This document shows positions 1 to 64,000 of a DNA stretch of 64,000 bases, piece by piece. Below the pieces are notes generated by a model. The model searched no databases, had not been told where the DNA came from, and saw nothing but the letters and a program-made list of their open reading frames with translations. The DNA comes from Halorubrum halophilum. Its GTDB lineage: Archaea > Halobacteriota > Halobacteria > Halobacteriales > Haloferacaceae. The stretch spans positions 62,001-126,000 of the forward strand of contig NZ_BBJP01000006.1 of NCBI RefSeq assembly GCF_000739595.1, read 5' to 3'. A program made the translations under genes and the position numbers. The number at the start of each line of letters is the position of its first letter. The stretch's first letter is position 1.

Positions 1-1
1 G

Positions 2-865
2 TACGTCGTCAGCAAGTGGGGGTTCGAGCTGATCCCGCCGGTGACGCTCGGCTTCCTCCGGGTCGCGGTCGGCGGCGGCGCGCTCTGGATCGTCGTCGCC
101 GGCCGGGGCGGTTCCACGCCGTCCCGCGACGAGTGGCCGACGTTCGTCGCGCTGGGCGGGTGGGTGACCCTGACGATTGTCACCCAGTTCGTCGGCACGG
201 AACTGACCAACGCCAGTCAGGGCTCGCTGCTGACGGTTCTCACACCCGTCTTTACCGTTCTGCTCGGCGCGGCGGTGCTCGGCGAGCGCGTCACGACGGC
301 GAAGGCGGGCGGGATGACCGTCGCCGGGGTCGGGACCGGAGTCGTGATCGCCGGCCAGTACGACCTCGGATCGATGGCCGCCGGCAACGCCGCCGGCGTG
401 GCGCTGCTCCTGGTCGCCAGCGCGACGTGGGCCGGCTACACCGTCTGGGGGCTGCCCGTGGTGAGGCGCCACGGCGCGCTGCGCGCGGCGACGTACTCCT
501 CGCTGGCGAGCCTCCCGATACTCGGCGTCCTCGCAGTCGGCGAGCTGTGGTACCTCGGCCTCTCCCCGACCGACATCCCGGTGACCGCGGAGTCGACCGC
601 CGCCGTCCTGTACCTCGGGCTGGCGTCGACGGCGGCGGCGTGGTTCCTCTGGTACAAGGGCTTAGAGTACGTGCCCGCGGGGACGGTCGCCGTCTTCTTC
701 TTCGCACAGCCCGCCGTCGGGGCGGCGCTCGGCGCGGCGCTGCTCGGCGAGGCGCTCGGACCGGGATACCTCGTCGGCGGCGCGCTGATGACCGCCGGGA
801 TCTGGGCCGTGAGCCGGGAGCGCGCGGGAACCACGGAAGAGACGCCGGACGTGGCCGCGGAGTGA
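2..865 (+). CDS. EamA/DMT-family transporter (5' partial)
   Basis: This is a polytopic inner-membrane transporter of the drug/metabolite (EamA) superfamily, which typically exports metabolites or amino acids; the substrate cannot be read from sequence. The reading frame is open from base 2 to the TGA at 863-865, giving 288 codons with the true start left of the window. Alternating hydrophobic helices are evident, and the two EamA repeats look similar, with LLTVLTPVFTVLLGAAVLGE in the first and VAVFFFAQPAVGAALGAALL in the second. The family usually has about 300 residues and ten helices, so only a few N-terminal residues are missing. Confidence 0.85.
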   Translation, partial: YVVSKWGFELIPPVTLGFLRVAVGGGALWIVVAGRGGSTPSRDEWPTFVALGGWVTLTIVTQFVGTELTNASQGSLLTVLTPVFTVLLGAAVLGERVTTAKAGGMTVAGVGTGVVIAGQYDLGSMAAGNAAGVALLLVASATWAGYTVWGLPVVRRHGALRAATYSSLASLPILGVLAVGELWYLGLSPTDIPVTAESTAAVLYLGLASTAAAWFLWYKGLEYVPAGTVAVFFFAQPAVGAALGAALLGEALGPGYLVGGALMTAGIWAVSRERAGTTEETPDVAAE

Positions 866-898
866 TCCGCGGGCGACCGCACGGCGACCATCCCCCCC

Positions 899-1696
899 CT
901 ACGTCGCCCGCTTCTCCAGTTCGCCCGTGAGCCCGGCGGCGTCGAACTCGTGGTCGGGCCGGATCGCGACGAAGTCGAGGAACCGCCGGGCGGCCAGAAT
1001 CTCGTCGGTCGAGTAGCTGTCGAGCGCGGCGTCGACGGCGTCGGCCGCGCCGATCAGGGGCTCCAGCGCGGCGAGGGCGCTCGCGAGGTCGTACGACCGC
1101 GCCGACTCGCGGCCCTCCTCGCTCACGCTCGTCGCGTCGATGACGTAGAGGTCGCCGTCGCGAACGAGGACGTTCTCCGCGCGGAGGTCGCCGTGGGCGA
1201 GCCCGGCGTCGTGAATGGTTCGGAGGGTCCCGAACAGCGCCGGGGCGAGCGCGGCCACGTCTCCGGTGTCGAGCTCGTCGAGCGTCCGGAACTCGGGGAG
1301 GTACTCCAGCACGACGACGCCGAGGTCGCCGACCTCCAGGGCCTCGATCGGTTCCGGGGCGTTGACGCCGATCTCGCGGACCTTCCGGGTCGCCTCCAGC
1401 TCGTGGCGCGCCATCTCGTAGGGGGTCTCGTAGCGCTCGAAGAAGCCCTCGGTGCCCGCGGAGAAGGCGCCGAGGTTGCGTCCGGTGGTGAACAGCGCGT
1501 GGACGAGCGTGTTCTGGCGGGTGATCACCTTCACGAACAGGTCGTCGTCGATCACCATCGGCGTCGACAACCAGTTGTCGGCGTCGAGGAACCGCACCCG
1601 CATCTCGTCGCGGTCGTACCGGTCTGCCAGCTCGCGGACGACCCGCTCGATGTCGGGCCAATCCACGCGACCGCGTACGATCCGACGAAGCTCCAT
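899..1696 (-). CDS. RIO/Bud32-like protein kinase or aminoglycoside-type kinase
   Basis: A 265-residue kinase-fold protein. The catalytic loop is HGDLRAENVL (about residues 168-177), with Asp170 as the likely catalytic base. IDAT (186-189) replaces the DFG motif and supplies the metal-binding Asp. Lys56 in LFVKVITR could be the ATP-binding lysine. The compact lobe and HGDLRxEN pattern resemble archaeal RIO/ABC1/Bud32-like kinases more than eukaryotic Ser/Thr kinases. The start is the ATG at 1694-1696. It is divergent from the acyl-CoA dehydrogenase gene with about 100 bases between them. The substrate is unknown; a small molecule or a protein are both possible. Confidence 0.7.
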   Translation of the reverse strand: MELRRIVRGRVDWPDIERVVRELADRYDRDEMRVRFLDADNWLSTPMVIDDDLFVKVITRQNTLVHALFTTGRNLGAFSAGTEGFFERYETPYEMARHELEATRKVREIGVNAPEPIEALEVGDLGVVVLEYLPEFRTLDELDTGDVAALAPALFGTLRTIHDAGLAHGDLRAENVLVRDGDLYVIDATSVSEEGRESARSYDLASALAALEPLIGAADAVDAALDSYSTDEILAARRFLDFVAIRPDHEFDAAGLTGELEKRAT

Positions 1697-1800
1697 GGAC
1701 CGACCGAGGCGACCGCGACTGATAAATGGTCACGTCAGACTCACCAGAATCGATCACGGTCGTTCGTACTGTTTATGCCGTCGCGTCGCAATTCTTGCGC

Positions 1801-2946
1801 ATGGACTTCGAGCTGCCCGCGGAACACCGGATGATCCGCGACACCGTGCGGGAGTTTTGCGAGGAGGAGATCCGGCCGATCGCCCAGGAGATCGAGGACG
1901 AACACCGGTTCCCCGACGAGGTGTTCGCCGATCTCAACGACCTAGATATGATGGGCGTCCCGATCTCGGAAGAGTACGGCGGGCTCGGCGGCGACCAGCT
2001 CATGTACGCGCTGGTCACCGAGGAGCTCGGCCGCGTCTCCGGCGGGATCGGGCTCTCGTACGCCGCCCACACCTCGCTCGGCGCGAAGCCGATCGAGTTG
2101 TTCGGGACGCCGGCACAGAAGGAGGAGTGGCTCCGACCGCTCGCCGAGGGCGGCGAGCTCGGCGCGTGGGCGCTCACGGAGCCCGGCAGCGGCTCCGACG
2201 CCTCGGACATGGACACGACCGCCGAGCACGACGCCGACGCCGGCGAGTACGTGCTGAACGGGACGAAGCAGTTCATCACGAACGCGAACGTCGCCAACAG
2301 CGTGCTGGTAAAGGCCGTCACCGATCCGGACGCCGGCTACGACGGGATCTCGACGTTCATCGTCGATCCCGACGACGACGGGTTCGAGGTGACCACGGTC
2401 TGGGACAAGATGGGCCTCAACTGCTCGCCCACCTGCGAGATCTCGCTGGACGACGTGCGGATCCCGGAGGACCGCCTGCTCGGCGAGGAGGGCGAGGGGT
2501 GGACGCAGACGATGAAGACGCTCGACGGAGGACGAATCTCCATCGCCGCGCTCTCGGTGGGGCTCGCGCAGGGCGCCTACGAGGCCGCCAAGGAGTACGC
2601 CGGCGAGCGCGAGCAGTTCGGCAAGCCGATCGCGAAGTTCGACGCGATCCGCGACAAGGTGGTCCACATGCACCGGCAGACCGAGCGCGCCCGCTTGCTC
2701 ACGCACAAGGCGGCGACGACGTACGACGCCGGCGACGAGGTGACGCGGGAGTCCGCGCTGGCGAAGCTCGACGCCAGCGAGGCCGCCCGTGAGGTGGCCG
2801 AGGAGGCGGTCCAGACGCTCGGCGGCTACGGGTACACCACCGACTTCGCGCCGCAGCGCTTCTACCGCGACGCGAAGCTGATGGAGATCGGCGAGGGAAC
2901 GAGCGAGATCCAACACGTGGTGTTGGGCCGCGAAATCGGGCTCTAA
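1801..2946 (+). CDS. acyl-CoA dehydrogenase
   Basis: A FAD-dependent acyl-CoA dehydrogenase catalysing alpha-beta dehydrogenation of an acyl-CoA in fatty-acid or branched-chain amino-acid breakdown. From the ATG at 1801 it has 381 residues, the normal family length. A longer in-frame start at 1726 would add 25 residues that do not look like the family and cross the probable promoter (gtttatgc at about 1770), so I reject it. Visible signatures are AWALTEPGSGSDAS in the middle domain and, near the C terminus, QTLGGYGYTTDFAPQRFYRD followed by IGEGTSEIQ, whose Glu is the usual catalytic base. The chain length preference cannot be told. Confidence 0.92.
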   Translation: MDFELPAEHRMIRDTVREFCEEEIRPIAQEIEDEHRFPDEVFADLNDLDMMGVPISEEYGGLGGDQLMYALVTEELGRVSGGIGLSYAAHTSLGAKPIELFGTPAQKEEWLRPLAEGGELGAWALTEPGSGSDASDMDTTAEHDADAGEYVLNGTKQFITNANVANSVLVKAVTDPDAGYDGISTFIVDPDDDGFEVTTVWDKMGLNCSPTCEISLDDVRIPEDRLLGEEGEGWTQTMKTLDGGRISIAALSVGLAQGAYEAAKEYAGEREQFGKPIAKFDAIRDKVVHMHRQTERARLLTHKAATTYDAGDEVTRESALAKLDASEAAREVAEEAVQTLGGYGYTTDFAPQRFYRDAKLMEIGEGTSEIQHVVLGREIGL

Positions 2947-3041
2947 GTACCGTTCACTGCCCCGAACTGCGACACCAACTCCCGTTATCCCTCGCCGCTA
3001 CGCCTGTACTGAGCGATCGAGGTCTGACGGTCCCCGTTTCC

Positions 3042-3728
3042 CTATTCTCCGTCCCGCGCTCGCAGTTCGGCGAGCACGCCGGCAGTACCGTCCATGTACG
3101 AGTCTTCCAGCACGACATCGGCCGCGTTCCGGGCGGCGCCGTCAGCGTTGGCGACCGCGTACGACTCGCCGGCGACCGCGAAGGTGGACGCGTCGTTCTC
3201 GCTGTCGCCGACCGCGACGAACTCGTCGGGGTCGATCCCGAGCGCGTCGCCGACGCGTTCGAGCCCGATCCCCTTGCTCACGCCCGTCGCCTTGACGTGG
3301 TACGCGTAGCCGGTGTCGACGACTTCCACGTCGCCGCCGGCGGCCGCGGCGACCTCGCGCAGCAGCGGCTCGTCGGCGTCGAGCGACAGCGCCACCTCCG
3401 TCTCGCGCCAGCGGTTCACCGTGTCTCGGGCGCCCCAACCGGGGTCGCCGCCGCGCTCGCGGAACGCCTCGACGACGGCCCGCGGGGCCTCGGAATCGCC
3501 GAGCACCGTCGTCTCGCCGTCGACGTGCACGACGCCGCCGTTCTCGGCGATGACGGTTTCCGCGCGCCCGAGGAAGTGCGACAGCGCGACCGGGTACGGG
3601 AACGCCTTCCCAGTCGCGAGCACCACGGGAGCGTCCCAGTCCGGTAGCAACTCGAAAGCGCGCGCGTCGATCCGGCCGCTCGCCGTCGTCAGCGTCCCGT
3701 CGATGTCCAGCACGAGGGGCGGAACCAT
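3042..3728 (-). CDS. phosphoglycolate phosphatase, archaeal HAD type
   Basis: A 228-residue HAD-superfamily phosphatase of the archaeal phosphoglycolate phosphatase (TA0175-like, Cof/IIB) group, which removes phosphate from 2-phosphoglycolate. Motif I is VLDIDGTLT near the N terminus, with two aspartates for nucleophile and acid/base. Motif III lysine lies in KGIGLERVGDALG, and motif IV is GDSENDASTF. The cap region lies between these motifs, as in C2-cap enzymes. The length matches the family. Downstream (left) is the acyl-CoA dehydrogenase; upstream (right) is the repeat element at 3866, so no operon partner is evident. Confidence 0.88.
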   Translation of the reverse strand: MVPPLVLDIDGTLTTASGRIDARAFELLPDWDAPVVLATGKAFPYPVALSHFLGRAETVIAENGGVVHVDGETTVLGDSEAPRAVVEAFRERGGDPGWGARDTVNRWRETEVALSLDADEPLLREVAAAAGGDVEVVDTGYAYHVKATGVSKGIGLERVGDALGIDPDEFVAVGDSENDASTFAVAGESYAVANADGAARNAADVVLEDSYMDGTAGVLAELRARDGE

Positions 3729-3865
3729 ACCGGACGTGCGGCGACGACGCGCAACTATCTTCCGTTCGTAGGCGACAAAATAGTGCTAATAATACGGTTC
3801 TGTTGAAACATTGAGAAGTTGGTATGTTACAGTTTCAATCGCTCAGTAAAGGAACAGCGGTGAGT

Positions 3866-4384
3866 GATAGCGGGAGTGGGTATGGTACGCCGCGAGTGGT
3901 GTCGTTTATAAGTGATCGAGTGATGTTGCTGTCGGCTGTTTATACGTGATTGGTGGTGCTGTGGTGACGGCTTTCAAAGCCCCAGCCGTGAGGACCTCCG
4001 AACGTCGTTCCTGCTCGCTTCGCTGCGCGGGCTGCGACGTTCGTGGTCCCGCTCGCTCCGCTCGCGGGACTCGCGCGGCTCGATGCGCTCCTCGGTCAAT
4101 CGCTTCGCTCCTTCCCTGCGGTGCTTCCGTCGCCGTGCTTCGTCCTCACGGCTGCCCCTTTGAATCCCACCCACCCGCAACCGCACCGCAGCCTCACACC
4201 TCCCCAGCCTCGTCGCTGGCGCCGACGGCGCCAGCGACTCCCTCGCACCGTCGGTGAGCGGCCCGCTGGGCCGCTCACCGGGGCGCGCCACCGCATCGTT
4301 CTTTATAAGCGATCGTCACTGTCGCTCATGTCCTTTTAAATACGCTCCTGCCACCGACGATCTGCAATACCCACTCCCGCTATC
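3866..4384. repeat. Dispersed structured element, copy A (with inverted ends)
   Basis: A 519-bp non-coding element in the otherwise gene-free stretch 3729-4463. It is bounded by perfect 18-bp inverted repeats, gatagcgggagtgggtat at 3866-3883 and its complement at 4367-4384. Inside are three strong hairpins. The first has arms 3984-3995 and 4142-4153, enclosed by caaag/ctttg and a CCC/CCC internal loop. The second has 12-bp arms 4212-4223 and 4227-4238. The third has 13-bp arms 4252-4264 and 4268-4280. TTTATA-like boxes occur near both ends. Copies B (15719-15945) and C (52070-52511) share the conserved blocks. No plausible protein is encoded. I saw no target duplication. Confidence 0.85.
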
Positions 4385-4463
4385 GATCAAAAAGCGCTCT
4401 GTATCGACTGGCTGACTCAGACGGAATGCGTCTAAAGAATAGTTTCAACGGAGCCGACGCTAC

Positions 4464-5636
4464 TCAAACCGACCACGAGGATCGATCGAACAGCTCGCGG
4501 AACACGAGCGTCGGAAACCGCGGGACGAGCCGGCTCGGCGGTCGTCCCTTCCCGTCGCTCTGGCGGGCCGTCACCCGGTCGAGCAGGCCCGCGTCCGCGA
4601 GTTCGTAGAGGACGCGCCGCACCGTCGAGGGCGACAGGTCGACCGCCTCGCGCGAGGCGATCGTCTCGGTCGCGGCGCTTACCGAGGCCCGATCGGCCTC
4701 CGGCAGACTCACGAGCTCGTAGAGGAGTCGACGCCGGCTCTCCGAGAGCGCGAGCACCCGCCCGAGCGCGACGCCGGGACGCGGGACCGCCTCGATCCCC
4801 GCGTCGAGGTCCTCCGGTCGCACCGTCGACGCGCCGGCGCGCTCCGCGGTGATGGCCGCGCCGACGATCGCGGCGAGCGCGTCGTGGGCGTCGCCGTCGG
4901 CCCACTCGCTGATCTCGCGGATCTGGTCGTGGGTGAGCGCGTCCCGCCCGAGCCCGGTGGAACACCGGCTCGTCAGCAGCTCGACGAGCACGTGGCGGCG
5001 GTACGGCTCGAACGCCACCGCCTCGTCCGGGTCCCAGTCGATCACCGCCGGGTCCTCACGGCCGAGACACACCGGAACGACCCGGTCGCTGACGGCCGTG
5101 AGCCACTCGACGACGGTCGTCGGGCTCGGCGTCTCCGGCTCGTCCACGTGATCGACCGCGACGACCAGGTCGGGGCCGGTCGCGATGGCGTCCCGCAGGG
5201 ATTCGGCCACCTCGTCCGTGCCGACCCCGTGTTCGGGGACGGCGTCGTCGCTGATCGCGTCCAGCGTGGCGTGACAGATCCGGAACCGAGTCGACGCCCG
5301 CCGCGCGTCTACGTAGACGAAGCCCGGAAGCGTCGGCTCGACCGCGCGCGTCGACGTCTGTATCGCTCGTCGCGGGCCGCTGTGAGACGCGAGCCGCTCG
5401 AACAGCTCGGAGACGATAGCCGACTTCCCGCTTCCCTTCGGTCCGTGAACGTAGGCGCTCGGCGGGAGCGACCCGGCAAAGGCCGGCTCGAACACGTCGA
5501 GGAGCCGCTCGATCGCCGGTCCACGACCGACCGGAGAACCGGAGTGTGACACCGGGGAGACGGCGTCGATGTCCACGAGAACCCCGGCTCCGACGTCGTA
5601 GCCGAGCCGCCGCTCGATCCGGTCGTCGATGTTCAC
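4464..5636 (-). CDS. divergent Orc1/Cdc6-like AAA+ ATPase
   Basis: A 390-residue AAA+ protein of the Orc1/Cdc6 type. Walker A is GPKGSGKS (65-72). The Walker B-like segment VVAVDHVDE (158-166) has DH in place of the usual DE. The C-terminal 100 residues look like a winged helix (LSPSTVRRVLYELADAGLLD). Haloarchaea carry many such paralogues, and only some act at origins. I see no origin-recognition-box repeats next to this gene, unlike the copy at 30300. It lies just right of repeat copy A. It may be a replication-initiator paralogue or a regulatory ATPase. Confidence 0.75.
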   Translation of the reverse strand: MNIDDRIERRLGYDVGAGVLVDIDAVSPVSHSGSPVGRGPAIERLLDVFEPAFAGSLPPSAYVHGPKGSGKSAIVSELFERLASHSGPRRAIQTSTRAVEPTLPGFVYVDARRASTRFRICHATLDAISDDAVPEHGVGTDEVAESLRDAIATGPDLVVAVDHVDEPETPSPTTVVEWLTAVSDRVVPVCLGREDPAVIDWDPDEAVAFEPYRRHVLVELLTSRCSTGLGRDALTHDQIREISEWADGDAHDALAAIVGAAITAERAGASTVRPEDLDAGIEAVPRPGVALGRVLALSESRRRLLYELVSLPEADRASVSAATETIASREAVDLSPSTVRRVLYELADAGLLDRVTARQSDGKGRPPSRLVPRFPTLVFRELFDRSSWSV

Positions 5637-5877
5637 GGACGACCCTCCTCGATACTCCGATAAAACCGAAGCGAAGCGCGGTCGCTACCGCTCTGATCCG
5701 GATTTTGGCCGCGTCTCGCGTGACGTGTCATGATGGGTCCAGCGATTCGGTCATGTGCGCGTACAGCAGACGTTGCGACCGCACGACGGGCGTCCTGCGG
5801 TCGGGCCGGTTCGGGATGCCACGGACCCGGTCCGAGGCCGCTGCGGAATCGCTCCGAGACGATTCCCGCAAGCGGCG
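5637..5877. other. Intergenic stretch between cdc6-like gene and glpX
   Basis: About 240 bases without a credible gene. It should hold the promoter of the cdc6-like gene (minus strand) and the 3' end of the glpK-glpX transcript. I see no strong hairpin or repeat. Confidence 0.4.
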
Positions 5878-6972
5878 TTAGAGGTATCCGGCGTTCGGTA
5901 GCACGCCGAGGATCGCGAGGAGACCGACGACCAGCATCATGATCGCGATGGCCATCGCCGGCGGGTCGACGTGGGTTCCGGAGTGCGAGTAGAACAGCCG
6001 CTGGGTGACCTCGCCCACGAGGCCGCTGAGGGCCCCGAGAACGCCGGCCGCCAGCAGCGCGACCACGCTGCCCGCGACGGGGTCGATGACGACTGCACCC
6101 ACCGCGCCGAGAAGCGTGATATGGTGAGTCACCGGGATCTTCTCGACCCCGAGGTTCAGGAACAGCAGGCTCATCGCGGAGATGCCGTAGCCGAGGAAGA
6201 TGCTCCCCGTCTGGAGCCAGATGTAGCCGCCGAGGATGCCGCCGACGAGACCGATGGCGGTGACGCCCGACCACTTGTACTGGTGCGGGAGCCACGGCTC
6301 GGTCGCCGGGCGGCCGGCGTGTTCTTCCGGTCCGCCGTCGGCCTGCGGGTGGTCCTCGCCGCGCTCGAACGGCGACATGTCGAGGTAGCCGTCGCCCGCC
6401 GGCTTCCCGACGATCGGGTAGCCGAAGACGGGGCGCGCGAGGAACGCGGTCGCGAACACCGACACCGCGATGAAGTCGGTCGGCGGCGTCATCTCAAGCA
6501 CGTTGATGAAGACGCCGTTCGCGACCTGCGTGAACAGCATCCCGATCACGCCGAAGATCGCTCCGACGGCGAGGATGTCGGGCTTCGTCCCGAACGCGTA
6601 CGTGATGTCTTTCCCGAAGTGGTACCCGCCGTCTGCGGGGTTCATCTCGGGGTACTTCTTGCCGGCGTACGCCGAGGCGGCCACGCCGCCCGCGAACGCG
6701 ATGTGCGGGCCGGTGATCGCCCCGAAGCCGATGACGCCGGTGATTCCGGCGGCGAGCTGTCCCGGTTCGATCGCCGGGACCCCCGAAGCGAGCTCTCGCT
6801 GGAGGATACCGATCCCCTCACCGAGGAAGACGACGAACCCGGTGAAGATGAACGCGGGCAGCGCGCCGATGGCGGCGCCGAACGCCCCGCCGGCGAGGGC
6901 GGTGATGAGGAGCAGCAGGAACGGCTCCACCTCCATCCCGATGACCGGGATCTGAAGGAGTAGCTCGTTCAT
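5878..6972 (-). CDS. glpX: GlpX-like membrane protein, putative glycerol facilitator
   Basis: A 364-residue polytopic membrane protein with hydrophobic helices throughout, for example PFLLLLITALAGGAFGAAIG near the N terminus and MAIAIMMLVVGLLAILGVLP at the C terminus. A hydrophilic loop lies near residues 190-225. Its ATG directly abuts the stop codon of glpK, so the two are surely co-transcribed. In Haloferax volcanii a membrane gene in this position was named glpX and proposed as a glycerol facilitator; it is unrelated to bacterial GlpX fructose-bisphosphatase. The uptake role is inferred from context and that precedent. Confidence 0.75.
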   Translation of the reverse strand: MNELLLQIPVIGMEVEPFLLLLITALAGGAFGAAIGALPAFIFTGFVVFLGEGIGILQRELASGVPAIEPGQLAAGITGVIGFGAITGPHIAFAGGVAASAYAGKKYPEMNPADGGYHFGKDITYAFGTKPDILAVGAIFGVIGMLFTQVANGVFINVLEMTPPTDFIAVSVFATAFLARPVFGYPIVGKPAGDGYLDMSPFERGEDHPQADGGPEEHAGRPATEPWLPHQYKWSGVTAIGLVGGILGGYIWLQTGSIFLGYGISAMSLLFLNLGVEKIPVTHHITLLGAVGAVVIDPVAGSVVALLAAGVLGALSGLVGEVTQRLFYSHSGTHVDPPAMAIAIMMLVVGLLAILGVLPNAGYL

Positions 6973-8511
6973 CTACTCGTCCTCCTCGTCGACCGCCCAG
7001 TTCTTCGAGCGCTCGACCGCGTCGTCCCAGCGGCTGTACAGCTTGTCGACCTCACCCTGGGACTTCTCGGGGTTGAACTCGCGGTCGACCTGCCAGTTGT
7101 CGCGGAGCTCGTCGACGTTGTCCCAGTAGCCGACCGCCAGCCCGGCGGCGTACGCCGAGCCGAGCGCGGTGGTCTCGTCGACCTCCGGTCGCGCGATGTC
7201 CGTCTGGATGATGTCCGACTGGAGCTGACAGAGGAAGTTGTTCTTGACCGCGCCGCCGTCGACGCGGAGCGTCGTGGTCTCCACGCCGGAGTCGGCCTCC
7301 ATGGCCTCGGCGATGTCGCGGGTCTGGTAGGCGATCGATTCGAGCGTCGCCCGGACGATGTGCTCCTTGCTCGTTCCGCGGGTCATCCCGACGATGGTGC
7401 CGCGGGCGCGGCCGTCCCAGTGCGGGGCGCCGAGCCCCGTGAAGGCGGGGACCATATAGACGCCGTCGGTCGAGTCGACCGAACGCGCCAGCTCCGCGGT
7501 CTGGGCCGCGTTGTTGATCAGGTCGACGTCCTCGAGCCACTCGATCGCGGCGCCGGTGATGAAGATGGACCCTTCGAGCGCGTACTGGACGGGCTCGCCG
7601 GACATCTGGAACCCGATCGTCGTCAGCAGTCCGTGGTCGGACTCGACGGCGTCGTTCCCCGTGTTCATCAGGTAGAACGAACCGGTGCCGTAGGTGTTCT
7701 TCGCGTCGCCCTCGTCGAAGCAGGTCTGGCCGAACAGCGCCGCCTGCTGGTCGCCCAAGGCGCCGGCGACCGGGACCTCCTCGCCGAGGAAGCCGTCGGC
7801 GTCCGTGTGGCCGTAGTAGTCCTCGTCGGAGGAGGGTCGTACCTCGGGCACCATCTCCTTCGGTACGTCGAACTCGTCGAGGAGTTCGTCGTCCCACTCC
7901 AAGTCCCGGATGTTGTACAGCATCGTCCGGGAGGCGTTGGTGACGTCCGTGATGTGGTTGCCCGTCAGGTTGTAGATGAGCCACGAGTCGATGGTGCCCA
8001 TCACGAGCTCGCCGTCGCGAGCTCGGTCGCGGAGGTCGCCGCCCCGGGAGCTCTGCATCTTGAGCGGCTCGGCGTTGTCGAGGATCCACTCGGTCTTGGT
8101 CGCGGAGAAGTACGCGTCGGCCTCGAGGCCGGTCTTCTCGCGGATCTCCTCGACCTTGTCCGCCTCCTGCAGCTCCTCGACGCGGTCAGTGGTCCGTCGG
8201 TCCTGCCACACGAGGGCGTTGTGGACCGGTTTCCCGGAGTCTTTGTCCCAGACGATCGTCGTCTCGCGCTGGTTCGTGATCCCGATCGCGTCGAGCTGGT
8301 CCGCCTCCAGCCCCGCGTCGGCGAGGCCGTCGAGGACGACCTGTTTGGTGTTCTCCCAGATCTCGATGGGGTCGTGCTCGACCCATCCCGGGTTGGGGTA
8401 GATCTGTTCGTGCTGTTCGTACGCGTTCGCGACGACCTGGCCCGCATGGTCGAAGACCATGAACCGGGTACCGGTCGTCCCCTGGTCTATCGCACCGACA
8501 TACTGTGTCAT
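6973..8511 (-). CDS. glpK: glycerol kinase
   Basis: ATP-dependent phosphorylation of glycerol to sn-glycerol-3-phosphate, a main carbon route in haloarchaea living with glycerol-producing algae. The start chosen is the ATG at 8509-8511 (MTQYVGAIDQGTTGTRFMVF), giving 512 residues, the standard length. A longer frame upstream to 8613 adds a basic, non-family leader and is rejected. The FGGY-family fold is shown by the N-terminal DQGTTGTR phosphate motif, NQRETTIVWD, FTGLGAPHWDGRARG and GSAYAAGLAVGYW near the end. It is divergent from glpABC across a 391-bp control region and followed without a gap by glpX. Confidence 0.97.
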   Translation of the reverse strand: MTQYVGAIDQGTTGTRFMVFDHAGQVVANAYEQHEQIYPNPGWVEHDPIEIWENTKQVVLDGLADAGLEADQLDAIGITNQRETTIVWDKDSGKPVHNALVWQDRRTTDRVEELQEADKVEEIREKTGLEADAYFSATKTEWILDNAEPLKMQSSRGGDLRDRARDGELVMGTIDSWLIYNLTGNHITDVTNASRTMLYNIRDLEWDDELLDEFDVPKEMVPEVRPSSDEDYYGHTDADGFLGEEVPVAGALGDQQAALFGQTCFDEGDAKNTYGTGSFYLMNTGNDAVESDHGLLTTIGFQMSGEPVQYALEGSIFITGAAIEWLEDVDLINNAAQTAELARSVDSTDGVYMVPAFTGLGAPHWDGRARGTIVGMTRGTSKEHIVRATLESIAYQTRDIAEAMEADSGVETTTLRVDGGAVKNNFLCQLQSDIIQTDIARPEVDETTALGSAYAAGLAVGYWDNVDELRDNWQVDREFNPEKSQGEVDKLYSRWDDAVERSKNWAVDEEDE

Positions 8512-8902
8512 GTGTTGGATCCCTCCTGTGGCGCTGGTCCGCTTACGGGGTCGGCGCCGACCGCACGGCGGGCCTTGGTCCGGAGAGCAGTTCGCCCCCA
8601 AGCCACCGACCACGACGCCGCATCCGGCCCGTCTCCGGTCGAGCCACCGTCCGCGTCTCGACCGGCGAGCCGGTGTCGCCGCCGCCGCGACATATCTTCA
8701 CGGAAGCTACCACGCCACTCGTGAACATAATGTACTACCATAATAATCTTCCTGTTAAAATCTGTATTTCGCACCGGTCGAAAAAGTGAATATATAAATA
8801 AACTGGATCCAACAACAAATGTACTACTTGAACGTCCCTGATCGTTATGGGTGACTCCCCGTAGGAGGTAAAGTAAAGTGGGCGGGGTCCGACCGGATCG
8901 AT
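8512..8902. promoter_or_regulatory. Divergent glpKX / glpABC control region
   Basis: This 391-bp gap separates the two glycerol transcripts. Its right half is far more AT-rich than its surroundings. A TATA-like run gaatatataaata (8788-8800) would serve glpA and implies a leader of roughly 80 bases. Repeated words suggest operators: tgttggatcc at 8513-8522 and its inverse ggatccaaca at 8805-8814, and the direct repeat aatgtactac at 8729-8738 and 8818-8827. A GGAGGT at about 8865 is too far from the glpA ATG to act as its ribosome site. Confidence 0.6.
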
Positions 8903-10678
8903 ATGGACCAACAGGTGGACGTCGTCGTCGTCGGCGGGGGATCGACGGGGTGCGGCGTCGTCAGGGACCTCGCGCGGCGGGGGCTCGACGCGGTGCTCGT
9001 CGAGAAGGGGAACCTGACACACGGCACGACGGGGCGGATGCACGGGCTCTTACACAGCGGGGGGCGGTACGCGGTCTCCGACCAGAAGAGCGCGCGCGAG
9101 TGCATCGAGGAGAACCTGGTGCTCCGCGACATCGCGGCCCACTGCGTCGAGGAGACCGGCGGGCTGTTCGTCAAGCGCCCGGAGGACTCCGAGGAGTACT
9201 TCCAAGAGAAGCTGGAGGGGTGTAAGGCGTGCGACATCCCCGTCGAGGTGATCGACGGCGAGGAGGCGCGGCGTCGCGAGCCGTACCTCGCGCGCGACGT
9301 GGAGAAGGCGATCGCGTTACCCGACGGCGCGGTCGACCCCTTCCGGCTCTGCGTCGCCAACGCGGCCGACGCCCGCGAGCACGGCGCGCGGATCGAGACC
9401 CACGCCCCGGTGACCGACGTGCTCGTCGAGGACGGCGAGGTCGTCGGCGTGGAGATCGAACACGAGACCGGGCCCGGCAAGCGCGTCCACCGCGAGCCCG
9501 GAACCACCGAGCAGATCCGCGCGCGCCACGTCGTCAACGCGACCGGCGCGTGGGCGGGCAACGTCGGCGAGATGGCCGGCGTCGACGTGGAGGTGCGCCC
9601 CTCGAAGGGCGTGATGACGGTGATGAACACCCGGCAGGTCGACACCGTGATCAACCGCTGTCGGCCGAAGGGCGACGCCGACATCATCGTCCCCCACGAG
9701 ACCGCCTGCATCCTCGGCACGACCGACGAGGAGGTCGACGACCCCGAGGACTACCCCGAGGAGGAGTGGGAGGTCGACCTGATGATCGAGACGCTCTCGG
9801 AGCTGGTTCCGGCGCTGAAAGACGCCCGGACGCTCCGGTCGTTCTGGGGCGTCCGTCCCCTCTATGAACCCCCCGGCACCGGCACCGAGGACCCGACCGA
9901 TATCACCCGCGACTACTTCCTCCTGGACCACGGCGACCGCGACGACCTGCCGGGGATGACCACCATCGTCGGCGGGAAGCTCACCACCTACCGCATGATG
10001 GCCGAGTCCATCTCCGACCACGTCTGCGACGCGCTCGGCCACGACGCGACCTGCGACACCGCCGACGCGCCGCTGCCGGGGTCGGAGGACCCGGCGCGCA
10101 TGGACGAGCTGATGGACGAGTTCGGGCTCCGATCCCCGGTGGCCCGCCGGTCGGGCCAGCGGCTCGGATCGCGCGCCGACGGCGTGCTCGACCAGTACGA
10201 CCCGAACCCCGTCGTCTGCGAGTGCGAGGGCGTCACGCGCGCCGAGGTGCAGGACGCGATCGGCGATGCTGGCAGCGATCTCAACGCGGTCCGCCTGCGG
10301 ACCCGCGCCTCGATGGGGAACTGTCAGGGCGGGTTCTGTTCGCACCGGATCGCCGCCGAGCTCGCGCAGGAGTACCCGGAGCCCGTCGTCCGCGACGCGG
10401 AGGACGAGCTGTACCAGGAGCGCTGGAAGGGCCAGCGCCACGCGCTGTGGGGGCGTCAGCTCTCGCAGGCGATGCTGAACCACATGCTGCACGCGACCAC
10501 AATGAACCGCGACGGCGACCCGGCGAACCTCGACCGCGAGGTCGACTTCGGGGCGTTCGACGCGGGCGCGGGGAGCGGGACGGCCGGGTCCGATGCCGGC
10601 GAGGGCGGCGACGCCGGGACCGCAGCGACCGATGGCGGTCGCGCAGCGGACGACGCGACCACCGATGGGGGGATCTGA
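8903..10678 (+). CDS. glpA: anaerobic-type glycerol-3-phosphate dehydrogenase subunit A
   Basis: Catalytic FAD subunit of the GlpABC complex, oxidising glycerol-3-phosphate to dihydroxyacetone phosphate at the membrane and passing electrons to quinone. The 591-residue product starts with the dinucleotide-binding [20 protein letters not shown]. It carries a C-terminal BFD-like iron-sulfur region, [16 protein letters not shown], with a later [11 protein letters not shown]. The last 35-40 residues are a low-complexity Gly/Ala/Asp tail ([17 protein letters not shown]), a haloarchaeal extension. The TGA overlaps the ATG of glpB by one base, indicating translational coupling. Confidence 0.96.
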
Positions 10679-12057
10679 TGGCGATCGATAGCGACGTGCT
10701 GGTCGTCGGCGGCGGGCTGGCGGCGATCACCTCGGCGATCGCGGCGGCCCGGGAGGGCGCCGACGTGCGCCTCGTCTCTCACAAGGCGAGCACGCTCCGG
10801 CAGGCCTCCGGGCTGATCGACGCGCTCGGGTACGTGCCGGCGACCGAGCCCGCGAAGCCCCTGCGCGAAGGACCTCCTACGGCCGGGCGCGAGCTCGACC
10901 GCGACGAGTGGCCCGACCCGGAAGGGCCGCTCGCCGACCCCTTCGAGGCGATCGACCGGCTCCCCGAGACGCACCCCTACCGTGTCCTCGGCGCCGACGC
11001 GCTCCGGGAGGGACTGGCCCTGTTCGACGACCTCGCGGGCGACGCGTACCGCGGAGGGCACACCGACAGCAACGCCCTTCTCCCCACGTTCGGCGGGAGC
11101 GTGAAGCCGACCGCACGCTACCCGGCCGCCGCCGAGGCCGGGCTCGCGAGCGACGACCGACCCGCGCTCATCGTCGGGTTCCGGTCGCTCACCGAGTACG
11201 ACGCGCGCGCCTTCGCCGGGCGGCTGGAGGCCGCGGGGGTCCCGTTCGACGTCGCCGGCGCGGAGGTGGAGTTCGCCGAGGCGTTCCGCGCGGACACGAA
11301 GGTCACCCGGCTCGCGAAGGCGCTCGACCACGACGAGGAGATCGGCGGGGCCCCTGCCCGCGAGGCGCTGGCGAAGGCCGTCGGTCCGCACCTCCACGAC
11401 GTGGTCGACGAGGCGGGCGGCGTGGACCGCGTCGAGCGCGTCGGATTCCCGGCGTTCCTCGGCGACGACCGCGGCGACGAGGTCCGCGCAGAACTGGCCG
11501 ACCGGCTCGGCGCGGACGTGTTCGAGATCCCGATGGGGCCGCCGAGCCTCCCGGGACTCAGGCTGGAGGACCGACTGTACGACGCGCTCGACGCCGAGGG
11601 CGTCCGGTTCGAGACCGGGAACCCGGTCGTCGGGATCGAGACCGAGTCGGACGGGCGGATCGAGACGGTCGCGGTCGACCGGAAGGGCCGTGAGACCCCC
11701 TACGGCGCCGACGCCTTCGTGCTCGCGACCGGGGGGCTCGTCGGGAAGGGGCTCGACTCGGACCGCGAGAGCGTCCGCGAGCCGATTTTCGACCTCCACG
11801 TCGAGCAGCCGGCGGACCGCTACGAGTGGTTCGTCGACGACGCGTTCGGCGACCAGCCGTACGCGCGCTTCGGCGTCCGGATCGGCGAGGGAGCGCGCGC
11901 GCTGGACGCGGACGGGGAACCGGAGTACGACAACGTCTTCGCGGCCGGCGGGGTCGTCGGCGGCGCGGACGCAGCCCGGGAGAAGTCCGCGAGCGGAGTG
12001 TCGCTCGCGACCGGGATCGCGGCGGGACGGCGGGCGGCGACGGAGGCAACTCAATGA
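10678..12057 (+). CDS. glpB: anaerobic-type glycerol-3-phosphate dehydrogenase subunit B
   Basis: Second flavoprotein-like subunit of GlpABC. From the ATG at 10678, overlapping the glpA stop, it has 459 residues. The N terminus VLVVGGGLAAITSAIAAARE is a Rossmann FAD motif, and LVSHKASTLRQASGLIDALG is typical of GlpB. The C-terminal region FAAGGVVGGADAAREKSASG closes the flavin fold. The alternative longer frame beginning at 10222 overlaps glpA and is only an open extension. Its TGA overlaps the ATG of glpC (ATGA). Confidence 0.95.
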   Translation: MAIDSDVLVVGGGLAAITSAIAAAREGADVRLVSHKASTLRQASGLIDALGYVPATEPAKPLREGPPTAGRELDRDEWPDPEGPLADPFEAIDRLPETHPYRVLGADALREGLALFDDLAGDAYRGGHTDSNALLPTFGGSVKPTARYPAAAEAGLASDDRPALIVGFRSLTEYDARAFAGRLEAAGVPFDVAGAEVEFAEAFRADTKVTRLAKALDHDEEIGGAPAREALAKAVGPHLHDVVDEAGGVDRVERVGFPAFLGDDRGDEVRAELADRLGADVFEIPMGPPSLPGLRLEDRLYDALDAEGVRFETGNPVVGIETESDGRIETVAVDRKGRETPYGADAFVLATGGLVGKGLDSDRESVREPIFDLHVEQPADRYEWFVDDAFGDQPYARFGVRIGEGARALDADGEPEYDNVFAAGGVVGGADAAREKSASGVSLATGIAAGRRAATEATQ

Positions 12058-13607
12058 CACGACACACGGACGACGGCGACGCGGAGGAGGGGAACGGAAC
12101 CGACGGGGAGCGCGACGACGGGACTGAGCCCCCGGCAAGCCCCGGCGTCCCGGAGGCGGGACGCGACGAGCAGCCGTCGATCTTCGTCCCCGACGACGGG
12201 GAGGTGCCCGAGGCAGGGTCGGACGACGGCCTTGGCGCGGGACCCGCCACCGGCGACGGCGTCGCCGACCGTGCCGCAGATCGCGCCGCCACCGACGGGG
12301 GCGTCGAGAGCGCGACCGGCGGGAGCGATTCGACCGAACTCGACCCGGACGCCTACGACCCGGTGGACGTGTTCCCGGGCGGCGACCTCGACTTGCGGGA
12401 GGGCGCCGACTCCTGTTACAAGTGCACGAGCTGTGACACCTCCTGTCCGGTCGCCGAGGTCGACGAGGAGTTCCCGGGACCGAAGTTCCAGGGGCCGGAG
12501 CAGTGGCGGCTCAAGCGCAAGGACGACCACGACATTGACGAGTCGATCACCTCCTGTTCGAACTGCATGCGCTGTGACGACGCCTGTCCCTCTTCCGTGC
12601 CGCTCTCGCAGATGCACAACGAGGCGCGCGGGCAGTTCGTCGAGGAGCAGATGGAGAAGCTCTCGCGAGAGTACATTCGGAACCGAATCCTCTCGAACTA
12701 CCGCTTCTTCGCCTCCATCGCGAGCAAGGTGCCGCGGCTGGCGAACGCCGCGACGAAGATCCCGGGCGCGATGAAACTCGGCGAGAAGGTGCTCGGGATC
12801 GCGGGCGACCGCGAGTTCCCGGACTTCGCCACCGAGACATTCCGCGAGTGGTGGAAGGCCCGCGGCGGCGCGCAGGTCCAGAACCCGGGCAAGCGGGTCG
12901 CTTACTTCCACGGCTGTTACTCCAACTACAACACGCCGGAGGTCGGCAAGGCGATGGTGCGGGTGTACGAGCACTTCGGCTACGAGGTGATGGTGCCCCC
13001 GCAGAAGTGCTCGGGCACGCCGATGTTCGCGAACGGGATGCTGAAGGACGCGCGCCGGCACGCGGAGACGAACGTCGAGAACCTCGTCGAGGCCATCGGC
13101 GAGGGCGCCGACGTGATCGCCTCCTGTACCTCCTGTTCGCTGTCGCTCCGACAGGAGTACCCCGAGCTGTTCGACATCCACGGGATCGAGGACGTCTCCG
13201 AGCACACCTACGAGGCGCTCGAATATCTCCGGATCAACGAGGACTTGGAGGGCGAGCTGGCGGGGACCGAACTCGCCGACGAGCAGGCGTTCGCCTACCA
13301 CGCCCCGTGTCACGCCCGCAATCAGGGGCTCTCTCGGCAGGCCGTCGAGACGTTCCGCGACGTGGACGGCGTGGAGATGGAGGACGTGGGCGACTCCTGT
13401 TCCGGCATCTCGGGCACCTACGGCTGGAAGGCGGAGAAGTACGAGAAGTCGATGGAGATCGGCGCGGAGATGTTCGAGCACATGGAGGACGCCGAGGGCG
13501 ACGTGGGGATGACCGAGTGCCCGACCTGCGCGATGCAGATGGAACACGGCACGGGCTACGAGGTCGAACACCCGCTCCAGCTCCTTGAGGACGCGGTCGG
13601 CGCGTAG
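12054..13607 (+). CDS. glpC: anaerobic-type glycerol-3-phosphate dehydrogenase subunit C
   Basis: Iron-sulfur, membrane-anchoring subunit of GlpABC, carrying electrons to quinone. From ATG 12054 it has 517 residues. The first 100 or so are an acidic, low-complexity haloarchaeal extension (GDAEEGNGTDGERDDGTEP). Two ferredoxin clusters follow, CYKCTSCDTSCP and CSNCMRCDDACP. Two CCG domains come next: the first has HGCYSNYNTPEVGKAM with CSGTP, and the second has APCHARNQG with GDSCSGISGTYGWK. It closes the glpABC operon, in which all three genes overlap by one to four bases. Confidence 0.96.
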   Translation: MTRHTDDGDAEEGNGTDGERDDGTEPPASPGVPEAGRDEQPSIFVPDDGEVPEAGSDDGLGAGPATGDGVADRAADRAATDGGVESATGGSDSTELDPDAYDPVDVFPGGDLDLREGADSCYKCTSCDTSCPVAEVDEEFPGPKFQGPEQWRLKRKDDHDIDESITSCSNCMRCDDACPSSVPLSQMHNEARGQFVEEQMEKLSREYIRNRILSNYRFFASIASKVPRLANAATKIPGAMKLGEKVLGIAGDREFPDFATETFREWWKARGGAQVQNPGKRVAYFHGCYSNYNTPEVGKAMVRVYEHFGYEVMVPPQKCSGTPMFANGMLKDARRHAETNVENLVEAIGEGADVIASCTSCSLSLRQEYPELFDIHGIEDVSEHTYEALEYLRINEDLEGELAGTELADEQAFAYHAPCHARNQGLSRQAVETFRDVDGVEMEDVGDSCSGISGTYGWKAEKYEKSMEIGAEMFEHMEDAEGDVGMTECPTCAMQMEHGTGYEVEHPLQLLEDAVGA

Positions 13608-13710
13608 AATTCGGCGACTGCGGGGGGAAGGACGGAGTTCTTCGCCCCGTTTTTCAGACCGGATAACCGCGAGCGAACGTTTATCAACGCAACGCGGCGA
13701 CTCTGCGGAC

Positions 13711-14775
13711 GTGACGCTCGCACAGTTTCTCGACCGATTCGACGGCGCCGATCGGTCCATCGTCGTCGTCAACCGCACCGACCCGGATCCGGTGTTGAAC
13801 ATGCTCGTGGACACGTTCGGGGAGGACGCGGTGAACGTGGTCGACGGAACGACACGGACGAGCGAACGACCCCGGGCCGATCGGGACCGCGGCGGCGAGG
13901 CGAACCGCCGCGACTCCCGCGGCGGGCTCACCACGCGGGAGTTCACGACGGACCGGATCGTCGACCGGAACGGCGAGGGGATCGGGCCGGGCGACGGTTC
14001 CGAACGCGGTGACGGCGCGGGCGTCGCCGACCGCGGGACACCCGAGCCCGGCGATTCCAGCCCGGTGATCGACGTCGAGACCCTTCGACGGCACGACGAC
14101 GTCCCCTTCGACGGCGACGATCCCGAGGAGCTGGAGAACCTCGCGCTGCTCGTCGAGGACGGCGAGGTGGTCGCGGGGTCGACGCTCGACAAGCTCGGCG
14201 ACGCGGTGCTGTTCGTGAACTCTGACCTGTACGTCACCGGAACCCGGAGCCTCGACGACATCGACCTCCCCTCGGTGATCGGCGGGCTCGCCGACACGAC
14301 GTTCTCGCTGCGCGGCTACCCCGAGTCAAATCGGCAGAAGCTCCTCTTAGTCACCATCTCGCGGTTCATCGAGCGCGCCGCGTGGATGGCCGGTGACGGG
14401 ACGCTCCGGTCGTCGTTCCAGCGACTCTCGCGGATCGACGACGAGGTCGGGACCCGGAAGGTGTACGAGCGCGTCTCCGAAGCGGGCGTCGACACGCACC
14501 TCTACGGGATCCCGGACGACCTCCCGCGCGACCTCGAGGCGGTGATCCACGCCGGCGATACCCGGGACTTCACCGACAGCTGGTTCGTGGTATACCGCCC
14601 GCCGGGCGGGCCTCAGTCGGTCGATGTCGACTCCGGAAGCGATCTCACACGCGGGATCGAAGGCGGCGTGGGACTGCTCGCGGTCGAAGTCGAGCCGCGG
14701 ACGTGGCGCGGACTGTGGACGTTCGAGCCCGATCGGGTGCAGTCGATGAACCGGTATATCGAGCGGAATCTGTAG
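13711..14775 (+). CDS. DICT-domain sensory protein
   Basis: A 354-residue protein with the DICT domain found in haloarchaeal sensory and transcription-associated proteins. I chose the GTG at 13711 (VTLAQFLDRFDGADRSIVVV), preceded by a TATA-like tttatc at about 13680; the frame is open further left but crosses that box. A hydrophilic linker (about residues 50-115) separates the N-terminal segment from the main domain. The main domain includes LFVNSDLYVTGTRSLDDIDL, LLLVTISRFIERAAWMAG and the closing LLAVEVEPRTWRGLWTFEPD. The ligand is unknown. It follows glpC by about 100 bases but appears to have its own promoter. Confidence 0.75.
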   Translation: MTLAQFLDRFDGADRSIVVVNRTDPDPVLNMLVDTFGEDAVNVVDGTTRTSERPRADRDRGGEANRRDSRGGLTTREFTTDRIVDRNGEGIGPGDGSERGDGAGVADRGTPEPGDSSPVIDVETLRRHDDVPFDGDDPEELENLALLVEDGEVVAGSTLDKLGDAVLFVNSDLYVTGTRSLDDIDLPSVIGGLADTTFSLRGYPESNRQKLLLVTISRFIERAAWMAGDGTLRSSFQRLSRIDDEVGTRKVYERVSEAGVDTHLYGIPDDLPRDLEAVIHAGDTRDFTDSWFVVYRPPGGPQSVDVDSGSDLTRGIEGGVGLLAVEVEPRTWRGLWTFEPDRVQSMNRYIERNL

Positions 14776-15005
14776 GTGAGGACCCGACCGCGCTCCGCCG
14801 GCGATTCGTAGGTAGCGGTGTGCGAAACGCGCGGGTCGTACCGGAGCAGGGGCGAGTGACACGGAGAGTGAGTACGTCGCCCACTCCCGCTCCCCGATTA
14901 AGCAGCAGTCTTCAGTCACCAAGCGTTTCGGACGGAGATATCTCTGAGGCAGACGGGTTCCACAGGGTACAACAAGCGCCAGAGATCGGACCGCCCGGCT
15001 TCCGA

Positions 15006-15575
15006 TCAGTCGTCGCCCTTCGCGTCGACGATCACGACCTCGCCGTCCTCGACGGTGACGTTGATGAGGGTCTTCACGTTGTAATCGGTCTGATCGAGCT
15101 CGTTTTCGCCCGCCTTCTTGATCACGGCGACGACGTCGACGACCTCGGCGCCGACCTCGTTCGTCAGCGCGTCGAGGATGGCCTTCATCGTGCCACCGGT
15201 CGAGAGCACGTCGTCGAGGACGAGCACGCGGTCGCCCTCCTCCACGTCGTTGATGTACATCTCCGACTCGGAGTAGCCGGTCTCCTGGAACAGCGGGACC
15301 TCGCCGTCGAGGCCGTACTGGCGCTTGCGGATGACGACCAGCGGGATGTCGGTCATCAGCGAGAGCGCGGTGGAGATGTGGATCCCCATCGCCGCGGGGG
15401 TGACGATCTTGTCGACGTTCTCCAGCTCCGCCTTCCGGATGATCCGGATGACGATCTCCCGGAGGAGCTCCGGTTTGAGCATGGGAACGCCGTCGCTGAT
15501 CGGGTGGACGAAGTACTGGTACTCGCCTTTCTCGATGATCGGCGCGTCGAGGAGCGACTGCCGCAACTGGTCCAT
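15006..15575 (-). CDS. hpt: hypoxanthine/guanine (purine) phosphoribosyltransferase
   Basis: A PRPP-dependent purine salvage enzyme of the archaeal Hpt/Apt-like group, 189 residues from the ATG at 15573-15575 ([20 protein letters not shown]). A frame extension to 15641 adds 22 non-family residues across the likely promoter and is rejected. The PRPP loop is [17 protein letters not shown], with the DD pair binding ribose hydroxyls. The segment [18 protein letters not shown] is also typical. The base specificity cannot be fixed from sequence alone. Upstream on the coding strand is tttattaatcc, a good TATA box for a leaderless message. Confidence 0.9.
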
Positions 15576-15718
15576 GTCGCCGGTACTCGGGCGGATTAAT
15601 AAAGCGTGGCGGTTGCGTTGCTCGGTGCGGGCCGGTGGCACGCAGCAGTCGCGCCTTGGTCGTGGATCCCGTCCCGGAACTGACGCAATCCGCGAACGTC
15701 ACAGAAACCCCAGCCGCC

Positions 15719-15945
15719 CGCTTATAAGTGAGTGAGTAGGGATCGGTTGGGAACTCTTCCAAAGCCCCAGCCGGCGGCGAAGCCGCCGGCGACTGCCCCT
15801 TTGAGTCCCACCCGACCGCACAGCCCCGCACCTCACGCCTCCCCAGCCTCGTCGGCTCGGCGTTTATAAACGCCGAGCCGACTCCCTCGCGCGTGCGACT
15901 CACGCCCTCCGGGCGTTCGTCGGCACGCGCCACCGCATCACTCTG
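15719..15945. repeat. Dispersed structured element, copy B (core only, no inverted ends seen)
   Basis: A shorter relative of copies A and C filling most of the 390-bp gap 15576-15965. It keeps the conserved blocks caaagccccag, ctgcccctttga, cctccccagcctcgtcg and cgcgccaccgca. The first stem is gccggcggc (15770-15778) with gccgccggc (15782-15790). The second is a perfect 32-nt palindrome at 15851-15882. The third, around 15895-15930, is imperfect. The 18-bp inverted ends of the long copies are not visible. The element runs almost to the 3' end of the enoyl-CoA hydratase-like gene at 15966. Confidence 0.8.
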
Positions 15946-15965
15946 GTTCCGGTCCCCGACTTCGC

Positions 15966-16745
15966 CTACTCGAACTCCGGCTCCCGCTTCTCCAAGAACG
16001 CGGCCATCCCCTCGCGCTGGTCGTGGGTGCCGAACAGGCTGGCCCACGCCCGACGTTCCAGGGCGAGCCCGCTCGCCCCCGACCCGTCGCGGGCGGCGTT
16101 GAGCGCCTCCTTCGCCGCGCGGGTCGCGAACGCCGGTTTCGCGGCCAGATCCCCCGCCAGCTCGTCGATCCGGTCGTCGAACGCCTCGTCCGGAACGACC
16201 TCGCCGACGAGTCCGAGCTCGGCCGCCTCGCTCGCGTCGACCCGCTTGCCTAAGAAGACGAGTCGCTTCGCGGTCTCGTCGCCGACCAGCCGCGAGAGCC
16301 GCTGGGTTCCGCCCCAACCGGGGATGATCCCGAGGTCGATCTCGGTCTGCCCGATCACGGCGCTCTGGGCGGCGACGCGGAGGTCACAGGCCAACGCGAG
16401 CTCCGAGCCGCCGCCGAACGCGTACCCGTCGATCGCCGCGACCGTCGGCGCCGGGAACGACTCGATCGCGTCGGCGACGCGGTGGCCCAGCTCCGCGTAC
16501 GCCTGCGCCTCCGGCGTCGACAGCTCGACCATGTAGGAGATGTCCGCGCCGGCGACGAACGCCTCGTCGCCCGCGCCGGCGAGCACGAGCGCGCGGGCGC
16601 CGGCCGTCTCGGCCTCGCCGAGCGCGTCCTCGATCGCTTCCAGCGTGTCGACGGTGAGCGCGTTGAGCTGCTCCGGGCGGTCGACGGTGAGCGTCGCTAC
16701 GTCGCTGTCGTCGTCGACGTCGAGCGTGATCGTGTCCCACGTCAT
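15966..16745 (-). CDS. enoyl-CoA hydratase/isomerase family protein
   Basis: A 259-residue crotonase-fold protein, the usual length. The oxyanion-hole segments are AGAGDEAFVAGADISYMVEL and IDGYAFGGGSELALACDLRV. The catalytic-loop region is EIDLGIIPGWGGTQRL, with the first conserved Glu present. By eye, the position of the second catalytic Glu of true hydratases falls on Arg in ETAKRLVFLGKR, so simple 2-enoyl-CoA hydration is not certain. Some family members are isomerases, lyases or thioesterases. The start is the ATG at 16743-16745. Confidence 0.85.
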   Translation of the reverse strand: MTWDTITLDVDDDSDVATLTVDRPEQLNALTVDTLEAIEDALGEAETAGARALVLAGAGDEAFVAGADISYMVELSTPEAQAYAELGHRVADAIESFPAPTVAAIDGYAFGGGSELALACDLRVAAQSAVIGQTEIDLGIIPGWGGTQRLSRLVGDETAKRLVFLGKRVDASEAAELGLVGEVVPDEAFDDRIDELAGDLAAKPAFATRAAKEALNAARDGSGASGLALERRAWASLFGTHDQREGMAAFLEKREPEFE

Positions 16746-16805
16746 ACCGGCACGTCGCTCGCCGGCGCCATAGTCGTTCGGCAGGCGGAATCTCGAGTGA
16801 ACGCG

Positions 16806-17033
16806 CTAGATCTCCTCGCGGCTGTCGATCTCGCTGTAGATGTACCACGCCGTGGTGTATGCGCCGATGAACAGCAGGTAGCCGAACACGAGTCCGACGA
16901 GCTGGCGGGAGCCGAGCCCGTCCGGCAGCGTCCGCGCGAGGATCCCCAGCGCCACAGCGAACACGACGAGCGAGAACAGCCCCGAGAAGGCGTACACACC
17001 GAGGTCAGAGGTGAGTCGATCGCGCACGCTCAC
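16806..17033 (-). CDS. small two-helix membrane protein
   Basis: A 75-residue protein read from a GTG at 17031-17033 (VSVRDRLTSDLGVYAFSGLF). The start was chosen because a TATA-like tttatcag lies about 20 bases upstream; longer open sequence to 17126 would cover it. It has two hydrophobic segments, FSLVVFAVALGILA and LVGLVFGYLLFIGAYTTAWY, and a charged tail ending REEI. I recognise no function. It is divergent from aroC. Confidence 0.65.
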   Translation of the reverse strand: MSVRDRLTSDLGVYAFSGLFSLVVFAVALGILARTLPDGLGSRQLVGLVFGYLLFIGAYTTAWYIYSEIDSREEI

Positions 17034-17082
17034 GACAACGCGACCCGCTGATAAACCACCACCGGTCGCGGCGAGGCGCCGA

Positions 17083-17125
17083 TCGGTTGCGCGGATTGCA
17101 GGTTCGGTCGGTTGCGCGGATTGCA
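17083..17125 (+). promoter_or_regulatory. 18-bp direct repeats upstream of aroC
   Basis: The word tcggttgcgcggattgca occurs perfectly at 17083-17100 and again at 17108-17125, a 25-bp period. It is followed by the TATA-like tatat at 17131-17135 and the aroC ATG at 17158, about 26 bases on, as for a leaderless message. The position suggests an activator or upstream-element site. A recent tandem duplication is the alternative. Confidence 0.5.
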
Positions 17126-17157
17126 ACCCCTATATGCCCTCGGCCATACGGTCGCGT

Positions 17158-18345
17158 ATGAACGGGAACCGGTTCGGTCGGCTCTTCCAGGTGACGACGT
17201 ACGGCGAGAGCCACGGCGACGCGATGGGCGTGACGGTCTCGGGCGTGCCCGCCGGCGTCGAGCTCGACGAGGAGGCCATTCAGGCGCAGCTCGACCGGCG
17301 CAAGCCGGGCCAGTCGATGATCACGACCTCGCGGGGCGAGCCCGACGAGGTCGTCGTCAACTCCGGCGTGCAGGACGGCTACACCACCGGCACGCCGATC
17401 GGGATGGTGATCCAGAACAAGGACGCGCGCTCGGGGAAGTACGAGCCGTACGTCACGGCGCCGCGCCCCTCCCACGGCGACTACACCTACTCCGCGAAGT
17501 TCGGCACGCGCAACTGGGGCGGCGGCGGGCGCTCCTCCGCGCGCGAGACGGTGAACTGGGTCGCTGCCGGCGCGGTCGCCGAGCAGGTGCTCGACGCCTC
17601 CGACCACGACGTGGAGATCAAAGCGCACGTGAACCGGATCGGCGACGTCGAGGCCGACGACGTGAGCTTCGAGCAGATCCTCGAACACTCGGAGGAGAAC
17701 GACGTGCGCTGTGCCGACCCAGAGGCGGCCGCCGAGATGCAGGAGCTGATCGAACGGTATCAAGAGGCGGGCGACTCCATCGGCGGCTCCATCTACTTCG
17801 AGTGCCGCGGCGTCCCCCGCGGGCTCGGCGCGCCCCGATTCGACGGCTTCCCCTCCCGGCTCGGACAGGCGATGTTCTCGATCCCGGCGACCACGGGCGT
17901 CGAGTTCGGGCTCGGGAAAGCGGCCGTGAACGTCTCCGGCAGCGAGCGCAACGAGGACTGGACCTTCGACGACGGCGAGTCCTTCGACCACGTCGAGAGC
18001 GAGGAGGGCGACCCGGTCCCCGTCGGCAACGACCACGGCGGGCTCCAGGGCGGGATCACTACGGGCGAGCCGGTCTACGGCGAGGCGACGTGGCACGCGC
18101 CCACCTCGATCCCGAAGAAGCAGCGCTCGGCCGACTGGGAGACGAGCGAGGAGAAGGACGTGCAGGTCGTCGGCCGCCACGACCCCGTGCTCCCGCCGCG
18201 GGCCGTCCCCGTCGTCGAGGCGATGCTGTACTGCACCGTCCTCGACTTCATGCTGCTCGCCGGCCGGATCAATCCCGACCGCGTCGACGGCAACCCGGGC
18301 CAGTACGATACCGATTACCACCCGAGCAGTCCCGATAACGAGTAG
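17158..18345 (+). CDS. aroC: chorismate synthase
   Basis: Last step of the shikimate pathway: anti-1,4-elimination of phosphate from EPSP to give chorismate, needing reduced FMN. The product has 395 residues from the ATG at 17158 (MNGNRFGRLFQVTTYGESHG). Clear signatures are GESHGDAMG, HGDYTYSAKFG, GGGRSSARETVNWVAAGAVA and GNDHGGLQGGITTGEP. The length is normal. In-frame upstream sequence from 17011 crosses the promoter and the direct repeats and is rejected. The gene stands alone between a small membrane protein and a toxin-antitoxin pair. Confidence 0.97.
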   Translation: MNGNRFGRLFQVTTYGESHGDAMGVTVSGVPAGVELDEEAIQAQLDRRKPGQSMITTSRGEPDEVVVNSGVQDGYTTGTPIGMVIQNKDARSGKYEPYVTAPRPSHGDYTYSAKFGTRNWGGGGRSSARETVNWVAAGAVAEQVLDASDHDVEIKAHVNRIGDVEADDVSFEQILEHSEENDVRCADPEAAAEMQELIERYQEAGDSIGGSIYFECRGVPRGLGAPRFDGFPSRLGQAMFSIPATTGVEFGLGKAAVNVSGSERNEDWTFDDGESFDHVESEEGDPVPVGNDHGGLQGGITTGEPVYGEATWHAPTSIPKKQRSADWETSEEKDVQVVGRHDPVLPPRAVPVVEAMLYCTVLDFMLLAGRINPDRVDGNPGQYDTDYHPSSPDNE

Positions 18346-18426
18346 CGAACGACCGAGTCCTTCGACGACACCGTTCGCTTTTCTCGATGTTCATGGGGAC
18401 TCGACTGGAGTCCTCGCCATCACGCT

Positions 18427-18443
18427 TATTACAGAGTATTACA
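18427..18443 (+). promoter_or_regulatory. Paired TATTACA sites before HTH/toxin operon
   Basis: TATTACA occurs at 18427-18433 and 18437-18443, exactly ten bases apart (one helical turn), overlapping the likely promoter and 12 bases before the ATG at 18455. This is a plausible autoregulatory operator for the HTH protein encoded next. Confidence 0.45.
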
Positions 18444-18454
18444 AACTATTTCGT

Positions 18455-18778
18455 ATGCCGATCGGTATCGACGCGTTCGACGAGGAGCCGGAGGCGGCTC
18501 TCGACGTGGCGGCCGGGACTCAACCGTACCGCATCCTCGCGTTCCTCGCTGAACACGACGATCAAGCGTTCACGCAGACCGAGATCCACGAGCGAACGGG
18601 TATCAAACGCGGGAGTGTCGGCACCGTGCTCTCCAGACTGGAGGACCGCGGACTCGTGCGCCACCGCGGCCGGTACTGGGCGATTGCCGATGACGATCGG
18701 CTCGCGTCGTTCGCCGCACAGCAGGCGGCCAGCTCGGCGTCGACGATGGACGACTACTACGGCGAGGACGAAGCGTGA
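18455..18778 (+). CDS. winged-helix protein, probable antitoxin/regulator
   Basis: A 107-residue MarR-like winged-helix protein. The helix-turn-helix runs through AFTQTEIHERTGIKRGSVGT and VLSRLEDRGLVRHRGRYWAI, the wing. The C-terminal tail AAQQAASSASTMDDYYGEDEA is flexible and acidic, as in antitoxins that cover a toxin. Its TGA overlaps the GTG start of the next gene (GTGA). A DNA-binding antitoxin for the MazF/PemK-like protein is the likely role, inferred from pairing. Confidence 0.75.
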   Translation: MPIGIDAFDEEPEAALDVAAGTQPYRILAFLAEHDDQAFTQTEIHERTGIKRGSVGTVLSRLEDRGLVRHRGRYWAIADDDRLASFAAQQAASSASTMDDYYGEDEA

Positions 18779-19104
18779 CCGGCGAACGCGGGACGGTGGT
18801 CAAGGGACCGGATCTGTTCGCGGACAACGACTTTCGGCCGTACGTCCGGATCAACGACGACACCCACCCGTTTGCGGACGAGGAGGCCGTCTACGTCGCC
18901 GCGACGACGACCCGACGGTCGGCCGCGATTCCGCTCACGGAGGCCGACTTCGTCGCCGGCGGACTTCCGCGAGAGACGTACGTCAATCCGTGGACCGTCG
19001 TGACGATACGACACGCGGATATCCACGGGGAAGAGGGGCGACTGACAGACGAGACGACGGAGACGATTGCGAGAGCGACGGCAGGATATCTCGGCGTTCT
19101 GTGA
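18775..19104 (+). CDS. PemK/MazF-like toxin
   Basis: A 109-residue protein starting at GTG 18775 inside the stop of the preceding HTH gene. It resembles the PemK/MazF endoribonuclease fold: GTVVKGPDLFADNDFRPYVR at the N terminus, a central AVYVAATTTRRSAAIPLTEA and a C-terminal WTVVTIRHADIHGEEGRL. MazF toxins cleave mRNA at short sequences. Similarity is by pattern only, so the assignment is moderate. The tight overlap with a small HTH gene is classic toxin-antitoxin layout. Confidence 0.65.
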   Translation: MTGERGTVVKGPDLFADNDFRPYVRINDDTHPFADEEAVYVAATTTRRSAAIPLTEADFVAGGLPRETYVNPWTVVTIRHADIHGEEGRLTDETTETIARATAGYLGVL

Positions 19105-19141
19105 CTGTTAGCGACCGCCCGGTCGCGATCGATATCCGCTC

Positions 19142-19351
19142 TCACTCCCCCGGCGACCACTCGCAGGCGTCGCCCGCCGTGAGGTCGTTCTCGTCGACGT
19201 GCGCAGAGAGGCACGCGTAGTGACAGAAGTAGGCGGGCGAGCCGCAGCCGTCGTCGCAGTCGCGCACGCAGATCGGGTCGTGCTCGAAGATCCGCGAGCC
19301 GCAGTAGGCGCAGGGCTGGTCGGCGTCGGGCACGGAGACGCTCGTGGACAT
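19142..19351 (-). CDS. small zinc-finger-like protein
   Basis: A 69-residue protein rich in Cys and His: CAYCG, then CVRDCDDGCG and FCHYACLSAH. These can form one or two zinc sites, as in the many small CPxCG-related zinc-finger proteins of haloarchaea. It is convergent with the toxin gene. No specific partner or function is recognised. Confidence 0.7.
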   Translation of the reverse strand: MSTSVSVPDADQPCAYCGSRIFEHDPICVRDCDDGCGSPAYFCHYACLSAHVDENDLTAGDACEWSPGE

Positions 19352-19402
19352 AGCCGGACACAGGGCGTGCCGCGTTGAAAAGGCGTCGCGCGGCTGTGCG
19401 AC

Positions 19403-20311
19403 TCACACCACGACGACCGCGTCGACGACGACGAGCAGCACGAAGCCGACGAGGAACGCCCCGGTGGCGGCGTCGGCGTGGCCGTGACCGTGCGAGGAGG
19501 GGATCAGCTCGCGGAAGACGACCGCGAGCATCGCGCCCGCGGCGAACCCGGAGGCGACGGGGAACAGCCCGGCCGCGAACCCGACGAGCAGGAATCCGAA
19601 CACGGAGGCGACGACCTGGGGGACGACTCCCGAGAGCGTGGTGTACCAGATCACCCGCAGGTTCGACATCCCGGTCTCCGCCATCGGGACCGCGAACGCG
19701 AACCCGTCGGGCACGTTCTGGAGCCCGATCACGACCGCGAGCACCAGTGCGATCTCTTCCAACCCCGACGCGAACGCGACGCCGATCGCCAGCCCCTCCG
19801 GGGCGTTGTGGAGAGTGATAGCGCTGCCGATGAGCAGGGCCTTCCGGAGGGTGACCTGCCGTTCTGCGGCCGCGGCGGCGGACTCGCTTGAGTCGGCGGA
19901 CGCCGTGGCGCCGGCGGAGCCAGCGGGGCCGGTGAACTCCGAAAGCTCACGGTCCGGCCGTTTGCTCTCGTCGGAGATCGGCATCGCGGCCGCGTCGTCG
20001 CCGGTCGCACCGCCCTCGGGGAGCCACTCGCGGTACTGCGCGTGGAGGTGGGGAATGGCGTAGTTCCCGGCGAGCAGGCCGACGCCGCCGAGGAGGAGCC
20101 CGGCCATCACCGCCGTGAGCGTCCCCTCCTCCATTCCGGGGATGATCAGCCCGAAGACGCTGGCCGCGACCATCAGCCCGGCCGCGAGCCCCAGCGCGGC
20201 GTCGTAGACGCGGTGCGTGACACGGGCCCGGAAGAACACCGGGAGCGCTCCGAGGCCCGTCGCGAGCCCCGTCACGCCGCTGACGGCTACGACGGTCGAA
20301 AGCGTCGTCAT
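19403..20311 (-). CDS. ZIP-family metal transporter
   Basis: A 302-residue polytopic transporter of the ZIP (zinc/iron permease) family, importing divalent metals. The start is ATG 20309-20311 (MTTLSTVVAVSGVTGLATGL); a nine-residue in-frame extension is rejected. Metal-site helices are visible as LIGSAITLHNAPEGLAIGVA and VVIGLQNVPDGFAFAVPMAE, the HNxPEG and QNxPDG motifs. A variable acidic cytoplasmic loop with Ala/Ser runs (about residues 110-155) lies between helices 3 and 4. The C terminus has LIPSSHGHGHADAATGAFLV, with possible metal-binding histidines. Confidence 0.9.
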   Translation of the reverse strand: MTTLSTVVAVSGVTGLATGLGALPVFFRARVTHRVYDAALGLAAGLMVAASVFGLIIPGMEEGTLTAVMAGLLLGGVGLLAGNYAIPHLHAQYREWLPEGGATGDDAAAMPISDESKRPDRELSEFTGPAGSAGATASADSSESAAAAAERQVTLRKALLIGSAITLHNAPEGLAIGVAFASGLEEIALVLAVVIGLQNVPDGFAFAVPMAETGMSNLRVIWYTTLSGVVPQVVASVFGFLLVGFAAGLFPVASGFAAGAMLAVVFRELIPSSHGHGHADAATGAFLVGFVLLVVVDAVVVV

Positions 20312-20383
20312 GGGGTGCGGTTCCCTCCACGGGCACATAAATGCGGCCGACAGCGGCGTCGTTCGGGTCGGTCGACGCCGCGG

Positions 20384-20962
20384 TCAGCGCTCGAACGCGT
20401 TCCGGAGGTCGCGCCCGTAGACGCCGACGGCGACCGCCAGTGCCGCGAGCGCGCCGACCGGGATCACGGCGAGCCACCCAGACGTGGTCCCGACGCCGAA
20501 CCGGGTCGCGACGCCGACGGAGACCCACAGGCTCGCGGCCGCGGCGAGGACGAGGAGCCCGCCGGTGACGCGCCGGTCCTCCCGTCCGAGCGCGACCCCC
20601 GCCGTCGCGCTGGCCGCCGCGAGAACGTGAAAGCCGATCGCGAGCGGCCACGCCCGGATCGACGCCGGGAGCGACCCGAACGGGCGCGGCTGGTCGAGGA
20701 AGTACGCCCACACGGGATAGCCACCGGCGGCGGCTCCCGAACCGGCCGTGTTGAGGAACCCCCACAGGCTCACGACCGTGAGATCGTCGCCGGGGGCCAC
20801 CGCCATCGGAACCGCGAGGAGGGCAACGACGAGGAGCCAAGCGTTCCGGCGAGAGGTTCGGTCGCTGCGGTCGCTGCGGTCGGCGCGGTCGGCGCGGTCG
20901 GCGCGGTCGTCTGACTCTGGTCGCCGCGATCTCGTTGTCTCCGATCCCGACCCCACTACCAT
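20384..20962 (-). CDS. membrane protein, possibly TIGR04206 family
   Basis: A 192-residue haloarchaeal membrane protein with about five hydrophobic segments, including [18 protein letters not shown] and [14 protein letters not shown]. The N-terminal tail is a short tandem array ([18 protein letters not shown]) encoded by a roughly 9-bp DNA repeat near 20865-20910, which may vary in length between strains. The family name is from memory and uncertain; no function is known to me. It faces the UDP-glucose dehydrogenase gene divergently. Confidence 0.65.
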
Positions 20963-21060
20963 GTGGTCGTCTCGGCGGGCCGCGGATAAGTATCATCTGG
21001 ACGCGGTCTCGCGTCCGAGGACGCACAACGTTCTTTGAGTCGGGGGTCGCTTGGTCCGGT

Positions 21061-22386
21061 ATGCAAGTCACCGTCGTCGGAAGCGGCTACGTCGGAACGA
21101 CCCTCGCGGCCTGCCTCGCGGACGCGGGCCACGACGTGACCGCGATCGATATCGATCCGGACGTGGTCGCGGCGATCAACGACGGGCACGCGGCTATCCA
21201 CGAGCCCGGCCTCGACGACCTGCTGGCCGAGCACGCGGGCGACCGACTCCACGCGACCACCGAGTACGAAAGCGTTCCCGACGCCGACGTGACGTTCCTG
21301 GCGATCGGCACCCCGTCGAACGAGGACGGGAGCATCGACCTCGGAGCGCTCACCGCGGCCGCGGAGATGACCGGAGAAGCGCTGGTGGAGAGCCGGGAGG
21401 GCGACGGCTCCTCGACCGCGGATCCCGACGACCGCCACCTCGTCGTCGTCAAGAGCACGATCACGCCGCCGGGCGTCGGGGAGGTCCGCGAGGCTCTGTT
21501 CGAGGGCGCCGGCGACGCGGCCGACAACGTCGAGCTCGCGACCAACCCGGAGTTCCTCCGCGAGGGCACCGCGGTCGACGACTTTCAGCACCCGGACAAG
21601 CTCGTCTTCGGGACCGAGTCCGAGTGGGCGACGGAGCGACTGGAAGCGCTGTACGAGCCGCTCGTCGCCGCGACCGACGGCGACGTGCCGGTTATCCGGA
21701 CCGATCCCGAGACGGCCGTGATGATCAAGTACGCCAACAACGCCTTTCTCGCGTCGAAGATCTCGCTGGCGAACGACCTCGGAAACATCTGCAAGCGGTT
21801 CGGGATCGACGCCTACGAGGTGATGGACGCGGTCGGGCTCGACGACCGGATCGGGGCGAAGTTCCTGCGCTCGGGGGTCGGCTGGGGCGGGAGCTGTTTT
21901 CCCAAAGATGTCGATGCGATTAGGGCGGCGGCCCGCGAGGCCGGCTACGAGCCAGCGCTCCTCGACGCCGCGGTCGCGGTGAACGACGGCCAGCCGGAGC
22001 GCATGCTGGAACTGCTCGACGCCCACGCCGACGTGGCGGGGGAGCGCGTCGCGGTGCTCGGGCTCGCTTTTAAGCCCGGTACCGACGACGTCCGGAACTC
22101 CCGCGCTATTCCCGTCATCGAGGGACTGCAAGCGCGGGGCGCCGAAGTCGTTGGGTACGACCCCGTCGCGACCGAGAACACCCGCGAGCGGTTCCCCGAT
22201 ATCGAGTACGCGGACTCGGCCGCGGCTGCGCTCGACGGCGCGAGCGCAGCGCTCGTCGTCACCGACTGGGACGAGTTCGCGGCGCTCGACGACGCGTTCG
22301 ACGCGATGGGGGCTCCGGTCGTGATCGACGGCCGCCGGGTGATCGAGCGGCGGGAGGGGCTCACCTACGAGGGGCTCACCTGGTAG
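21061..22386 (+). CDS. UDP-glucose/nucleotide-sugar 6-dehydrogenase (AglM-like)
   Basis: An NAD-dependent oxidation of a UDP-sugar to its uronic acid, supplying glycans such as S-layer N-glycans. It has 441 residues from ATG 21061 ([20 protein letters not shown]); the frame open to 20935 is rejected because it spans the promoter. The catalytic cysteine lies in [15 protein letters not shown]. The lysine/asparagine helix is [20 protein letters not shown]. The C-terminal UDP-binding domain has [20 protein letters not shown]. AglM of Haloferax is the closest named relative I recall. It is distant from the glycan cluster but likely feeds it. Confidence 0.9.
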
Positions 22387-22448
22387 CCGGTGCCGTCCGT
22401 CGCGAGACGCACCGTACCATTTATGTAATCTGGAATAAATTTGGACGT

Positions 22449-23336
22449 ATGGCAGCCCTCCAAGCCCTTCGACCCGCAGCCGGCGGCGTTGCTCGCAATC
22501 CGATCCTGATCGCCATCACGGCGCTGTACGGCCTCGTACAGCTTCCGAACCTACTCATTCAACCGACGCAGCCGTTGCTCGCGTCAGTGATTTCGCTCGT
22601 CATGACGGGCCTGTTACTCCTGGTGCTTCCCTTCTTTCAGGGCGGTATGCTCGCCATGGGGAGCGAGGCGATCCGCGGGAAGACGAGACTCTCGACGCTC
22701 GTCGCCGAGGGGAAAGCCAACTACATCTCGCTGCTGCTCGCGTACTTCGTGCTGTTTGCGATCAACCTCGTATTCGGCTTCATCGCGTTCTTCGGACTCT
22801 TCATCGCCGTCCTCGGCACGTCGTTCAGCGAGGTTTCCGGTCCCGATGGGCTCGGCGACCCGGCGGCCGGTGCCGGCGGCGTCCCGGGCGGTCTGACCCT
22901 GCTGGCCGTGGTCGGAATCGTCGCCGTCGGGCTCGTACTCGTCTATCTCCTGATCACGTTCCTCATCCAGTTTTACGCGCACGCCATCGTCTTGGACGAC
23001 CGCGAGCTGGTCGACGGGTTCCGTCGAAGCGTCGGGCTCGTTCGCTCGAACCTCCTCAGCGTGCTCGGCTACTCAGTCCTGCTTCTGATCGGCGGTGTGC
23101 TCGTGGGAGCGCTCGCCGCCGCGGCGTCGTTCGTCCTCGCTCCGCAGCCGCCGGGAAGTCCGATCGCCGAGCTAATTCCGTTCGGCTACTCGACCGGCGT
23201 CGCCGTCGTCGGTGCGATCGGGTACGTTCTCCTGACCGCCCTGTCCGGTGCCTTCTACACGACGTACTCGGTCGCGTTCTACGAGGCGATTCGCCCGGAG
23301 ACAACCCCGTCTGGCGCCCCTGACCGCCACCCCTAA
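22449..23336 (+). CDS. haloarchaeal polytopic membrane protein (DUF7847-like)
   Basis: A 295-residue protein with six or so transmembrane helices (for example VISLVMTGLLLLVLPFFQGG and LAVVGIVAVGLVLVYLLITF). The polar segments FQGGMLAMGSEAIRGKTRL and HAIVLDDRELVDGFRRSVGL are typical of a haloarchaeal membrane family of unknown function. The start ATG at 22449 lies about 20 bases after an AT-rich patch. No operon partner is obvious. Confidence 0.65.
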   Translation: MAALQALRPAAGGVARNPILIAITALYGLVQLPNLLIQPTQPLLASVISLVMTGLLLLVLPFFQGGMLAMGSEAIRGKTRLSTLVAEGKANYISLLLAYFVLFAINLVFGFIAFFGLFIAVLGTSFSEVSGPDGLGDPAAGAGGVPGGLTLLAVVGIVAVGLVLVYLLITFLIQFYAHAIVLDDRELVDGFRRSVGLVRSNLLSVLGYSVLLLIGGVLVGALAAAASFVLAPQPPGSPIAELIPFGYSTGVAVVGAIGYVLLTALSGAFYTTYSVAFYEAIRPETTPSGAPDRHP

Positions 23337-23513
23337 TCCACGACGACGCCGAGAGCGATTCTCCACAGACGCTCGCGACGATGCCCCGTTCGAGGCGCGG
23401 CCGCGACGATTAAGCAGACCGCATGTAGGCAGCGAACAGCGATATCACGATTAGGTGGGAGGACCTCCACGGGCCCGACCCCTCGCGGCCGGGAGAGTTC
23501 CGCCGATATCGGT

Positions 23514-24860
23514 TCACGCGTCGAGGAGGCTGTCGCCGTCGAAGTCGCCGTCGTGCTCGACGTCCATCAGATCGAGGATCGTCGGGGTCACGTCGAAGAG
23601 GTTCGACCCCTCGACGTCGAGGTCGGGGTCGGTCGAGTACAGCAGCGAGTTCTCGAACTTGTGCATCCCGTTGCGCGGGCCTTCGGTGAAGACGGCCTCC
23701 TTGCCGCCGAAGCCGGACTTCAGGTCGAAGCCGTCCGCGGGGATGACGACGAGGTCGGGCGCGATCTCGTCGTTGTCGCCGTCGAAGACGGTCTCGCCTT
23801 TCACGATCCGCTTGCACACCTGCCGGCCGTCGGGGCCGGTGAGCGATTCGAGGTCGTCGATGAGTTCCTCGCGGACCGCCTCGTACTCCGACTCGGAGAC
23901 GACGCCCTCGGGTTCGCGGCCTTCCAGATTGAGGTAAAAGCGGCCGGGGATGAGCGAGTACGCCCGGGCCTCGTCGTCGATGTCGGTAAGGGAGTCGTGG
24001 TCGTCGCCGTCGTACGAGAGCCATCCCTCGTCGGCGAGGAACTGGTTGCAGTTCACCTCCCACTCCAGCTCGGTGAACCCGTGGTCGGAGGCGACGATCA
24101 GGGTCGTGTCGTCGTCGAGCCGATCGCGGATCTCGCCGATGTACTCGTCGAGGGTCCGGTAGAACTCGAGGAAGGAGTCCTTGTTCTCCCCGTCGTTCTC
24201 GTAGTCGCCGAACAGGAAGTGGTTGACCCGGTCAGTGCTCATGAAGACGCCGAAGAAGAGGTCCCAGTCGTCCTGATCGAGGTAGTGCGTGAACACGTCG
24301 TATCGGGCGTCGAGGGTCGCGTGCGCGTTCTCGATGAACTCGGTCTTGTCGTCGTCGTGTCCGAGCTTCGCGTTCACGTCGATCTGGTAGTCGTAGTCCT
24401 CGAGGACTTGCCGGACCGCGTCGTCGCTCGCGGCCGCGTCGAGCGATGGCGAGAGGAATCCGGAGACCTGTCGCTGGATCCGGCTCGACGGCGGGAACGT
24501 GACGGGGACGTTGAGCACGGTCGCGTCGCGGCCGTCGTCGGTGACGCGGTCCCACAGCCGCGTCGCGGACACGTGTTTCCCCATCGGAACGTACGTCTCG
24601 TAGGAGTCGGTCTTACGGTCTTGGAAGCCGTAGACCCCGGTCTCGCCGGGATTTACCCCCGTCGTGAGGCTCGGCCAGCACGCGCTCGACTCGGGCGGCA
24701 CGATGCTCTCCAGCCGCCCCGCCGAGCCCGATTCGGCGATGTCGGTCAAGTTCTCGAAGACGTCGGGGTGATCCTGCACGAGGTCGTACGGTACGCCGTC
24801 GATGCCGAGAAAGACCACGCGCTCGTCGTCGTCGCCGCGCAGCCGATCGAACAGTCCCAT
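23514..24860 (-). CDS. alkaline-phosphatase-superfamily phosphodiesterase/nucleotide pyrophosphatase
   Basis: A 448-residue metal-dependent hydrolase. The start is ATG 24858-24860 (MGLFDRLRGDDDERVVFLGI); 29 extra in-frame codons upstream are rejected as basic leader. Metal and nucleophile motifs are VVFLGIDGVPYDL, SSACWPSLTTGVNPGETGVY with the Thr/Ser nucleophile region, MSTDRVNHFLFG and IVASDHGFTELEWE. In haloarchaea such proteins are common near glycan genes and may act on lipid- or sugar-phosphates. No signal peptide is seen, so a cytoplasmic location is likely. Confidence 0.85.
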   Translation of the reverse strand: MGLFDRLRGDDDERVVFLGIDGVPYDLVQDHPDVFENLTDIAESGSAGRLESIVPPESSACWPSLTTGVNPGETGVYGFQDRKTDSYETYVPMGKHVSATRLWDRVTDDGRDATVLNVPVTFPPSSRIQRQVSGFLSPSLDAAASDDAVRQVLEDYDYQIDVNAKLGHDDDKTEFIENAHATLDARYDVFTHYLDQDDWDLFFGVFMSTDRVNHFLFGDYENDGENKDSFLEFYRTLDEYIGEIRDRLDDDTTLIVASDHGFTELEWEVNCNQFLADEGWLSYDGDDHDSLTDIDDEARAYSLIPGRFYLNLEGREPEGVVSESEYEAVREELIDDLESLTGPDGRQVCKRIVKGETVFDGDNDEIAPDLVVIPADGFDLKSGFGGKEAVFTEGPRNGMHKFENSLLYSTDPDLDVEGSNLFDVTPTILDLMDVEHDGDFDGDSLLDA

Positions 24861-24900
24861 GGACGAGGATGACTTCGAGTCGACAAATCCCTTGTGTTCT

Positions 24901-24985
24901 GGCGAATGACGCCGCGATCCGCCGGTCGCGGCGAATGGTGCCGCCATCCGCGTTCGCGGCGAATGGCGCCGCGATCTGCGCGCGC
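24901..24985. repeat. Three tandem ~28-bp imperfect repeats in a divergent promoter
   Basis: Units start at 24901, 24930 and 24958, each beginning ggcgaatg and continuing with an imperfect gcgccgcgatccgcg. They sit between two divergently transcribed genes (starts 24860 and 25043). They could be a regulator-binding array or a slipped duplication. Confidence 0.6.
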
Positions 24986-25042
24986 TGGCAAGCCGAGCCG
25001 ATGCAGAAGGCCTATTCCCCTCGGCGGAGACATATCCGGCGT

Positions 25043-26014
25043 ATGACCGACGACTTCCCGGCGAGCGTCGACGTCGACTACGCCGACGGCGAGGGCGAGG
25101 ATCCGGCGGACTACCCGTCGCTACAGCACAAAATCGAGAAGGCGATCGAGGTCACGCGCCAGGGGTTAGAGCAGTACGACAACCCGGCCGTGATGTGGAC
25201 GGGTGGGAAGGACTCCACGCTGACGCTGTACTTCATCAACCAGGTCGCCGAGGAGTTCGGCTACGAGAAGCCGACCGCGGTGTTCATCGACCACTTCCAG
25301 CACTTCGACGACATCACCGACTTCGTCGAGCACTGGGCCGACGAGTGGGAGATCGACCTCGTGTACGCCCGCAACGAGGACGTGGGCGCGTACGTCGACG
25401 AACACGGCCTCGAACCCGGAGACGACATTCCGGTCTCTGAGCTGAACGAGCAGAACCAGCACCACATCCGCGACATCCTGGAGTTCGAGGAGGACACGTT
25501 CCCGTTCCTGCTCGACACCTACGTCGGGAACCATCTGCTGAAGACGGTCGCGCTCAACAACGCCTTAGAGGAGTACGACATCGACGGCGTGATTTCGGGA
25601 GTTCGCTGGGACGAGCAGGAGGCACGGGCCGACGAGACGTTCTTCTCGCCGCGCCATGACCCCGATCTCTTCCCGCCGCACGACCGCATCCAGCCCATCC
25701 TGCAGTTCGCCGAGGCCGACGTGTGGGACGCCTTCTGGAACTACGTCGTCCCCGACACCGTCGAGGCGTTCCCCGACGAGGGGTACATCCCGCAGGCCGA
25801 CGACGACCTGCCCGAGGGCGTCACGCAGGAGGACGTGCCGATCTCGCCGAAGTACTTCGCCGGGTTCCGCTCGCTCGGCAGCGAGGTCAGCACGGAGAAG
25901 ACGACCGAGGAGCCCGCGTGGCTTCAGAACCTCGAGGACACCACCGAGCGCGCCGGCCGCGCCCAGGACAAGGAGGACCTGATGGAGCGCCTGCGCGACC
26001 TCGGCTACATGTAA
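25043..26014 (+). CDS. PAPS reductase / ATP sulfurylase-like PP-loop protein
   Basis: A 323-residue member of the phosphoadenosine-phosphosulfate reductase superfamily. The PP-loop is VMWTGGKDSTLTLYF (SGGKDS type), binding ATP or an adenylated sulfur compound. The C-terminal part includes ISGVRWDEQEARADETFFSP, with the WDEQ-R segment seen in the CysD-like group. There is no C-terminal CysH-type Cys motif (ECGxH), so it is more like CysD or a thiolation enzyme than assimilatory reductase. The start ATG at 25043 is MTDDFPASVDVDYADGEGED. Its role in sulfate activation is inferred. Confidence 0.8.
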   Translation: MTDDFPASVDVDYADGEGEDPADYPSLQHKIEKAIEVTRQGLEQYDNPAVMWTGGKDSTLTLYFINQVAEEFGYEKPTAVFIDHFQHFDDITDFVEHWADEWEIDLVYARNEDVGAYVDEHGLEPGDDIPVSELNEQNQHHIRDILEFEEDTFPFLLDTYVGNHLLKTVALNNALEEYDIDGVISGVRWDEQEARADETFFSPRHDPDLFPPHDRIQPILQFAEADVWDAFWNYVVPDTVEAFPDEGYIPQADDDLPEGVTQEDVPISPKYFAGFRSLGSEVSTEKTTEEPAWLQNLEDTTERAGRAQDKEDLMERLRDLGYM

Positions 26015-26071
26015 CGCTCGGCTGAGACTGAGACCGGCGTTTCTTTTGCGTTCGCGCGAGTCGGATCGACT

Positions 26072-26533
26072 ATGACCACGTATCGATTCCGCGTCAAGTA
26101 CGATCCGGAGCCGACCGACCGCTGGCGAGACATCGCCGTCGGAGGGAACCGCACGCTCGACGAGTTTCAGGCGACGATCAACGACGCGATGGGGCTCGAT
26201 CGGGGCCACCTCTGGTTCATCGGCGAGGATGAGGCCTACTGGCAGAGCGACAACAAGTTTCAGTCACCGCAGGAGTTCGACGAGTCGGCTGAACCGACGT
26301 TCGTCCGGGCAGACGAGACGACGTACGACGCCGGTGAGACCACAGTCGACGAGATGGCCGATCGACTCGGTCTCGACGAGCGTGACCGTATCTGCTACGT
26401 GTACGACTACGGCGACGAGTGGCGCTTCTACGCGATTCTTAAGGAAATCGTCGAGGACGGGGCAACGGACGAGGAACCTCACGTCGTCGACGAGCGCGGC
26501 GATCCGATCGATCAGTACGGGTCCGACCGGTAA
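26072..26533 (+). CDS. plasmid pRiA4b ORF-3-like protein
   Basis: A 153-residue protein of the pRiA4b ORF-3-like (PF07929) family, with the characteristic RFRVKYDPEPTDRWRDIAVG start and CYVYDYGDEWRFYAIL motif. The family is frequent on plasmids and near mobile elements, but its biochemical role is not established. It precedes a VapBC module by about 75 bases on the same strand. Confidence 0.8.
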   Translation: MTTYRFRVKYDPEPTDRWRDIAVGGNRTLDEFQATINDAMGLDRGHLWFIGEDEAYWQSDNKFQSPQEFDESAEPTFVRADETTYDAGETTVDEMADRLGLDERDRICYVYDYGDEWRFYAILKEIVEDGATDEEPHVVDERGDPIDQYGSDR

Positions 26534-26584
26534 CAGCGCGATCGCTGAGGCCGTCGTCGTTCGCGATCCCGCAAGCGTATTTAT

Positions 26585-26600
26585 GTATGGGTACCCATAC
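26585..26600. promoter_or_regulatory. Perfect 16-bp palindrome, candidate VapBC operator
   Basis: gtatgggtacccatac is a perfect palindrome at 26585-26600, directly after a TATA-like gtattta and eight bases before the vapB ATG (26608). Type II antitoxins usually repress their own operon through such a site. Confidence 0.65.
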
Positions 26601-26607
26601 GCAAAGT

Positions 26608-26856
26608 ATGAGCCGGAACATCTCGATCAGCGACGACGTGTACCGTCGGCTCAAACGCGAGAAGGGTGACCGGAGTTTCAGCGATCTCATCGCCGACACG
26701 CTTGACGAGGGGGGCAAGCTCGCGGACGTGACCGGACAGCAAGTGCTCGATCCGGAGACGGACTCCGAGGTCGACGCCGAGATCAAGCGGCTGAGCGACG
26801 GGACGCTGAAGCGACTGACGGAGCGGGCGGATGACGAGGAGCCGACCGACCGATGA
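26608..26856 (+). CDS. VapB-family antitoxin (COG1753-like)
   Basis: An 82-residue antitoxin. The N-terminal ribbon-helix-helix-like segment is RNISISDDVYRRLKREKGDR followed by SFSDLIADTLDEGG, and the acidic C-terminal half should wrap the toxin. I place the start at 26608, since the ATG at 26587 lies inside the palindromic operator. The stop overlaps the vapC ATG (ATGA), so the pair is coupled. Confidence 0.85.
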   Translation: MSRNISISDDVYRRLKREKGDRSFSDLIADTLDEGGKLADVTGQQVLDPETDSEVDAEIKRLSDGTLKRLTERADDEEPTDR

Positions 26857-27266
26857 AGCTGCTCGACACGTCGGTCGTCGTCGACATCGACCGCGGCGGG
26901 GTTGATGAGAAAGTGGAGTCGCTTGACGAGCAGGGTCGTCACGCGATCAGCATGGTGACGGTGACGGAACTCCGACTCGGCGTCGAACTGCAGTACGATC
27001 GCGGGACCGACGCGTACCGACAGGCGATGGACGACCTCGATCGACTTCTCGCCCGCTTCGACGTGTTCCCGATCTCGCGGCCGATAGCGACGGCGGCCGC
27101 CGAGATAATCGCGGATCTTCGAGGCGGCGGACAGCGGCTCGACGACCTCCACGACGTGTACATCGGCGCGACTGCGCGTGTACAGCAGTTGCCGGTGTTA
27201 ACGGCGAACGTCGATCACTTCGAGCGCATCGAGAACGTCTCGGTCGTCGACTGGGAGCAGTTCTGA
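26853..27266 (+). CDS. vapC: VapC-family PIN-domain toxin ribonuclease
   Basis: A 137-residue PIN-domain ribonuclease, the toxin of a type II pair; VapC enzymes cut tRNA or rRNA. Acidic metal ligands are visible in LLDTSVVVDIDRG (Asp at the fifth residue), VTVTELRLGVEL (Glu), DDLHDVYIGATA and a final TANVDHFERI (Asp). The length is typical. It overlaps vapB by four bases. Confidence 0.9.
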   Translation: MKLLDTSVVVDIDRGGVDEKVESLDEQGRHAISMVTVTELRLGVELQYDRGTDAYRQAMDDLDRLLARFDVFPISRPIATAAAEIIADLRGGGQRLDDLHDVYIGATARVQQLPVLTANVDHFERIENVSVVDWEQF

Positions 27267-27300
27267 ACGGCGGCCGAATATCCCTCGGCGTTCCAGTGAA

Positions 27301-28218
27301 TCACTCGTCGAGGTACGGCTCACACACCATCTCGACACCCTCTTCGAAGCGGATTTCGGGCTCCCAACCGGTGGCCTCGTGGAACGTCGAGTAGTCGGCC
27401 ATGGTGTCGTGGACGTAGCCGTCGAAGGGGCACTCGATGTACTCGGGGTCGATGTCGGTGCCGAGCGCGTCGTTGATCATGGCGACCATCTCGTTGAACG
27501 AGTAGGCCTCTTGGGTACCGACGTTGTAGACTCCCGTGAGCTCGTGGTCGGCGGCGAGCTCGCAGGCGCGAGCGACGTCCGAGACGTGCGTGAAGTCGCG
27601 GGTTTGGGTGCCGTCGCCGAACAGCTCGGGCGCCTCGCCGTTGGCGATGGCGTCCGCGAACTGCGCGACCGTGTTCGCGTACTCGCCTTTGTGTTCCTCG
27701 TTGCCGCCGAATCCCTGATAGACGGAGAAGAAGCGGAGTCCGGCCATCGCCATGTCGTGGTGGTTGGCGTAGTACTCGGCGTAGCGCTCGCGGGCGAGCT
27801 TCGAGGCCTCGTAGGCGGTGTGCGCCTCCACGTCCATCTCGACGGGCGAGGGCTCGGTGCGGCTGCCGTAGATCGACGAGGTGGAGGCGTAGACGGCGGT
27901 CTCGCATCCTTCTCGGCGGGCGCGCTCGACCGCGTTGACGAACCCCTCGACGTTGACGCGACAGCCGCGCTGGGGGTTCTCCTCGTGCATGTTCCGCGAG
28001 GAGAGCGCGGCGAGGTGGAACAGGACGTCGACGTCGGCGGGGTATTCGTCGTCGAGGACGTCGGCCTCGACGAACTCGACCTCGGGATCGAGATTCTCGG
28101 GCGTGCCGAGGTACGTGTCGTCGACGGCGATCACGTCGTTGTCGGCCGCGAGTCGGTTCGCGAGGGTCGAGCCGATGAAGCCCGCGCCGCCCGTGACTAA
28201 AACGCGCTTGTTCTGCAT
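27301..28218 (-). CDS. NAD-dependent nucleotide-sugar epimerase/dehydratase
   Basis: A 305-residue extended short-chain dehydrogenase, most like UDP-glucose 4-epimerase. The start is ATG 28216-28218 (MQNKRVLVTGGAGFIGSTLA); an 18-residue in-frame extension is rejected. The NAD motif is TGGAGFIG. The catalytic triad is seen as Ser/Thr in YASTSSIYGS and YEASK (AHTAYEASKLARERYAEYY), where YxxxK reads Y-E-A-S-K. It probably makes a sugar nucleotide for surface glycans. The exact substrate is unknown. Confidence 0.88.
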   Translation of the reverse strand: MQNKRVLVTGGAGFIGSTLANRLAADNDVIAVDDTYLGTPENLDPEVEFVEADVLDDEYPADVDVLFHLAALSSRNMHEENPQRGCRVNVEGFVNAVERARREGCETAVYASTSSIYGSRTEPSPVEMDVEAHTAYEASKLARERYAEYYANHHDMAMAGLRFFSVYQGFGGNEEHKGEYANTVAQFADAIANGEAPELFGDGTQTRDFTHVSDVARACELAADHELTGVYNVGTQEAYSFNEMVAMINDALGTDIDPEYIECPFDGYVHDTMADYSTFHEATGWEPEIRFEEGVEMVCEPYLDE

Positions 28219-28320
28219 GGGCGTGTGTCGTCGGGGGAGGGAATTATCGCTTCGGTTTCGGTTACTGACCAAGGGCGGCCCTAGGGGAACAGTAAAGTCG
28301 CCGACGCGAGTCGTCCGAGT

Positions 28321-30162
28321 ATGGCGATTTTCGAGGTGTCGGGCGCCGCCGTCGTCTTCCTGCTTATCCTCGTCGTGTTGGTGGCGTTCGTCACCGAGGT
28401 CGTCCCCAACGACGTCACCGCGATCAGCGTCGTCGCCGCGCTCGTCGTCCTCGAACCGTGGACCGGCGTCGGCACACGGGCGGCGATCTCGGGGTTCGCG
28501 AACCCGGCGACGGTGACCATCATCGCGATGTACATGCTCAGCGCGGGCGTCCAGAACACGGGGGTCGTCGAACGGCTGGGCGTCTATCTCGCGGATTTCA
28601 CCGCGGGCCGGGAGTTCCGCGCGCTCGTCGCCACCGTCTGTACGACCGGCCCCATCGCGGGATTCGTGAACAACACGCCGGTCGTCGCCGTGTTCATCCC
28701 GATGGTCACCGGACTCGCCGAAAACGCGAAGATGAGCCCCTCGAAGCTCCTCCTCCCGCTGTCGTACGCCGCTATCCTCGGCGGCACCCTCACCCTCATC
28801 GGCACGTCGACGAACATCCTCGCCAGCGACTTCGCACGCCTCCTCATCGACGGCCGCGACGGGATCGGGATGTTCGAGTTCACGGGGCTCGGCGCCGTCC
28901 TGCTCGCGGTCGGACTCGCGTACCTACTGACCGTCGGCTGGCGGCTTACCCCGGCTCGCGTCCCCGTGGACAGCGACCCCGTCGAGGAGTTCGACCTCGA
29001 CGACTACCTCACACACCTGTACGTCCGGCCGGGATCGGCCGCGGTCGGCCTGTCCGTCGAGGCGTTCGACAGCGCGCACCCAGAGATTCGGATCCTGCAG
29101 GTCCGCCGGGACGGCGAGGCGTACGCCGGCCCGCACTCCGACCGGGTCATCGAGACCGGCGACGACGTGATCGTCCACGGCTCGCTACAGGCGGTCTCCC
29201 GATTCCGCGAAGCGGCGAAACTCGGGAGGCGGGCTCGGGAGGCGGTGACCGAGGAGACGTTCGAGTCGTCCGACACCGACGGCATGCTCGCGAAGGCGGT
29301 CGTCCCGGAGGACTCGCCGTTCGTCGGCGAGACCGTGGCTGAGACCGAACTCCACGAGTTCCACGAGACGAGCGTGCTCGCCGTGCGCCGCGGCGGCGAC
29401 CTGTTCCGCACCGACCTCGCCGAGCACGCGCTGGAGGCGGGCGACCTGCTGTTGGTCCGGACGACGCCGGCGTCCGTCCGGTACTTCACGGACACCGGTG
29501 ACCTCGTCGTCGCCGACGAGCGCGCGCTCGATCAGTTGGCCGACGCGGACATCGACGAACTCGCGCCGCTGTCACCGAAGACGCCGATCGCCGTCGGGGT
29601 TCTCGTCGGCGTCGTCGCGCTCGCCGCCCTCGACGTGCTCCCGATCGTGATCGCGGCGCTGGCCGGCGTCGTCGTGATGGTTGTCACCGGCTGTCTGACG
29701 ACCGCCGACGCCTACGACGCCGTCTCGTGGAACGTGATCTTTCTGCTGGCGGGAGTCATCCCGCTCGGGATCGCGTTAGAATCCACGGGCGGCGCGGCCC
29801 TCGTCTCGGAGTTCCTCGTCGCGACCGACGAGTACCTCCCTGCCGTGGGCGTCATGTTCGTCCTGTACGTCGTCGCCGGCGTGCTGGCGAGCGTCATCAC
29901 CCCGGTGGCGACGGCGGTGTTGATGATCCCGGTCGGTGTCAACGCGGCCGCGCAGCTCGGCGCCAACGAGTTCGCGTTCCTGCTGGCGGTGATGTTCGCG
30001 TCCGCCACGTCGTTCATGACGCCGGTGGGCTACCAGACGAACCTCATGGTGTACGGTCCCGGCGGCTACGAGTTCACGGACTTCCTGCGGGTCGGCGGCC
30101 CGCTTCAGCTGCTCCTCGCCGTCGTCGCGACGGCGGGGATCGCCGTCATCTGGGGCGTTTGA
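28321..30162 (+). CDS. SLC13-family permease with TrkA-C domains
   Basis: A 613-residue DASS/SLC13-type transporter, usually carrying dicarboxylates, sulfate or phosphate with sodium. Two membrane halves (about residues 1-210 and 420-613) flank two cytoplasmic TrkA_C-like regulatory domains, for example DDYLTHLYVRPGSAAVGLSV and VVPEDSPFVGETVAETELHE. Hairpin motifs include FVNNTPVVAVFIPMV and LIGTSTNIL in the first half and ASATSFMTPVGYQTNLMVYG in the second. The start ATG at 28321 is shortly after its promoter. Confidence 0.9.
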   Translation: MAIFEVSGAAVVFLLILVVLVAFVTEVVPNDVTAISVVAALVVLEPWTGVGTRAAISGFANPATVTIIAMYMLSAGVQNTGVVERLGVYLADFTAGREFRALVATVCTTGPIAGFVNNTPVVAVFIPMVTGLAENAKMSPSKLLLPLSYAAILGGTLTLIGTSTNILASDFARLLIDGRDGIGMFEFTGLGAVLLAVGLAYLLTVGWRLTPARVPVDSDPVEEFDLDDYLTHLYVRPGSAAVGLSVEAFDSAHPEIRILQVRRDGEAYAGPHSDRVIETGDDVIVHGSLQAVSRFREAAKLGRRAREAVTEETFESSDTDGMLAKAVVPEDSPFVGETVAETELHEFHETSVLAVRRGGDLFRTDLAEHALEAGDLLLVRTTPASVRYFTDTGDLVVADERALDQLADADIDELAPLSPKTPIAVGVLVGVVALAALDVLPIVIAALAGVVVMVVTGCLTTADAYDAVSWNVIFLLAGVIPLGIALESTGGAALVSEFLVATDEYLPAVGVMFVLYVVAGVLASVITPVATAVLMIPVGVNAAAQLGANEFAFLLAVMFASATSFMTPVGYQTNLMVYGPGGYEFTDFLRVGGPLQLLLAVVATAGIAVIWGV

Positions 30163-30203
30163 CCGCACACCGTCCGGACCGCTCGATACGGGTGCCCTCG
30201 GAC

Positions 30204-30283
30204 ACCCCTCGTTTCGTCTGTTCTCGCCTCTGCAGTTTGGGGTGGACTCGTCTCACTCGAACCACACCCCTCATTTCGTCTGT
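30204..30283. other. Origin-recognition-box-like repeats downstream of orc1
   Basis: Two 18-bp boxes, acccctcgtttcgtctgt (30204-30221) and acccctcatttcgtctgt (30266-30283), just beyond the orc1/cdc6 stop. They are in opposite orientation to the three boxes on the other side of the gene. The core GAAACGAGGGGT (reverse strand) resembles archaeal ORB sequences with their G-string. Confidence 0.8.
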
Positions 30284-30299
30284 TCTCCGGTCAAGACGA

Positions 30300-31496
30300 C
30301 TACGGCTGGGTCTCGATCGATTCGCGCGTCTCTAAGATGATTTCGGGGTCCAACGCGAGTTCGTACCGGTAGTGAACGCCGCCTGCACGTCCCTCATTCT
30401 GTTCGGTGCGTTCGAGAAACCCGAGCATCGTGAGATCGGCGAGATGATTCTGGATACTTTTCAACGTGGTTAGTGGATCGTGGCTCCAGTTTCGCGCGAC
30501 GCGTTCGTACACCGCCTGAATCTCTTTTGACCGTGCGGGAACGTTCCCGTCACCTTCGATCCGTGCGAGGGATTCTAAGATGAGCTGCCCGTGCATCGTC
30601 TGATCGCGCAACTTGTCTCGGACACGACCTCGCTGCACGCGTGCAGCAGCCACTTCGATGTGATCGTCGGTGATCGCTGTCGCTCCCTGTTCTTCAGCGA
30701 CGTCACCGCCCTCGCGGAGGAGGTCTATCGCCTGCCGTGCGCTTCCGGTGTCTTTCGCGGCCTTCGCGGCTGCGAGCCTGATAGCGGAGTCCTTACAGGC
30801 ACCGTCAACGAGCGCCTTCTCGGCTCTGGCAGTGAGGATCGACTGAAGTTCGTCTGCATCGTACGGCGAAAAGGCCAGCTCCTTCTCCATCAGCGTGTCT
30901 TTGACTTTCGGGCTCAGCGACGAGCGAAACGTGTAGTTGTTACTGATTCCGATCACGCCGACCCGCGCCGCGTCGAGGTGACCGTTCGCTCGTGCCCGAG
31001 GGAGTTCATACAGTAACGAATCGGGGTCAGAGAGGTGATCAATCTCGTCGAGGATGAACAGAAATGTGCCACCGAGTGCCTCCATTTCCCCATACAGCGT
31101 TTCGAGAGCGTGCGACGTCGACAGGCCGGTTTCCGGAAACGACTCTCCCTCATCTCCGCGGATACTATTTATTAGCGATCGAACCGTTCTGTAGACACTG
31201 TCGTCGTTGCAGTTGCGGAAGTGAACGTGGAGTTCCTCGGCTTCGTCTCGCCGTTTGACTTCCGCTTGGAGGGCGTTCATCATATACTCCGTGACAGCCG
31301 TCTTTCCGACGCCCGTTTTTCCATAGATAAACACGTTCGCGGGGTTTCGGCCGAAGAGAACGTCCTTTAGCGCGGATCGATACGCGTCAATTTCGTCGTC
31401 CCGCTCAACGATGACGTCCGGACGATACTCCTCGGAGAGGATGGACTTGTCCTCGAAGAGGGTTTCAGTCATCTCCGTAAAAAGGTCTTCAGACAT
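30300..31496 (-). CDS. Orc1/Cdc6-type replication initiator
   Basis: A 398-residue Orc1/Cdc6 protein that should bind the flanking origin boxes and load the MCM helicase. Walker A is IYGKTGVGKTAV, Walker B is FLFILDEIDHL, and sensor 1 is VIGISNNYTFRSSL. The C-terminal winged helix holds ARSKEIQAVYERVARNWSHD and LADLTMLGFLERTEQNEGRA. Length and motifs are canonical, unlike the divergent paralogue at 4464. Boxes on both sides of the gene argue strongly that it is a cognate initiator of an adjacent origin. Confidence 0.93.
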   Translation of the reverse strand: MSEDLFTEMTETLFEDKSILSEEYRPDVIVERDDEIDAYRSALKDVLFGRNPANVFIYGKTGVGKTAVTEYMMNALQAEVKRRDEAEELHVHFRNCNDDSVYRTVRSLINSIRGDEGESFPETGLSTSHALETLYGEMEALGGTFLFILDEIDHLSDPDSLLYELPRARANGHLDAARVGVIGISNNYTFRSSLSPKVKDTLMEKELAFSPYDADELQSILTARAEKALVDGACKDSAIRLAAAKAAKDTGSARQAIDLLREGGDVAEEQGATAITDDHIEVAAARVQRGRVRDKLRDQTMHGQLILESLARIEGDGNVPARSKEIQAVYERVARNWSHDPLTTLKSIQNHLADLTMLGFLERTEQNEGRAGGVHYRYELALDPEIILETRESIETQP

Positions 31497-31808
31497 CGTG
31501 GATACTCTGAGGAACTGTATTCAGTAACTTAAATATGTGGTTCGTTTGTTTACTCTGTTTTGTATGTTTACTCTGTTTCGTCTGTTATGTCTGATCTAGC
31601 GTCGGGGCTCATCGAACTTCCACACCCGAATATCTGCTACAGAACAGACGAAATGAGGGGTGTGTCTGATCGCTGATCGTAGTGTACTCCATCGTCTTCC
31701 CGAAAAAACAGACGAAACGAGGGGTGCGAGATCGATATACCCCTCCCGCCGGTACCCTCCGGACAACAGACGAAACGAGGGGTCCGTCCCGCTTCAGCAG
31801 TCCAGCAG
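31497..31808. other. Probable replication origin (ORB boxes and AT-rich zone)
   Basis: The 312-bp gap upstream of orc1 contains three ORB-like boxes of consensus acagacgaaaYgaggggt, at 31644-31661, 31708-31725 and 31766-31783. It also has a T-rich stretch at about 31525-31595 (tttgtttactctgttttgta) that could unwind. A partial box (tttcgtctgtt) occurs near 31576. Together with the inverted pair at 30204-30283 this is a typical haloarchaeal origin layout around its initiator gene. Confidence 0.8.
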
Positions 31809-32582
31809 TCAACTATCGACGACGGCTTCGTCTCCGTCTTCCTGCCCTTCGATATCGTCGTCCTCCTCGGCCAGTTCGTCCAACCAGTCCTCGGCGCGGT
31901 CGCGGTCTTCGGGGTAGCCCACGTCGATCCGCCAGCCGTCGAGCCGGATCGCGTCGATGGTGCGGCCGGACTGAATGAGCAGGTCGATCGCGTCGGGGAG
32001 TTCGTACTCGCCGCGGTCGGAGGGTTGGACGAGGTGACACGCGTGGAAGATGGCGGGCGTGAACGTGTAGAAGCCGGTCATGACGAGGTTACTCGGCGGG
32101 TCGTCGGGCTTCTCGACGACCTCGACGACCTCGCCGTACTCGTTGGTGTCGAGCACGCCGTAGCGAGACGCCTCCTCGTAGGGCACCTCCTCGACCAAGA
32201 ACGCCGCGTCCGCACGGGTCTCTCGCTGGCGGCTGGCCACGTCTCCGAGGTTGCCGCGGAACACGTTGTCGCCGAGCATCAGCATGAAGTCGCCGTCGAC
32301 GTGCGGTTCGGCTTGGAGGATGGCGTGTGCGAGGCCTAACTGCTCGCGCTGGTGCGTGTACGTGATCGGCACGTCGCGGTACTCGTCACCGTAGCGGTCG
32401 ATGATCTGCTCGGCCTTGTAGCCGACGACGACGACGAGCTCGGTCGCCCCGGCGTCGATCAGGTTGTCGAACACGTCCTCGATCAGCGGCGTCCCGTTCA
32501 CCTCGACGAGCACCTTCGGCTTGTCGTCCGTCAGCGGTCGGAGTCGCGTCCCCTTCCCCGCCGCGAGTACCACTGCTTGCAT
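31809..32582 (-). CDS. sugar-1-phosphate nucleotidyltransferase (AglF/RmlA-like)
   Basis: A 257-residue nucleotidyltransferase forming an NDP-sugar from a sugar-1-phosphate and NTP. The signature MQAVVLAAGKGTRLRPLTDD contains the nucleotide-binding GxGTRLRPLT, and KPKVLVEVNGTPL the lysine. GDNVFRGNLGDVA carries the metal-binding Asp. It lacks the hexapeptide-repeat acetyltransferase domain of longer GlmU-like enzymes. The tail is extremely acidic. It is the first gene of the glycan region. UTP-glucose-1-phosphate uridylyltransferase (AglF) is the best guess. Confidence 0.88.
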   Translation of the reverse strand: MQAVVLAAGKGTRLRPLTDDKPKVLVEVNGTPLIEDVFDNLIDAGATELVVVVGYKAEQIIDRYGDEYRDVPITYTHQREQLGLAHAILQAEPHVDGDFMLMLGDNVFRGNLGDVASRQRETRADAAFLVEEVPYEEASRYGVLDTNEYGEVVEVVEKPDDPPSNLVMTGFYTFTPAIFHACHLVQPSDRGEYELPDAIDLLIQSGRTIDAIRLDGWRIDVGYPEDRDRAEDWLDELAEEDDDIEGQEDGDEAVVDS

Positions 32583-32711
32583 GGGTCTCCGGTCGGATGG
32601 GCGGGGTAAGGATATACGCCGCCTAACGCGTGTCGGGCCGATCGCGAGCCGACATCGACGAGGGTTCGGTCACAGGTCCGCGTTCGCGGCTCACGGGTCC
32701 GCGTTCGCGGC

Positions 32712-33527
32712 TCACGCCTCCACGTTCGAGAGGAGCCCGGTATACATCAGCCGACGGACGATCGCGACCAGTCCGTTGTCGAACCCGCGCCCGAACACGG
32801 CCTGCTCGTGCTCGTGGCCCTCACCCAAGTCCTCGTGGAACGAACTCACGAGGATCGTGTTACGATCGACGAGGAGGAGCCGGCGGATCACGGTCTCGTC
32901 GCCGGTCTCGGCCGAGCTGTTCAACCACTCCAGCCCGGAGGCGAACACCTTCGCGTTCGGGAGTTCGCGTTGGACGCGCTCCCGCAGCGACTCCTCCGTG
33001 ATCCCGATCACGACGCTGACGTCTCGATCCCCGGCGGCCTGCAGGCGTTCCTGCAGCTCCGGGGTGTACGCCGACTCGTCGCCGATCACGAGGATGACCT
33101 CGTCGTCGGACTCGTCGACCAGCTGTTGGGTCCGACTGGTTATCGCCGAGCCCCCGGACAGCGCCCACACCTCGTGGGTGACTTCCGTGTTCTCGGCCGG
33201 TACCGCGGGCTCGATCTCCCGGAGGCTCGTCCGGAGCGAATCGACTCGGTCCTCGTACTCGCGCCTGAGCGTCTCGGCCGCCTCGTCGATAGAGACGGCG
33301 CGGAACCGCTGCGGGTTCGCGTGCTGAATCTCGACTAACCCCTTCGTTTCGAGGACTCGCACGGCGTCGTAGACCCGGGTACGGGGGACTTCGGAGATAT
33401 CGCTGATCTCCTTCGCGGTTCCCTGCGGGAGCCGGGTGAGCGCGACGAACGCCTTTGCCTCGTACTCTTTGAGCCCGAGCTCCTGAAGCAACTCGATCGC
33501 TTGTTCGTGATTCGATAGATCATTCAT
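32712..33527 (-). CDS. TrmB-family transcriptional regulator
   Basis: A 271-residue regulator starting at ATG 33525-33527 (MNDLSNHEQAIELLQELGLK); 23 upstream in-frame codons are rejected. The N-terminal winged helix is LGLKEYEAKAFVALTRLPQG and SEVPRTRVYDAVRVLETKGL. A coiled stretch (about residues 85-110) links to a PLD-like effector-binding domain typical of TrmB proteins. TrmB proteins usually sense sugars. Divergent to it is a second TrmB-like gene (33906) with matching upstream words, so the two may cross-regulate. Confidence 0.88.
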   Translation of the reverse strand: MNDLSNHEQAIELLQELGLKEYEAKAFVALTRLPQGTAKEISDISEVPRTRVYDAVRVLETKGLVEIQHANPQRFRAVSIDEAAETLRREYEDRVDSLRTSLREIEPAVPAENTEVTHEVWALSGGSAITSRTQQLVDESDDEVILVIGDESAYTPELQERLQAAGDRDVSVVIGITEESLRERVQRELPNAKVFASGLEWLNSSAETGDETVIRRLLLVDRNTILVSSFHEDLGEGHEHEQAVFGRGFDNGLVAIVRRLMYTGLLSNVEA

Positions 33528-33905
33528 GGGTCCCAACCATTTCGCTACTGACAATTCGGTAGCTACTGCGAGTTTGACCCCCAAGGTGAAAATCACTTCC
33601 CCTTCTGGACCCCCGTCGACACCGGTCTGTGCGCGCGGTGGCCACCAGATCGACGCCTATCGCGCGGAGCTTCACGCTCCGAAACGGCGTCCCAGCGAAG
33701 GCGCGATCCGGCGCCTGCTCGGCACCCCGCGATCGGCTCGGTAAGCTCGTGGGGTTTCCGCCGCCACCCACCTTCACTCACATAATCACAATAAGAATAT
33801 ATCCCGGGGTCACGAAGCGATCGATGGTACGCGGGATCAGTAGGGTCCCAACCACTCTGTGCCCGCGTGCCGAACTACCCCTCGGGTAGTTTTTGACCCC
33901 CTCAG
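33528..33905. promoter_or_regulatory. Shared control region between two TrmB-like genes
   Basis: A 378-bp gap holding duplicated words. gggtcccaacca occurs at 33528-33539 and 33843-33854, each followed by a short palindrome: gtagctac at 33559-33566 and actaccc-ctc-gggtagt at 33874-33890. Each palindrome is then followed by agttt(tt)gacccc at 33571-33581 and 33888-33900. Both copies point the same way although the genes diverge. An operator used by one or both regulators fits best. Confidence 0.55.
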
Positions 33906-34697
33906 ATGATTTCCAACGATTCGGACGATCCGGAGTCGATCGCCGTCGACCAGCTCGAAGCGTTCGGCCTGAGTACCTACGCGGCCAGGACGTTCGTCGC
34001 GCTGACCGGTCTCGGTGAGGGGACGGCCAAGGACGTGAGCGCGCTGGCGGAGGTCCCTCGCACGCGCGTTTACGACGCGACCGCCGAACTCCGAGAGCAC
34101 GGCCTCGTTGATGTCCAGCAGTCCACGCCAAAGCGATTCACCGCGGTGTCGGCCGAGACCACCGGTCGACGGTTCCACCGACAGTACACGAGACGGGCGG
34201 ACGCGCTGACGGCGGCGCTCGACGAGATCGAACCGGTGTCACCGACCGGGGAACAGCGCGGCGTCTGGACGGTCACGGGACGGGAGATGGTGTCAGACCG
34301 GGTCGTGGAGTTCGTCGACGACGCGAGCGAGGAGATCGTCCTCGTGACGCTCGACGTCCTCCTGACCGACGCCGTCGTGGACGCCCTCCGAAGCGCGGCC
34401 GACCGCGGCGTCGCCGTCCGGGTGTCCGGGATGGACTTCTCGGCGACAGACGGGAGCGACGACCGCCTCCCAGACGGGTGCGGGTTCGAGTCCCCCCGAA
34501 CGTGGAGCGGAGTCCCCGCCGGCCGGCTCCTGATGGTGGACGGCCGCCGGACGCTCGCGAGCGTGCTGGTGGACGGGAACGGCGAGCATCCGCCGGCCCC
34601 GCGCGACGAGACCGCGATCTGGGGCGCCGGCGAGAACAACAGCCTCGTGGTCGTGCTGAGAGCGATGTTCACGTGGCTCAACGGCGACGGCGAATGA
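33906..34697 (+). CDS. TrmB-family regulator paralogue
   Basis: A 263-residue relative of the gene at 32712. The HTH segment FGLSTYAARTFVALTGLGEG with AEVPRTRVYDATAELREHGL aligns closely by eye with that gene, and the C-terminal effector domain VWTVTGREMVSDRVVEFVDD is shared but more diverged. Start ATG 33906. It probably arose by duplication and now regulates a different or overlapping set of glycan genes. Confidence 0.85.
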   Translation: MISNDSDDPESIAVDQLEAFGLSTYAARTFVALTGLGEGTAKDVSALAEVPRTRVYDATAELREHGLVDVQQSTPKRFTAVSAETTGRRFHRQYTRRADALTAALDEIEPVSPTGEQRGVWTVTGREMVSDRVVEFVDDASEEIVLVTLDVLLTDAVVDALRSAADRGVAVRVSGMDFSATDGSDDRLPDGCGFESPRTWSGVPAGRLLMVDGRRTLASVLVDGNGEHPPAPRDETAIWGAGENNSLVVVLRAMFTWLNGDGE

Positions 34698-34844
34698 CGA
34701 AACCGGTCTGACCGGTCTGTTACCCGAATCCTCACAAACGTTCTTGAACGTCGGAGCTGTAGTGTATGCTATAATGACCAACACTGACCTCACTCGGAGA
34801 GAAGTCGGACGAGACGTCGACTCGTCTCAGCGAACGGGGAGATC

Positions 34845-35207
34845 ATGACGTTCGACAACGCGAACTCGACGAAGGACGTGCAGACCGGCGAGTCGTCGGA
34901 GACGGGAGAATCGCCGCGGACCGTCCGGGCCGCGTGGGACGACTCGGGGCCTCCGAGCACGGCCGTCGTCGAGGCAGTCGCGACCGCAAACGGGCGGGAC
35001 CCGTTGGAGATGCCCTGCCTGTACGACACCCTCGACGTCGATGCGCTGGACGGGCTCTTGACCTCTGATCGGACCGACGCGCAGGGGAACATCTCCGTCT
35101 CCTTCACGTACGACGGGACGTTCGTCTGGGTCGACAGCGGCGGCGCGATCGAAGTCGGTCCGGACGCGACGAGCGAAGTCGATCCGGACGCGACGAGCCC
35201 CGAATGA
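34845..35207 (+). CDS. HalOD1 output-domain protein
   Basis: A 120-residue protein with the HalOD1 domain found in haloarchaeal signalling. Typical text is AVVEAVATANGRDPLEMPCL followed by YDTLDVDALDGLLTSD, then ISVSFTYDGTFVWVDSGGAI. The start ATG at 34845 has a GGGGAG eight bases upstream. A short repeat (DATSEVDPDATS) ends the protein, produced by a duplicated 21-bp unit. Function unknown; it stands beside the TrmB-like gene. Confidence 0.8.
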   Translation: MTFDNANSTKDVQTGESSETGESPRTVRAAWDDSGPPSTAVVEAVATANGRDPLEMPCLYDTLDVDALDGLLTSDRTDAQGNISVSFTYDGTFVWVDSGGAIEVGPDATSEVDPDATSPE

Positions 35208-35242
35208 GTCGAAGTGGAAGCGAGTTCCGGTAGGTCCCGTCC

Positions 35243-35503
35243 TCAAAAAACGGCCGTGACCCGGACGTAGACGACGTAGCCGAACACCGCAAAACAGACG
35301 ACGACGAGCGCCCGAAGCGGGAGCCACCAACGATCGCCGCTCTCCGTCGGCGCGTACAGCTGCATGACCGACAGCAGGCCGATGAAGGAGACGACGAAGA
35401 AGTTCTGCGGAGTGAACTCGTCGACCGCGACCAACACGCCGAGGGACGCGAGCAGCCACGCGAGCAACGTCACGAGGAACCGACCGCGGAGTTCGGAGGT
35501 CAT
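35243..35503 (-). CDS. small three-helix membrane protein
   Basis: An 86-residue protein with three hydrophobic stretches: FLVTLLAWLLASLGVLVAV, NFFVVSFIGLLSVMQLY and LRALVVVCFAVFGYVVYVRV. A polar loop TESGDRWW lies between the second and third. It is convergent with the HalOD1 gene. I recognise no named family. Confidence 0.65.
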   Translation of the reverse strand: MTSELRGRFLVTLLAWLLASLGVLVAVDEFTPQNFFVVSFIGLLSVMQLYAPTESGDRWWLPLRALVVVCFAVFGYVVYVRVTAVF

Positions 35504-35831
35504 TGAGCGGGGTACCGCCTCGATACGGGTTGTTATATCAGTGCTAACCGGCGGGCCGTGACGGCCGGTCGAGAGTTCGCGGTAACCGCGCCAGCGATCG
35601 CGCCGATAGCGCCAGCGACTAATCGACCGGGCCGGAGATCGCGTCCATCGCCGTCAGAACCGGTTTTTCGGGGTCAAAGTGGTCGACGGCATGGATCCGG
35701 TAGTCGGCCGGCGCCGAGAGACCGCTCGTTATCGCGGGAATTACTACACGGACTAGGTCACTGTGTCGGGACAGGTACCGTCCGCGGGCGCAATCGTCTG
35801 TGCCCCGCGGGCCGCCGGATTTCGATACGAC
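35504..35831. other. Gene-free stretch before large membrane protein
   Basis: About 330 bases with no plausible gene. The word gcgccagcga occurs twice near 35590-35620. The region must contain promoters for the divergent genes on either side. I cannot point to a convincing TATA box for the large membrane-protein gene. Confidence 0.4.
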
Positions 35832-37811
35832 ATGTACGACGACACCGGAACGATGTGGACGAAGTGGCTGGCAGCGGTCGGGACCGCGTGTCTGTTGGGA
35901 GCGGTCTGGATCCTCTACCGGGTCCCGCCGGCGACCGGCTACGAGATCTCGATCTACCGCGCGTACCCGACGCTGTTCTGGGTACTCCTGATAGCGACGA
36001 TGTTCGCCGGACAGCTCGTCGTGCTACTGGCCGGGATCGCCGACGGGCGCGGGGCCGCGGACGTGCTCCCGGGGGTGGCGCTCGTCGTCGTGCCCGGATT
36101 CATTCTGGTGCTGCTTCCGTACGTCCGCGGATACCCGGTGTACGGTCGGGCCGACGTGTTGACACATATCGGGCTCTTACAGGACCTCCCGGAGCTCGGG
36201 ATCACCCTGAACATCTATCCGCCGACCCACATCTTCACGCAGACGCTGGCAGCCGCGACCGGACTGCCGGAGATCGGCACGATCAACCTCCTCCCGGTCG
36301 TGTTCTTGGCCGTCTTCCTCGGCTCGATGGCGCTGCTGGTCGATCACCTGTTCGACGACGCCCGACGACGGGCGTTCTGTCTGCCCTTCGTACTGGTCCC
36401 GATCGGTGGTTCGGCCCATGTGAATGCCGTCCCGTTCATCCTGAGCGTCCTTCTCGTCCCCTTCTTGCTCTACCTCATGGTCAAGGAGCACGGGTCGCAT
36501 GCGGTCCCCGTCCGTGCGCTGATGTTGATCGCGCTCGTCGGCGTCGTGGTGTACCACCCGCTGACGGCCGTCTTCACGCTGATCACGCTCGCCACCTACA
36601 GCGTCTTCAACAGGCTCCCGGCGATACGAGCACAGTGGAGCGGGCTCCCGAACCTCACTTCGCTGACGACCGTGTTGTTCGTCGCCTGGTACCTGAAATA
36701 CACCGGGATCATCGTCCGGTTCCGAACCATCGTCGACGACTTCCTGGGTCCCGCCGGCGGCCCCTCCCCTCTACAGTCCACCACTGAGACCGTCGATCGC
36801 ACGTCGCCCGACCTGATCGACCTCCTTCAGATCATACTCCTTCAGCGCGGTACCGACGTACTGGCCTTCGGACTGGCGTCGGTGTTCCTCGCCATCGCGG
36901 TCGCGCTGTGGTACTACCGGGACGAGCGACCCGCCGTCTTCACGCTCGCGTACGGGAGCACGACGCTTCTGTTCGGGTTCATGGCGGCGCTGTTCCTGAC
37001 GAACGACCTCATCGCCGGGTTCGGCCGACCCCTCTTCTTCGGGAAGCTGTTCGCCGCGGCGTTCGTCGGAGCGCTGTTCCACCTCCTCTGGAAGCAGTCA
37101 GAGTCGATCGAGGGACAGACCGTCGTCAGCGTCGCGTTCGCCGGGCTGTTGCTGGTGACGGTTCTGCTGTCCGTGTTCGGGATGTTCTCGTCCCCGCTCG
37201 TGTTCGATAAGAACCACCAGGTCACGGAGATGGAGCTCGACGGGACCGAGTGGCTGTTTGAGAACCGGGACCCGGAGCATCTCATCGACGAGCAGGGGAT
37301 CTACCACTACCGCTTTTACCACCGCTACTACGGGACGGACCAGCCGGACGAGACGATCCGGTGGGGCGGCTCGTCGCCGCCTGACCACTACAACTACACC
37401 GTCAACGAGCGGCTCGGACAGAGCTACGACGACGACAGGTACCTGCTGTTACCGAAGGCGGGACGGATCACGTATCCGGAGCGGTTCCCAGACTACCGCG
37501 AGCAGTGGGCGTTCTTCCCCGAGGACTTCGAGCGCCTCGAAGCCGACCCGTCGGTCAATCGCGTGTACGACAACGGGGAGGTGAACGTGTATCTGGTCGA
37601 CCCCGAACAGACGTCCGATGAGGCCGACGACGGGGGAGACGGTGTCGGCGAAGCGGACGGTGTCGGCGAAGCGGACGGTGTCGGCGGAGCGGACGGTGCT
37701 GGCGGAGCGGACGGTGTCGGTGGTGTTGGCGGGATCAACGAGACAGACGGAACCAACGAGACAGACGGAGCCGGCGGCGAGATACCCACCCGGATCCGAG
37801 CGAAATACTGA
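35832..37811 (+). CDS. large polytopic membrane protein of the glycan region
   Basis: A 659-residue membrane protein read from ATG 35832 (MYDDTGTMWTKWLAAVGTAC). It has about a dozen hydrophobic helices to about residue 445, then a soluble C-terminal domain (FENRDPEHLIDEQGIYHYRF and onward). It resembles the many haloarchaeal multi-spanning proteins of glycan gene clusters (GT-C or flippase/polymerase-like), but I see no diagnostic catalytic motif. The extreme C terminus is a repetitive Gly-Asp tail (GVGEADGVGEADGVGGADG) from 18-bp DNA repeats at about 37640-37725, then NETDGTNETDG. Oligosaccharide transfer or polymerisation is a guess from context. Confidence 0.7.
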   Translation: MYDDTGTMWTKWLAAVGTACLLGAVWILYRVPPATGYEISIYRAYPTLFWVLLIATMFAGQLVVLLAGIADGRGAADVLPGVALVVVPGFILVLLPYVRGYPVYGRADVLTHIGLLQDLPELGITLNIYPPTHIFTQTLAAATGLPEIGTINLLPVVFLAVFLGSMALLVDHLFDDARRRAFCLPFVLVPIGGSAHVNAVPFILSVLLVPFLLYLMVKEHGSHAVPVRALMLIALVGVVVYHPLTAVFTLITLATYSVFNRLPAIRAQWSGLPNLTSLTTVLFVAWYLKYTGIIVRFRTIVDDFLGPAGGPSPLQSTTETVDRTSPDLIDLLQIILLQRGTDVLAFGLASVFLAIAVALWYYRDERPAVFTLAYGSTTLLFGFMAALFLTNDLIAGFGRPLFFGKLFAAAFVGALFHLLWKQSESIEGQTVVSVAFAGLLLVTVLLSVFGMFSSPLVFDKNHQVTEMELDGTEWLFENRDPEHLIDEQGIYHYRFYHRYYGTDQPDETIRWGGSSPPDHYNYTVNERLGQSYDDDRYLLLPKAGRITYPERFPDYREQWAFFPEDFERLEADPSVNRVYDNGEVNVYLVDPEQTSDEADDGGDGVGEADGVGEADGVGGADGAGGADGVGGVGGINETDGTNETDGAGGEIPTRIRAKY

Positions 37812-38002
37812 ATAATGTCGGGTTAACGAAGCCTTAAGACAGTCATAACGGCCCCGCGGGAGTGAGCGTTCACCCGCCCAACCGCCTTCTTCGAGCCGGA
37901 ATCGTCGTCTGCCGGTCCGGTTGGCTAGCTGAACAGTCATCAGATTGTGAACATATAATTAACGATACACTTATTGCAGTTAGCATCTGATTACCACTTG
38001 CA

Positions 38003-38221
38003 ATGGCACACAAGCTGGCACACAATCGCGGTAGCGACCGCTCTACGGCGACATCTGACGGCGACCGGAAAGGGGCTCTCACCCGGCGGCAGTACGTCAA
38101 GCTCGGCACTGCGACCGCGGCGAGCCTTCTGATCGGCGGCGCGTCGGTCGGCGGCTCGACGGGCGCGACGACGGACACCGGCGAGCTCTTTTGGACCGAC
38201 TTCAGCGAGGGATCGCTGTGA
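38003..38221 (+). CDS. Tat-signal leader ORF upstream of beta-helix protein
   Basis: A 72-residue ORF containing a clear Tat signal: TRRQYVKLG followed by the hydrophobic TATAASLLIGGASVGG. After it come only some 20 residues, ending ELFWTDFSEGSL. Its TGA overlaps a GTG that opens the large beta-helix gene in the -1 frame. Either the two products are made separately by coupled translation, or one base has been lost or gained (or a frameshift is used) and the leader belongs to the large protein. An AT-rich promoter (catataattaac) lies about 50 bases upstream. Confidence 0.65.
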   Translation: MAHKLAHNRGSDRSTATSDGDRKGALTRRQYVKLGTATAASLLIGGASVGGSTGATTDTGELFWTDFSEGSL

Positions 38222-40683
38222 CGGTTCTGAACGTCCGAGATTTCGGCGCGGTCGGCGACGGCTCGACCGACGACACCGCCGCGATCCAAGACGCACTCGA
38301 CGCCGCGAACAACGGCGACGAGGTGTACGTTCCCGCGACCGGGAGCTCCTACCTCGTAACGGGCCATAACGCGGTGGTCGACGTTAACCCGTCACACGAC
38401 GGCGTCCGGCTCTACGGCGACGGCGAGGGGAGTCGGATCGAGTACGGCGGCGGCAACGGCGGACGGAACGTGTTCATGGTCAGCGTCGACCCCGGCGACG
38501 ACGGTATCGACGGCTTCGTGCTGGAGAATCTAACGCTCGACGGCGGGCTCGGGAGCGTCGAAGGCGATCCGAACGTCGCCGCGGGGATCCAGGTCCGGAG
38601 CCCCCACGCGGGGGACGAGGGAAGCGTGGACATCTCGATCCGGGACGTGCGGGCGACCAACTGCTACGGGAACGGTATCGACGTTCGTTCCGCGGGGACG
38701 ACCGTCACGAACTGCACGGCCGATAACAACCGACAACACGGGTTCGGGATGCACACCAGCGGCGATCCGTTCCAAGATCCGCCGGTCCGGTTCGAGCGCT
38801 GTCTCGCCCACGGGAACGGCTTCGGCGGCGGGTACTACGGCATGGACCTGTCGGCCGGGAAGGGCGTGGCCGAGGACTGCGTGCTCCACGACAACGAGGG
38901 CGCGGGCGCGACCAAGTGCTCAGACGGAGCCGACCGGATGGTGTACCGCCGCTGCCGACTGGCGAACAACGAGGGCGTCAGCTTCCAGAACACCAGCGGA
39001 CAGGGCGCGACGGTCGTTTTCGACCAGATCGTCGCCGAGGGTAACGCGTACACCATGCGGCTGACGGAGGACGGCACCTACCGGGTCCCCGCGGGCTCCG
39101 AACTGGTGTTCGCCGACAACGGGCCGGACGTCCGCGGCGCGCTCTATCTCACCGACGACTCGGTGTTAGAGGCCGGCGACGCGACGCTGTGGATCAGCGG
39201 ACAGACCGGCGGTGCGGGCCTGCGCGCCAGTTCCGACGGAGCCGGCAGTCGCGTCGGGACCTACTACCACGCGAACAACGAGGACGGGGCGATCTCGAAC
39301 GATCAGAACATCTCGTTCGGAACGATAGCGAGCGATCTGAAGGCCGACCTCGACGGCGTCCCGACCGCCGACCAGGTCGGCGCGTGGACCGACGCCGAAA
39401 TCGACACCGGCAGCGACGACGGGTCGACGGGCGAGGGGACGACCGACGACTCGCCGTTCGACGCGTGGACCCCGCGATGGGACGCCAGCGCGAGCGACTG
39501 GGGGGTCGTCGCGGGCGACGAGTACGAGGGCGGGCACGCGCTCCGGTACGACCACGACGGCACGGACGCGGCCCGGCGGGCGATCTCCTGGGACGCCGCC
39601 GGTACCCCCTCGGACGTCGAGGTACTCGACAGGGTTCGAGTCCCGTCGTTCGAGACCGACGGTGACCGCGGGTACCACGCGCGAGTGCACCTCCGGTCGT
39701 CGTACGCCGGCGGAGACGAGACCGGCTACTGGATCGAGCTGGAGGACGCCGAAGACGCGTTCAGGCTGGCGAAGTACTCCGTCGACGGGATGGAGACGCT
39801 GGCTCGGTTCGGGGCGCCCGCCGAGGGTGTGTTCTTCTACCGCCGGTTCCGTGCCGAGGGGGAACGTCTGCGGGTCAAGGTGTGGAAAGCGACCGAATCC
39901 GAGCCCGATACCTGGGACGCCGACGTCACCGACGCGGACCACGCCGACGGGTGGGTCGGGCTCGGCTCCTTCGACCCGGGCGCGTTCCAGACCGACGTGC
40001 TCGGCGTCGCGACCGACGGCGGAACCGTCCAACTCGAAGCCGACGACGAGTCGGGCACCGACGAGCCGGCCCCCGACGAGCCGGAGCCGGTCGCCGACCC
40101 CGAGGTCGTCTCGCTCGAGGCCCGGAATCTGACGGCGGACGCCGCGACGCTCGCCGGCGACCTCCGAGACCTCGGTGGGGCAGACGAGGTCCGCGTGCGC
40201 TTCGAACTGCGCACCGCGGCCACGGACGCCTGGACCGCCGTGGGCGGCGAGACGCTGGGCTCGCCGTCGGAGTTCACGCACATCGTCTCGGGGCTCGACG
40301 CGGCCGCCGCGTACGAGTTCCGCGCCGTCGCCGACGGAACCGATGCGACCGTTGCCGGGGAGATCGTCTCGTTCGCGACGCTCGACGACGCGGACGAGAA
40401 CGCCGCGCCGACGATCGAACAGTTCGAGGTCACCGACCGGAGCACCAACAAGTGGAACCGGTTCGACGTCAACTGGAAAGTGGCCGACGGCGACGGCGAC
40501 CTCGACGCGGTCGTCTCGACGCTGGAGCGCAACGGCCGAACGGTCGCCGCGGACAGCACGACCGTGTCGGGCGACGGGGCGAGCTACACCCACCTGCTCC
40601 GCGTTCGCGGGAAGGTCGACACCGTCCGCCTCTGCGTGAACGACACGTCGAACGCGACGGCGACGCGAGAGTACGAGATCTGA
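38218..40683 (+). CDS. right-handed beta-helix protein with lectin-like and FN3-like domains
   Basis: An 821-residue protein read from GTG 38218. Residues about 1-385 are a pectate-lyase-type beta-helix, opening VLNVRDFGAVGDGSTDDTAA, the classic polygalacturonase/pectate-lyase start, with repeated short strands such as VENLTLDG-like turns. Then DDSPFDAWTPRWDASASDWG begins a concanavalin-like domain of about 200 residues. The C-terminal 200 residues include a fibronectin-III-like domain (ADPEVVSLEARNLTADAATL). It has no signal of its own; the preceding ORF has a Tat signal. It is likely an extracellular polysaccharide-acting or adhesive protein. Confidence 0.8.
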   Translation: MTVLNVRDFGAVGDGSTDDTAAIQDALDAANNGDEVYVPATGSSYLVTGHNAVVDVNPSHDGVRLYGDGEGSRIEYGGGNGGRNVFMVSVDPGDDGIDGFVLENLTLDGGLGSVEGDPNVAAGIQVRSPHAGDEGSVDISIRDVRATNCYGNGIDVRSAGTTVTNCTADNNRQHGFGMHTSGDPFQDPPVRFERCLAHGNGFGGGYYGMDLSAGKGVAEDCVLHDNEGAGATKCSDGADRMVYRRCRLANNEGVSFQNTSGQGATVVFDQIVAEGNAYTMRLTEDGTYRVPAGSELVFADNGPDVRGALYLTDDSVLEAGDATLWISGQTGGAGLRASSDGAGSRVGTYYHANNEDGAISNDQNISFGTIASDLKADLDGVPTADQVGAWTDAEIDTGSDDGSTGEGTTDDSPFDAWTPRWDASASDWGVVAGDEYEGGHALRYDHDGTDAARRAISWDAAGTPSDVEVLDRVRVPSFETDGDRGYHARVHLRSSYAGGDETGYWIELEDAEDAFRLAKYSVDGMETLARFGAPAEGVFFYRRFRAEGERLRVKVWKATESEPDTWDADVTDADHADGWVGLGSFDPGAFQTDVLGVATDGGTVQLEADDESGTDEPAPDEPEPVADPEVVSLEARNLTADAATLAGDLRDLGGADEVRVRFELRTAATDAWTAVGGETLGSPSEFTHIVSGLDAAAAYEFRAVADGTDATVAGEIVSFATLDDADENAAPTIEQFEVTDRSTNKWNRFDVNWKVADGDGDLDAVVSTLERNGRTVAADSTTVSGDGASYTHLLRVRGKVDTVRLCVNDTSNATATREYEI

Positions 40684-40778
40684 ACCGGCGGTCAGCGTTC
40701 AGCGCTCCGCGGCGTTGAACCCGCAGTACGGGCGTTTGGCTCCTGCTAACTATGCCTCGGCGGCCCAAAGGGGGATTA

Positions 40779-42116
40779 ATGGTATCTCGCCGCCGTGCAC
40801 TCGCCCTCTTCTCTCTCTCAGCCGCGGCGCTCGCGGGCTGTAACGAGATAGACGACGATCCGGATGACGACGATCCGGACGCGGATGGCCCCGACGCGTC
40901 CGACGACACCGTCTTGGACGTCCGCGACTTCGGGGCCGCCGTCGACGGGACCACTGACGACACACAGGCTGTCCGAGACGCGATCGACGCTGTCGAAACG
41001 GGCGGCACCGTCTACTTCCCACCGGGGACGACGCTCGTGTCCGCAGATGACAAGACGGCGGAAGGGGCGAAGGCGATCGAGGTTCGCGGCAACGACTTCC
41101 CGGACGACGTGACCTTCCGCGGCGACGGCGAGGAGTCCGTGGTCAAGCTCGCCGGCGGCCACGAGGATAACCACGGGCTGTTCTCCTGGAAGCCAGAGGA
41201 CGGAATTTCCGGACACGTCGTCCGCGACCTCACGGTCGACGGCAACCGACACGAGCAGCCCGCCGACCCCGAGAACAGCGATAACGGCCTGAACCTCGGC
41301 GTGAGCGAGGCCGGCAACGACGACGCGACCGTCGACATCACGTTCCGCGACGTGTGGAGCGTCGACGCCAACACCGAGTGTTTCACCTTCCTTCAGGGCG
41401 GCTGCGTCGCGGATCGATGCACCGCCAGCGGCGCCGGGAAACACGGGTTCGGGATCGACACGTACGACAACGTCGGCCCGGTCCTGCCCCCGGTCGTCGT
41501 CCGGAACTCCCACGCGTATGACTGCGACATCTACGGGATCGACTGCTCCGGGGGGACGACGCTCGTCGAGGACTGCGTGCTCGAGAACAACGGCTGGGGA
41601 ACGAAGACGACCGGCCAGGTGTTCGAGGCCACGTTCCGCCGGGTTCGGCTGGCGAACAACGATAAGGTCGGATATATGCGGAACGACACGCCGACGGAAA
41701 CCGGTGAGACCGCGCGGGTGCAGCTCGACCACGTGGTGTGCCACTCGAACAGCGGTCAGGGATTCCGCCTCGGGCGCGACACCGAGTTCATAATCGGGAC
41801 CATCACCGCGCTCGGGAATAACGCCACTGGGGACGGAAGTGGAAACATCTCGATCATGGATAACGCGACCGTAACCGCCGACGAGGTCCGCTCGTTCAAC
41901 GCCGAGGTCGGCGCCGGCATCCACTACTGGAGCACCGAGTCGTCCACGATCTCGCGGTACGTGAACTTCGGGAACCGAGACGGTCCGTTCCACGGGGAGA
42001 TCGAGAAGCTCGTCGTGCAGGCCATCGACGTCGACGTGCCGAACGACATCGTCGACTCGATCGCGACCGGCCCGGTGCCGAACGCCGACGAAGTCGGCGC
42101 CGGAACGGGCGACTGA
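40779..42116 (+). CDS. Tat-lipoprotein, beta-helix (pectate-lyase-like)
   Basis: A 445-residue exported lipoprotein. The N terminus MVSRRRALALFSLSAAALAG followed by Cys combines a Tat twin-arginine with a lipobox (LAGC), so it should be anchored to membrane lipid outside the cell. A highly acidic spacer (DDDPDDDDPDADGPD) precedes the beta-helix domain, which opens VLDVRDFGAAVDGTTDDTQA. I use the ATG at 40779; an ATG at 40752 is also in frame. It is a close relative of the preceding beta-helix domain and probably a tandem duplicate that kept its signal. Confidence 0.82.
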   Translation: MVSRRRALALFSLSAAALAGCNEIDDDPDDDDPDADGPDASDDTVLDVRDFGAAVDGTTDDTQAVRDAIDAVETGGTVYFPPGTTLVSADDKTAEGAKAIEVRGNDFPDDVTFRGDGEESVVKLAGGHEDNHGLFSWKPEDGISGHVVRDLTVDGNRHEQPADPENSDNGLNLGVSEAGNDDATVDITFRDVWSVDANTECFTFLQGGCVADRCTASGAGKHGFGIDTYDNVGPVLPPVVVRNSHAYDCDIYGIDCSGGTTLVEDCVLENNGWGTKTTGQVFEATFRRVRLANNDKVGYMRNDTPTETGETARVQLDHVVCHSNSGQGFRLGRDTEFIIGTITALGNNATGDGSGNISIMDNATVTADEVRSFNAEVGAGIHYWSTESSTISRYVNFGNRDGPFHGEIEKLVVQAIDVDVPNDIVDSIATGPVPNADEVGAGTGD

Positions 42117-42282
42117 CGCGGAGAAACGGCCGGATCGCTACGGAGCGAAGCGAGCTCGACGAGCGATGTCGCCGCCGCCGAACGAGCCGGTTCCGTCCGC
42201 ACGGCGATCGAGCGATTTGTGTCAATATTATGGGGAGTCATAATGATGATATAACAAATATACCCCTCGAACAGTTTGCCAT

Positions 42283-43221
42283 ATGGGACTCACTACCCGG
42301 ATCCGTCGGAACCCGCGTCTCTTGCTGAAAGGGATCCGAGACGTTCCGGCAGCCTTCGCCGAACTGAATCGTCTCTATCACACGAAGCGATCCGGTCCGG
42401 AGTACAACCGAAATGGGATCGACGTGTTCGAGGAGGAGTGGGACAACCTCATCATCCTCGACGCCTGTCGATTCGACTACTTCGCCGAGTCGACCGACTT
42501 TGACAGCCCCGTCGAACGTCGGGTGTCGCGGGGATCCACCAGTCGGGAGTTTATTACTGGGAACTTCGCGAATCGTGCGCTTCACGATGTCGTGTACGTC
42601 TCAGGAAACCGGTGGTTCTTGGAGCTCCGAGAGTTTCTCAACGCTGAAGTCCACGCGTATCGGGACGTCGAGCGTGATTTTCGTGTCGATCGCCTCGATG
42701 ATTCCAAGAGCGACGTGGGATACGTTCCGTACCCGGAGACGGTGTTAGAGTCGGCGATCGAAGCGGCCGAAGAGTTTCCCGACAAACGCCTCATCATCCA
42801 CCTCATGCAACCCCACAAGCCGTATCTGGGGCCGAACAGCGATCTGTTCACGTACGATGGCGGACTTCGATCGACGATGGCCGCCAGCGGTGACGTCGAC
42901 ATCGACACGCTCCGTCAGGCCTACCGAGATACCCTAGAGATCACTCTCGATCATGTGGAGTCGGCGCTGGACTCCCTCGATGGGCGCACGGTGATCACGG
43001 CCGACCACGGAGAGCTGCTCGGTGAACGCCTCCGTCCGATCCCCGTGCGGTGGTACGGTCACAAGGAAGGCGTCTACGTCCCGGAGCTCGTCGATGTGCC
43101 GTGGCAGGTCGTGAAAGAGGGTCCGAGACGAGAGATCAGCGCCGACCCGCCCGAGCAGATGCCCGACGTGGACGAGGAGACAGTGGAGGACACCCTCCGT
43201 GCACTCGGGTACGTTCCGTAG
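42283..43221 (+). CDS. sulfatase-like (alkaline-phosphatase superfamily) protein
   Basis: A 312-residue protein of the type found in haloarchaeal glycan loci. Motifs are NLIILDACRFDYFAE (first metal Asp), RGSTSREF (possible Ser/Thr nucleophile), HLMQPHKPYLGP and TVITADHGELLGERL with GHKEGVYVPELVDVPW. These give the DH and H ligands of the fold. No signal peptide is seen. It may act on a phosphorylated or sulfated sugar. Its base composition is noticeably more AT-rich than its neighbours, and the upstream promoter area also is, which may mean later acquisition. Confidence 0.8.
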   Translation: MGLTTRIRRNPRLLLKGIRDVPAAFAELNRLYHTKRSGPEYNRNGIDVFEEEWDNLIILDACRFDYFAESTDFDSPVERRVSRGSTSREFITGNFANRALHDVVYVSGNRWFLELREFLNAEVHAYRDVERDFRVDRLDDSKSDVGYVPYPETVLESAIEAAEEFPDKRLIIHLMQPHKPYLGPNSDLFTYDGGLRSTMAASGDVDIDTLRQAYRDTLEITLDHVESALDSLDGRTVITADHGELLGERLRPIPVRWYGHKEGVYVPELVDVPWQVVKEGPRREISADPPEQMPDVDEETVEDTLRALGYVP

Positions 43222-43563
43222 CGAGTCGACCGGTTAATCCCTTCGTTAAGTGTCTCTAACGGCATCATAAACCGATCGCTTCATCCGCCGAGTCGATGAC
43301 TAATAGGCACTCTGTATTCGGCAACCAATCCCGTTCATCGATTAATAATTTCAACGAATCTCCGAATTCATATAGCGGACTACCCCTCTCTACGGATTCT
43401 ATATATATGTAGGTAGAGGTGGTACAGCCGATATGGGAGAACGGACGGCGGCGGGCCACTCGTGTCGATCGGCCGATTACCCGGAGCGTAAGCCTTCCGC
43501 GGCGGTCACGCACACGTCCGAAACGGAGCGAGACATTTCGTCTGGAACACGTCAGGAAGGGAT
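43222..43563. other. AT-rich gene-free stretch
   Basis: About 340 bases, AT-rich in the first half, with a run tatatatatg at about 43400. The minus-strand frame 43265-43513 has a protein-like C-terminal half (GSPLYEFGDSLKLLIDERDW) but a basic, unlikely N-terminal half. I treat it as a possible remnant, not a gene. Confidence 0.35.
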
Positions 43564-44349
43564 ATGATCGGATTACTCGGAAAGGCCGAGGAGGTCAGAC
43601 GCTCGGAGGGCGCGCTGACGATGGCCCAGCGGGGCGTGAACTACCTCGCGTGGCGCGGGTCTCCGGTGCTGTGGCCGCTGTTTAACCGCGGGCGGGCGAT
43701 CAGACACCGACTGCGGTACGACGCCCCGCCGAACGTGTACGAGCCGCTCTTCGTCTCTCCGTCGGAGATCACGCGATTCACGTGGGGTGTCTCCAAGACC
43801 CTCGGACTCGGTGCGGTCCGGGGCGGCGACTGGGAGCGGGACTCGCTCCCGCTCTCCGAGAAGTGGGTGTGTCAGGGCCTGAAACAGCGGTTCGTCGACG
43901 AACTCGACTGGGACGAGACGGAGTACGTCGAGTACCCGCGACGAAAGTACTTCGCGAAGGGCGAAGCGATCTGGGGGTACGACTCGGAAGCGGAGTTCGT
44001 CGAGCATCGCTGTAGTTACGTGGACGATCTGTACGAAAGCATCCGCCAGGACGGGTACGTGCGGTCCGAGAACGGGATGAGCGAGTTCCCGGGAATGGAT
44101 ATCCGCCGGCTCGGCTACCACCACAACTTCGACCCCCTGGTCTGTATCGGGGCCGACGGCACGATCTACCACCGAGACGGCTACCACCGGCTGATGATCG
44201 CCAAGGCCCTCGATCTTGACGCGATTCCGGTTCTGGTGCTCGCCCGACACCCGGAGTGGCAGGCGGTCCGCGAGCGCGCGTACGCGGGTGAAATGGCCGA
44301 CATCGACACCGATCGCTCACACCCCGACATCGAGCCGCTGCTGGGTTAG
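43564..44349 (+). CDS. ParB-like-fold protein of the glycan region
   Basis: A 261-residue protein of unknown function. Near the C terminus VCIGADGTIYHRDGYHRLMI followed by AKALDLDAIPVLVLARHPEW resembles the ParB/Srx nuclease-like motif (DGxHRLxxAKAL). The central part EYVEYPRRKYFAKGEAIWGY is conserved-looking but unrecognised. It lies between sulfatase-like and toroid/formyltransferase genes, so a role tied to surface glycans is likely rather than chromosome partition. Confidence 0.6.
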   Translation: MIGLLGKAEEVRRSEGALTMAQRGVNYLAWRGSPVLWPLFNRGRAIRHRLRYDAPPNVYEPLFVSPSEITRFTWGVSKTLGLGAVRGGDWERDSLPLSEKWVCQGLKQRFVDELDWDETEYVEYPRRKYFAKGEAIWGYDSEAEFVEHRCSYVDDLYESIRQDGYVRSENGMSEFPGMDIRRLGYHHNFDPLVCIGADGTIYHRDGYHRLMIAKALDLDAIPVLVLARHPEWQAVRERAYAGEMADIDTDRSHPDIEPLLG

Positions 44350-44467
44350 CGGACGTATATACATAGCAGAAGGCTCCGACGGGGACAGACATGGAACCAC
44401 CACGGCGCGGCGATCGAACCCGGACGAACGACAACGACGAGCGGGCCGACCGGGCGGCGTGACCGGC

Positions 44468-46534
44468 ATGTTCGACAGCACCTCCAGAATTTCACGCGGC
44501 CTCACCGCTGGGGTCTCACGCGGTCGATCTATCGCCCACGCCGCGCGGCGACAGCTCCCGGCGCTCGCGGACACCGGAAGTGACGAGGAGCACCTGTCCG
44601 CGGCGATCGAGTGGCTGTATCGAAGTCAGGACGCGACCGGCGGCGGCGGGTCGGCCGCCACGTACAACCTCCTGCTCGGGTGGGAGGCGCCGTACCCGGA
44701 GACGACCGGGTACATCATCCCCACCCTCTACGCGTACGCCGACGACCATCCCGAGAGCGACGCGTCCGACCGCGCGACCGCGATGGCCGAGTGGCTCCTG
44801 TCGGTCCAGCGCGCCGACGGGGGCTTTCCCGAGGGAACCGGCGAAACTGGCGACCCCAACGTGTTCAACACCGGGCAGGTCGTCTTCGGGCTCGTCGAAG
44901 CCTACCGGCGGACGGACGACGAGGCGTACGCCGACGCGGTCCGCGCCGCCTGCGACTGGCTCGTCGTCGTGCAGGCCGACGACGGCGCGTGGCGGCGGTA
45001 CGACCACGAGGGCGAGGTACACGCGTACGCCACCCGAATCGCGTGGGCGCTGCTGGAGGGGGCGTCGATACTCGACGACCGAGCGGAGACGTACCGCGAC
45101 GCGGCGAGGCGAAATCTCGACTGGGCGCTGGAGAACCGACGGTCGAACGGCTGGTTCGAGAAGGCGGCGTTCGTCGACGGCGACGACCCGGACCTCCACA
45201 CGATCGCGTACACGATTCGCGGGCTCCTGGAGGGCGGCGTCGGGCTGGACGACGAGGAGCTGATCGACGCCGCGAGGGGGTCCGCTGACGTGCTCTTGGA
45301 GCTGCAGCGACGGACCGGTCCCCTGTCGGGGACCTACGACGCCGACTGGGACGGGACGTGGTACCATTGTCTCACCGGCAACGCCCAGATGGGGCTGGTG
45401 TGGCTCCGGCTCTACGAACTGACGGGCGAGGCGGAGTACGCGATGGCGGCCCGGACCGCCGCCGAGTTCCTCAAGCGGCACCAGTCGCTCGACGGCCCCG
45501 ACCCCGTTCGCGGGGCGATCCCGGGGTCTCACCCGCACGTCGGGAGGTACCTTTACCTGCGGTACCCGAACTGGGCGACGAAGTTCTTCGCCGACCTCCT
45601 CGCGGGGCTCGCGGACGTCCCGCCGCTCGAGGCGGTAGACGAGGGGACCGAGACTGCCGGACCGACCGTGACGACCGGGGAGAAGGCGACCGCCGAGACG
45701 ACCGCGACCGCTTGGGAGACCGCGACCGCCGAGACCACAGCGACCGCCGACCACGATCCATTCCGAGTCTGTCTGCTGTTCGACGGCGAACACACCGAGC
45801 GGTGGGTCGCGGACGCGATCGAGACGATGCTGGCGGAGACGAACGCCGAGATATCTCTCGTCGTGATCAACGAGGAGGCCGGCCCGCTCGGGAGCGGGAA
45901 CGTGAAACGCGGGCTGAAGTACCCCGCCTACGCGGCCTACTGGATCGGCACGGCGCTGTGGTCCCGGGGGTCCGCGTCGGAGCGGTACGACGACTCGGTG
46001 CACATCTCGGAGATCACCGGAATCGACGACGCCGAGTGGCTCCGGACGTACCCGACCAACGTCACCGGGCTCTGGAACGAACTCCCCGAGGAGGTGGTCT
46101 CGGAGATCGGCGCGCGGTCCGACGTGGTGTTCCGTCGCGGCTTCGGCCTGGTCCGCGGATCGCTGCTCTCGGCCACCGAGTACGGCGTCTTAAGCTACCA
46201 CCACGGTGACCCCCGGGCCTATCGGGGCGGTCCCGCCGGCTTCTGGGAGTACATGCACGGCGAGGAGACCGCCGGCACGATCGTCCAGTCGCTGACCGAC
46301 GACCTCGACGCCGGGGTGATCCGGTCGTACCGCGACGTCGACATCGGCGACTGCGACACCCTCGCCGAGATCCGCCGCGCGCTGTACGAGGGGTCGACCG
46401 GCCAGCTGGCCGAGGCGATCGAGGCCGTGCGAGACGAGGACCGGGAACCGATGCTCGTCGACGACCTCGGGCCGGTGTATCACCCGCCGGACCTGGGCGA
46501 ACTGGCAGCGTACGCGCAGAAGCGCTACCGATGA
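44468..46534 (+). CDS. alpha/alpha-toroid + formyltransferase-fold fusion
   Basis: A 688-residue two-domain protein. Residues about 35-385 are an alpha/alpha-toroid related to terpenoid-cyclase/glycoside-hydrolase barrels: repeated short helices such as WLLSVQRADGGFPEGTGETG, WLVVVQADDGAWRRYDHEGE and FLKRHQSLDGPDPVRG. A Thr/Ala linker (ATAETTATAWETATAETTAT) follows. The C-terminal 260 residues have a formyltransferase fold, with VLSYHHGDPRAYRGGPAGFW and SLTDDLDAGVI matching the HPSxLPxYRG and D-x-G motifs. An N-formyl-amino-sugar step is plausible. Start ATG 44468; GTG 44459 is an alternative. Confidence 0.75.
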   Translation: MFDSTSRISRGLTAGVSRGRSIAHAARRQLPALADTGSDEEHLSAAIEWLYRSQDATGGGGSAATYNLLLGWEAPYPETTGYIIPTLYAYADDHPESDASDRATAMAEWLLSVQRADGGFPEGTGETGDPNVFNTGQVVFGLVEAYRRTDDEAYADAVRAACDWLVVVQADDGAWRRYDHEGEVHAYATRIAWALLEGASILDDRAETYRDAARRNLDWALENRRSNGWFEKAAFVDGDDPDLHTIAYTIRGLLEGGVGLDDEELIDAARGSADVLLELQRRTGPLSGTYDADWDGTWYHCLTGNAQMGLVWLRLYELTGEAEYAMAARTAAEFLKRHQSLDGPDPVRGAIPGSHPHVGRYLYLRYPNWATKFFADLLAGLADVPPLEAVDEGTETAGPTVTTGEKATAETTATAWETATAETTATADHDPFRVCLLFDGEHTERWVADAIETMLAETNAEISLVVINEEAGPLGSGNVKRGLKYPAYAAYWIGTALWSRGSASERYDDSVHISEITGIDDAEWLRTYPTNVTGLWNELPEEVVSEIGARSDVVFRRGFGLVRGSLLSATEYGVLSYHHGDPRAYRGGPAGFWEYMHGEETAGTIVQSLTDDLDAGVIRSYRDVDIGDCDTLAEIRRALYEGSTGQLAEAIEAVRDEDREPMLVDDLGPVYHPPDLGELAAYAQKRYR

Positions 46535-46582
46535 TTGACCGACCGGAGGCGTCACGATGATTGACCGACCGGAGGCGTCACG
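46531..46582 (+). repeat. Perfect 26-bp tandem duplication at a gene junction
   Basis: The 26 bases beginning atgattgaccgaccggaggc occur at 46531-46556 and again at 46557-46582, immediately before the ATG at 46583. Each copy carries a GGAGG ribosome site and a nine-codon mini-frame (MIDRPEASR). Each mini-frame stop overlaps the next ATG, and the first ATG overlaps the stop of the upstream gene. Confidence 0.85.
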
Positions 46583-47662
46583 ATGAGCGACCGGGTAGAG
46601 ACCCTGCGGCGGGTCCCGTTCGTCCTCTCCGCCGCGCGCTCGGCGGGGAAGCTGGTCAACCACACGATTCCGGACCTGCTGCGTCCCGACACCGATCCCG
46701 ACGCGCTCGACCGGTCCGCGGTCGACCCCGCGGCCGCGGCCCCGGCGACCTGTCTCGGACCGGGCGCGCGCGACGAAGCGGATCTGCCGCTGACTCCCGC
46801 GGAGATCGCGGCCGCGCGGAACCCGGCGTTCACCGCGGAGGACGTGACGGACTTCGGGTCGGTCGACTTCGTCGCCGACCCCTTCATGCTCCCCGGACCG
46901 GAGCGCTGGCACCTCTTCTTCGAGGTGTGCAACTACGCCCGCGACCCGGACGCCGTGATCGGGCACGCGACCAGCCCCGACGGGCTCCGCTGGGAGTACG
47001 ACCGCGCCGTGTTGAACACCGGCGAGCACCTCTCCTTCCCCTACGTGTTCGAGTGGGAGGGGAGGCGGTACATGGTGCCCGAGGAGGGCGGATCGTCGGG
47101 GCGGTCGATCCGGCTCTACGGGGCGACGGATTTCCCCCACGAGTGGGAGCCCCGCGCGACGCTCGTGTCGGCGGACCACCGCACCGACGATACGGTCCTG
47201 TTCAGGTGGCGCGACCGCTGGTGGCTCCTCGTCGGTGACGGCGAGGCCGCGGGGCTCCGGGCCTACCACAGCGACTCGCTCGTCGCCGACGACTGGGAAC
47301 CGCATGCTGACAACCCGGTCGTCACCGGGCGCCCCGCCGCGTTCCGCCCCGGTGGACGCCCGATCGTCGGGTCTAACGGGGTTCTCGTCTTCTTCCAAGA
47401 CTGCGAGCACCGGTACGGCGAGGCGGTTCGCGCGTTCGAGATCACGGATCTGGGACCGGAGACCTATGCCGACGAGGAGCGAACGGAGTCGCCGATTCTC
47501 GAAGGAACGGGCGCCCGGGTCGGCTGGAACTCCGGCCGGATGCACCACGTCGACCCGTGGTACGCCGACGGTCGCTGGCTCTGCGTCGCCGACGGCAACG
47601 TCGCCAACAGCGCGGTGTTCACCGGTCGCCACTGGGCGCTCGGGATGTACGGCGCCGACTGA
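46583..47662 (+). CDS. five-bladed beta-propeller protein, GINT1-like glycosyltransferase-associated
   Basis: A 359-residue protein resembling the glucosamine-inositolphosphorylceramide-transferase N-terminal family, a GH32/GH43-like beta-propeller. Typical text is VDFVADPFMLPGPERWHLFF, HATSPDGLRWEYDRAVLNTG, FPYVFEWEGRRYMVPEEGGS and VLFRWRDRWWLLVGDGE. The conserved acidic residues (ADPF, EEG) sit where propeller active sites do. The start ATG at 46583 has GGAGG seven bases upstream. It probably works with the formyltransferase fusion before it. Confidence 0.75.
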   Translation: MSDRVETLRRVPFVLSAARSAGKLVNHTIPDLLRPDTDPDALDRSAVDPAAAAPATCLGPGARDEADLPLTPAEIAAARNPAFTAEDVTDFGSVDFVADPFMLPGPERWHLFFEVCNYARDPDAVIGHATSPDGLRWEYDRAVLNTGEHLSFPYVFEWEGRRYMVPEEGGSSGRSIRLYGATDFPHEWEPRATLVSADHRTDDTVLFRWRDRWWLLVGDGEAAGLRAYHSDSLVADDWEPHADNPVVTGRPAAFRPGGRPIVGSNGVLVFFQDCEHRYGEAVRAFEITDLGPETYADEERTESPILEGTGARVGWNSGRMHHVDPWYADGRWLCVADGNVANSAVFTGRHWALGMYGAD

Positions 47663-47697
47663 GGGCGGCGGTCAGGGACGGCGGCCGACTGCGGCGC

Positions 47698-48897
47698 TCA
47701 CCGACGAACAGCCTCTGCGATCCGCGACCCGAGCGTCGCAGCCATACCGGCCGCGTCGGCGACGAACGGCAGCGGGTCGTCGGCCGAGAGCAGGTCGAAG
47801 TTCGGGTTCCGGTACAGCGAGGTCGCCAGCGCGACGACCTCGCGGCCGAGCGGCGGCGGGTCGCCGTGGCCGTCGGCGCGAAGCACGTTGTAGAGGTACG
47901 CGAACTCCCCGCTGAGCAGGTGCGAGCCGACGCCGACCCGGTAGTCGGGGCTACCCCCCTTCGGACGCTGCCCGGCGGCGAGTGCGGCGTAGCGGGCCGG
48001 GAAGTCGACGCCGGCGTGAACCGGCAGGGCCAGCGACCCCCAAAATCGGGGGTTGATCTCCATGAGCCTGAAGGAGCCGTCGCGCGCGTCGCGTCGGAAC
48101 TCCACCATCGCCGGGCCGTGCCAGTCCAGCGCCGACAGGAGCGCGGTACCGTGCTCGCGCAGCTCCTCGACGTCGACCGCCTCCCGGTAGACGCTCGCAC
48201 CGCCGGAGTAGCTGAAGCTCCGGATCCGCTTGTGCTGGAACGTCGCGACCGGCTCGCCGCGGTCCATCAGCGCGAAGAACCCGTACTCGCCGTCGCTCGG
48301 GACGAACTCCTGCGTGACCGGCACGTGACCCATCTCGTCGACGACCGAGTCGACCGGCGGCCGCTCCCCGGGGTCGAGGAGCCGAACGTCGGGCTCGTGA
48401 GAGCCCTCCCCGTCCTCGTCCACGACGATGGTGTACCGCGGCTTGACGACCAGCGAGCCGTCGTCGTCGGGCCAGTCGGTGAGCAGCCGCGTTCGCGGGA
48501 CCGGGACGTCGAGGTCCTCGGCGACCGAGAGGAGGGTCCGGCGGTCCTGCGCGCTCCGGAGCGCGTCGAAGCCGGGCCACACGGGGTCGACGTGTTCCGA
48601 GAGCTCCTCGCGCCGCGACGCGAGGGCGTACGCGTCGGCCTCGCGAAGCGGGAGGACGGTTATCACCTCGTCGCGCGCGGCCAGCGCGACCAGCGCGTCC
48701 GCGTACCCGCGCATCGACTCGGTCGGGTCGGGGACATCGACGACTTCCGCGCGGTGCTTCGACGAGAGCGCCGGGGACCGCTGACCGTCGGACACGAGGA
48801 TGGGCGCAACCCCCGCGCGGGCGAGTGACCGCACCGCGACGACGCTGCTCTGCGTGCTAATTGCCGGAACGACCGCCGCCGGCCGGTCGGCGGTCAT
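47698..48897 (-). CDS. ATP-grasp domain carboxylate-amine ligase
   Basis: A 399-residue ATP-grasp protein. N-terminal preATP-grasp text is AISTQSSVVAVRSLARAGVA. The central ATP-binding region includes LVVKPRYTIVV and VTQEFVPSDGEYGFFALMDR. Metal ligands are in FRLMEINPRFWGSLALPVHA (the E-x-N motif). Such enzymes join a carboxylate to an amine; in glycan loci they may modify a sugar or carrier. The ATG overlaps the stop of the phosphatase gene at 48894 (ATGA), so they form an operon. Confidence 0.8.
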   Translation of the reverse strand: MTADRPAAVVPAISTQSSVVAVRSLARAGVAPILVSDGQRSPALSSKHRAEVVDVPDPTESMRGYADALVALAARDEVITVLPLREADAYALASRREELSEHVDPVWPGFDALRSAQDRRTLLSVAEDLDVPVPRTRLLTDWPDDDGSLVVKPRYTIVVDEDGEGSHEPDVRLLDPGERPPVDSVVDEMGHVPVTQEFVPSDGEYGFFALMDRGEPVATFQHKRIRSFSYSGGASVYREAVDVEELREHGTALLSALDWHGPAMVEFRRDARDGSFRLMEINPRFWGSLALPVHAGVDFPARYAALAAGQRPKGGSPDYRVGVGSHLLSGEFAYLYNVLRADGHGDPPPLGREVVALATSLYRNPNFDLLSADDPLPFVADAAGMAATLGSRIAEAVRR

Positions 48898-49475
48898 CGC
48901 TCGGACTCCAGCGCGCGGACGAGCCCGTCAACCGCACGGACCACGTCACCGTACAGCGCTTGGAACCCGTCGATCCCCTGACCGTACGGGTCGTCGATCT
49001 CGTAGCCCTCGCCGGAGAAAACCCCGAGAAACCGCGTCTTCTCGTCGCGGTCGCCGAACTCCCGACGGAGGTCGGAGTAGTTGAGCAGATCCATCACCAC
49101 CACGAGGTCGCTCCGTTCGAGGTGCTCGGCCATCACCGGCTTCGAGCGGTGGTCGGAGAGGTCGACGCCGAGATCGTCGGCGACTCGGACCGCATCGTCC
49201 GGGCTGGCGCGGCCGGCGGTCGTGCGCAGCCCGGCGGAGTCGGCGGAGAGCCCGTCGATCCCCCGGTCTTCAGCGACCGATTCGAGGTATCGCTCCGCGA
49301 GGGGGCTTCGACAGATGTTCCCGTAACAGAGGAACAACACGTTCGGGTCGTCCGACACGGCGCCGTCCGGCAGCGAGGCGTCGAGGACCGTGGGCTCCCG
49401 AGCGAGCGCGAGGCGCAGACGTTGGGTTTCGATACCGGCGTGGTTCCGTGCGGCCGAGAGGTATGGGCGGATCAT
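48894..49475 (-). CDS. low-molecular-weight protein-tyrosine phosphatase
   Basis: A 193-residue LMW-PTP. The P-loop VLFLCYGNICRSPLAERYLE matches CX5R(S/T), with Cys nucleophile and Arg. The general acid Asp is in IDDPYGQGIDGFQALYGDVV (DP motif). An N-terminal extension of about 40 residues precedes the phosphatase fold. In bacteria such phosphatases accompany tyrosine kinases in exopolysaccharide export. No kinase of that type is seen here. Its stop overlaps the start of the ATP-grasp gene. Confidence 0.9.
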   Translation of the reverse strand: MIRPYLSAARNHAGIETQRLRLALAREPTVLDASLPDGAVSDDPNVLFLCYGNICRSPLAERYLESVAEDRGIDGLSADSAGLRTTAGRASPDDAVRVADDLGVDLSDHRSKPVMAEHLERSDLVVVMDLLNYSDLRREFGDRDEKTRFLGVFSGEGYEIDDPYGQGIDGFQALYGDVVRAVDGLVRALESER

Positions 49476-49552
49476 TGGGTACGAGCGGATGACTGATAGG
49501 CGGGTGTTGCCGGCTGCGATCGGTCGGGCGCGGCGGTAGATACCGAAGGAGA

Positions 49553-49566
49553 GCGTCTCGAGACGC
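49553..49566. promoter_or_regulatory. 14-bp palindrome in divergent glycan promoter
   Basis: gcgtctcgagacgc is perfectly symmetric, and half of it (tcgagacgc) recurs at 49574-49582. It lies between the divergent phosphatase (start 49475) and glycosyltransferase (start 49692) genes, so it may be a regulator site. Confidence 0.45.
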
Positions 49567-49691
49567 TTCGTTATCGAGACGCTAATCCGCGGACGACGGG
49601 TCGGGCCGATCGGCGAAGAGCCGATCCGCCCGCCGATAGCCGGTGGATACCTTTACCGACTCCGGGCGGAGGGGCGGTTGAGCCGTACCGA

Positions 49692-50873
49692 ATGTACTCC
49701 ATCCTCGCGAGCGCCGTCAACCACCCGGACACGATCGAGCGCTACAACGGCCTGTTCAACCACCGTATCCTCCGCTCGCTCGCGGAGGCCGGCACCGACC
49801 TGAGCGTGGTGTCGCCCCGACCGTTCGCCCCGCCGGTCGGCCCGTACGCCGAGTACGCGTCGATCCCGACCGTCGAGGACTGGGGGGCGTACGACGTGCA
49901 CCACCCCCGGTTCTGGTACCTGCTCCCCAAGCGGTTCTTCTACGGGCTGGCCGGCGACTCCTTCGCTCGACGGGTCCCGCCGTACGCGGACCGCGAGTTC
50001 GAGACGCCCGACGTGGTCCACGCCTGCCACGTCTACCTCGACGGCTACGGGGTCCTCCCGTACGTCCGCGAGCACGACCTCCCGCTGTTCGTCGTCGCCC
50101 ACGGGACGATCCTCAACTCCTACGACGACCTCGCTCGCGGGGTCCGCGAACGCGTCTGCGAGACCCTCGACGAGGCGACCGGCGTCCTCTGCGTGAGCGA
50201 CGCGCTGGCCGAGCGGGCGCGCGAACTGACCGATCCGGCGAAGGTCTCGACGGTGCCGCTCGGAGCCGACCCGGAGCGGTTCCCGGTCGACCGGCGCGAG
50301 GAGCTCCGCCGAGAGCTGGGCGTCGACCCCGACGCGACGGTGGTCCTCTTCGTCGGGCAGTTTCTGAAGCGGAAGGGCGTCGAGGAGGCGATCGAGGTCG
50401 TCCGGCGGATCGACGATCCGGATGTGACCTTCGTCTTCGTCGGCCACGGCGGCGACCTCGGCGACGAGGTGCGCGATGCGCTCGCGGAGACGGGACGGTC
50501 GCCGCGGCTCGTGTTCGACGGCCTCCCGCCGGTCGCGCTCCGCCGGTGGTTCGCGCTCGCCGACGCGCTGTGGCTGCCGAGCCACACGGAGGGCCGGCCC
50601 ACCGTCATCTACGAGGCGATGGCGAGCGAGACCGCTGTGTTGGCGTCGTCGGTCGGCGGGGTCCCGGAGCAGGTGGTCGACGGCGAGACCGGCCTGCTGG
50701 TCGAGCCGACCGACGTCGACGGGCTGGAGGCCGGGCTCCGGTCGCTGCTCGCGGACCGGGCCCGAACTCGAGCGATGGGGCGCGCTGGCCGCGACAGGCT
50801 CCTCGATCAGGGATGGACGTGGGAGGCCCACGCGAAGCGAGTCCAGCGACTCCATCGGGAGGCGATCGAATGA
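49692..50873 (+). CDS. GT4-family glycosyltransferase
   Basis: A 393-residue retaining glycosyltransferase of GT4. The C-terminal Rossmann lobe shows VLFVGQFLKRKGVEEAIEVV, FVGHGGDLGDEVRDALAETG and LPSHTEGRPTVIYEAMASET, the E-x7-E sugar-nucleotide site. The N-terminal acceptor lobe starts MYSILASAVNHPDTIERYNG. A cytoplasmic membrane-associated step in lipid-linked glycan assembly is likely. It is coupled with the next gene by an ATGA overlap. Confidence 0.9.
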   Translation: MYSILASAVNHPDTIERYNGLFNHRILRSLAEAGTDLSVVSPRPFAPPVGPYAEYASIPTVEDWGAYDVHHPRFWYLLPKRFFYGLAGDSFARRVPPYADREFETPDVVHACHVYLDGYGVLPYVREHDLPLFVVAHGTILNSYDDLARGVRERVCETLDEATGVLCVSDALAERARELTDPAKVSTVPLGADPERFPVDRREELRRELGVDPDATVVLFVGQFLKRKGVEEAIEVVRRIDDPDVTFVFVGHGGDLGDEVRDALAETGRSPRLVFDGLPPVALRRWFALADALWLPSHTEGRPTVIYEAMASETAVLASSVGGVPEQVVDGETGLLVEPTDVDGLEAGLRSLLADRARTRAMGRAGRDRLLDQGWTWEAHAKRVQRLHREAIE

Positions 50874-52036
50874 CTGACTCGGGAGACGGGCGTGCGTCGG
50901 GCGGCCCGATCGGCTCGGACCGCGAACCGACCGCTCTCTCCGTCCTCGTCTTCACCTCCCACCGACCCGAGGAGGTCGTCGAACCCCTCCGCGAAACGGA
51001 CCTCGACGCGACCGTCGTGAGCGTCGACGGCGGCGGATCGCTCCCCTCGCGGGCCGTGACCACGGTCCGGCGGACGCGGCGCGCGCTCGCGGCGCACGAC
51101 CCCGACGCGGTCCTGCTCGACTGCTACGAGGCGATGGGCGCGCTAGTCACGCTGCTGGCGGACCGCCGCGGTGTCCCCGTCGTCGACCGGCTCGTGGGCG
51201 ACACGTGGCTGCGGTTCGAGAACGGGATCCGGGAGGCGAAGATCGACGGCGAGTGGGGGCGCGCCGCAGGGTACCGCGCGATCCTCGCGGTCGACGAGTT
51301 CGTCTTCTCGCGCGCGAGCGGGTTCGTGGTCGTCTCTGACCAGCTCGGGGAGGTCGTCCACCGGCGGACCGGGTGCCCTCCAGAGCGTATCGGGACGGTA
51401 CCCGTGCCGGCGCCGAGCGGGAGAGAAGCGTCGCCCTCGGACGGCGGCGACCGCTTCGGCGTCGACGCGGACCGCGTCCTGCTGACGGTGACGAACCTGA
51501 AGTACCGGGCGAAGCTCCGCGGGGTCGAGACGGCGCTGGAGGAACTCCTCCCCCTGCTCGAAGCCGACCCGGACCTCGCGTACGTCGTCGCCGGCGGCGG
51601 CGAGTACGCCGCGGAGCTCCGGGCGACCCTCGACGAGCGCGTCGACGACCCGGACGTTCGGCGGCGGATCCACGCGCTGGGGTTCGTCGACGGCGTGGCC
51701 GACCTCTACGCGCTGGCGGACATCTTCGTCTACGTCTCGTACCTCGACGGCTATCCGCGCGTCGTGTTGGAGGCTCAGGAGGCCGGGCTCCCGGTCGTCG
51801 CGAACGACGCGTTCGGAATGCGCGAACAGGTCGAAGACGGCGAGAGCGACTACCTGATCGATCCGGAGGAGAGCGGGGCGCTCCGGGAGGCTGTTTCTTC
51901 CCTGCTTGAGGACCCAGAGGTTCGGCGGCGGTACGGGGAGCGCAGTCGGGATCGCGTCGCGCGGGAAAACGCGCCCGAGGTCGTGGGACGGCAGTTGGAG
52001 GAGTTCCTTCGGGGACTGCTGGCGGAGATCGACTGA
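50870..52036 (+). CDS. GT4-family glycosyltransferase
   Basis: A 388-residue glycosyltransferase, starting at ATG 50870 overlapping the previous stop. The donor lobe shows VLLTVTNLKYRAKLRGVETA, YVVAGGGEYAAELRATLDER and VSYLDGYPRVVLEAQEAGLP with the acidic pair. A frame open from 50546 only reflects high GC. The donor sugar and linkage cannot be told. It ends just before repeat element C. Confidence 0.88.
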   Translation: MTDSGDGRASGGPIGSDREPTALSVLVFTSHRPEEVVEPLRETDLDATVVSVDGGGSLPSRAVTTVRRTRRALAAHDPDAVLLDCYEAMGALVTLLADRRGVPVVDRLVGDTWLRFENGIREAKIDGEWGRAAGYRAILAVDEFVFSRASGFVVVSDQLGEVVHRRTGCPPERIGTVPVPAPSGREASPSDGGDRFGVDADRVLLTVTNLKYRAKLRGVETALEELLPLLEADPDLAYVVAGGGEYAAELRATLDERVDDPDVRRRIHALGFVDGVADLYALADIFVYVSYLDGYPRVVLEAQEAGLPVVANDAFGMREQVEDGESDYLIDPEESGALREAVSSLLEDPEVRRRYGERSRDRVARENAPEVVGRQLEEFLRGLLAEID

Positions 52037-52069
52037 GCGCGAATCTCGTCTACGGACGGCTTTCTGATC

Positions 52070-52511
52070 GATAGCGGGAGTAGGTATAGCGAGTTGGTTG
52101 TTCGGCTGTTTATAAGCGATTGAGTGGTGTTGCTGTCGGCTGTTTATAACTGCCAGACGGCTGTGTGGTGAACACTTCCAAAGCCCCAGCCGCTGCGGAC
52201 GGCGCACGCTCGCTGCGCTCCTCAGTCGTTCGCTCCGCTCACTCCTTGCGATGCTTACGTCGCCTGCGCCGTCCGCAGCGGCTGCCCCTTTGAGACCCAC
52301 CCGACCGCAACCGCACAGCCTCGCGCCTCCCCAGCCTCGTCGGAGTGGCGCTTATGAGCGCCGCTCCGACTCCCTCGCACCGTCGGTTCGCGGCCCTGCG
52401 GGCCGCTCACCGGGGCGCGCCACCGCACCGTATTTATAAGTAGTCGTCGCCGTCGCTCTCGGCTGTTTAAATACGCTATCGCCGCCATCGATGTGCAATA
52501 CCTACTCCCGC
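52070..52511. repeat. Dispersed structured element, copy C (with inverted ends)
   Basis: A 442-bp relative of copies A and B filling the gene-free gap 52037-52593. The left end gatagcgggagtaggtat (52070-52087) matches copy A except for one base, and its right end atacctactcccgc (52498-52511) carries the complementary change. The first hairpin has perfect 19-bp arms at 52188-52206 and 52265-52283. The second spans 52339-52370 with 14-bp arms (one T-G pair). The third spans 52384-52412. Conserved blocks and TTTATAA/TTTAAATA words are as in copy A. Confidence 0.85.
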
Positions 52512-52593
52512 CGTCTCTCGCCGCTGTGATATACTGAGCGATTAAACGGACACACCTGTCAACTACGGCGGAGTTCAACCGCACCGCACGCCG

Positions 52594-53955
52594 CTACTCC
52601 GCGGTCGCCGCGATCGCGTCCGCGATGACCTCGGTCCCGACCTCCGCCTGCCGTTGCGTCAAGACGAGCGGCGGCAGCAGCCGCACGACGTTCCCGTACT
52701 GGCCCGCTGTCCAGACGAGGACGCCGTGCTCGTAGCAGTACTCCTGGATGGCGTCGACGCGGTCGTCGTCCGGGTCGCCGTTCGCGTCGACGAACTCGGC
52801 ACCGACGAACAGTCCCTTGCCGCGGACCTGGCCGAGCCCCGGATCGCCCTCGCCAGCGTCGCGGAGGCGGTCGCGGATCCACGCGCCGACCTCCGTCGCG
52901 TGGTCGAGCAGGTCGTGCGACTCGATGTACTCGATCGCGCGCAGCCCGCCGACCATCGCGGGGACGTGGCCCCGGTAGGTGCCCGCGTGGTCGCCCGGCC
53001 CCCACGTGTCGAGGTCCTCGTGGTACATCGTCCCCGACAGCGGCTGCCCGTTGCCGCCGAGCGCCTTCGCGGTCGTCATCACGTCGGGCGTCACGTCGTA
53101 GTGGTCCGACGCCCACCACTCGCCGGTGCGTCCCATGCCGACCTGAATCTCGTCGAACACCAGCGGGAGGTCGTTCTCGTCAGCGATCTCGCGGAGTCCC
53201 GAGAGGAATCCCTCCGGCGGGACGACGACGCCGCCCTCGCCCTGGATGGGCTCGACGAAGATGCCGGCCGGGTCCGTGAGGCCCCCGTACGGCTCCTCGA
53301 CGATCGCTCTGACCTCCTCGAGCGCGCGGTCGACCGACTCCTCAGGGCTCCGGCCCTCCCGGAACGGGTACGGGAACGGCGCGTGCACCACGTCGGGGAG
53401 CAGCGGCGCGTACGGCTTCTTGAACTTCTTGTTGGACGTGATGCTCATCGCGCCGGCCGTCGCCCCGTGGTAGGAGTTCCGGAACGCGAGCAGCCCGTTG
53501 CCGCCCGTGTTGTACTTCGCGAGCTTGATCGACGCCTCGATCGCGTCGCTGCCGGTGGGACCGCCGAAGACGAATCGGCTGTTGCCGGCGAGACTCCCGG
53601 GCGCGATCTCGTCGAGCTTGTCGATGAGGTCGAGGCGCGGTTCCGTCGGGAAGTCGACGGTGTGCGTGAGCTTGTCGATCTGTTCGTGGACGCCCTCGTT
53701 GACGTAGGGATTCGCGTGGCCGACGTTGTACACGCCGATGCCGGCGAAGAAATCGAGGAACAGGTTTCCGTCCGCGTCCTTCAGGGTCGCACCGCGTCCC
53801 TCTTCGAACGCGAGCGGGATGTCGTTCGGGTACGCCACCGCGCTACTGTCGATCGCCTCCTGTCTGTCGAGGAGGCGCCGCGAGTTCGGACCGGGGACTT
53901 GGTCGACGTTCGGTTCCTCCGCGAAGTGCAGTTCGTGGATCGGCGGTCCCGCCAT
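52594..53955 (-). CDS. class III PLP-dependent aminotransferase
   Basis: A 453-residue aminotransferase read from ATG 53953-53955 (MAGPPIHELHFAEEPNVDQV); 17 further in-frame codons are rejected. It belongs to the 4-aminobutyrate / diaminobutyrate group. Signatures are FVFGGPTGSDAIEASIKLAK, RNSYHGATAGAMS, PLVFDEIQVGMGRTGEWWAS (Asp binding the PLP nitrogen) and DVMTTAKALGGNGQPLSGTM with the Schiff-base Lys. Exact substrate is open. It is the last GC-rich gene before the island. Confidence 0.88.
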   Translation of the reverse strand: MAGPPIHELHFAEEPNVDQVPGPNSRRLLDRQEAIDSSAVAYPNDIPLAFEEGRGATLKDADGNLFLDFFAGIGVYNVGHANPYVNEGVHEQIDKLTHTVDFPTEPRLDLIDKLDEIAPGSLAGNSRFVFGGPTGSDAIEASIKLAKYNTGGNGLLAFRNSYHGATAGAMSITSNKKFKKPYAPLLPDVVHAPFPYPFREGRSPEESVDRALEEVRAIVEEPYGGLTDPAGIFVEPIQGEGGVVVPPEGFLSGLREIADENDLPLVFDEIQVGMGRTGEWWASDHYDVTPDVMTTAKALGGNGQPLSGTMYHEDLDTWGPGDHAGTYRGHVPAMVGGLRAIEYIESHDLLDHATEVGAWIRDRLRDAGEGDPGLGQVRGKGLFVGAEFVDANGDPDDDRVDAIQEYCYEHGVLVWTAGQYGNVVRLLPPLVLTQRQAEVGTEVIADAIAATAE

Positions 53956-53983
53956 AGCCCAACCGATACGACACGCCCACATA

Positions 53984-53998
53984 TGGTTGGTGCAACCA
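53984..53998. promoter_or_regulatory. Inverted repeat at aminotransferase promoter
   Basis: tggttg-gtg-caacca (53984-53998) overlaps the TATA-like ccatatgt on the minus strand, about 28 bases upstream of the aminotransferase ATG. Its position suits a repressor site. Confidence 0.45.
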
Positions 53999-54161
53999 GC
54001 AATCAATGACAGTGTATACAGAATCCGTTTTCGATCGTCGTGGCTTCGACCCGCTCTGTACCGGAGAAGGTCCGAAGTCGTGCACGCTCCGCTCGTTGCG
54101 CGCGAGTTCCAGGGTTCGAATCCTCAAGACGCATTTGCGGCTCACGAGTTGTTCGCCGCAA

Positions 54162-54307
54162 AGTGCGCGGGACCGGATTCGAACCGAGGCGAGAAATGCT
54201 CGCTCACTCCGTTCGCTGCGCCTTTCTCGCTGGGCTCAAATCCGCTCCTGCTCCCTCGCTCAGTCGCTACGCTCCTTCGCTCAGTGCGCGGGACCGGATT
54301 CGAACCG
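54162..54307. repeat. 25-bp direct repeat of a tRNA 3' end
   Basis: agtgcgcgggaccggattcg plus the next five bases occur identically at 54162-54186 and 54283-54307. Both read, on the minus strand, as the T-arm and acceptor end of the tRNA-Leu fragment. A third TTCGAA-bearing T-arm-like piece lies near 54113 on the plus strand. Two tandem att-like copies suggest repeated integration or excision at this site. Confidence 0.75.
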
Positions 54308-54340
54308 GCGGACCCCTACGGGATAGCGTCCTAAGCGCCA
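54285..54340 (-). pseudogene. 3' fragment of tRNA-Leu (anticodon UAG), likely attachment site
   Basis: Read on the minus strand this is the 3' part of a class II tRNA. The anticodon stem-loop (54324-54340) has TAG at 54331-54333. A long variable arm follows, then a T-stem/loop (54293-54309) and acceptor strand cccgcgc (54286-54292) with discriminator A at 54285. The matching 5' acceptor gcgcggg and a D-arm are absent. The fragment's 3' side faces the GC-rich chromosome and its broken side faces the AT-rich island, exactly as expected after integration into a tRNA gene. Confidence 0.75.
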
Positions 54341-54480
54341 GAGTGCCTTCGGCACTCTACAGCCCCGTAACATGCTCTCAAAACACCGTTTTCCTCTGTC
54401 TACCGGATCAAATGGCCGGCTTACTTATAAAGATTCACCGGGATAGCGTTAGGCGCTAATCACGTTGGTTTAAATATCAC

Positions 54481-54627
54481 TCCAAGATCTCGCGAGAGGC
54501 TGGATTCCGTATTGGAGTTGCGAGACCACTTGATGTGGATGACTATCTGGCTGGACCCCGGAAGGGAGTGGAGGAGGACGACGGACACCCACCGCTGTTA
54601 ACTACCAGTCAACAGCAACCTGCTTGA
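54481..54627 (+). pseudogene. Tyrosine recombinase (phage integrase) remnant
   Basis: A 48-codon open piece reading SKISREAGFRIGVARPLDVD then DYLAGPRKGVEEDDGHPPLL and TTSQ before a stop. The order LREAG, LDVDDY, then xxxPLLTTSQ resembles the middle of haloarchaeal phage-type integrases (DVDDY to GREPLLxTSQGR). No start or catalytic C-terminal part remains. Its position next to the tRNA fragment fits a degraded element integrase. Confidence 0.6.
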
Positions 54628-54834
54628 ACGACTCTTCGGCGTAACAGAGCGCGAATGTGATACAAACCGAGGCTGGTCTATGGAAGAGGATGATTGGTCA
54701 GTACGGGGGTGATGTGACCGCAAAGGAAACCGATATTGCGTAGAACCACCCGGTTAGCATGGCAATCGCGAGCGACTATTTTAACACCATCTATAGGTAA
54801 ATTAATAATATATCTTTATCTAATTGTGTGAGAC

Positions 54835-55467
54835 ATGTTTACTATGCCCATCTTTGGAAGTACTGAGCCCGGTGCTGATGTGTTTCATAAATGCCCCGAA
54901 TGTGGAGAGGATAAAATATACTCAAAGACAGAAGGGATATTTAGCAAAACCGAGTATATATGTGATTCTTGTGGGCATAAACCAGCTAAAAGCGAAATAA
55001 GAAAATCATTTAGTGAATTACATGAAGAAAATAAAAATGAATCTACTGAATTGTTCGGAATTGAGTTAGATGGACCTAGTGAAAAATTGGACAAGATAAC
55101 AGATACAGAACTAAGACAAGAAGTAAAGGATAGACAACAAGAAGGCTGGGAGGTCGAACAGATTACCGATTCCGGCGAAAAAGTAATAATGACTACTACT
55201 GAGGGAGGCTCAATTGGAGGACACGCTCTTACTGGTGTTCTAACTGGCTTATGGACTTTTGGTGCTGGAAATGTGGCATATAACAAATTATCCAAGAAGA
55301 AGAACAAAGAACGGATTGTGTTGCGTCCTGATGCGGATCAGGCCTCCACAGATAATAACGAAGACCCTATTGAACTCATCCGCGAGCTGAAAGAGCTTAA
55401 TGAGGAAGGCGTGATTACTGATTCAGAATTCGAAAAGAAGAAGGAAAAAATATTAAATGAAATATGA
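54835..55467 (+). CDS. zinc-ribbon and SHOCT-domain protein
   Basis: A 210-residue island protein. A zinc ribbon lies at the N terminus (HKCPECGEDKIYSK with ICDSCGHKPAKS). A central glycine-rich hydrophobic stretch, GGHALTGVLTGLWTFGAGNV, may be membrane-associated. The C terminus is a SHOCT-type short helical domain (ELIRELKELNEEGVITDSEF followed by EKKKEKILNEI). The start ATG at 54835 lies about 26 bases after the TATA-like taataatatatc, suiting a leaderless message. Function unknown. Confidence 0.75.
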   Translation: MFTMPIFGSTEPGADVFHKCPECGEDKIYSKTEGIFSKTEYICDSCGHKPAKSEIRKSFSELHEENKNESTELFGIELDGPSEKLDKITDTELRQEVKDRQQEGWEVEQITDSGEKVIMTTTEGGSIGGHALTGVLTGLWTFGAGNVAYNKLSKKKNKERIVLRPDADQASTDNNEDPIELIRELKELNEEGVITDSEFEKKKEKILNEI

Positions 55468-55601
55468 TATATCAGGCTTCCCACTAAAATGTGAGTTGTT
55501 CATCGCGGACAGCACTTGCGGGTGGTTCTATCATATTCTCGGCCTATCCCGAATCGCTCAATACAGTTGATCTACTGGAAGTGTTGTTCTACCTACATTT
55601 A

Positions 55602-56168
55602 TCAGCTATAATAGAAGAAAACTGTTGCTACCATACCTAAAGATGCGAAAATCACTCCCAAACCGATAGTGAACCGCTTCTGTGCTTTCCGAATTAAATC
55701 GAAATTGTCGTCTGACCACTCAAAATAGACTACCATCATCACTTTTTGATATTCAGTCGCATCAAATCCGTCCCTGATAGCGGTTCGTGGATTTTCGCTA
55801 TTGGGTCCAAATGTCATTGAAGACAGGGTGAAGTATCCATGGAGGAATATAGTAGCCGAAACTAGGAGTAACACGAAAGGAAAGAAAATCAAAGTTGGTT
55901 CTGTTGTCATGCTAAATTGGTTTGATCCAAACTGGTATATCGCGACATAGAACGATCCTAGCAGTAGAATAATTTTTAACATCTCAATTGATTCACCCCG
56001 GAGTATCTGAGCTTCTTCAAGCGCTCTTTCAAAATTACTGATGGCCTGTTTATACAATTGATCCCAAAATTCTGAGTCATCTATCTCCGTATTAAGTCCC
56101 TCAATACTCATCTTCTCGTCATTGTTTTGACTGAGAAATTCCTCGAAATCACGCATATCTGTGGACAA
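55602..56168 (-). CDS. hypothetical membrane protein
   Basis: A 188-residue AT-rich gene. The hydrophilic N-terminal third (about 65 residues) is followed by three hydrophobic segments: IILLLGSFYVAIYQF, TLIFFPFVLLLVSATIFLH and FTIGLGVIFASLGMVATVFF. The soluble loop between the second and third includes FEWSDDNFDLIRKAQKR. Layout (soluble N part plus three helices) recalls effectors that sit at membranes, but I recognise no family. Confidence 0.6.
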   Translation of the reverse strand: MSTDMRDFEEFLSQNNDEKMSIEGLNTEIDDSEFWDQLYKQAISNFERALEEAQILRGESIEMLKIILLLGSFYVAIYQFGSNQFSMTTEPTLIFFPFVLLLVSATIFLHGYFTLSSMTFGPNSENPRTAIRDGFDATEYQKVMMVVYFEWSDDNFDLIRKAQKRFTIGLGVIFASLGMVATVFFYYS

Positions 56169-56479
56169 AATAGGAGGATAGAAAAAACGTAGGTTCGATT
56201 AACTGTCCCAGCTTGATCAAGATGGTCTCCTCTGATATATTAGCACATCTACCTAACAGGTGATTCAGGACAGACCAACCGCAACAAACGGAATCGCTGT
56301 GCTGCACTTATCCTGTGTATCTAGCACGCTATTCCTGCCAAGATTTGAGAATTTCAACAAAACACTTCTTCAATTCTCTACGTCCCTAACTAACAATATT
56401 AGACCCTAGAAGGTGCAGGCGCTACGGCACCACAACCGTCTCCGCTCTACATTTTGTTAGCCGATCTGATCGACGACTG
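56169..56479. other. Gene-free stretch with repeat copy
   Basis: About 310 bases with no gene. It contains one copy (56394-56446) of an imperfect repeat shared with 59376-59431, near the 3' end of the zinc-finger gene. Confidence 0.4.
56394..56446. repeat. Imperfect ~55-bp repeat, copy 1 (copy 2 at 59376-59431)
   Basis: Both copies begin caatattaga, continue with aaggtg, then ctacggcacc and an accg/ct word, with roughly four in five bases matching by eye. Copy 2 is more GC-rich, and most differences are transitions. Both lie in gene-free DNA of the island. Function unknown. Confidence 0.55.
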
Positions 56480-57340
56480 CTAATAGTCGAACTCTTTGGG
56501 GAGTTCACCCTCTGCCCTCTCGTCGTCGAGAAGATCGGCTCCGTCACGGAGGAAAACAATAAAATTGGGAATCTCTCCCTGCCAATCTTCTCGACTGGCA
56601 GTCCTTTCTAACGCGGCTGCGAGATCCAAGGCTTCATCAGCAGAGTAGAGCGCAGACTTACCTCGGCAAGCAATCATGATCCCATCCTTCCTGACTGTGG
56701 ATGACACCCGTTGTCCGGCTTCTCCATCGTACCCTCGTCCCAAGAGCGCCGAGAACAACTTCTGGTCCGTTGGCGCAGTTCGGAGCGGGCGCGTTGGATT
56801 GTCAACACCGAGAAGGTGCTTGCGGAGACGGTGAGCCGTCACCATATCGTCCTTAGCGACGAACTCAGCAACCAGAGTGTAGACGGCCCGAGCTGGAACC
56901 ATCATCCTGTCCTCAACTAGATTGATGTCTTCACTTCCATCGATGACGCTTGTTATGTTACCCTGCTCGTCAACTTCCACGCGCGGGAAGTCGTCGATAG
57001 TGTGATGCTCGCCAGCACTCTCTGGATGATTCTTTCGACCAGCTGTCTGACCGAGGTGGATCATCACTCCTTGCTCGCCAACAAATGTCTGATTACAGTA
57101 CGGACATAACCGAGCGTACTTCTCGTTATCGCGCTCTTCAGGATAGTCCATCTCAACTTCGCGCGCCCCTACGGTTTCGAGATCTTCGAACGAGATGTCT
57201 GGTGGAACCTCACCTCGTGGTCCGTGACCGTCCCCGCTCGAACGATTGACGTGAAGATTCACGCCTCTCGCCAGCGGCGTTGCGTCACACCCTTCGACCG
57301 GACAGCGCACGGTGCGCTCGTCGTTCTGGTGGTTCGTCAT
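56480..57340 (-). CDS. C2H2-type zinc-finger protein
   Basis: A 286-residue protein from ATG 57338-57340 (MTNHQNDERTVRCPVEGCDA); a nine-residue extension is rejected. Two zinc fingers are visible: CPVEGCDATPLARGVNLHV, with a following H, and CPYCNQTFVGEQGVMIHLGQ TAGRKNH. The C-terminal half is a globular domain with SALLGRGYDGEAGQRVSSTV. It looks like haloarchaeal plasmid or virus zinc-finger proteins, probably DNA-binding. Its ATG overlaps the stop of the upstream gene, so they are one operon. Confidence 0.75.
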   Translation of the reverse strand: MTNHQNDERTVRCPVEGCDATPLARGVNLHVNRSSGDGHGPRGEVPPDISFEDLETVGAREVEMDYPEERDNEKYARLCPYCNQTFVGEQGVMIHLGQTAGRKNHPESAGEHHTIDDFPRVEVDEQGNITSVIDGSEDINLVEDRMMVPARAVYTLVAEFVAKDDMVTAHRLRKHLLGVDNPTRPLRTAPTDQKLFSALLGRGYDGEAGQRVSSTVRKDGIMIACRGKSALYSADEALDLAAALERTASREDWQGEIPNFIVFLRDGADLLDDERAEGELPKEFDY

Positions 57341-57630
57341 CGATCCACCTCGAAGTAGGCGAAGCAAGCAAATCCGGAAACCCGGAAGGGCGGGGAGTCC
57401 TTACACTCTACAGTAGCATGTAGAACCGCATGGGCACCGGCTCTAGCAACTTCGACCACCTGCTGGCAGTCATAATTGTTGTTGTAGCTGCTGGCCTTAC
57501 ACTCGCACTCAGCCGGAATGAGAACCTCTCGACGATCTACGATGTTCTCTAAAACGCTCTTTGCCCTATCTGCGCTGAAATTCAGTACCTCAACGATGCT
57601 CTTATCTGCCGGAGAGTTGTGTTCTTGCAT
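57337..57630 (-). CDS. hypothetical island protein, Cys-containing
   Basis: A 97-residue protein from ATG 57628-57630 (MQEHNSPADKSIVEVLNFSA). A GTG 15 codons upstream (57675) is also possible. The sequence has AECECKASSYNNNYDCQQVV and VECKDSPPFRVSGFACFAYF, with several cysteines that could bind metal. It overlaps the zinc-finger gene by four bases and ends just inside one copy of the 12-bp motif CCTTCCGGGTTT. No family recognised. Confidence 0.55.
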   Translation of the reverse strand: MQEHNSPADKSIVEVLNFSADRAKSVLENIVDRREVLIPAECECKASSYNNNYDCQQVVEVARAGAHAVLHATVECKDSPPFRVSGFACFAYFEVDR

Positions 57631-57725
57631 GGCTTTCTGGTAACCCGGAAGGTCGCCCGTCCGGTGTTCTAGCACCGGGCGTTTCTACGCCGCAACGCCC
57701 CGAGAGACGGGCAACCTTCTACCAG

Positions 57726-57739
57726 TAACTTCGTAGTTA
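57726..57739. promoter_or_regulatory. Palindrome between divergent island genes
   Basis: taact-tcgt-agtta is symmetric and lies between the minus-strand operon (start 57630) and the winged-helix gene (start 57804). A TATA-like actatacttt at about 57778 precedes the latter. It is a candidate operator for that regulator. Confidence 0.4.
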
Positions 57740-57803
57740 TTGGTGATAAGTCTTTTCCACTAACCTCGAAGTCAGAGGGACTATACTTTGTCCTCTCAGA
57801 CAC

Positions 57804-58043
57804 ATGCGCATGAAGAAGGAACGGGATGATAGCGGCCAGTATACGGAACAGATTACGCTTGATAGCGTGATGTCTGTATTCGACCGCGTCGAGGTACCGG
57901 TACTGACCGCCAACGAGGTGGCCGACGAGTTGGACTGTTCCAGACCAAGTGCATACAACAAACTGGAAGTTCTTGTCGAACAGGGAGAGATACACAAAAA
58001 GAAGGTCGGAGCAAGAGCTGTGGTCTACATCTCGGTGGAATAG
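57804..58043 (+). CDS. winged-helix transcriptional regulator
   Basis: A 79-residue wHTH protein of a kind common in haloarchaeal mobile regions. Text: ITLDSVMSVFDRVEVPVLTA then NEVADELDCSRPSAYNKLEV LVEQGEIHKKKVGARAVVYI, the recognition helix (CSRPSAYNKLEVL) and wing. The start at 57804 is about 25 bases after a TATA-like box. The opposite-strand frame over 57669-58082 is a shadow. It probably controls the divergent zinc-finger operon. Confidence 0.8.
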   Translation: MRMKKERDDSGQYTEQITLDSVMSVFDRVEVPVLTANEVADELDCSRPSAYNKLEVLVEQGEIHKKKVGARAVVYISVE

Positions 58044-58358
58044 GCGCAGGCGATCTCCACTTAGAATTTTAGAGAGCCCCAAATAGAATTACCCGGCCTT
58101 GGAAACACCTCGAAAAGACTCGTATCCGGTAGACTTACATGTCCGGAGAATAGAAGTATAAATGAGCAGACTGCAGACCTCTAAAGTACCCATCGCTCAA
58201 CTTACTTACCATCTTCCTACGGGTCGCTCGTCCGCCCCTAGCCAACGGTCTGTGAGTCGACAGAGTGGTGCACTTTTGCGGGTAACTCCAATACCCGGAG
58301 TTACGGGTTTCGCGTCGATAAGCCCGTGTAGTCGGGTCTGCTCGCCTCCAATGTCTCA
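58044..58358. other. Gene-free stretch with hairpin
   Basis: About 315 bases. It contains an 8-bp inverted repeat gtaactcc-aataccc-ggagttac at 58282-58304, 55 bases before the next gene. It could be an operator or a leader hairpin. No gene is evident on either strand. Confidence 0.4.
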
Positions 58359-59108
58359 ATGAGTTCAAAACTCCCAAACCGTACGTCCACTAGCCAAAAT
58401 AAAAAACAGCCAACGAGAGGCCATCCGTTCACGAACAGCGACGGGACTGAAGTTTCTATCATTCCGAGAGAACTCAGCCCACCAGTCACAAAAAATCACA
58501 CCTATCTCGATCCAAAAGATGATTCATCCAATCAGGGTAATATTGCTGGCCGGCCGCCAAAATGGAAACGGCTGGAACTAACCAATCGCGGGATATTTAA
58601 TGGAAAATGGTCGGACCAGACCATGAAGCGGAGTCAGGATGACTGGTACTTTTGTCGAAATGTGGCCTGTCAGGTCGGTTTGTCAAAGAGAGCAAAAGAA
58701 ACAGTATGGCAAATCTTCAGCCGTCTTGATATGCGGTCTTACAAGAAATATGAAAGCCATCCAGAGTATCACTACACTATCCGACCAAGCAGGTCTGACG
58801 GACACCTGCCATCAATCACTCCTATTCAGACAACCTATCACAAGCACTATCTAGTCATATTCTCCATCTGTGCGATTTTGTACAATCAGAACCGATCCGA
58901 CCATCAACAAAAATACTACCCCGGAAAAGATTATGAAAGTAGAGATAGGTATGGCGTCCTTGGGCGCTTCGTTCGGAATCTTGTGGATGAGGATCTCAAA
59001 GACTGTAACAAACTACTCCAGCAGTTTTCTGAACAGGTCGGGTTCAGCAACGATCACATCCGTTCGTGCATGGAGAAACTACGTCAGGAATGTCCTCGAC
59101 TAGAGTAG
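58359..59108 (+). CDS. hypothetical protein, weakly cyclin/TFB-like
   Basis: A 249-residue AT-rich gene. The N-terminal 80 residues are polar and probably unstructured. Then DDWYFCRNVACQVGLSKRAK and ETVWQIFSRLDMRSYKKY resemble the cyclin-like helical repeat of archaeal transcription-factor-B relatives and of a haloarchaeal protein annotated as RNA polymerase epsilon. The C-terminal part (YLVIFSICAILYNQNRSDHQ and FVRNLVDEDLKDCNKLLQQF) continues that helical pattern. The likeness is weak. It may be an island transcription cofactor. Confidence 0.55.
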   Translation: MSSKLPNRTSTSQNKKQPTRGHPFTNSDGTEVSIIPRELSPPVTKNHTYLDPKDDSSNQGNIAGRPPKWKRLELTNRGIFNGKWSDQTMKRSQDDWYFCRNVACQVGLSKRAKETVWQIFSRLDMRSYKKYESHPEYHYTIRPSRSDGHLPSITPIQTTYHKHYLVIFSICAILYNQNRSDHQQKYYPGKDYESRDRYGVLGRFVRNLVDEDLKDCNKLLQQFSEQVGFSNDHIRSCMEKLRQECPRLE

Positions 59109-59656
59109 GAAGTAGTACTGATTTTTGAGTCCTACTTAAAGGGTTGCCCCCCTATATAAAGTAATGTATATTAGTAAGAGTGGAGGGGTTGCAAAGTAGG
59201 AAATGTGTCTTGATTTCTAACACCAGAGATGGTCCTTCCCCGGAGCCACAAAGCCTTACGACATGACGGTATAGTCATGGACTCAATATCATAATCACCG
59301 CAGCGGCCTTCGAGGGCATAAACAGAATTTCAACAGAGCTAATTCATCCTATTCCGGGTGTCGTTGGTCTATTCACAATATTAGATCCGGGAAGGTGGGG
59401 GCGGCTACGGCACCGCGACCGCCTCTGCACCGCACCGCACTTGGTCGCGCTGACGACCGTTCCGGTGCGTTTCTGGCGGTCAGTCGTGACCATCAGTCCT
59501 AATCTTACCAATAGAGAGTCAACACCATATCTATCCCGCACCCTTCCGGGTTTTATCAGTAAATCAACCATGACTGTAGTCAAGATCGTTCAAGCGTAGC
59601 GGCGAGGCAAGGTTAAGCGAAGTAAGTAGTATGGGAACTTGGCCTAGCGGCAACGG
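59109..59656. other. Gene-free stretch with repeat copy 2
   Basis: Nearly 550 bases without a convincing gene. It contains TATA-like text (cctatataaag at about 59152), the second copy of the 55-bp repeat (59376-59431) and one CCTTCCGGGTTT motif (59542-59553). The minus-strand frame 59344-59583 is basic and unconvincing. Confidence 0.45.
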
Positions 59657-59794
59657 TTACTCGGTGAGTATATTATCTGCTTTTTCTCGGATTCGACCTG
59701 CTTCAACCCGAGCGGTTGGCTGGCGTGTTTCGTCGTTCTCTATCTCTCGCATTTTCGACTTGACGAAAGACAGCTGACGTGAACTGAGTTCCAT
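59657..59794 (-). CDS. possible small charged protein
   Basis: A 45-residue frame from ATG 59792-59794: MELSSRQLSFVKSKMREIEN and then DETRQPTARVEAGRIREKAD NILTE. The composition is helix-like and coding-like. A perfect palindrome sits 15 bases upstream at 59810-59823. It could be a small antitoxin or regulator. No family recognised. Confidence 0.4.
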   Translation of the reverse strand: MELSSRQLSFVKSKMREIENDETRQPTARVEAGRIREKADNILTE

Positions 59795-59809
59795 ACTGTT
59801 CTATCAATC

Positions 59810-59823
59810 TTGAAGTACTTCAA
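59810..59823. promoter_or_regulatory. 14-bp palindrome ttgaagtacttcaa
   Basis: Perfectly symmetric and followed by further CTTCAA/CTTCAG words (to about 59837). It lies just upstream of the small minus-strand frame. It may be an operator cluster. Confidence 0.45.
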
Positions 59824-59858
59824 CTTCAGCTTCAAGTCTTGCGGTAAATCACAAAACA

Positions 59859-59897
59859 CTCCCTGCGGGTAAGACACAGCGTCTTACCTACAGGGAG
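59859..59897. other. Strong hairpin (17-nt arms, 5-nt loop)
   Basis: ctccctg-cgg-gtaagac (59859-59875) pairs with gtcttac-cta-cagggag (59881-59897) around loop acagc, with one 3-nt internal mismatch. It is the strongest local structure in the island part. It may be a terminator, a small-RNA end or an origin/nick hairpin. There is no U-tract after it. Confidence 0.5.
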
Positions 59898-59900
59898 AAT

Positions 59901-60191
59901 TTGTTATTTATAAACGTAGAGGGAGAAGGCCCCTTCCGGGTTTTAGGACGAGTTTCAAACAAGAAGTTCAGACAATTGAGAAACCACAAGCGGGGACCCT
60001 TCCAGCGTTTAACAAGAAGCTCAGACGATTATTTGAACTATTATAGTAAAACTGCAGATACGGCCATTACCCTCCCCGGCTCCTATCTCTACTTCCTCGA
60101 CCTAAGTAGAGTTCGGCCCACGGATGCCCGGTGGACAACCGTTTCCGTTGAATGGGATGTACTCATCTATACAGAAGAACCACAGACTTAA
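59901..60191 (+). pseudogene. possible truncated gene without canonical start
   Basis: A frame of 96 codons opening only with TTG, no ATG or GTG available. The text looks protein-like: INVEGEGPFRVLGRVSNKKF and later TAITLPGSYLYFLDLSRVRP TDARWTTVSVEWDVLIYTEE. The frame is also open back to about 59814. It contains one copy of the 12-bp motif. I think it is a decayed gene or the tail of one. Confidence 0.35.
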
Positions 60192-60861
60192 AATAGTTTT
60201 GATTATTGATAGAAGACTGTAGAAACGCTGTACATTGAGAGTATAACTCAGTTCAATTTCAGTATCTGTTTTGACTGAGTGCTGTTTTACAGCAATATAT
60301 TCAGGCTCTAAACCGGGGGTTTGTGGCGTTCATATCGGCTCCGTTTGGCAAGTAAAACGCACTCAATCTGTGTGGTGAGATTAGTGTGGCTCGATTTTTC
60401 CAGTACTAATGGCTCGGATACAGTTACAGCATGGGTAGTACTCGTATACTCAGGTATTCTGAACGCGAGAGGGTTACGTACAGGCCGATCTTAGCGGACA
60501 CGTCTGTGCATTTGAAACGGGAGCCATGGACGGAGAAAATGTGTATCTGTGAGTTTCAGATAGCCCTTCGGTTGGAACATCGTCGAGAATCTATACGCGC
60601 ACAATTAGTAACCCCACCTACGTCACAGCGGCATTTTTGACAGAATTTCACCCCAAAAGTGGGCGTGAGGTGGAAAGGTAACGACCAGATGAAGTTAGCA
60701 ATCAGACGTGTGGAACAACTGAGATTCTGTGCGAGAGGATCTATCGGCCCTGATAGACGTACGCCTAGCGTAGATCTGGTAGAGTGGCGTGACGGCGGCG
60801 CCTTCCGGGTTTGATAAAGCTAGTAGCCATAGCTGGTAATCCCGATTGAGTCATATTTAGA
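60192..60861. other. Gene-poor stretch
   Basis: About 670 bases with no solid gene. A 41-codon frame at 60689-60814 (MKLAIRRVEQLRFCARGSIG then PDRRTPSVDLVEWRDGGAFRV) ends exactly on a CCTTCCGGGTTT motif and may be a fragment. The 69-codon plus-strand frame at 60431-60640 shows no family features. Confidence 0.4.
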
Positions 60862-60999
60862 TTAGAGATCCTGCTCAGAAAAAATCAGCTGAGTGCTATG
60901 TTCTTCGAGCCATTGAGCGTGGTATTTGTCTTTAGGGTCATACTCAGCGACGAGCGATCAGAATACGTCGTCGTGATGCGCTTCACGAAGGTGGAAAGT
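60862..60999 (-). pseudogene. Decayed gene fragment with internal stop
   Basis: The minus strand reads TFHLREAHHDDVF, a TGA at 60958-60960, then SLVAEYDPKDKYHAQWLEEH STQLIFSEQDL and a stop. Both halves look like real protein. A neighbouring frame upstream reads GRIDLAHELSTFVKR, suggesting a frameshift as well. It lies just downstream of the helicase gene. Family not recognised. Confidence 0.4.
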
Positions 61000-61042
61000 T
61001 CATGAGCGAGATCGATACGCCCTTCTTTGAGAGATGGTTGGA

Positions 61043-64000
61043 TCAGTCATCTAACTGTTCTACTAGCACAATCTCAACTGAGGTCACCTTTTCTGCTTTA
61101 CTAAGTTCAAACTCATTCACTAAGTTATGAAGTTCTCTGGCAGTACGTTCATACCCCCAACTAGAACGGTTTCTTTTGCGATACACTTTGTCTAGCTCAT
61201 TTTCAAAGTAATCACTCAATTTGTTGCTATTGAGTTCCGTATACACTGTTTGAGCCATCTGTTGAACTTTATCTGAAAAATCACTATTCTGTATCTCGTC
61301 ACAGAAGGCCATTATCTCCGGAACTCTTCCTGAAGCTTCAGTATCAATTTCCAGAATTTTGTCGTTCCAATTACTCGTGTCAGCAACCATCTTCTGAACT
61401 CTGTCAAGAGAGTCAAGATCGCCGACTCTCTTTGACTTTTCATCTGACTTTATAATGTCAAAAATAGCTAAGTCGTCATCTTCAGAGATCGGGATGTCAA
61501 ATATCATTGTCTGTCCATCAAGGTCAACTCCACCAAATCCTTCATTACTGATTATAGATGCACGGGTCTCTGATCTTCCGCTGTTAAATTCTAAATTGAC
61601 CAGAACTAAAGTTCCATTTTCATCCGTATTTTGGTGGAAGCTGATCCGGGTGTTGTCACGGATGGCTTCTGTCTGTTGCAGATCTCCTATTGAGATGTTC
61701 TCAGATTCACAATAATTCTTGACAGCATTCCGGAGCTTGTCATACTTTGAAGTGACTCCGATAAGCCCTTCATCCTTAAATTCCGCATTTTCATCACCTA
61801 TTTTATCATACATTGTCATATTCTTATCGACTATTTTCTCGGAGTCTTCCAGAATCGGTGCGTCTTTCCCAAATGTATTTGCTATTTCCTGTATTTTCCC
61901 GCGAATTTTATTGAGTATGCCAAGTGCATCTTCCAATTCTCTTGTCGGTATGAAATTGTAAACAAGTAGTTCATCATGCTGCGTAGTAATTCGATCAATA
62001 CGGCCTATTCTCTGCTCCATACGCATAGGATTCCAATGTAAGTCGTAATTCACGACCACACGACTGTCTTGGAGATTTTGACCAACCCCAAGGACATCTG
62101 TGGCAATCAGAACATCAATTTCACCCTCAAGACCAACTTCAACTTCCTGTGCCTTAGGAGCAAACTGTTCCACAATTTCTGTATCGAAATTGTTCCCGTG
62201 CAGAAACGCTACGCGTTTGCCCCCCTCTTTAGCCTCTCCTACTTGTTTGTTTGCGTCTAGTCCTGTGAGCTCCTCAAATAGATGCTCCGCTGTAGGTACA
62301 AACTGTGTAAAAATGAGTACCTTTTCTTCAGACAATTCATTTCGAAGTAGTTGTCGCAACTTTTCCGCTTTTGCATCTTTTCCCCCCGCTTCCAGCGTTT
62401 CGTTAGCTAAGCGTTTCATATCGCGCAGATCAATAAGATCTTCCTGCACATCGCCGACTATCTCTTTACGCTGGTCACGGCCAAGAGCGTTAACAGCCTC
62501 CGTAATCTGATCAATATCAACGTCATCTAAAACCCCTTCATCGTCTATACTGTCAAAGAACGTCATTATGCGCTCCCTGTTTTGTGAGTAATCGACCTTG
62601 CCTTCAGCAATATCTCGCATTATCTCTTCACGTGTGATTAACCGATCTATCGACTGTTCAAATGCTGCTATACTGCTCTCTAGGCGTTTGAAGAGAAGAA
62701 TAATTAATAGAACACTTGCATTCTTATATTCTAGCATCAACTCTTCGTTACCATCTCCACCGTATCGGTCCACACTCACGTAAGGAAGATTAAGACCATT
62801 CTTTGGGTCATCACCTTTTCCTACAATTATATCTATCAGTTCACGGTACAATTGCTCTAGGTCAGCATCGTCAGCAGAGACAAGATGTGGTTTTCTGGAT
62901 GGAGCTTTGATTTGTTTCCCTCCAATCGTTATATTTTCATAATTTTTTAAAATATATTCTCTCGTCCTAGATATAAGTACTTCCTGCATGATTTTCTCCA
63001 TCTGCTCTCTCAATATACCAAGTTTCTTCTCTTGGCTTTTATCTGGATTTTCAAGGCTAGAAATCTTCTCATACTGGCTGAAAATTTCTGAAGGATCATC
63101 ACGTAGGTCAATATCGAAATCATCGTCGTCGGCGAATACCTTTACAAGATTGTTAAGATCGTCAACAGAGTTATGAATCGGTGTCGCAGTTAACAGGATG
63201 TGTTTCTTGTCTTTACGACCAATGGCCTGTATATTATCGTATCTGCTAGTATTATTGTTCCGTAAGCGGTGTGCTTCATCTATAAGAATTATATCATACT
63301 CCCGTAAATTGTTGATCTCGTTGGGATCCAAACGAGAAAGTTTAGAAAATGTGAGGTATCTCTTTGTGCCATGGATTGGGAACTTATCGCTATCACTCAG
63401 CATTCCTTTCCACATGTCTTGAAGACGCTTCGGTGTGATAATCAGGATCCTCGATTGTGGGTTTGAATATTCTTGTACCAACGAGCCGCCGATATATGAC
63501 TTACCCAAGCCAACGCTGTCAGCTATGATGACACCATTATATTTGTTCAGGGTATACTCTGCCGCCCTAACTGCATCTTTCTGAAATTCTAGTAGATTAT
63601 CTTGATAATCTCCTTTAATATCGTCAAGTAATATACCATCGTGTATCTCGTCGGTAAATTGCTCGTAAATGTAGAGTTTTGTCGCAGTATAGGGACTCAC
63701 AAGATTTTCGGGAAACTCTTTTCGCTCAGTTGGTGATGGTAAATCTTCTCCAAACTTTGAAGATTCAATAGCATCGATCAGCTCTGATTTGAATTCCTCA
63801 CTCTCTGCCCAGATCTCGTCAAACCATTCATTGAGATAATTCAGAGTCGGTGTGTCTCGCTTCTCTACATTCAGTTCAATATTTCCAGATAGTCCGCTTT
63901 GAGAAAGATTTGAAGAACCAATTATAGCACTGCCAGGGAACTTGCTATCGTTATTGTAATTGAATAGGTAGAGTTTGGGATGAAAACGGCTATTAGTATA
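61043..64000 (-). CDS. phospholipase-D / SNF2-type helicase (5' partial)
   Basis: The frame is open to the window edge; 985 residues are visible and the N terminus lies beyond base 64000. The visible N-terminal part has a PLD-type nuclease motif, RFHPKLYLFNYNNDSKFPGS then AIIGSSNLSQSG (HxK...GSxN). An SNF2/helicase superfamily 2 core follows: GVIIADSVGLGKSYIG (motif I), IILIDEAHRLR (II), LLTATPIHN (III), VLIATDVLGVGQNLQDS (V) and RMEQRIGRIDRI (VI). A long charged region follows the core. Such PLD-helicase fusions are common in phage-defence loci. The job is inferred from architecture and island location. Confidence 0.88.
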   Translation of the reverse strand, partial: YTNSRFHPKLYLFNYNNDSKFPGSAIIGSSNLSQSGLSGNIELNVEKRDTPTLNYLNEWFDEIWAESEEFKSELIDAIESSKFGEDLPSPTERKEFPENLVSPYTATKLYIYEQFTDEIHDGILLDDIKGDYQDNLLEFQKDAVRAAEYTLNKYNGVIIADSVGLGKSYIGGSLVQEYSNPQSRILIITPKRLQDMWKGMLSDSDKFPIHGTKRYLTFSKLSRLDPNEINNLREYDIILIDEAHRLRNNNTSRYDNIQAIGRKDKKHILLTATPIHNSVDDLNNLVKVFADDDDFDIDLRDDPSEIFSQYEKISSLENPDKSQEKKLGILREQMEKIMQEVLISRTREYILKNYENITIGGKQIKAPSRKPHLVSADDADLEQLYRELIDIIVGKGDDPKNGLNLPYVSVDRYGGDGNEELMLEYKNASVLLIILLFKRLESSIAAFEQSIDRLITREEIMRDIAEGKVDYSQNRERIMTFFDSIDDEGVLDDVDIDQITEAVNALGRDQRKEIVGDVQEDLIDLRDMKRLANETLEAGGKDAKAEKLRQLLRNELSEEKVLIFTQFVPTAEHLFEELTGLDANKQVGEAKEGGKRVAFLHGNNFDTEIVEQFAPKAQEVEVGLEGEIDVLIATDVLGVGQNLQDSRVVVNYDLHWNPMRMEQRIGRIDRITTQHDELLVYNFIPTRELEDALGILNKIRGKIQEIANTFGKDAPILEDSEKIVDKNMTMYDKIGDENAEFKDEGLIGVTSKYDKLRNAVKNYCESENISIGDLQQTEAIRDNTRISFHQNTDENGTLVLVNLEFNSGRSETRASIISNEGFGGVDLDGQTMIFDIPISEDDDLAIFDIIKSDEKSKRVGDLDSLDRVQKMVADTSNWNDKILEIDTEASGRVPEIMAFCDEIQNSDFSDKVQQMAQTVYTELNSNKLSDYFENELDKVYRKRNRSSWGYERTARELHNLVNEFELSKAEKVTSVEIVLVEQLDD

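Follow-up and report, generated by a model that had tools for sequence, protein, structure and literature searches.

The window, a 64,000-nucleotide stretch of the Halorubrum halophilum genome (contig NZ_BBJP01000006.1, positions 62,001 to 126,000 of the forward strand), carries three copies, A, B and C, of an element built from hairpins, together with a lone end of its longer form. The features are listed below in coordinates of the window.

Copy A, core element, 3975 to 4295, + strand: clamped stem 1, C-rich tail, stems 2 and 3 and the CGCGCCACCGCA end block (direct reading, family alignment).
Copy A, stem 1 span, 3975 to 4162, + strand: clamp, CCC/CCC internal loop, 12-bp stem and long loop (direct reading; fold and pair counts over 57 copies).
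Copy A, clamp: CAAAG at 3975-3979 and CTTTG at 4158-4162 (direct reading).
Copy A, internal loop: CCC at 3980-3982 and CCC at 4155-4157 (direct reading).
Copy A, stem 1 arms, 12 bp: AGCCGTGAGGAC at 3984-3995 and GTCCTCACGGCT at 4142-4153 (direct reading).
Copy A, stem 2, 4212 to 4238, + strand: GTCGCTGGCGCC at 4212-4223 and GGCGCCAGCGAC at 4227-4238, 12 bp with a 3-nt loop (direct reading, allele listing).
Copy A, stem 3, 4253 to 4279, + strand: GGTGAGCGGCCC and GGGCCGCTCACC (direct reading, stem-3 variants).
Copy A, TATA-like box TTTATA, 3939 to 3944, + strand: 36 nt upstream of the clamp, with a second box at 3905-3910.
Copy A, long (MITE-like) form, 3866 to 4384: inverted repeats GATAGCGGGAGTGGGTAT and ATACCCACTCCCGCTATC at the borders.
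Outer inverted repeat around A, 3796 to 4455: GGTTCTGTTGAAAC at 3796-3809 and GTTTCAACGGAGCC at 4442-4455, inside the stretch missing from the nearest relatives.
Copy B, core element, 15760 to 15950, + strand: stem 1 shortened and loop region missing (direct reading; orthologous site in congeners).
Copy B, clamp: 15760-15764 and 15799-15803 (direct reading).
Copy B, stem 1, 9 bp: GCCGGCGGC at 15770-15778, pairing with 15782-15790; a C.A mismatch shifts the stem off the family register.
Copy B, stem 2, 15851 to 15882, + strand: GTCGGCTCGGCGTTTA at 15851-15866, pairing with 15867-15882, a perfect 16-bp palindrome (direct reading).
Copy C, core element, 52179 to 52430, + strand (direct reading, folds).
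Copy C, clamp: 52179-52183 and 52288-52292 (direct reading).
Copy C, stem 1, 19 bp: AGCCGCTGCGGACGGCGCA at 52188-52206, pairing with 52265-52283 (direct reading).
Copy C, stem 2: GTCGGAGTGGCGCT at 52339-52352, pairing with 52357-52370 with one T.G wobble (direct reading).
Copy C, long (MITE-like) form, 52070 to 52514: bounded by terminal inverted repeats.
Solo long-form end, 2974 to 3020: inverted match to 3835-3881.

Direct reading bears out what the earlier note had described: stem sequences that differ among A, B and C yet stay self-complementary, stem 1 lengths of 12, 9 and 19 bp, and the stem 2 arms of all three copies, including the single wobble in C. Many other copies align across exactly the span of the long form of C (~52065-52512), and the outer inverted repeat of A is one that we take to resemble IS6-family element ends. 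The lone end at 2974-3020 lies after an acyl-CoA dehydrogenase-like gene and has no core element. Two open reading frames run through element A, at 3946-4257 (+ strand, 103 codons) and 3974-4291 (− strand, 105 codons); both are probably spurious. Frames like these likely account for many short hypothetical proteins in annotations, and those called in regions of this kind may be repeat artefacts.

The three copies are genuine, yet they are merely three of about 139: searching the 3.68-Mb genome with the motif TGCCCCTTTGARNCCCACCC at up to two mismatches returned 139 matches, and the reversed-pattern control returned none. In the 90 copies that were read, the parts follow one another as a promoter-like block, CAAAG, CCC, arm 1 and a loop of ~50-70 nt with small helices of its own, and then arm 1', CCC, CTTTG, GAGTCCCACCC, a spacer, CCTCCCCAGCCTCG, stem 2, TCCCTCGC, stem 3 and CGCGCCACCGC. 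The constant frame thus consists of the 5-bp clamp, the CCC/CCC loop, a single C.C mismatch, a tail reading CAGTCCCACCC or GAGTCCCACCC, and the blocks CCTCCCCAGCCTCG and TCCCTCGC. Two or three hairpins sit within this frame. Nearly every copy has arms of its own, yet the arms are Watson-Crick perfect. The CAAAG/CTTTG clamp and the symmetric CCC/CCC loop, earlier said to accompany stem 1 always, hold in 165 and 163, respectively, of the 168 copies from two genomes.

The element was found in 164 of 292 genomes of Halobacteria, including every same-genus genome of the class sample (7 to 166 copies each), and exact matches in a phylum sample gave none outside the Halobacteria. In other genera the motif is GCCCCTTTCAGTCCCACCC and the clamp GAAAG/CTTTC with CCC/CCC (20 of 20 distinct copies), while some congeners carry CGAAG/CTTCG. 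The clamp itself covaries, and these two variants indicate that both of its sides have changed at least twice. With such numbers the repeat is a very abundant component of haloarchaeal chromosomes. A cmscan of the window against Rfam gave nothing at gathering score, with chance-level matches around A and C (E>0.1). Neither phage collections nor IMG/VR gave a match to the element, and a plasmid collection gave three weak partial matches, all to Halobaculum plasmids; in PLSDB no Halorubrum plasmid matched, though Halorubrum plasmids are in that database. The copies sit on the main chromosome; exact Halorubrum-type matches lay on one main contig in both genomes considered (80 of 80 in G009, 33 of 33 in G065), and G065 had one CTTTC-type match on a different contig. 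Literature searching by sequence and topic found no published description of the repeat, which is apparently undescribed so far.

We next consider the pairing itself. In an alignment of 57 distinct copies of standard length (A1), RNAalifold gave 33 pairs, and double changes occur in 21 of these, although the copies are related and these counts are hence not independent events. Paired cells amounted to 98.1%; shuffling the columns lowered this to 85%, and sliding the partners to 31-43%. The covariation score was 0.336, versus 0.105 in the shuffle and at most 0.05 in the slide controls. Four of five covariation measures stood above every slide and every shuffle. The inner nested helices likewise covary, and 54 of the 57 copies retain the one C.C mismatch within the long stem. 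The earlier note would have given up its proposal had a larger alignment lacked significant covariation or had most copies carried broken stems; neither was seen in these copies. Together with the motif count against its control and single-strand folding z-scores of about −6 to −7 for the element, the covariation places the stems far beyond chance.

Does this covariation speak for RNA or for DNA? In a folded RNA, G-U is expected as the common intermediate between Watson-Crick pairs, and A-C is expected to be rare. Calibration on the SRP RNA of 30 genomes of the genus agreed with this, as its varying pairs were 24.0% G-U and 0.5% A-C (223 versus 5). Stem 1 gave 0.6% G-U and 1.3% A-C (8 versus 17), a difference from SRP RNA with a Fisher p of ~1e-79 over cells that are not independent. 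When unique arms of stems 1 and 2 were pooled, 14 G-U and 41 A-C pairs were counted (naive p 0.0004, from related copies); six copies of the own genome in which it was uncertain what to take as the 5' arm were left out of the arm statistics. Pairs from distant genera were 213 Watson-Crick, 2 G-U and 3 A-C, and an RNA-like wobble rate was absent on both strands. That G-U is scarce and no commoner than A-C, unlike in SRP RNA, weakens the folded-RNA reading, and a DNA-level hairpin fits better than RNA. The proposal that covariation is the standard evidence of a selected fold therefore stands in part: genuine covariation extends across the class, yet with G-U so scarce and hairpins swapped as described below it does not serve as standard evidence of RNA folding. 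This carries a warning for RNA discovery, in that covariation was overwhelming (98% paired, 21 double-changed pairs) though the G-U to A-C ratio, calibrated on real RNA from the same genomes, argues against selection on RNA. The slight A-C excess on the + strand equals G-T on the − strand.

The foremost alternative is that the copies are genes of one structured noncoding RNA family, each transcribed from its own TATA box just upstream of the clamp and with the RNA fold as the object of selection. Of 167 Halorubrum copies, 128 have a TATA-like box between −60 and −20 relative to the clamp, mostly at −36, −39 or −42, and a control interval has one in 9 of 167; a GGTGAACACC block directly precedes the clamp in 141 of 167. 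Transcription of the element from this box is possible, and archaeal promoter spacing would place the start ~10 nt before the hairpin. The fixed distance of the box keeps the RNA alternative alive, as do the strong shape-keeping covariation with its nested inner helices and the good folding of the RNA alone (z ~ −6.6). However, G-U is almost missing and is not favoured over A-C at RNA-like rates on either strand, the box was not seen in the copies read from other genera, nothing in Rfam matches at gathering score, and ~140 near-equivalent genes in one genome would be unusual. We consider an RNA family unlikely.

The placement of the copies fits a second alternative. In two genomes, 72 of 133 copies (~54%) lie between convergent genes. 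Among gene pairs in general, 9 of 37 within the window (p ~0.001) and 16 of 107 across all the sequence that was read (p ~3e-10) are convergent, these controls being small and the gene calls crude, from a simple codon-usage caller. Few copies lie between divergent genes, the median distance to gene ends is 80-135 bp, and there is little overlap with called genes. The element may be gene punctuation, a bidirectional terminator or insulator that halts convergent transcripts and helps to settle their 3' ends, and its hairpins are strong on either strand. Yet the same pattern results if insertions into promoters and genes are simply removed by purifying selection. The classical signal for archaeal termination is a U-run and not a hairpin, and no U-run is built into the element. 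Punctuation also leaves the CCC/CCC loop and the promoter-like box unexplained and sits poorly with a copy number that ranges from 7 to 166 within one genus; it appears distinctly improbable as the main account. Replichore-directed orientation was considered and dropped, strands being mixed among the listed copies.

To follow the stems through time, copies of the relative G227 were paired to those of the own genome by their flanks and then aligned. Both flanks could be aligned at 11 orthologous sites, where they are on average 93% identical and the 12-nt arms 70%, close to the 67% of random copy pairs. The stem 2 allele differs at all 11 sites. One stem 2 allele joins many stem 1 arms (for example, 9 copies with 8 arms), and in 5 copies the loop is inverted between the arms. 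Since point mutation with compensation would be too slow for this arm divergence, cassette exchange between copies is the simplest reading: the hairpins seem to be swapped as whole units, and we infer that the donors are other copies. Recombination that replaces hairpins as units can itself produce covariation, so the compensatory counts are not independent. Two papers report that Haloferax volcanii, a polyploid haloarchaeon, carries out gene conversion efficiently (PMC8223754, PMC11276520). Should conversion be what rewrites the arms, close strains with orthologous copies would be a natural system for studying concerted palindrome evolution in polyploid archaea.

The case for selection is strongest for the invariant frame, namely the clamp, the CCC/CCC loop, the C.C mismatch and the C-rich tail. 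The loop and the mismatch lie inside a palindrome and would be erased by any palindrome-perfecting process, yet both are kept, and the frame therefore appears to be selected. We accordingly find it very doubtful that these are old, functionless repeats in which a mutational process alone (template switching, or mismatch correction in extruded palindromes) keeps the arms complementary: purely Watson-Crick covariation, arms that change faster than flanks, inverted loops and efficient conversion in polyploid hosts would all suit such relics, but the same process should erase the nearly invariant CCC/CCC loop and C.C mismatch, and the clamp is identical in almost every copy of the two genomes read.

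Comparison of orthologous sites shows that copies are gained and lost. The nearest relatives (L148-L156), with flanks ~88-94% identical, have 82-107 bp and no element between the genes that flank copy A, and the own genome has 732 bp between the same two genes. In three more distant congeners the gap holds a copy, with stems unlike one another. The B site contains the element or its remnants in some congeners and is empty in others, so that the presence/absence pattern typical of MITEs is seen at both A and B. At site C the neighbouring genes are not adjacent in relatives, and no element lies beside either neighbour except in G227, ~1.2 kb from the left one. Among 82 copies of the own genome, 25 have both inverted-repeat ends (including A and C, mostly ~445 bp apart), 12 have one end and 45 have neither. 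No target duplication was recognised by eye at copies with both ends, and a search, not exhaustive, found no parent transposon with matching ends. The three IS200-type (Y1) transposase genes of the own genome have no recognisable element ends nearby, and we found no transposase, recombinase or binding protein linked to the element.

Several known systems share some of these traits. Like the REP, BIME and REPIN sequences of enterobacteria and pseudomonads, the copies are high-copy extragenic palindromes outside genes and at gene ends, with head-to-head inverted pairs in G138 and paired matches suggesting them in G079 and G050. They differ in being longer (~250-450 bp), with two or three hairpins, hypervariable arms, a CCC/CCC internal loop in place of the known REP head, and a promoter-like box; nor is a RAYT-type transposase linked, with none of the own genome's three Y1 genes showing such an association. 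PATEs of Haloquadratum and Halorubrum lacusprofundi are noncoding, a few hundred bases long and palindromic, can be heterogeneous in sequence, and have as their defining traits near-terminal palindromes akin to IS605-type ends and a lack of terminal inverted repeats (PMC3119063, PMC10544981). The present element is likewise a noncoding haloarchaeal repeat of a few hundred bases with palindromes. It departs from the PATE descriptions, however: its body is itself made of palindromes, terminal inverted repeats bound the long form (both of them in the 25 of 82 copies mentioned above), and no IS200/IS605 gene was seen to be linked. With the MITEs and small mobile repeats (SMRs) of haloarchaea (PMC3119063) it shares a long form, in A and C, that is ~450 bp, noncoding and bounded by inverted repeats, and the lack of copy A from relatives. 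About half of the copies have no inverted repeats, unlike MITEs and SMRs, and neither a parent transposon nor a target duplication was recognised. Integron attC sites, which have conserved ends and shape and variable stem sequence, are read as folded single-stranded DNA. The element resembles them in its conserved ends and shape and its variable stems, a comparison of how it might work rather than a claim of membership, and it differs in its boxes and in showing no cassette array and no integrase.

From these data, we judge with moderate confidence that the element is a noncoding repeat dispersed in Halobacteria, a hairpin at the level of DNA, and would work like REP/BIME or MITE sequences. 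It would be REP/BIME- or MITE-like by resemblance only, membership in any tested family not being claimed. In such a repeat, recombination or gene conversion among the many copies would move the hairpin cassettes and re-perfect them, to which copying inside the folded hairpin may contribute; haloarchaea are polyploid and efficient converters. The frame would be kept by selection because a protein would recognise the clamped DNA hairpin, either as a cruciform or as single-stranded DNA, and this recognition might serve mobility, or the marking or insulating of gene ends. Several results sit uneasily with a DNA element. No transposase, recombinase or binding protein is linked to it, and no precise target duplication was found. 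The TATA-like box at a fixed distance in Halorubrum copies suggests transcription, and possibly an RNA. With about half of the copies lacking TIR-like ends, more than one kind of mobility, or older, fixed copies, would be needed. The excess of A-C over G-U (41 versus 14, in related copies) is left unaccounted for. A bolder form of the DNA reading, which we put forward tentatively as a possibility on the unlikely side, is a class-wide archaeal element recognised by its shape (clamp and C.C loop), with stems actively rewritten as cassettes so that each copy has a different but perfectly paired stem, and with transcription from a promoter of its own possibly helping to expose the single strand. 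If this is true, the element would serve mobility or chromosome organisation and be recognised through its structure, not its sequence.

Variants of the standard architecture were also observed. In other genera, cores occur as head-to-head inverted pairs ~20-25 bp apart, like REPINs (L108 and L109 in G138), and paired matches in G079, G050 and G035 suggest the same. Copies in G147 and G176 (L095-L098, L103) have a second loop type within the clamp, GTCGCT..GACATAT..ATAG.GG..GCGACCAAG, with a long inner helix, and may form a separate subfamily. In L098 and L103, tandem repeats of ~27 bp (GGTGGATTGGTTCACCGGCAGATTCGCC) lie downstream of the tail, so that the core is trailed by them in some other genera. 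Upstream tandem units of ~57 bp (CAAAGCCCCAGCCGCTCGCTTATAAATNGTTG...GGTGAACACCTC), which repeat the promoter-like block and the first arm 1-4 times, precede many copies, among them L009, L018, L019, L042, L133 and L167. Double-hairpin inserts are nested in stems 1-3 of eleven copies (L006, L012, L015, L044, L045, L051, L052, L057, L062, L063 and L082). Each consists of two hairpins with mostly 3-nt loops and a short spacer (e.g. ...GCCGGCGGCTTCGCCGCCGGCTGCCAGAGGGACCTTCGGTCCCTC), varying in its arms and fixed in its shape, and these inserts look like a second, smaller repeat family. One of these copies (L012, at G000:C23:179674) lies ~250 bp from the SRP RNA gene (179940-180251), on the same strand.
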